Part shown: positions 1 through 17,217 of the stretch, piece by piece
Position numbering within the stretch: the first letter of the stretch is position 1
How the letters are laid out: every line of letters starts with the position of its first letter
Assembly: GCA_027577415.1 (NCBI GenBank)
Contig: JANBQS010000471.1
Span: forward strand, 1-17,217
Reading direction: 5' to 3'
Source of the DNA: Coemansia sp. RSA 922
Taxonomy: Eukaryota > Kickxellomycota > Kickxellomycetes > Kickxellales > Kickxellaceae
DNA length: 17,217 nucleotides
Translations under genes and position numbers: made by a program
Notes under the pieces: model-generated
Database searches by the model: none
Seen by the model: the letters and a program-made list of their open reading frames with translations, nothing else
Told to the model about the DNA's origin: nothing

Positions 1-1414
1 ACCACCGCCGCAGCTCTAAAAGCCACGCCTCAGTTTCAGCCCCAGGGGCGGCCTGGAGATGGACAAGCACTATTCCCAAACTAGCGTCATATATTTCAAT
101 CACCACCTGGCTGCAGCTTGGAGTGCTACCGAGGCGGCATCCACAGTCAGAAAGGCTGACGAGTAGTACAGGCGGCGAGCCATCCTTTGGCACACGAGCA
201 AATACGCCAGAATCAGTGACTATGCAGAAGGCTGTTTCCCAAGAAGAGTGCTCCAAGCGCCTGTCAATGAACCGCAAGTAGCCAGTTTTCATCAGTTGAG
301 CGGCCTGGGAAGACGAGCGTTGGGACGGACTGCCCTGACGGAAAGAAGTGGCGTAAAAGGCCCTTCGCAATAGGGACAATCGCGGCGCAGGCACTCTGTG
401 GGTCGCAATCGCCTAATTGCTTGTTTAGGAGAGAGAGAAAAAAAAAAACAGTTTTTGCGTCAAAATACATCCAGTTGTTTAGTTCAAAACACATCCGTTT
501 TAGGAATGCCTTTTTGTCTCGCCATTCTACGTCTTTTGTGTAGTTAGATTGTCTCGTCCTCCGAACAACAAGCAGTCTGTAGGCAGTCACAGAAGGGCAC
601 TCACCCTGTGTATCTTCTTGAGTGGGTTGGTCACCTTCATTAGAGAGAAAAATGTGTCTCGAATAGATAGAATATAGTTCAGCTAAAAGAGAAGAAAGAA
701 AGAAAGAAATGCGTTTATTTATTTTATACACCGACATCGTTGCAAAAATTGTATGTAGTACTTCCAAAAAGAAGTGGGCATCCGCATTGTCAGCTCTTGC
801 CGAACACCTGCACATGCGTTAGCAGAGTTGCCGGCAGTGAAGTACACTACTTACGTCCGCATGTCAAATGCGGTCTGTCTCTTTAGAGTCGTTTGGTCTG
901 CGATATGCGAGTCTGTCGCTGGCTGGGGGGTAAAAAGCCGTGCTGTCGGACAATGGGCATTATCTTGACAATGATATTTGCCGTGTTTTGCATCTATCTA
1001 ATGCAGGCCCTGAGTTGATTAGATCTGATGTTGCGATATAGAAAAGGTAGCAAGCACGAAGCTACGAACTAAGGGAGCCTAGTCCAGAGTTTCAATATGA
1101 ATTTAATTTAACAGGTACTCGGCTCAGGCCACTCCGGACCCGAGTCAGGAGGAGATGGCCGCCACCACGCGAAGAAGAGGGGGAGAGACTTATCGATGAA
1201 GGACTTGTTGCCTGACCTAGTGCATGCTATCAAACGGCAATCGTGGGTCTCAGGGACATTCTTCAAAAGCAGCAGACATGGCCCAAAAAGGCAAAGACAG
1301 AAAAAAAGGAGAGAGGGACTAAACCTTAACGTTCATCCGCTTCACGACGGCCAGTGATGTGTCTGCTAGGAAGTGCATCCAGGCACTGGCTTTGGCCCAG
1401 GTCATGCCATCCAT
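1..1414 (-). CDS. PH-domain protein, 5' part of gene (six exons, open at left edge)
   Basis: I infer a spliced gene with exons 1414-1325, 1260-1119, 993-855, 807-732, 682-605 and 412-1; all junction phases agree and give 312 codons. Donors include GTAAGT (854) and GTGAGT (604); acceptors follow a CTAAC branch site (near 820) and a long T/CT tract (near 430). The last exon encodes a Ser/Arg-rich linker, then from about residue 217 a pleckstrin-homology-like domain: it opens with MKTGYLRF, continues with beta-strand-like segments and closes near residue 305 with a helix starting with Trp (AWLLELRR). PH domains bind phosphoinositides or proteins at membranes. I do not recognise residues 1-216. 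The ATG at 1414 is the first after an in-frame stop, but an earlier exon is possible. The first donor (GTTTAG at 1324, or GTTAAG six bases earlier in the transcript) is weak. It diverges from the PAS gene across 286 bp. The 3' end lies outside the window. Confidence 0.6.
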
Positions 1415-1700
1415 GTTTGCTTATGCCGAGGCTGACATTAAGCGAAACGTCCCTCTTTTTTTTGCTTTCTTTCTTGAACCTTTTTTTTCTCCAGCATTTT
1501 ACGTTTTATATTGTAAACTAGTATAGAAACGATGCTATCTTAGCACTTGCTTGAGATATTACATACGTCATTATTACACCTTTATTTATTTCTGTTTATA
1601 TGCCAGCTAGTCGACCGAGTCTTTCCGAATTAGTCTGTGCGCGAATTCAGACAACCCTATACCGACCAAACTATTCAGTGAGCGTGTCCACTCCTGCTCT

Positions 1701-3342
1701 ATGACTCTGCCCTCGCCACAGCAGGTAAGTCTCCACGAACCCCAAGGCTCTTACTATGCTGACATTGCAAAGTGCTAAACGAGGGGGGCTTTGCGTTGGA
1801 TTATATTGGTAGTTGACGGAGGAGTTGCGATCTAAATGTACGTGCAGCCAAGCTCAGGCCGCCGATTGCCACTTGCGCTCATCTGGCGTCATCATCGTCG
1901 ATCAGCTAAGCAGAATCGTGTTCGCCGACCATGAGGCCATTGACGTGCTGCGAGGGCCAGCCGAAGAATGGAATGCCAATAACGATACGCCTGTATCATT
2001 GAGAGACAACTCGTACTCTGGCCACTTGCACGATTACTGGCGTTTTATCGAGCATTTTACTGTCAGCGACAATACGACCGATGACAGTGAGGTCAGCCAC
2101 CACTACTTGGTCGTCGAGCGCACCGAAGACAAGGTAGTAAGCTGGATGCAAGTTTGCGTGCATTACTCGCCTGCTGAGGATGGCCGCGAACTGTATGTGT
2201 GGAGCGTGCGCGATATCTCTGGCCCCGCTCGCTGCCTGGAAATGTCGCGGCTAACTACTGCTGACGATTACACTTTATCGCTAGAAGACGACGGATTTCC
2301 GCACACGTCTTTGCTCACGCAAGCACCCACCGACTGCCACCCGACGCAGCTCCGCGCTCGCAACGAGCTAGCTAGGCTTCTAGAGATAGCAGCGGTATCC
2401 GAGCGCTTTTCAGTACTGCATTTAACTGGGTTTGGTGCTGTGGATGCTGTGTTTCCTCGTCGAATGCTGGGCTGGGGCGAGACAGACCTTTTGGATCGCT
2501 CGTTTATTGGGCTTTTGAGTCCCGACGACAGGATATTTTTCTGTAGGGCGCTGAGGCGCTGCCACCACGACGGCATTCCCCAGCGCTTGATACTCAAAGT
2601 GGCATCAGCACCAGCAGGGGGGAATGCGCACTTGCCTGAGGCGCATACCTACGCCGATTGCGACGTCACTGTCCTCATGCCCGAGGCCGTGCAGCAACCC
2701 GTGCTGGTTGTTCGAGCAAATGACCCAGCAGCGCTCAAGCCATTGTCCCTTTGCATGTTGCGGGCAGGGGCCAGTGTCGCGACAGCCACGCGCCGCCAGG
2801 TTGTACGCAGAGAAAAGTTGGATGAAGCTATGCCTCCGACCACTGCTGCCGACACACTACAGGCGAATATAGCCAGTGTGTCGCCGCATTCGTCCCTGCC
2901 GTCCCCAAGTCTCTCGGCTACTTTTACTGACGACTCTCTGCCAGAAATTGCATCTCCGACAGCTGCAATCAGCCACGTGGTGGCTGCAAAGGGACATGAC
3001 GGCGTTCCGGAAATAACAGAGTGGCCGCCTGGTCTAGCCCGAGCCGGAAGGAGGGCTTCCATTTGCATGGCTCCGACCAGCGAGACGGACACGCTGAGTA
3101 GAACGTCCACGTGCACTAATGCGTCGATAGATGTTGCTCCACAGACAGAGCTGTCCAAACAGCAGATGACCGCTACCACGCTTTCTATCCATATGAGCGA
3201 CATTTTTACTTACTCTCCGAGTAAGCCCCCAACGCTAGCGGCTACCTCGACGCTCTATGAGCACAACCCAAACGTCGTCGATGGAACGGTTGCTTCAATC
3301 TTTGAGCGGATCAACATTGGTGCCTACCAGTCGCCCTTTTGA
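1701..3342 (+). CDS. Two-PAS-domain protein (two exons)
   Basis: Exon 1 is 1701-1724 (eight codons from ATG, ending CAGCAG before GTAAGT); intron 1725-1812 ends in TAG; exon 2 is 1813-3342. The frame opening at 1813 starts with TTG, so the ATG at 1701 is the credible start and the product has 517 residues. Residues about 30-145 resemble a PAS fold (GVIIVDQLSRIVFADHEA, later a strand ELYVWSVRDIS). Residues about 204-310 look like a second PAS domain (MLGWGETDLLDRSFIGLL, then SPDD), the pattern found in PAS domains of light, redox or clock regulators. The remaining ~200 residues are Ser/Thr/Pro-rich and probably disordered. No zinc finger, kinase, bHLH or flavin-binding Cys motif is visible, so a white-collar assignment is not supported. 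A signalling adaptor or partner is plausible. It converges on the ING gene with 92 bp between stop codons. Confidence 0.7.
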
Positions 3343-3434
3343 CATGTATTCACATAACCTGTAATTCCTTTTTAGTTGCACATATTTTTTATATCCCCCT
3401 TTTTTCATATAAAGCTACTTGTGTTAATATTGAC

Positions 3435-4446
3435 TTAGGAGTGGTGGTCACGGCGTTTCTTGTGCTTTTGCGAGCAGTCTCTGCAGAACCACTGGCCCTT
3501 TGGCGGCGCCCTGAGATCGACACAGTCTAGATGGAACCACTCGACCTCGCAGTTGTCGTCATCGCAGGCCACCATCTCGCCGTACGATACCTGGCGACAG
3601 TAGCAGTAGCGAGGCTCATTAGGGTCAATAGGCATTTCGGCAAAGTCAGGAAGGGACGCTGCGGCCTTGGCATTGTTGCGAGATTTGGACCCGCCGTCCT
3701 GTCCACTCCCCCCATGCTTTGACCCGCTGCCACCAGCCGCCGCCACCACTGCCGCGGCAGCCGCTGTAACCGCAGCCGTCGCCATCGTCGCTGCTGAAGC
3801 CACAGCAGCCGACCCACCAGCGCTGCGACCGCTACCCTGTCCACGACGACTATTGCTAGGAGTCCCCGGCTTGCCATTAGCACCGACCGGAGGACTGGGA
3901 TCCTTATGTCCCCTCTTCTTTCTTCCGGCACCCTCATCGCGACGTCCACGTTCGTCCACTGACCCATCAACCGTGGCGTTTGTGGCGGAGGGACCCCAAG
4001 AGTGTATAATACGGGATGGGAAAACCAACTGTCTCTCCTCAAACTTGCGCAAATCCTCATCTAGCTTCCTAATATGCTTATCGACCGAATCGTAGGTTTG
4101 TGTGGCGAGAGCTACTTTTTCTTCACCGTGTTTGAGAACGGTGGAGAATAGCTGGACAAAATTTTTCATATATTCTACGTGTCTTGGGTCGTCTTTTGTC
4201 GGTGGGTTTTCGACAAACTCTTCGGTCATTTGCTTCATTTGCTCTTGGATGTCCTGAGATAGCGCGTCTAGCTCGCGCATTAGCGTGAACTGACGTTGCA
4301 GCTCCATGGGCAACGCCTCCAGCGCTAAAAAATGAAAACAAGAATACGTCTGTTTAGTATAATGTACTTTTTTAACGCGTGGATATTGTTTCTTTCGTTT
4401 TCATTGCTATGTACTTACTATCCAGGTAATCTTCCAAATGTATCAT
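3435..4446 (-). CDS. ING-family PHD-finger protein (histone acetyltransferase/deacetylase complex subunit)
   Basis: Two exons: 4446-4419 (MIHLEDYLD plus one base) and 4324-3435, joined over an intron with donor GTAAGT and acceptor TTTTTTAG; product 305 residues. The splice restores the ING signature YLDTLEALPMELQRQFTLMR at the N-terminus, and a second ING motif follows (VDKHIRKLDEDLRKFEE). The middle, about residues 120-240, is low-complexity, Gly/Ser/Lys- and Ala-rich. The C-terminus (residues 250-293) is a complete C4-H-C3 PHD finger: CYC, SYGEMVACDDDNC, EWFHLDC, WFCRDC, with the acidic patch and Trp that read histone H3K4me3 in this family, then a basic tail. ING proteins recruit NuA4, NuA3 or Rpd3 complexes to active promoters. 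The N-terminal motifs look closest to ING4/5 or Yng2/Pho23 types, but which yeast orthologue it matches cannot be settled by eye. It diverges from the uL10m gene over 277 bp. Confidence 0.93.
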
Positions 4447-4723
4447 TGTCTGTAGTTGTCAAAAGTCTGAGGTTGCGTGCAATAAAGTAGGTAAAAATTG
4501 AATTTCGAGGAAGACAAAAAAGGGCTGATTGCCACGAAGCACACTTGAGAGCCTGTCATCTCTAAGCATGTCTTGATCTTGATTACGGTGTTTGATCGGG
4601 CTCTGCCAGACTATTATCGCTTGGATCGAGTTTTCTGAGCCTCTTGTATTTGTTTTTACCTTTAAAGATTTCAATTTGGACTTTTTTAAAAATCAACTCT
4701 TGTTCTCGAATCTTTTTCTTTTA

Positions 4724-5452
4724 ATGTTTGCCGCCGTATACTCTGCCGCTCGCCGTCCGCTGGGACTAGCTCGGAGAGCAGTGATACAGTTCCGTGGTAT
4801 GGCCAGTAGTAGCAGCCAACAACCCAAACTCGAGCGGTCGCATGCACCAAAGACACTGACCATGTATAAAAAGCCATTTACTCCGCGCAAACAATTCCTG
4901 TTCAGTGAGTACGAGGGTCAGTTTACGACTAGTCCTGCGATAGTCGTTATCCAGCACCACAATCTCAGTGGAGCGGAGCAGCTAGAGTACCGTCGCGATC
5001 TCAAACTTTCAGCGCAAGGAGCACGGCTAATGATAGTGCGTTCTAAAATGATTAAAGCCGTTTTGCGTAATACTCGGTTTGCCAACATGGGTAGTTTGTT
5101 TACGGGACCTACGGCTATCGTGTATTGGAGAGATGCAGAGGCTGGAGTCGAAGGGTTTGATTCGATTTTGGCGGTAAAGCAGACTATGGACTTGGCAAAG
5201 AAGCAGAAAAAGGTTGTTCTGATGGGTGCCAAATATGGAGAGACGTTGCTAAACCCTAGTATGATGAAGGACTTTGTTAATTTGCCTCATATCGACCAGC
5301 TCCGTGCCCAGGTTTTGGGCGTTATTCAGTCGCCTGCCCAGCAGTTGTCTTCGGTACTTCAGCGCATTCCACAGAGGCTTGTTGGCGTGCTCCAGCAAAA
5401 GGTCGACGCCGAGGGAGAAGGAAAGCCTGAAGAGCAGCAGAACCAGCAATAG
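4724..5452 (+). CDS. MRPL10: Mitochondrial large-subunit ribosomal protein uL10m
   Basis: A 242-residue single-exon gene. The start at 4724 gives an N-terminus rich in Arg, Ala and Ser without acidic residues (MFAAVYSAARRPLGLARRAV), a classic mitochondrial targeting peptide; the frame is open to an earlier ATG at 4592, but that extension is Phe-rich and improbable. The body follows the L10 family: a helical segment near residues 45-65 (TMYKKPFTPRKQFLFSEYE), the strand AIVVIQHHNLS, the RLMIVRSKMIKAVL segment matching the L10 pattern of a strand followed by a Lys-rich helix, then SLFTGPTAIVYW (the conserved F-x-G-P region) and the LRAQVLGVIQSPAQQL helix typical of the family end. It would form the base of the L7/L12 stalk in the mitochondrial ribosome. 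A Glu/Gln-rich tail closes the protein. Upstream bases 4650-4720 are T-rich. It converges on the hydrolase gene with 97 bp between stops. Confidence 0.92.
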   Translation: MFAAVYSAARRPLGLARRAVIQFRGMASSSSQQPKLERSHAPKTLTMYKKPFTPRKQFLFSEYEGQFTTSPAIVVIQHHNLSGAEQLEYRRDLKLSAQGARLMIVRSKMIKAVLRNTRFANMGSLFTGPTAIVYWRDAEAGVEGFDSILAVKQTMDLAKKQKKVVLMGAKYGETLLNPSMMKDFVNLPHIDQLRAQVLGVIQSPAQQLSSVLQRIPQRLVGVLQQKVDAEGEGKPEEQQNQQ

Positions 5453-5549
5453 AGATAGCGTAGGGCCGAGTCTTTCTTTCATTAATGTTGACTTTTTTTA
5501 AAAACGTCTATTACAAAAAATGCAGCTACTCGCCTCGTGTTTGCTACTA

Positions 5550-6610
5550 CTACTTGCTCGCATCTACAGCAGTTATCATGTCGTCAATGTCGCGAGTGAT
5601 CTTTGCCGATTCCTGTGAAGTAAGCCCATGTCCAGCTCCCTCGTAGATCTTGAATATGACGTGGTCACGACCCAGCTTGTCAGCCAGGTACACGGAGTTG
5701 CTGGTGCGCACGAGATGGTCCTCATCGCCAGTAATAATAAGAATCTGCTTGTCTGGCAGCATACGGCCCAGATGCTCCAGCCTAGCAGGCGCAATGTAAT
5801 GGCGGAACACGGTACCGATCTGACCTACAAATGACCAAAGGGACATGGGGCGCGAGTACTGAGACTTTCTGATTGCATTCTTTGTGCAGTACTCCAGCAT
5901 ATTCTTGCACCCAGAGTTTTCGGGAGCCGGCGACTTTAAGTACTCTTGGGTGTAGATTGTGCCGCAAATGCTCTCGAAGCGCTTTACTGGGTCGTTGGTA
6001 AAGTTGGAGGTGACTGTGTCCATGATTCCACGCATGGGCGGGAAGGTCAGACCGGCATTGGTCACAGCCAAAGTCAGTGTCTTGACCATGGTCGTGTACA
6101 GGCTGGCAAACTCTAGGGCGACCATTCCGCCCATGCTTGCGCCGACAATGTTGGCACGCGTCCATCCGATGGCTGTCATGAGCCGCTTGAGATCGGTGGC
6201 CATTGTCGAGCTCGTGAACGACGCTATGCCACTGCCGGAGCCTGAAAAACCGGTCCCGCGGTTGTCGTACACCAGGCACTGGTATCTCTCGAGCTTGAGG
6301 AACTCGCTGACGTTGGGCTCCCACATTTGACGATCAGCGCCCATGCCTAAGAGGCTCACAAAAACTGGTATGTATGTTAGTGGCATTCATTGCACCTTGT
6401 ATGTAGGGTGGACACAGTAGACTGCTTACCGTTTATAAAGACTACCAGCTCGGAGCCGGTGCCATAGAGCTCGTAGTAGATCTCTAGCGGGGTGGCCGCC
6501 TTGCCTTCACCGTCGCTAATAGTTACATGTCCGCGCTTTGTTAGTTGCTCCCAGATAGGACTGTCGCCAGCCTCGCCGGGCATGGTTGTGTCGATAGAAG
6601 TCAAGTTCAT
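5550..6610 (-). CDS. Alpha/beta hydrolase fold protein (two exons)
   Basis: Exons 6610-6430 and 6364-5550 flank an intron with donor GTAAGC, a CTAAC branch site and acceptor CCAG; product 331 residues. Both exons share the same domain: strand ELVVFIN, then GMGADRQMWEP (oxyanion-hole loop region), YDNRGTGFSG (the conserved DxRG turn), nucleophile elbow GASMGG with Ser137, acid loop ITGDEDHLV with likely Asp276, and GAGHG with His306. A full catalytic triad is therefore present and the length is usual for the family. Such proteins hydrolyse esters, peptides or epoxides, or are lipases; the substrate is not predictable here. No signal peptide or membrane segment is visible. I chose ATG 6610 because the frame further upstream has no ATG, only a TTG. 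It diverges from the Ssr4-like gene over 240 bp. Confidence 0.88.
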
Positions 6611-6850
6611 TATTTTTGAAAGTGTGTTATTGGAAATTGCAGGCAAGGAAAGCGAAAGAAATGTGGAGGGGGGTAAGTGTGACAACGCTCGTGCTTGGCA
6701 TTCAATTAACCATGTGAAGAACGATCAGCCGAGCCGAATAAGCGAGCCGATTGCTGCGAGCTGCCTCAAAATAATAGCTGAACGCGAACGCGGTCCAAGC
6801 CTTTTTCTCATTTTTCAAATTCAAATTTATATATTTACTTCTTTCAAAAA

Positions 6851-7801
6851 ATGAGCGGACCACAACAGACACCCACTCGCTACCCGCCGAATCAGCAGTA
6901 CACTCCGCGTCCCGGGATGCCTGGGCAAATGCCCATGGGCACACCTACACCACAGCAGCGACCTGGCATGATGCAGTACCGCCCAGGCATGCAAATGACT
7001 CCACAGCAGCAACAACAACTATACATGTCAGCGAATCGGGGCATGCCGGTTGGAAACATGACTCCACAAATGCAAGCACAGTATAATCAGCAACTCCAAC
7101 AGCAGTACATGCACCAGCAGCAGATAAACGGACAGATGCGGCCCAGCATGGGTGGCATGCCAGCCACCGGAGCAGGGATGCGTCCAGGTGCACCTCAACA
7201 GCAGCAGTATATGTATGCTGGGAATTCGGGAATGGCGGCCGCTGGCGTCGCTATGCATGGACAGCAACCACACCCGGCACTGATTCAGCCGCCTACGCCT
7301 ACTCAGGCCGGACGCAAGCGTAAGGGCAAAACTGCCAACGATACTACACCGGGTATACTCGATGACGGAGCTGGTTCTGGTGACGAACTGGATAACTTGC
7401 AGCCATACAGTATATCGCTTGCTCGCTATCAGAACAACCACAACCTAATGTCTGAGATATTTGTTGCGCTGCCTACGAGCACAATCAGTTTGCCAAAGCA
7501 CTATTACGAGAATTTGGAGGAGAGCGTGGTCGCCGGTGAGCTAGACAAGCTTAACTCGTCGATTGAGCAGTGTGGAGAGGAGCATGAGAGCCGGATGCAA
7601 GACATTAAGAAGAGCCGGGACGGATTTGCTGAGATGATTGGGACCCTTGTTAATGCCAAGTATGAGGACGTGGACAAGATTAAAAAGGACCTCGAGTCGC
7701 AGTTTGACATGGAGTTTGTTAACAGCCCTTACCGTACTGTCGAGCGTGTTGCAATCGACAAAATCCAGCCAGTGGAGAACGCCGTTTATAAGCAGCTCTA
7801 A
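6851..7801 (+). CDS. Q/M/P-rich protein with Ssr4-like C-terminal domain (putative SWI/SNF-RSC subunit)
   Basis: A 316-residue single-exon gene starting at an ATG in A-rich context (CAAAAAATGAG). Residues 1-150 are low-complexity Gln/Met/Pro/Gly, with many MPG, GMP and QQQ runs, typical of transcription coactivators. A basic patch RKRKGK (about 155-160) may be a nuclear signal. From about residue 180, LDNLQPYSISLARYQNNHNL and MSEIF resemble the start of the Ssr4 C-terminal domain of fungal SWI/SNF and RSC complexes (I recall family members with the pattern ISLTRYKxHHEWMEEI). The rest is charged and helical, with a probable coiled coil at about 220-280. The separate N-terminal Ssr4 domain is not evident. 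Assignment rests on remembered motif similarity, so it is tentative; an unrelated coactivator is the alternative. It converges on array gene G1, 86 bp between stops. Confidence 0.6.
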   Translation: MSGPQQTPTRYPPNQQYTPRPGMPGQMPMGTPTPQQRPGMMQYRPGMQMTPQQQQQLYMSANRGMPVGNMTPQMQAQYNQQLQQQYMHQQQINGQMRPSMGGMPATGAGMRPGAPQQQQYMYAGNSGMAAAGVAMHGQQPHPALIQPPTPTQAGRKRKGKTANDTTPGILDDGAGSGDELDNLQPYSISLARYQNNHNLMSEIFVALPTSTISLPKHYYENLEESVVAGELDKLNSSIEQCGEEHESRMQDIKKSRDGFAEMIGTLVNAKYEDVDKIKKDLESQFDMEFVNSPYRTVERVAIDKIQPVENAVYKQL

Positions 7802-7887
7802 CGATGTGGTCTCTGGGTTTGTTTATTTTTTTTTTCTACTTTCTAGTTGTTTTTAATATTTATTGACATTAGTCATGGTTAACTTAG

Positions 7888-8199
7888 CTAGAGATTCTTT
7901 TCCTCCTTTTCGAGCTGGTAGCCTATTTCTTCAGCAATAGTCCTGTCGTTCTTTGGTATAATACCAACCACCTCTGGTTTGACACCAATGGTGTCTTTGT
8001 TGAGCTGATCATACTCAGTGCCGGTATAAATCACAAAGACACGGTCGGTAAATAAACATATTTTTTCTACTAGTTTCTCGGACAGGATAACCTCTTCAAT
8101 GTATTGCTCAACTATGTATACTATGCATTTGGTGAATTTGGTCAACTTGACATAAACTGCTAGGTCAGCCACTTTATTGAACATTCTTAGGGTATGCAT
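7888..8199 (-). CDS. Array gene G1, small paralogue of unrecognised family
   Basis: 103 residues, the shortest member. The frame is open to an ATG at 8229, but I place the start at 8199: MHTLRMFNKVADL then aligns residue for residue with the starts of G2 and G3, Cys falls at residue 25 as in all members, and the TATA box lies 131 nt upstream, close to the 123-126 nt of the others. Visible parts: an N-terminal helix (1-20), a strand after Cys25 (CIVYIV), a second helix (38-48), a strand VFVIYTGTEY at 54-63 carrying the family motif, then a short charged tail EKEEKNL. It lacks the long C-terminal half of G4 and G5. No signal peptide or membrane segment. An AATAAA at 7864-7859 could be its polyadenylation signal. 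Function unknown. Confidence 0.65.
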   Translation of the reverse strand: MHTLRMFNKVADLAVYVKLTKFTKCIVYIVEQYIEEVILSEKLVEKICLFTDRVFVIYTGTEYDQLNKDTIGVKPEVVGIIPKNDRTIAEEIGYQLEKEEKNL

Positions 8200-8336
8200 G
8201 GCGTTAAAGCTATTAAGTGTTGTTGTCAAATTCTCTTTTTAAATAATGTATGGAGAGAGAGAAAAAATAAAAATAAAAAGTGGAGAATGTTTTTAAAAAA
8301 AGGAAGGAGGGCGCCCACTCTACCAGGCGTTTTATA
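8200..8336 (-). promoter_or_regulatory. G1 promoter and 5' leader (TATA, GC-rich element, pyrimidine tract)
   Basis: Read on the minus strand, TTCTTATAAAAC (TATA box at 8336-8330) is followed by GTGGGCGCCC, then a T- and CT-rich leader (TTCCTTTTTTT, TTTTTTCTCTCTCTCC). The same order occurs before G2 to G5. The TATA-to-ATG distance is 131 nt for the ATG at 8199. Confidence 0.6.
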
Positions 8337-8340
8337 AGAA

Positions 8341-8880
8341 ATGTTTTAGGCAAGGTTGGCATGCCCGCTTTTTTAAAAATAAATCTGTCGCTTTAATGCA
8401 CAACATTAGGGAGAGGTATAGTTTGAAGCAGGTGATTTCCCTTTTGGCCAAAGAATTTATTACGCGTGACGCTTGATTGCGACAAAATCACAGGTTCAAT
8501 GATTGCAAAGTGGACAAACACACGCTCTTCTGCTTTCTGAAACAAGGACCAATCTTCTTTTTGTGTTCATTATTTCTAGAGTAGAAAAGGTTGCAGTCGG
8601 TATAGCTCTTGAGGGGGTTGTTCAAACATGTTGGGAGTGCAAAATAAATAATAAGTTTTCAGAGATTTTATTTATCGGTGAAGAAACAACTGAAACAGTG
8701 CCAGAGCACTGCCTTCTTATGCATCCTTGCCGTTCACAAAATAAACTAAAAACACTAAAAACACCATCATCTGCCAATGCTTTCTCTCTTTATTCTGTAC
8801 TACACATTATTGTGAGCTGGCCCATACAAAGGTTCTTGCTCCACTCGCTGTATGTTGGGCTTATCGCCATCAATGGGCTC
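8341..8880. other. G2-G1 spacer
   Basis: 540 bp, shorter than the other spacers of the array. It lacks an obvious copy of the conserved spacer block. On the minus strand the G2 frame stays open for 26 codons after its TAG (8880-8803) before a second TAG at 8802-8800, followed at once by AATAAA (8794-8789), a likely polyadenylation signal of G2. An open frame on the plus strand here is antisense to G2 and not convincing. Confidence 0.5.
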
Positions 8881-9246
8881 CTAGTCGTCACATCCATTTC
8901 TCAATTCCGAAAGGCTTGGCCATTTATTATTTATATTCAACAATGTATGGAATATACGAAGTTCTTCCGAGATTTCATCCGAGACCTCGCTTGGAGTTGT
9001 GGAGTAAATATCTGTCACATTATAGCTCTCGCCTAACTGGGAATAATCACCATCAGTGTCGGTGCAGAGAGCAAAAAACCAACCTCCCTGGCTTTCAGAT
9101 AGGTTATGCAGTTTATCACTCAATTTAACATGAGGAATGTTTTCAACTTTGTTGCGCATAGCAAATATAGTGCAATTTTTTGAGTTGAGCTCCGCTACAC
9201 GAGCCTGGATATCAGCAAGCTTCGAAAACTTTTGTAGGTTGCTCAT
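8881..9246 (-). CDS. Array gene G2, small paralogue of unrecognised family
   Basis: 121 residues, single exon. The N-terminus MSNLQKFSKLADIQARV is a helix like that of its paralogues; Cys25 begins the strand CTIFAM; helix about 41-50; strand WFFAL at 56-60 leads to CTDTDGDY at 61-68, a divergent form of the family motif (YTGSED in G4 and G5). The segment after about residue 90 does not match the other members, and the protein stops 36-44 residues earlier than G4 and G5. After the TAG the frame continues for 26 protein-like codons (8880-8803), so the ancestral end may have been longer. Hydrophilic, without signal peptide. Its 5' leader is nearly identical to that of G4 although the proteins are much less similar. 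Function unknown. Confidence 0.65.
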   Translation of the reverse strand: MSNLQKFSKLADIQARVAELNSKNCTIFAMRNKVENIPHVKLSDKLHNLSESQGGWFFALCTDTDGDYSQLGESYNVTDIYSTTPSEVSDEISEELRIFHTLLNINNKWPSLSELRNGCDD

Positions 9247-9376
9247 TATTCAGTTTCTCAGGCGTGCGTTGGTTCTTGTGCTTGAATAAAAGGCAAAGTG
9301 GGTAAGGTGAGAAGAAGCAAATGTATGGTTAAGATAATTGTGTAAAGTGGATGACCATACTAGCTCACGTTTTATA
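9247..9376 (-). promoter_or_regulatory. G2 promoter and 5' leader
   Basis: Minus strand: TATAAAA at 9376-9370, 124 nt before the ATG; then a pyrimidine-rich leader containing CTTCTTCTCACCTTACCCAC and TCAAGCACAAGAAC. About 95 bp next to the ATG match the G4 leader with only a few mismatches. The GC-rich GGCGCC/GGCCGCC element of the other copies is replaced by GGTCATCCAC. Confidence 0.65.
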
Positions 9377-9487
9377 GCAAAATCTAATGGCTAAGCAGAG
9401 GCTTCACAACTCCCAACCCAAGCAATGCCGAAAACCAAGCAAACACTCGCTTCTAATGATGTCACCATACTTTCTAAGAAGTGCCAG

Positions 9488-10157
9488 GCAAGAAAACAAC
9501 CACCTTCTCTAATTGTTGCATCACACTACGCAAACATTCACTCACTGCTATTAGCCAAGAAGCGCCAAACCTGTGTCTTTGATGGCTAATGGATTGAAGC
9601 ATCCTTTCTCCCTTATTTTTGGGGGTGACGAAAACCGCAGTTGGAGTAGCCAATGATGTAATTGAAGCTCATGTTGACACACACAGTAATTTTTTAAAGA
9701 ACAAATTCTTTGCACTTTCAAAGAGGCTGTTGGTGAACAAAACATTTTCTTTTTTCTTTACACTCGACCATGCCCGCCCACTTCCAATGACATTATTTTA
9801 CAAAGACGAAAAAGCTTTCCTTTTAACAGCTTTTGGGGGGAGGTGGGCAAAAGCGTGCTGCGGACACAGAGAATGCAAGGTTTAGACACAAGCCAGCAGC
9901 AAAGTATGGTGGGTAATACATACAACAATCTACGAACAACTATACCTCAAATACTCGTTTTAGTAACATCAGCATGTTTTGACAACTAATTTGGACGCAA
10001 GCTAACTAACCGCCTAAAATAGAAGGTCATAGCAAAACATCTATTGGTCCCACACCACACTGAATTGTGCAGCACACTATTGAGCGAGCATTGCATGTGT
10101 CAGTATTTGCTGTGCTCAATAGCACATGACATTTACTCACTTGAATTACTCCTGCTC
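9488..10157. repeat. Array spacer repeat, copy 1 (between G3 and G2)
   Basis: About 670 bp that align colinearly with 11620-12296 at an offset of about 2139 bp, and more loosely with 13555-14440. Shared landmarks include TTGTTGCATCACACTACGC, the ACTCGACCATGCCCGCCCAC segment and GGACGCAAGCTAACTAACCG. The left two thirds differ by many substitutions and small indels; 9950-10128 matches copy 2 with one mismatch that I can see. No convincing coding sequence. Confidence 0.85.
10077..10122. other. Inverted repeat in spacer copy 1
   Basis: CTATTGAGC (10077-10085) and GCTCAATAG (10114-10122) form a perfect 9-bp inverted repeat with a 28-nt loop. The same structure is retained in copy 2. It could be a hairpin or a protein site; chance is not excluded. 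Confidence 0.45.
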
Positions 10158-10950
10158 TGTTGGATAGTATTTATTTTATCGGCCTGTTCCATCCATTTAC
10201 GGGACGCCATCCAATGGATTAGCTGATTGGAATTAGTAGTGATGCTAGACAACGTAGCGTTTATAAGTATGCACAACGACACACAAGCTGTTGAATTGTT
10301 TCTCTAGTTGGCTTAATTCTGGTTTTACTTTGACTCTTTATTATAAACATCTAATTTTTACTATCTAATAGTCTGGGTATATGATATATAACTAGGCAAT
10401 TACCTTATCAAGAGAAAGGCTGGAAAATGTAGCATGGTCTTTGACATATAGATCTACTCAGAGTATTAACTTTAATGTAGTTAGTTAATTGTGTTGTTAT
10501 TTTATTAGCATTAAATAAACGCGTAAAACCATTTGATATGTTGTCTAATCACTAACAAGCTGTGGGTGTCCGACCACCAGCCCTGCTAACGGCCAGAGCT
10601 ATGGTCGGGTTTAGCCAGGAGTACAAAAAGAGAGGCGGCGCCTTGTTATATTTAAAAATTCTTATAAAAACTAAATGTATTTTCAGGCCTGAAAAGGGCA
10701 TAACCCACTGGTCGTTAGCGTCTAGCTAACCTACCAAATACCATCCATGAGGAGTACTATACAGACCTTGTCAACAGGAGGTTGGAGCAGTGTCAGAAGG
10801 TCGTCGATGCTGGTGGGCAGTGCGTTTAAAACGTGCTTCTACTTTAGGAATAAATCTATTGAACCAGATTTGTAAATCTACTTGTAGTTAACTAAAGAAA
10901 GCTATACATCCACATATATGGTTGGCTCTGAGGGCAATGAACAACCCGTC
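10158..10950. other. Region downstream of G3: AT-rich with a GC-richer relic
   Basis: About 790 bp without a recognisable intact gene. 10158-10550 is AT-rich. 10555-10660 is GC-richer and holds a 7-bp inverted repeat (CCGACCA at 10570, TGGTCGG at 10602). 10723-10830 looks like eroded coding sequence: on the minus strand a short frame reads IDDLLTLLQPPVDKVCIVLL, similar in layout to residues 10-29 of the array proteins, while the plus strand also reads a short open segment ending near 10830. Neither is intact. Confidence 0.35.
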
Positions 10951-11319
10951 TTATGCGAAATATTGACCTTGGTTTCTTGGTGGAAGTCTTTTACTTTCCT
11001 CGTAATATTTAACTGTCTTAGTAATATCTTCTTTTACTAAATCAGCATACGATTCGGCATACGTATGGCTAAAGTACTCCAAGTGAAGCTTGATATCGTA
11101 ATCCCCATTAGCAAGGTCATGATATTCCACTCCAGAATATATAACGAGACATAATTTCATTTGGTCCCTAAGCTGACTATCAAGGCTCTCCTCCAAATCA
11201 ACTTTTAGAGATTTTGCCCCTTGCCTTGGATTTATATATACTATGCAGTTATTGCAATTATTTTGTTTTGCATAATCTATAATCGGTTCTATCTCTTTGA
11301 ACACTTTTATCTCAATCAT
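10951..11319 (-). CDS. Array gene G3, small paralogue of unrecognised family
   Basis: 122 residues, single exon. MIEIKVFKEIEPIIDYAK forms the N-terminal helix; Cys25 starts the strand CIVYIN; a second helix spans about 42-54 (LEESLDSQLRDQM); strand LCLVI at 56-60 leads to YSGVEY at 61-66, the family motif in exact register with G4 and G5. A third strand/helix segment follows (YADLVKEDITKTVKYYEESK), comparable to TYYEDPAAIYKIIRNRL in G5. The end is a short polar tail (PPRNQGQYFA). The TATA box is 123 nt upstream. No signal peptide or transmembrane helix; a small intracellular alpha/beta protein is the likely form. Flanked on both sides by the duplicated spacers. Function unknown. Confidence 0.68.
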   Translation of the reverse strand: MIEIKVFKEIEPIIDYAKQNNCNNCIVYINPRQGAKSLKVDLEESLDSQLRDQMKLCLVIYSGVEYHDLANGDYDIKLHLEYFSHTYAESYADLVKEDITKTVKYYEESKRLPPRNQGQYFA

Positions 11320-11448
11320 TGGAAATCACTTGTTTTAATTCCTTAAACCTGACTGTAAAGATATGTGGATAAGGAAGAGAATAACTGGAAATATGTTAGG
11401 GTGAAGAAGAAAAAAAAAGTGGGCGCCAGGATTTTCTCTTCTTTTATA
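11320..11448 (-). promoter_or_regulatory. G3 promoter and 5' leader
   Basis: Minus strand: GCTATAAAAG (TATA at 11448-11442, 123 nt before ATG), then CTGGCGCCCAC followed by a long T/CT tract, the order seen before G1, G4 and G5. The leader sequence near the ATG differs from the G2/G4 type. Confidence 0.6.
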
Positions 11449-11619
11449 GCATAGGCGGCGAGGGAAAAATGGTGGGAATATTTCCACACTTTCGATGTAG
11501 GGAGTAGAAAAAATGGGGAAAGTGGGGTGTTGAACACTTCTACAGTTGAATTTTCTTTTTTCGCTTTTACGGAAAAACTTGTTTTCTTCTACCTTAAGCC
11601 TTTTTGCCCCAGGAGCACA

Positions 11620-12296
11620 AAGCAAGAAAACAACCATTTTTTGTTGTTGTAATTGTTGCATCACATTACGCAAACATTCACTCACTGCTATTAGCCAAGA
11701 AGCGCCAAAACTGTGTCTTTAATGGCTAATGGATTGATGTCTCCTTTTCCCCCTTATTTTTGAAGATGACGAAAACCGCAATTGGGGTTTCTAATGATGT
11801 AATGACAGCTCATGTTGACACACACAGTATTTTTCAAAGAACAAAGCCTTTGCACTTTCAATGAAGCTGTTGGTGAACAAAGCATTTTACTTTCTTTTTT
11901 ACACTCGACCATGCCCGCCCACTTTCAATGACATCATTTTACAAAGACTAAAAAGCTTTCTTTTAGCAGCTTTAGAATGGGGTGGACAAAAGCGCGCTGT
12001 GGATTCTGAGAAAGAAAGGTTCAAACACAAGCTAACAGCAAAGTACAGTGGGTAATAAATAAAACAATCTACGAGCGATTATACCTCTAATACTCGTTTT
12101 AGTAACATCAGCATGTTTTAACAACTAATTTGGACGCAAGCTAACTAACCGCCTAAAATAGAAGGTCATAGCAAAACATCTATTGGTCCCACACCACACT
12201 GAATTGTGCAGCACACTATTGAGCGAGCATTGCATGTGTCAGTATTTGCTGTGCTCAATAGCACATGCCATTCACTCCCTTGAATTACTCCTGCTC
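11620..12296. repeat. Array spacer repeat, copy 2 (between G4 and G3)
   Basis: Colinear copy of 9488-10157. It begins at AGCAAGAAAACAACCA and ends at CTCCTGCTC. 12089-12267 matches 9950-10128 with one visible mismatch (A for G near the left end), whereas the flanks on both sides carry many differences. 11449-11619 to its left, upstream of the G3 TATA, is not clearly shared with copy 1. Confidence 0.85.
12216..12261. other. Inverted repeat in spacer copy 2
   Basis: Same 9-bp arms as in copy 1: CTATTGAGC (12216-12224) and GCTCAATAG (12253-12261), same 28-nt loop length and sequence. Confidence 0.45.
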
Positions 12297-12827
12297 CTAC
12301 TCTGTATTTTTAACTACCAGTGGAAGTTGGATTCTCATGGATTTGGAGGTATCCCTCAGCAGTTTTGGATGTCTAAATGTTGACCTCTAACCTTGCAACC
12401 CTTCCATCTCGCATGGCAGGTCAGGCTATTTGTTGGCTCAGTGTTAACCACTAAGCTGGAACTATCCAATAGTCAAAAATGTTAAGGTTCCTGTCATTCA
12501 GGAATTACTTACAGACTTGCTCTCTAATCCTTCACAAGTAAACACATTGTAGTATGTATGCTAGTTTATTAGTGTAAACATAGTATCTAGAGTACTAGTT
12601 GGCTAGGTATAAGTGATAAATGTAACTTAGCAATCCCTGATTATTAAACTGTGCTTCAGAATAGGTGGCCTGTTGTTTATCTGCCTTGCCCAACTTGTTG
12701 CTCATTTGATTTGATCTCTTCCATCAGCGACTGCCCACTGTCCAATTCACCATTGTCTGCATAACAGCTAATGATGTCCTATCAGACTTTTCTTTTTCAC
12801 TTTAACCTCTATCGCAACTCTGCTCAT
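12297..12827. other. Region downstream of G4, possible second G4 exon
   Basis: About 530 bp. 12300-12400 resembles 14440-14540 loosely, so the repeat unit extends here. On the minus strand, 12767-12677 is a 91-nt segment with protein-like content (CYADNGELDSGQSLMEEIK and on to TAA) that would join G4 in frame if an intron GTAAAT...TTAG (12831-12768) is removed. Otherwise no gene is seen. Confidence 0.35.
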
Positions 12828-13325
12828 TTACATTTGGGGCATGCATGCCAAGAACTGAGCATCAGGAAGGATATTAGGCAATTCCTTTGCTAATTGTACA
12901 AAATTACCTGAGTTAATTTGCAACCTACTATCCACTATATCATTCTCTAAAACATCGTAAATATAACCAAGCCTATTTACAAGGATATTGAATATAGTAT
13001 CCGGATCTTCAAAGTAAGTTTTGGTGACTATTCTCACATGTGGGATATCCAAATCGTGGACACCAGGATTGTCTAAATGACAGATGTGGCTAACTATATA
13101 ATTATTATTACTAGCTAGAGAGTCGATGTCTTCTGAGCCCGTATAGAGAGCAAGAAAACAACCATTCTCGCTTAAGGACAACCTCTGTAGCTCTCTAGGC
13201 AATTCTAATGGAGGAATGTCAGCAGTGCTCTCATGCATGACAAATATTATGCATTTACTTGATTTAAAGATTTTTACACTACTCGCAATGTCATCAAACT
13301 TATCAAATACTCAAAGGTAAGTCAT
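12828..13325 (-). pseudogene. Array gene G4, paralogue with in-frame TGA at codon 5
   Basis: Read from the ATG at 13325, the frame is MTYL, TGA (13313-13311), then VFDKFDDIASS and onward without another stop for 160 codons. The part before and after the TGA aligns without a gap to G2 (MSNL-Q-KFSKLADI), the ATG lies 125 nt from its TATA box, Cys is at codon 25 (CIIFVM) and the motif YTGSED at codons 61-66, so the TGA looks like a point nonsense mutation. The only later in-frame Met is codon 30 (13238), which would remove helix 1 and Cys25. The C-terminal half is close to G5 (TYFEDPDTIFNILVNRLGYI against TYYEDPAAIYKIIRNRLVYI). It ends at TAA 12828, or continues into a second exon at 12767-12677. 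It may be a recent pseudogene, a truncated functional form, or subject to readthrough. Confidence 0.65.
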
Positions 13326-13456
13326 TTTTCGGTTTCTCGGGCGTGCGTTTGTTCTTGTGCTTGAATAGAAGGCAAAGTGGGTAAGGTGAGAAGAAGCAAA
13401 TGTATGGTGAAGATAAGAGTGAAAAAAGTGGGCGGCCACCCTAGCCCATGTTTATA
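13326..13456 (-). promoter_or_regulatory. G4 promoter and 5' leader
   Basis: Minus strand: TTCTTATAAAC (TATA at 13456-13450, 125 nt before the ATG at 13325), then GGTGGCCGCCCAC, a T-rich stretch, and a pyrimidine-rich leader almost identical to that of G2 over the last ~95 bp (CTTCTTCTCACCTTACCCAC and GCACAAGAACAAACGCACGC). Confidence 0.65.
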
Positions 13457-13554
13457 AGAAAATTCAATAGAGATGCAGAGGCATTCCCACCCCCAAGCGA
13501 GCTTGAAAGAAGAGCATGTTGTTGCTTCAAACGGCAAATCTCCATGCTTTCAAA

Positions 13555-14440
13555 GGAGCGCAAAGCAGGCAAACAACCCACTTTTCTTGTGTTTTCGTCT
13601 GGCCACGCGAAATTTCGCTTGCTGCCATTGGCAGAGAGGCTCAAGACTTGTGCTTCAGACGGGAAAAGGGTTGAAGCTTCCTTTTGGGCTAATTTAGGGA
13701 GAATAAAAACCGCAGTTGGAGTAGCAAAAACAGGCATGCCAGCACATTTTGGCATTCACGTAGCAATTTTCAAAGCAGCAAGTCTCCGTGTTTTCAAAGA
13801 AACAGTTGGCCATCAAAGATTTTTTTCTCCTTTCAGCCTCCCCTCCACTTACTGCCATTGGTTGAGAAGTGCTAGACTTGCACTTTTGACAGGCAAAGAA
13901 CCAAAGTCACCCTTTCACTGCTCTCGAGGTAGGGAAACAACAGGCAAAAATGGCAAAAAAGTGACAAGGCAATTCGTGTTGACACACCCATTTTCGAAGA
14001 ACCAAGTCTCCATGCCCACCCACTTCCAAGGGCATCGACTTTCCCCCACATTTTTCAAAGAAGCCAAGCTTTTTTTAAATTGATTTTGGGCGGGGGCAAA
14101 CCTGCTGTGCACGCAAAAGAGGCAAGGCTTAAGCACAAGCAAACATTCGGCATGTTGTTTCTCAGACTAGCAAAAAAATGGCCATAGAAACAATTGTTCT
14201 TAAGGTGTTTAATAACAACAAGTAGAAAAATAGAAGCTAGAAACTACAAGTATACCTCCATACAGAGCACTATATGGCAATTTATTTCTTATTTTGCTAC
14301 AAACTTAAAAGTCAGCTAACTAGTTGCTAGGAAATGACAGGGCATAGCAGAGCTTCAAATGTGACAAAAACATAGTCTTTGTCAATATTCGATGTGCTCA
14401 ACCACAATATATATCACCCGTCCCCTTTGCTCCTAGTTCG
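13555..14440. repeat. Array spacer repeat, copy 3 (diverged; between G5 side and G4)
   Basis: Diverged and expanded relative of copies 1 and 2: AAAACCGCAGTTGGAGTAGC near 13708, CATGCCCACCCACTTCCAA near 14010, and GCTAACTAGTTGCTAGG near 14315 match their landmarks. It also contains internal degenerate repeats of about 140-200 bp built around CTCC(G/A)TG..TTTCAAAG and TGCCATTGG. A plus-strand frame happens to stay open across most of it (13448-14083), but its translation follows these DNA repeats and is broken in copies 1 and 2, so I do not call a gene. Confidence 0.7.
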
Positions 14441-14507
14441 CACTTTTCTCTAACAGCAGAAGTTGCTCTCTCACAAATCGGATAATATCATCAGTGGTTG
14501 TGGATTT
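14441..14507. other. Short tract between spacer copy 3 and the degraded array copy
   Basis: Resembles 12300-12370 loosely; nothing else seen. Together they suggest that the duplicated unit reaches into the 3' end of the preceding gene. Confidence 0.3.
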
Positions 14508-14775
14508 CTAGATGTCGACCACTGCCAATGTAGCTCTTGCATTTCCCAAATTGTCACAATAGTCTGCCGAGCCAGTATAGGGCACATAGTAGCAACTTGC
14601 CGATAGCAGCATGTTATATAGGCCATTATTTACACACTTAAAACACAGCCCATTATATGTAAATATAATGTTGTATGTTGGTAGAGTATATTGAAAAAGA
14701 ACTAGAGTGTTAGAGGGCTGGACACTAGCGGACTGTGCAGGCTTACGATCACCCTGGAAAATAATTGTATTCCGA
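14508..14775 (-). pseudogene. Degraded array copy directly downstream of G5
   Basis: The minus-strand frame ending at 14508 contains LLSASCYYVPYTGSADYCDN, which aligns with the motif region of G4 (LSLSENGCFLALYTGSED), and about 30 residues earlier a strand-like YNIIF in the place of CIIF. The beginning of a gene, a promoter with TATA and the C-terminal half are missing or scrambled, and upstream the frame runs into G5 out of phase. I read it as the remnant of a sixth family member or of an older 3' part of G5. The assignment rests on one motif and its spacing. Confidence 0.45.
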
Positions 14776-15249
14776 CTATAGTAGGATATTTGGCAAGTTT
14801 GCAGATAGCTGATTGAAATGGTCTGAGGTAATCTGCAATACTCCACCAGATAAAGCTGTCTCTAAAGTATAATGAATATATACAAGTCTGTTGCGAATGA
14901 TTTTGTAAATGGCAGCAGGGTCTTCATAGTAAGTTCTAAAGACTACATTTAATGATGTACCATTAAATGATGTACCTTCAAAACCACTCGACTCTTCATC
15001 ATTATAGCAAATATGACTTAAAATATACCTACCATCAACTAGATAACTAATATCCTCAGAGCCTGTATAAAGAGCAAAGAACCACTCATCTGCGAGTAAG
15101 ATATCTCCCTTCAGCTCTGTAGGAAACGGAATGGGAGCAATTTCGTCAGTATTTTCGTCCACGACAAATATTACACATAGCTTGGATTTGCTCACTTCTA
15201 CAATATGCTCAATTTGGGCAAATATCTTGGTTGTGTATATGCAGAACAT
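14776..15249 (-). CDS. Array gene G5, longest intact paralogue of unrecognised family
   Basis: 157 residues, single exon, the most complete intact member. N-terminal helix (MFCIYTTKIFAQIEHIVEV), Cys25 with strand CVIFVV, an acidic loop, strand WFFAL at 56-60 and motif YTGSEDI from residue 61, strand YILSHICY, a variable loop containing GTSFN-GTSLN, then strand VVFRTYYED, a helix IYKIIRNRLVYIHYTLE and a last helix ending LPNILL. The order suggests an alpha/beta fold of about 100 residues plus a helical extension, shared with G4 only. A 15-bp in-frame duplication lies in the variable loop. The start is supported by the TATA box 126 nt upstream and by the Cys25 register. No signal peptide is clear. 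Function unknown. Confidence 0.7.
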   Translation of the reverse strand: MFCIYTTKIFAQIEHIVEVSKSKLCVIFVVDENTDEIAPIPFPTELKGDILLADEWFFALYTGSEDISYLVDGRYILSHICYNDEESSGFEGTSFNGTSLNVVFRTYYEDPAAIYKIIRNRLVYIHYTLETALSGGVLQITSDHFNQLSANLPNILL

Positions 15250-15383
15250 TATTTGTTACTTGGATATGTACTGTTACTAGAATAAAACGCAAAAGTTGGA
15301 AATAGGAGAATTAGTTAGAGCAAGGTAAGGAGAAGTGCAAAAAAAAAATGAAAAAGGGCGGCCAACCCCCTACCTTGTATAAG
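15250..15383 (-). promoter_or_regulatory. G5 promoter and 5' leader
   Basis: Minus strand: TTCTTATACAAG (variant TATA, 15382-15375, 126 nt before ATG), then GGTTGGCCGCCC and a T-rich tract, then a CT-rich leader. The TATA box differs from the other copies (TATACAA instead of TATAAAA/C). Confidence 0.55.
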
Positions 15384-15823
15384 AAAGAAAATTTCAAAGA
15401 AAGTGCCAAAAGGCAATCTAAGCGAGCTTGAAAGTAGTGCCAAAGATAGCTAGGCTGTACGCTTTCAAAGGAGCGCAAAAAGGTCACCCGTCCAATTGCT
15501 CTCTTCAATTTTCAAAGGCTTTGACAGCAGCTTTCCCAATTGCAAGGAATGTTAAAGTCACCTGTTGATTGCTGGCAGGCTAGAAAACCCCCCCCCCACA
15601 GTTGACGAAGTGTAAGCTGTGTCCAAGCACATAAGTGTGACATTGAGAGCTGATATGTCATGTATGCCACAATGATCCAGATCCAATAAGGGCGGCCCAT
15701 ACCAGATAATTAATGCACTTTCAGTTTATAGGTTGAGTAATTATTGCCAAAAAAAAGTGGAGCAAATCGCTCCTCTTCGCCTTTGTTCTCATTTTTATAC
15801 ACTCGGCTTTACCTGTTTCTGTG
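15384..15823. other. Divergent region between G5 and the BRAT1-like gene
   Basis: 440 bp. 15410-15500 keeps fragments of the array spacer (CTAAGCGAGCTTGAAAGTAG and GCTTTCAAAGGAGCGCAAA, as at 13497-13565), so the array edge lies near 15500. A run of ten C occupies 15588-15597. The rest should carry the promoter of the BRAT1-like gene; TTTTTATAC at 15791-15799 is a possible TATA-like element. No gene seen. Confidence 0.45.
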
Positions 15824-17217
15824 ATGGCCAATACAGCCATATCGCCTGCGGTGATGCGGGGAGTGCTGGAGCAGCTACCAGCCATGTCAGGCAAAATAGT
15901 CGACGACACGCGGCACGAGAAGGTCCTCTCCTACATGCGTCTCTTTCTCGAGTCACCAACATGCATTGAACAGCTTCTGGAATGGAAGCTACTGGATATG
16001 GTGGAAAGCTGTCTTCAGCTCAACAGCGACTATCGGGTATCGTCGGTCGCTATTAGGTTTCTCGGCGACTGTCTAGCGGTCCCCCAACAAGGCAGAGATG
16101 CGTGGCTAGCCATTAACCACAGAGACCAGTGTATTTTGCGTTGGGTAATAGAGAACGTAGACAGCCAGCATGCGTTGGTACGCTTTGCCTGTCTGTATTT
16201 TATCCGCCAAGCAGCAGTGATGGCTGATGAGCGCTTTGATGGGTTGGTAATGGCTGTTGACTACCAGAGGTTTATTTTGCGGCGACTGCTTGATTCAAGC
16301 TATTTTGTGGTGACCGAGGCGTGTGCATTGTTAGGGTCGATGTTCTACCGCAGCGGATCAATGGACTCAGTACTGTGTGGGCTCGTGGAGAGGCTTGTTG
16401 GCAGGCGGTTTGACGCGCAGTCTACGCCTCACAAGATGGCGGTACTGGCGACTGCAGTGGTACTATTTGCTATTCCAGAGGAGCCCGTGCGCACTTATGC
16501 GCTGGAGCAGTTCTCGCAGACTCGGTTGGAGATGTACTTGTTTGACGATGACCGACTTATTCGCGACAAAGCGCTGGACATATTGGAGCTTACACTGCGA
16601 TTGTCAAGTGATAGCGCATGTTTGGCGCAAGTAGTCGAGTCGCTTGGATCCAGACTGTCACAGCGTACTGTCAAGCGCAAAGTGTACGCATTGGTGGCGT
16701 TGCGAGGTTTGGCTGCAATCGTCAAGGAAGTCCCAGCTAATTCGGCCCCTTGTAGCCCCGAGGCTCTGTCGCAGTGTCTTGGTATTGTGCACTCGGCGTT
16801 GGCCATTCTGTTGCATGTATATGGTATTCGGCACCAAGTACCCGAGTCGGCTGGCACCTCGGAGGCATTGGCTGCTATTGAGATGGAGGTTCTCGATTTA
16901 ATGGACGGGCCGCAGCCCGGATCTAGCGCTATTGCCAACTCCGTTGCGTGCGAGGCGGCACGAGTTGTGCGTGAGTACTGCCGCACTACATTTGACCAGC
17001 GCGTTTTTGCGGTATTGGAGCAGCTATTGGAGAACAAGGCAGTTCAGCGTAATGCCCAGCAGCTACAGCTTGTCCTAGACGCTATCATTCACTGTTTGCG
17101 CCTGGCTAAGCAGGCTAGTTTTAGCCATTTGCTGGTGCTGCCCAGTATTGTGGCGAATTTTGCTATCCAGGCGCCGGGACTAAAACTGCTCTTTGACTTG
17201 GTGCTCGAAAGCATTAG
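15824..17217 (+). CDS. Helical (HEAT/ARM) repeat protein resembling BRAT1, 5' part, open at right edge
   Basis: From ATG 15824 the frame stays open to the window end (464 codons, no stop, no intron needed). The protein is almost entirely amphipathic helices with regular Leu/Ala/Val spacing, such as VSSVAIRFLGDCLAV, HALVRFACLYFIRQAAVM, YFVVTEACALLGSMF and RLIRDKALDILELTLRL: helix pairs like those of HEAT or armadillo repeats. The N-terminus (VDDTRHEKVLSYM, a short gap, then a Leu-rich helix) resembles in layout the start of animal BRAT1, a scaffold linked to ATM and Integrator functions, which I recall with a DDTxxEKLLDW motif. The similarity is by memory of one motif and overall architecture, so other HEAT scaffolds remain possible. 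No signal peptide. It diverges from G5 and marks the right border of the array with GC-richer codon use. Confidence 0.6.
   Translation, partial: MANTAISPAVMRGVLEQLPAMSGKIVDDTRHEKVLSYMRLFLESPTCIEQLLEWKLLDMVESCLQLNSDYRVSSVAIRFLGDCLAVPQQGRDAWLAINHRDQCILRWVIENVDSQHALVRFACLYFIRQAAVMADERFDGLVMAVDYQRFILRRLLDSSYFVVTEACALLGSMFYRSGSMDSVLCGLVERLVGRRFDAQSTPHKMAVLATAVVLFAIPEEPVRTYALEQFSQTRLEMYLFDDDRLIRDKALDILELTLRLSSDSACLAQVVESLGSRLSQRTVKRKVYALVALRGLAAIVKEVPANSAPCSPEALSQCLGIVHSALAILLHVYGIRHQVPESAGTSEALAAIEMEVLDLMDGPQPGSSAIANSVACEAARVVREYCRTTFDQRVFAVLEQLLENKAVQRNAQQLQLVLDAIIHCLRLAKQASFSHLLVLPSIVANFAIQAPGLKLLFDLVLESI

Follow-up and report, generated by a model that had tools for sequence, protein, structure and literature searches.

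Five minus-strand genes (G1 to G5) standing head to tail in the window (i.e., the whole stretch of 17,217 nucleotides from Coemansia sp. RSA 922 analyzed here) are, on sequence grounds, members of one real family. Profiles that left out each gene's own subfamily recovered the five at 39 to 84 bits, while the best of 4,600 shuffled decoy sequences (nine runs) reached 12.8 bits. Pairwise protein identity over the aligned length was 18 to 43% (ten pairs) and similarity spanned the entire domain of about 100 residues, so that the preliminary description, in which the genes hardly matched outside a few conserved points, was too strong. A profile search of this genome displayed 23 recognizable family copies, along with relics, on six contigs.

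G1 (7888..8199, 103 aa, shorter than the other four; leave-out score 43.9 bits), G2 (8881..9246, 121 aa; 56.4 bits), G3 (10951..11319, 122 aa; 39.3 bits) and G5 (14776..15249, 157 aa, with a longer C-terminus; 63.1 bits) were intact open reading frames (ORFs), as first described. G4 (12828..13325), initially counted as intact too, was interrupted: its translation starts with MTYL and runs into an in-frame stop (TGA) at codon 5, with codons 6 to 165 open (84.4 bits for the part after the stop). G4 is probably a disabled copy, and its lineage looks disabled as well, because in C215:10857-11288, its nearest copy elsewhere, a stop likewise stands directly before the open part. Between G4 and G5, the minus strand held a relic of a further family member at about 14511..14669 (profile domain match with iE 3e-6, or 0.022 with a trimmed profile), a sixth, broken copy in the window; the DNA at 14262-14626 matched contig C236 at 66%, with the nearest C236 region at about 6880-7287. 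A role of the intergenic DNA as RNA found no support, an Rfam scan of the window having given no match at gathering score.

The cysteine at residue 25 was found in all five window genes and the [YC][TS][GD] motif at residue 61 (58 in G1), as first reported, with G4 counted across its stop; in G3, a CxxC occupied residues 22-25. Among the 23 copies, Cys25 was kept in 20, and was therefore not invariant, and the motif tyrosine and glycine in 21 each. Profiles of nine and then of 22 members, run against 5.8 billion proteins, retrieved no sequence at E 1 and E 10, although annotation may skip such small ORFs; in the same protein database, a yardstick search with the neighboring hydrolase (5553-6386) found 122 proteins, of which the first 36 among the 120 listed came from Coemansia, Kickxella, Martensiomyces or Linderina, the best match among those listed being 95% identical (Coemansia sp. 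S146). For the five window ORFs and for 22 of the 23 copies (those in the alignment), Pfam matches appeared only at E 0.012 or worse, all of those having a stated cut-off falling below it, and a profile search of the PDB displayed no homologue. The initial view of an unrecognized, strongly diverged fungal family was borne out, and these searches placed no member in a known family. Among the literature entries listed, titles and abstract starts described no such genes in Kickxellomycotina, and the titles listed for incompatibility and Kickxellales concerned other fungi or general reviews.

The fold is predicted to be a small alpha/beta domain without assignable match. The AF2 model of G1 reached a pLDDT of 83.9 and a pTM of 0.76, and that of G5 was weak (pLDDT 60.7). 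Predicted structures agreed between these two members in the order of strands and helices, which was identical, the same five-sequence alignment having been fed to both, so that the models are not independent.

Substitution patterns differed among subfamilies. Diversifying selection on the G3 subfamily is suggested, because divergence of its coding DNA outpaces that of the DNA around it, with a dN/dS of 2.4 in one pair. In that pair (C74:39755 and C168:7810), dN was 0.238 and dS 0.101 (ratio 2.36), and coding identity was 81.9% against 94.3% for the non-coding DNA of the same block; nonsynonymous change exceeded non-coding change (p 2e-17), while the same comparison for synonymous change gave p 0.14. 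The N-versus-S Fisher test was modest, with p 0.018 for this pair, the only one of five below 0.05, uncorrected. Between G3 and C215:9059, coding DNA was 73.8% and non-coding DNA 87.9% identical (nonsynonymous p 8e-9), but synonymous change also exceeded non-coding change (p 2e-4), and therefore part of the contrast is not protein-level selection; gene conversion homogenizing the non-coding blocks could have lowered the non-coding yardstick. The G5 subfamily showed the opposite, with coding DNA 95.7% identical and surroundings 84.8%. As a yardstick from ordinary genes, pN/pS between contigs C215 and C599 was 0.20 and 0.32 (two genes); a third ordinary ORF, coding for a small membrane-like protein, was only 90.8% identical and was left unscored due to gaps.

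The window genes shared a core-promoter layout, in which a TATA element preceded the ATG by 129 to 137 nt in all five and GCCC followed it by 16 to 18 nt in four. On the minus strand, TATA boxes lay at 8331..8336 for G1 (137 nt before the ATG, with GCCC 18 nt after TATA), at 9371..9376 for G2 (130 nt, CATCCAC replacing GCCC at the usual place), at 11443..11448 for G3 (129 nt, with GCCCACTTTT 18 nt after TATA) and at 13451..13456 for G4 (131 nt, with GCCCACTTTT 17 nt after TATA), while G5 had the TATA-like element TATACA at 15376..15381 (132 nt, with GCCC 16 nt after). The layout pattern was matched 39 times genome-wide against 3 in the control, and a second promoter pattern 37 times against 2. 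The wider layout comprised TATA, 16 to 20 nt, GCCC and a T-tract, with the ATG 84 to 184 nt past TATA. Outside the arrays, a small ORF lay downstream of 26 of the 28 layout matches, and the small ORFs marked in this way outside the family made up 12 further clusters without detected similarity (about 13 clusters in all), several of the promoter-sharing clusters standing in arrays and in what would be divergent haplotypes.

This layout, common to the arrays and to other tiny genes, suggests a co-regulated, still undescribed and rapidly evolving protein set. Genes changing this fast can escape homology methods, and the promoter layout retrieves them across dissimilar clusters. It is conceivable, if doubtful, that the approximately 13 clusters of small single-exon proteins united by the promoter represent a hitherto undescribed repertoire serving recognition or immunity within the cells of early-diverging fungi; since one rigid core promoter extends over so many dissimilar clusters, the promoter and not a protein domain would then define the system. 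Recognition proteins of this kind would offer a lead to self/non-self discrimination or parasite resistance in Zoopagomycota, while for developmental proteins the promoter would provide a ready marker of a small-gene class that ordinary annotation may overlook.

For the array itself, we tentatively favor, at somewhat less than an even chance, membership in a dispersed set of small cytosolic proteins whose most likely role would be intracellular conflict or recognition. The small single-domain alpha/beta proteins, dispersed over the genome and putatively cytosolic, would probably be expressed jointly from the one fixed core-promoter layout. Their diversity would be upheld by gene birth and death and by exchange of upstream blocks, with selection for amino-acid change, possibly driven by conflict, adding to it in at least one subfamily; the resulting specificity variants may bind a partner that derives from self, from non-self or from a parasite. 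Recognition or conflict had been guessed at the outset, and the guess gains some support from the indications that the G3 subfamily is under diversifying selection and from the differing content of haplotype-like contigs (below), the function itself staying an inference. Counting against this reading are the modest N-versus-S test, the dN/dS below 1 in 12 of 17 pairs, the opposite trend of the G5 subfamily and the lack of any reported HET or NLR domain in the neighboring ORFs scanned. Less likely, stage-specific bulk proteins, small and soluble and made from a TATA promoter (e.g., in sporangial development), would have diverged mainly through weak constraint. They would fit the fixed TATA layout common to many small ORFs without detected similarity, the net negative charge of all 23 copies, and dN/dS values of 0.13 to 0.88 in 12 of the 17 pairs, as relaxed constraint would give. 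In the other five pairs dN/dS exceeded 1, however, and relaxed constraint alone should lift neither dN above dS nor coding change above that of the surrounding non-coding DNA; the retention of Cys25 and the Y-x-G motif in 20 to 21 of the 23 copies and the predicted fold of G1 also argue against this explanation.

Hydropathy over 19-residue segments peaked at 1.68 among the 23 copies and stayed below 1.4 in 18 of them. By this simple measure, no copy carried a clear membrane segment or a clear hydrophobic signal segment (C168:6272 being borderline at 1.68), in agreement with the absent signal peptide noted previously; the putative cytosolic location is deduced from this. The N-terminus formed the first core strand in the models of G1 and G5. 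Both observations count against unconventionally secreted weapons or effectors directed at competitors, nematodes or microbes in soil and dung, an explanation that is rather improbable even though array organization, rapid change and delimitation by a promoter would suit an arsenal as well.

Upstream of the genes, DNA blocks were more alike than the proteins. The distal upstream blocks of G2 (9488..10157, minus strand) and G3 (11622..12296, minus strand) were 89% identical (89.2% over 678 columns), although the proteins of these paralogues were only 18% identical; a 93-nt dispersed repeat adjoined the block, which without its last 93 nt was matched in family contigs only. A tandem DNA duplication with a spacing of 2.14 kb was directly visible in the window. 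The initial picture of copies arrayed head to tail and subject to birth and death was upheld. Ordinary genes beside the arrays differed (SSR4, ArfGAP, a cation ATPase, OGG1/MBOAT, peptidase M49). The haplotype-like contigs C215 and C599 shared their outer segments at 93-95% and differed in array content, carrying different family members between these segments.

Selfish genes maintained by drive, such as spore killers or toxin-antidote pairs, could account for the tandem and broken copies, for upstream blocks near-identical between old paralogues and for the differing haplotype-like contigs. They are nevertheless improbable, as the promoter is common to about 13 sequence clusters, while drivers usually form one family, and as clear membrane segments are lacking, unlike in the wtf drivers of Schizosaccharomyces pombe. 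Remnants or cargo of viruses or transposons are very improbable, for in spite of an AT-rich array (GC 0.37-0.43 against 0.44-0.57 in the remaining window) and the 93-nt repeat next to the upstream block, no viral or mobile protein matched above Pfam cut-offs, a viral fold library gave nothing above noise (best E 0.043), the 5.8 billion proteins held no match, and the rest of the block was matched only in family contigs.

Some further ORFs were compared with the family. The candidate remote members L061 and L084 aligned in register with it (probability 40, E 3e-4), with HMM scores of 8.6 and 14.4 bits, lower than the 17.8 bits of the top-scoring decoy among 2,800. L073 and L075 were linked to the family by phmmer (E < 1e-3, within a set of 51 proteins), L073 scoring 20.3 bits and L075 13.6, the latter under the same best decoy. 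The small ORF C215:5588-5932, alike by eye, was unsupported, and membership of the L063, L064, L077 and L078 group was also unsupported.

Compared with known folds, the G5 model shared with the thioredoxin-like fold the element order strand-helix-strand-helix-strand-strand-helix, and structural comparison displayed weak matches to thioredoxins and PDI b domains. The thioredoxin CxxC lies at the end of strand 2, whereas the conserved Cys25 lies where strand 2 begins, and no CxxC after strand 2 was found among the first five cysteine positions of each protein. Rossmann-like small domains (Csm6 and the SPOUT methyltransferase TrmD) had all scores at noise level, with no sequence match in profile searches. 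The wtf spore killers of S. pombe are tandem and fast evolving, with many broken copies and a shared promoter element, and the arrays described here resemble them in each of these respects; wtf proteins have several membrane segments, while none was clear in the family.

Small fungal incompatibility factors are comparable to the array proteins in proposed role, not in descent. The report on het-B describes the Podospora anserina Bp gene as coding for a protein of the PII-like superfamily of 115-132 residues, with one predicted intron and an adjoining HET-domain gene (PMC10890737). Unlike Bp as described there, the present genes are single-exon ORFs standing in arrays, no PII-like match was listed in Pfam, other profile or structural searches of the family, and neither a HET nor an NLR domain was reported in the neighboring ORFs scanned (long single-frame ORFs, seven in the window and ten on contigs of other arrays). 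According to the same report, Bp variants are highly divergent (62% identical) and balancing selection on the haplotypes was inferred (PMC10890737); small divergent proteins are likewise found here, with C74:39755 and C168:7810 being 63% identical.

Genes G1 to G5 of the window (7888-8199, 8881-9246, 10951-11319, 12828-13325 and 14776-15249, all on the minus strand) follow, to the right, ordinary genes for an ING-domain protein, ribosomal protein L10, an alpha/beta hydrolase and SSR4, and precede a long open reading frame (15827-17215), for which Pfam gave nothing above cut-off. The window is a complete contig of 17,217 bases (C471) from a 20.4 Mb genome in 960 contigs. The preliminary description had listed all five as genes; the reading frames of G1, G2, G3 and G5 were open as given there, while codon 5 of G4 was TGA.

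The encoded proteins shared 18 to 43% pairwise identity. When profiles were built with each subfamily left out in turn (nine runs, 4,600 shuffled decoys), the left-out window genes scored 39.3 to 84.4 bits, against 12.8 bits for the top decoy of any run. The weakest group (C168:6272, C74:38205 and C236:7070, given as contig:position) scored 14.3 to 18.1 bits against 9.1 for the top decoy of the same run, and its membership is less secure because of these low scores. Eight protein searches of the genome (E up to 10) gave matches on six contigs only (C471, the window contig, C599, C215, C168, C74 and C236), counts that are lower bounds; a possible further member on C244 (locus L075) escaped them. 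An iterated profile over six-frame reading frames, in stretches taken from these six contigs, recovered 23 copies of at least 100 codons, besides relics on C168 and C471. Cys25 was present in 20 of the 23 copies, and the motif Tyr and the Gly two residues later in 21 each.

Several copies were not intact. G4 and C215:10857 had no intact start, C74:36832 ended sooner than G2, and the N-terminal piece C74:34012 was parted from its C-terminal part at C74:35897. About 1.6 kb (C74:34311-35897), which may be an intron or an insertion, split this member and contained a 264-codon reading frame without Pfam match. On C168 (17957-18388), the middle of another reading frame resembled the family N-terminal part before resemblance was lost, and is perhaps a relic (E 1.8e-4 with the first profile, 0.006 with a later one). 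Arrays adjoined different ordinary genes from contig to contig.

No homologues were found in Pfam, PDB sequences or a general protein database. The same general database returned at least 36 homologues of the neighbouring hydrolase (5553-6386) from Coemansia, Kickxella, Martensiomyces and Linderina, including proteins of Coemansia sp. S146 and C. aciculifera at 95% and 94% identity. From these two identities the source organism probably belongs in or near Coemansia. Relatives of the family were thus not found among database proteins, and the genomes of these genera may still have them.

The family protein is predicted to be a small alpha/beta domain, its fold unassigned. AlphaFold2 models were based on an alignment of the five window members. 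That of G1 (pLDDT 83.9, pTM 0.76) comprised four strands (4-7, 24-30, 53-58 and 75-81), each followed by a helix (10-20, 41-48, a short one at 68-71, and 85-102); the weaker G5 model (pLDDT 60.7) kept this order, except that the short helix was absent and a further helix closed the chain. Comparison of the models with a fold library gave nothing above noise. All four G3-type copies (window 10951-11319, C74:39755, C168:7810 and C215:9059) displayed a CxxC at residues 22-25, immediately ahead of strand 2 (CNNC, CNNC, CSNC and CKDC, respectively), a possible metal or redox site; C236:5891 carried CKKC at residues 23-26.

A TATA element lay 129 to 137 nt upstream of the ATG in all five window genes (TATACA in G5), followed after 16 to 18 nt by GCCC in all except G2. 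TATAAA occurred within 230 nt in 18 of the 23 copies. The pattern TATAAA-N16-20-GCCC-N3-TTTT matched 39 times in the genome (3 for the reversed pattern), several of these matches forming near-identical pairs on two contigs. A second promoter pattern matched 37 times (2 in the control), at seven additional sites among others. Eleven of the 39 fell inside family arrays. All 28 outside (loci L058 to L085) were checked, and 26 were followed by a reading frame of at least 80 codons opening at the first ATG, 84 to 184 nt past the TATA, against 17 of 108 TATAAA sites without GCCC on the six family contigs, a control that still includes family members with degenerate GCCC. The exceptions, L075 and L080, were sequence partners of L073 and L069, respectively. 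In an all-against-all phmmer comparison, L073 and L075 grouped with the family, and the remaining 26 outside loci formed 12 clusters (one of six, one of four, six of two and four single). Nine representatives had no Pfam match above cut-off. From the reading frames after 26 of 28 matches, the 12 further clusters and the representatives without Pfam match, the promoter marks a class of small, single-exon, uncharacterised genes. Matches recurring every 1.3 to 1.7 kb at C10:23721-26780, C53:34615-35958 and C101:13889-15389 suggest further arrays of other small families.

Array content differed between paired contigs. C215 (1-13640) and C599 (470-14867) aligned in segments bounded by contig ends, with 93-95% identity in outer segments and 78-87% in inner ones adjoining the array, C599 having about 3 kb more. 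Between common flanks, C215 carried a G3-type and a G4-type copy and C599 a G2-type copy instead. C168 and C74 overlapped comparably (81-92% identity). These pairs are haplotype-like; duplication is possible as well, since no second copy of the window left flank was found in the genome. A small reading frame adjoining the C215/C599 array (L050:5588-5932 versus L049:1304-1639) was 59% identical (pN/pS 0.77), and two ordinary neighbours were 95-97% identical in DNA.

Within the window, blocks 9488-10157 and 11622-12296, upstream of G2 and G3, were 89.2% identical, yet the G2 and G3 proteins only 18%. Related blocks were found on family contigs only, the query omitting its final 93 nt (10157-10250), which recurred whole or partly at 85-95% on nine non-family contigs and are probably a short dispersed repeat. 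Judging from these sequences, conversion or recent spread of the block between old paralogues would be the simplest account.

In the C168/C74 block, identity was 94.3% in non-coding DNA, but 81.9% in the G3-type gene and 87.2% in the gene at C168:6272. For this G3-type pair (dN 0.238, dS 0.101), nonsynonymous change exceeded non-coding change (p 2e-17) and synonymous change (p 0.018), while synonymous and non-coding change did not differ (p 0.14). G3 and its C215 counterpart were 73.8% identical in coding and 87.9% in non-coding DNA, with synonymous change also raised (p 2e-4). The contrast was reversed for the G5 type (95.7% coding, 84.8% outside) and for G4 against C215 (88.3 and 80.5%, the 5' region matching badly). 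Among 17 gene pairs, either promoter-marked or from the family, dN/dS ranged from 0.13 to 2.69 and exceeded 1 in five, with a significant excess of nonsynonymous over synonymous change in one of these five. In two ordinary genes, pN/pS was 0.20 and 0.32. The G3-type contrast, its reversal in the G5 and G4 types and this single significant pair support selection for change in one subfamily rather than in general.

The main rival reading is that of weakly constrained developmental proteins. Molecular conflict, which the preliminary description had offered as a guess, best explains the family, because of its arrays, broken copies, content differences on haplotype-like contigs, common promoter and, in one subfamily, coding sequence that changes faster than the non-coding DNA around it. 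Small proteins can act as conflict determinants; as described in PMC10890737, Bp of Podospora het-B is a PII-like protein of 115-132 residues with variants 62% identical. Our family may resemble Bp in role, and we propose this likeness as a hypothesis, distinct from any claim of membership.
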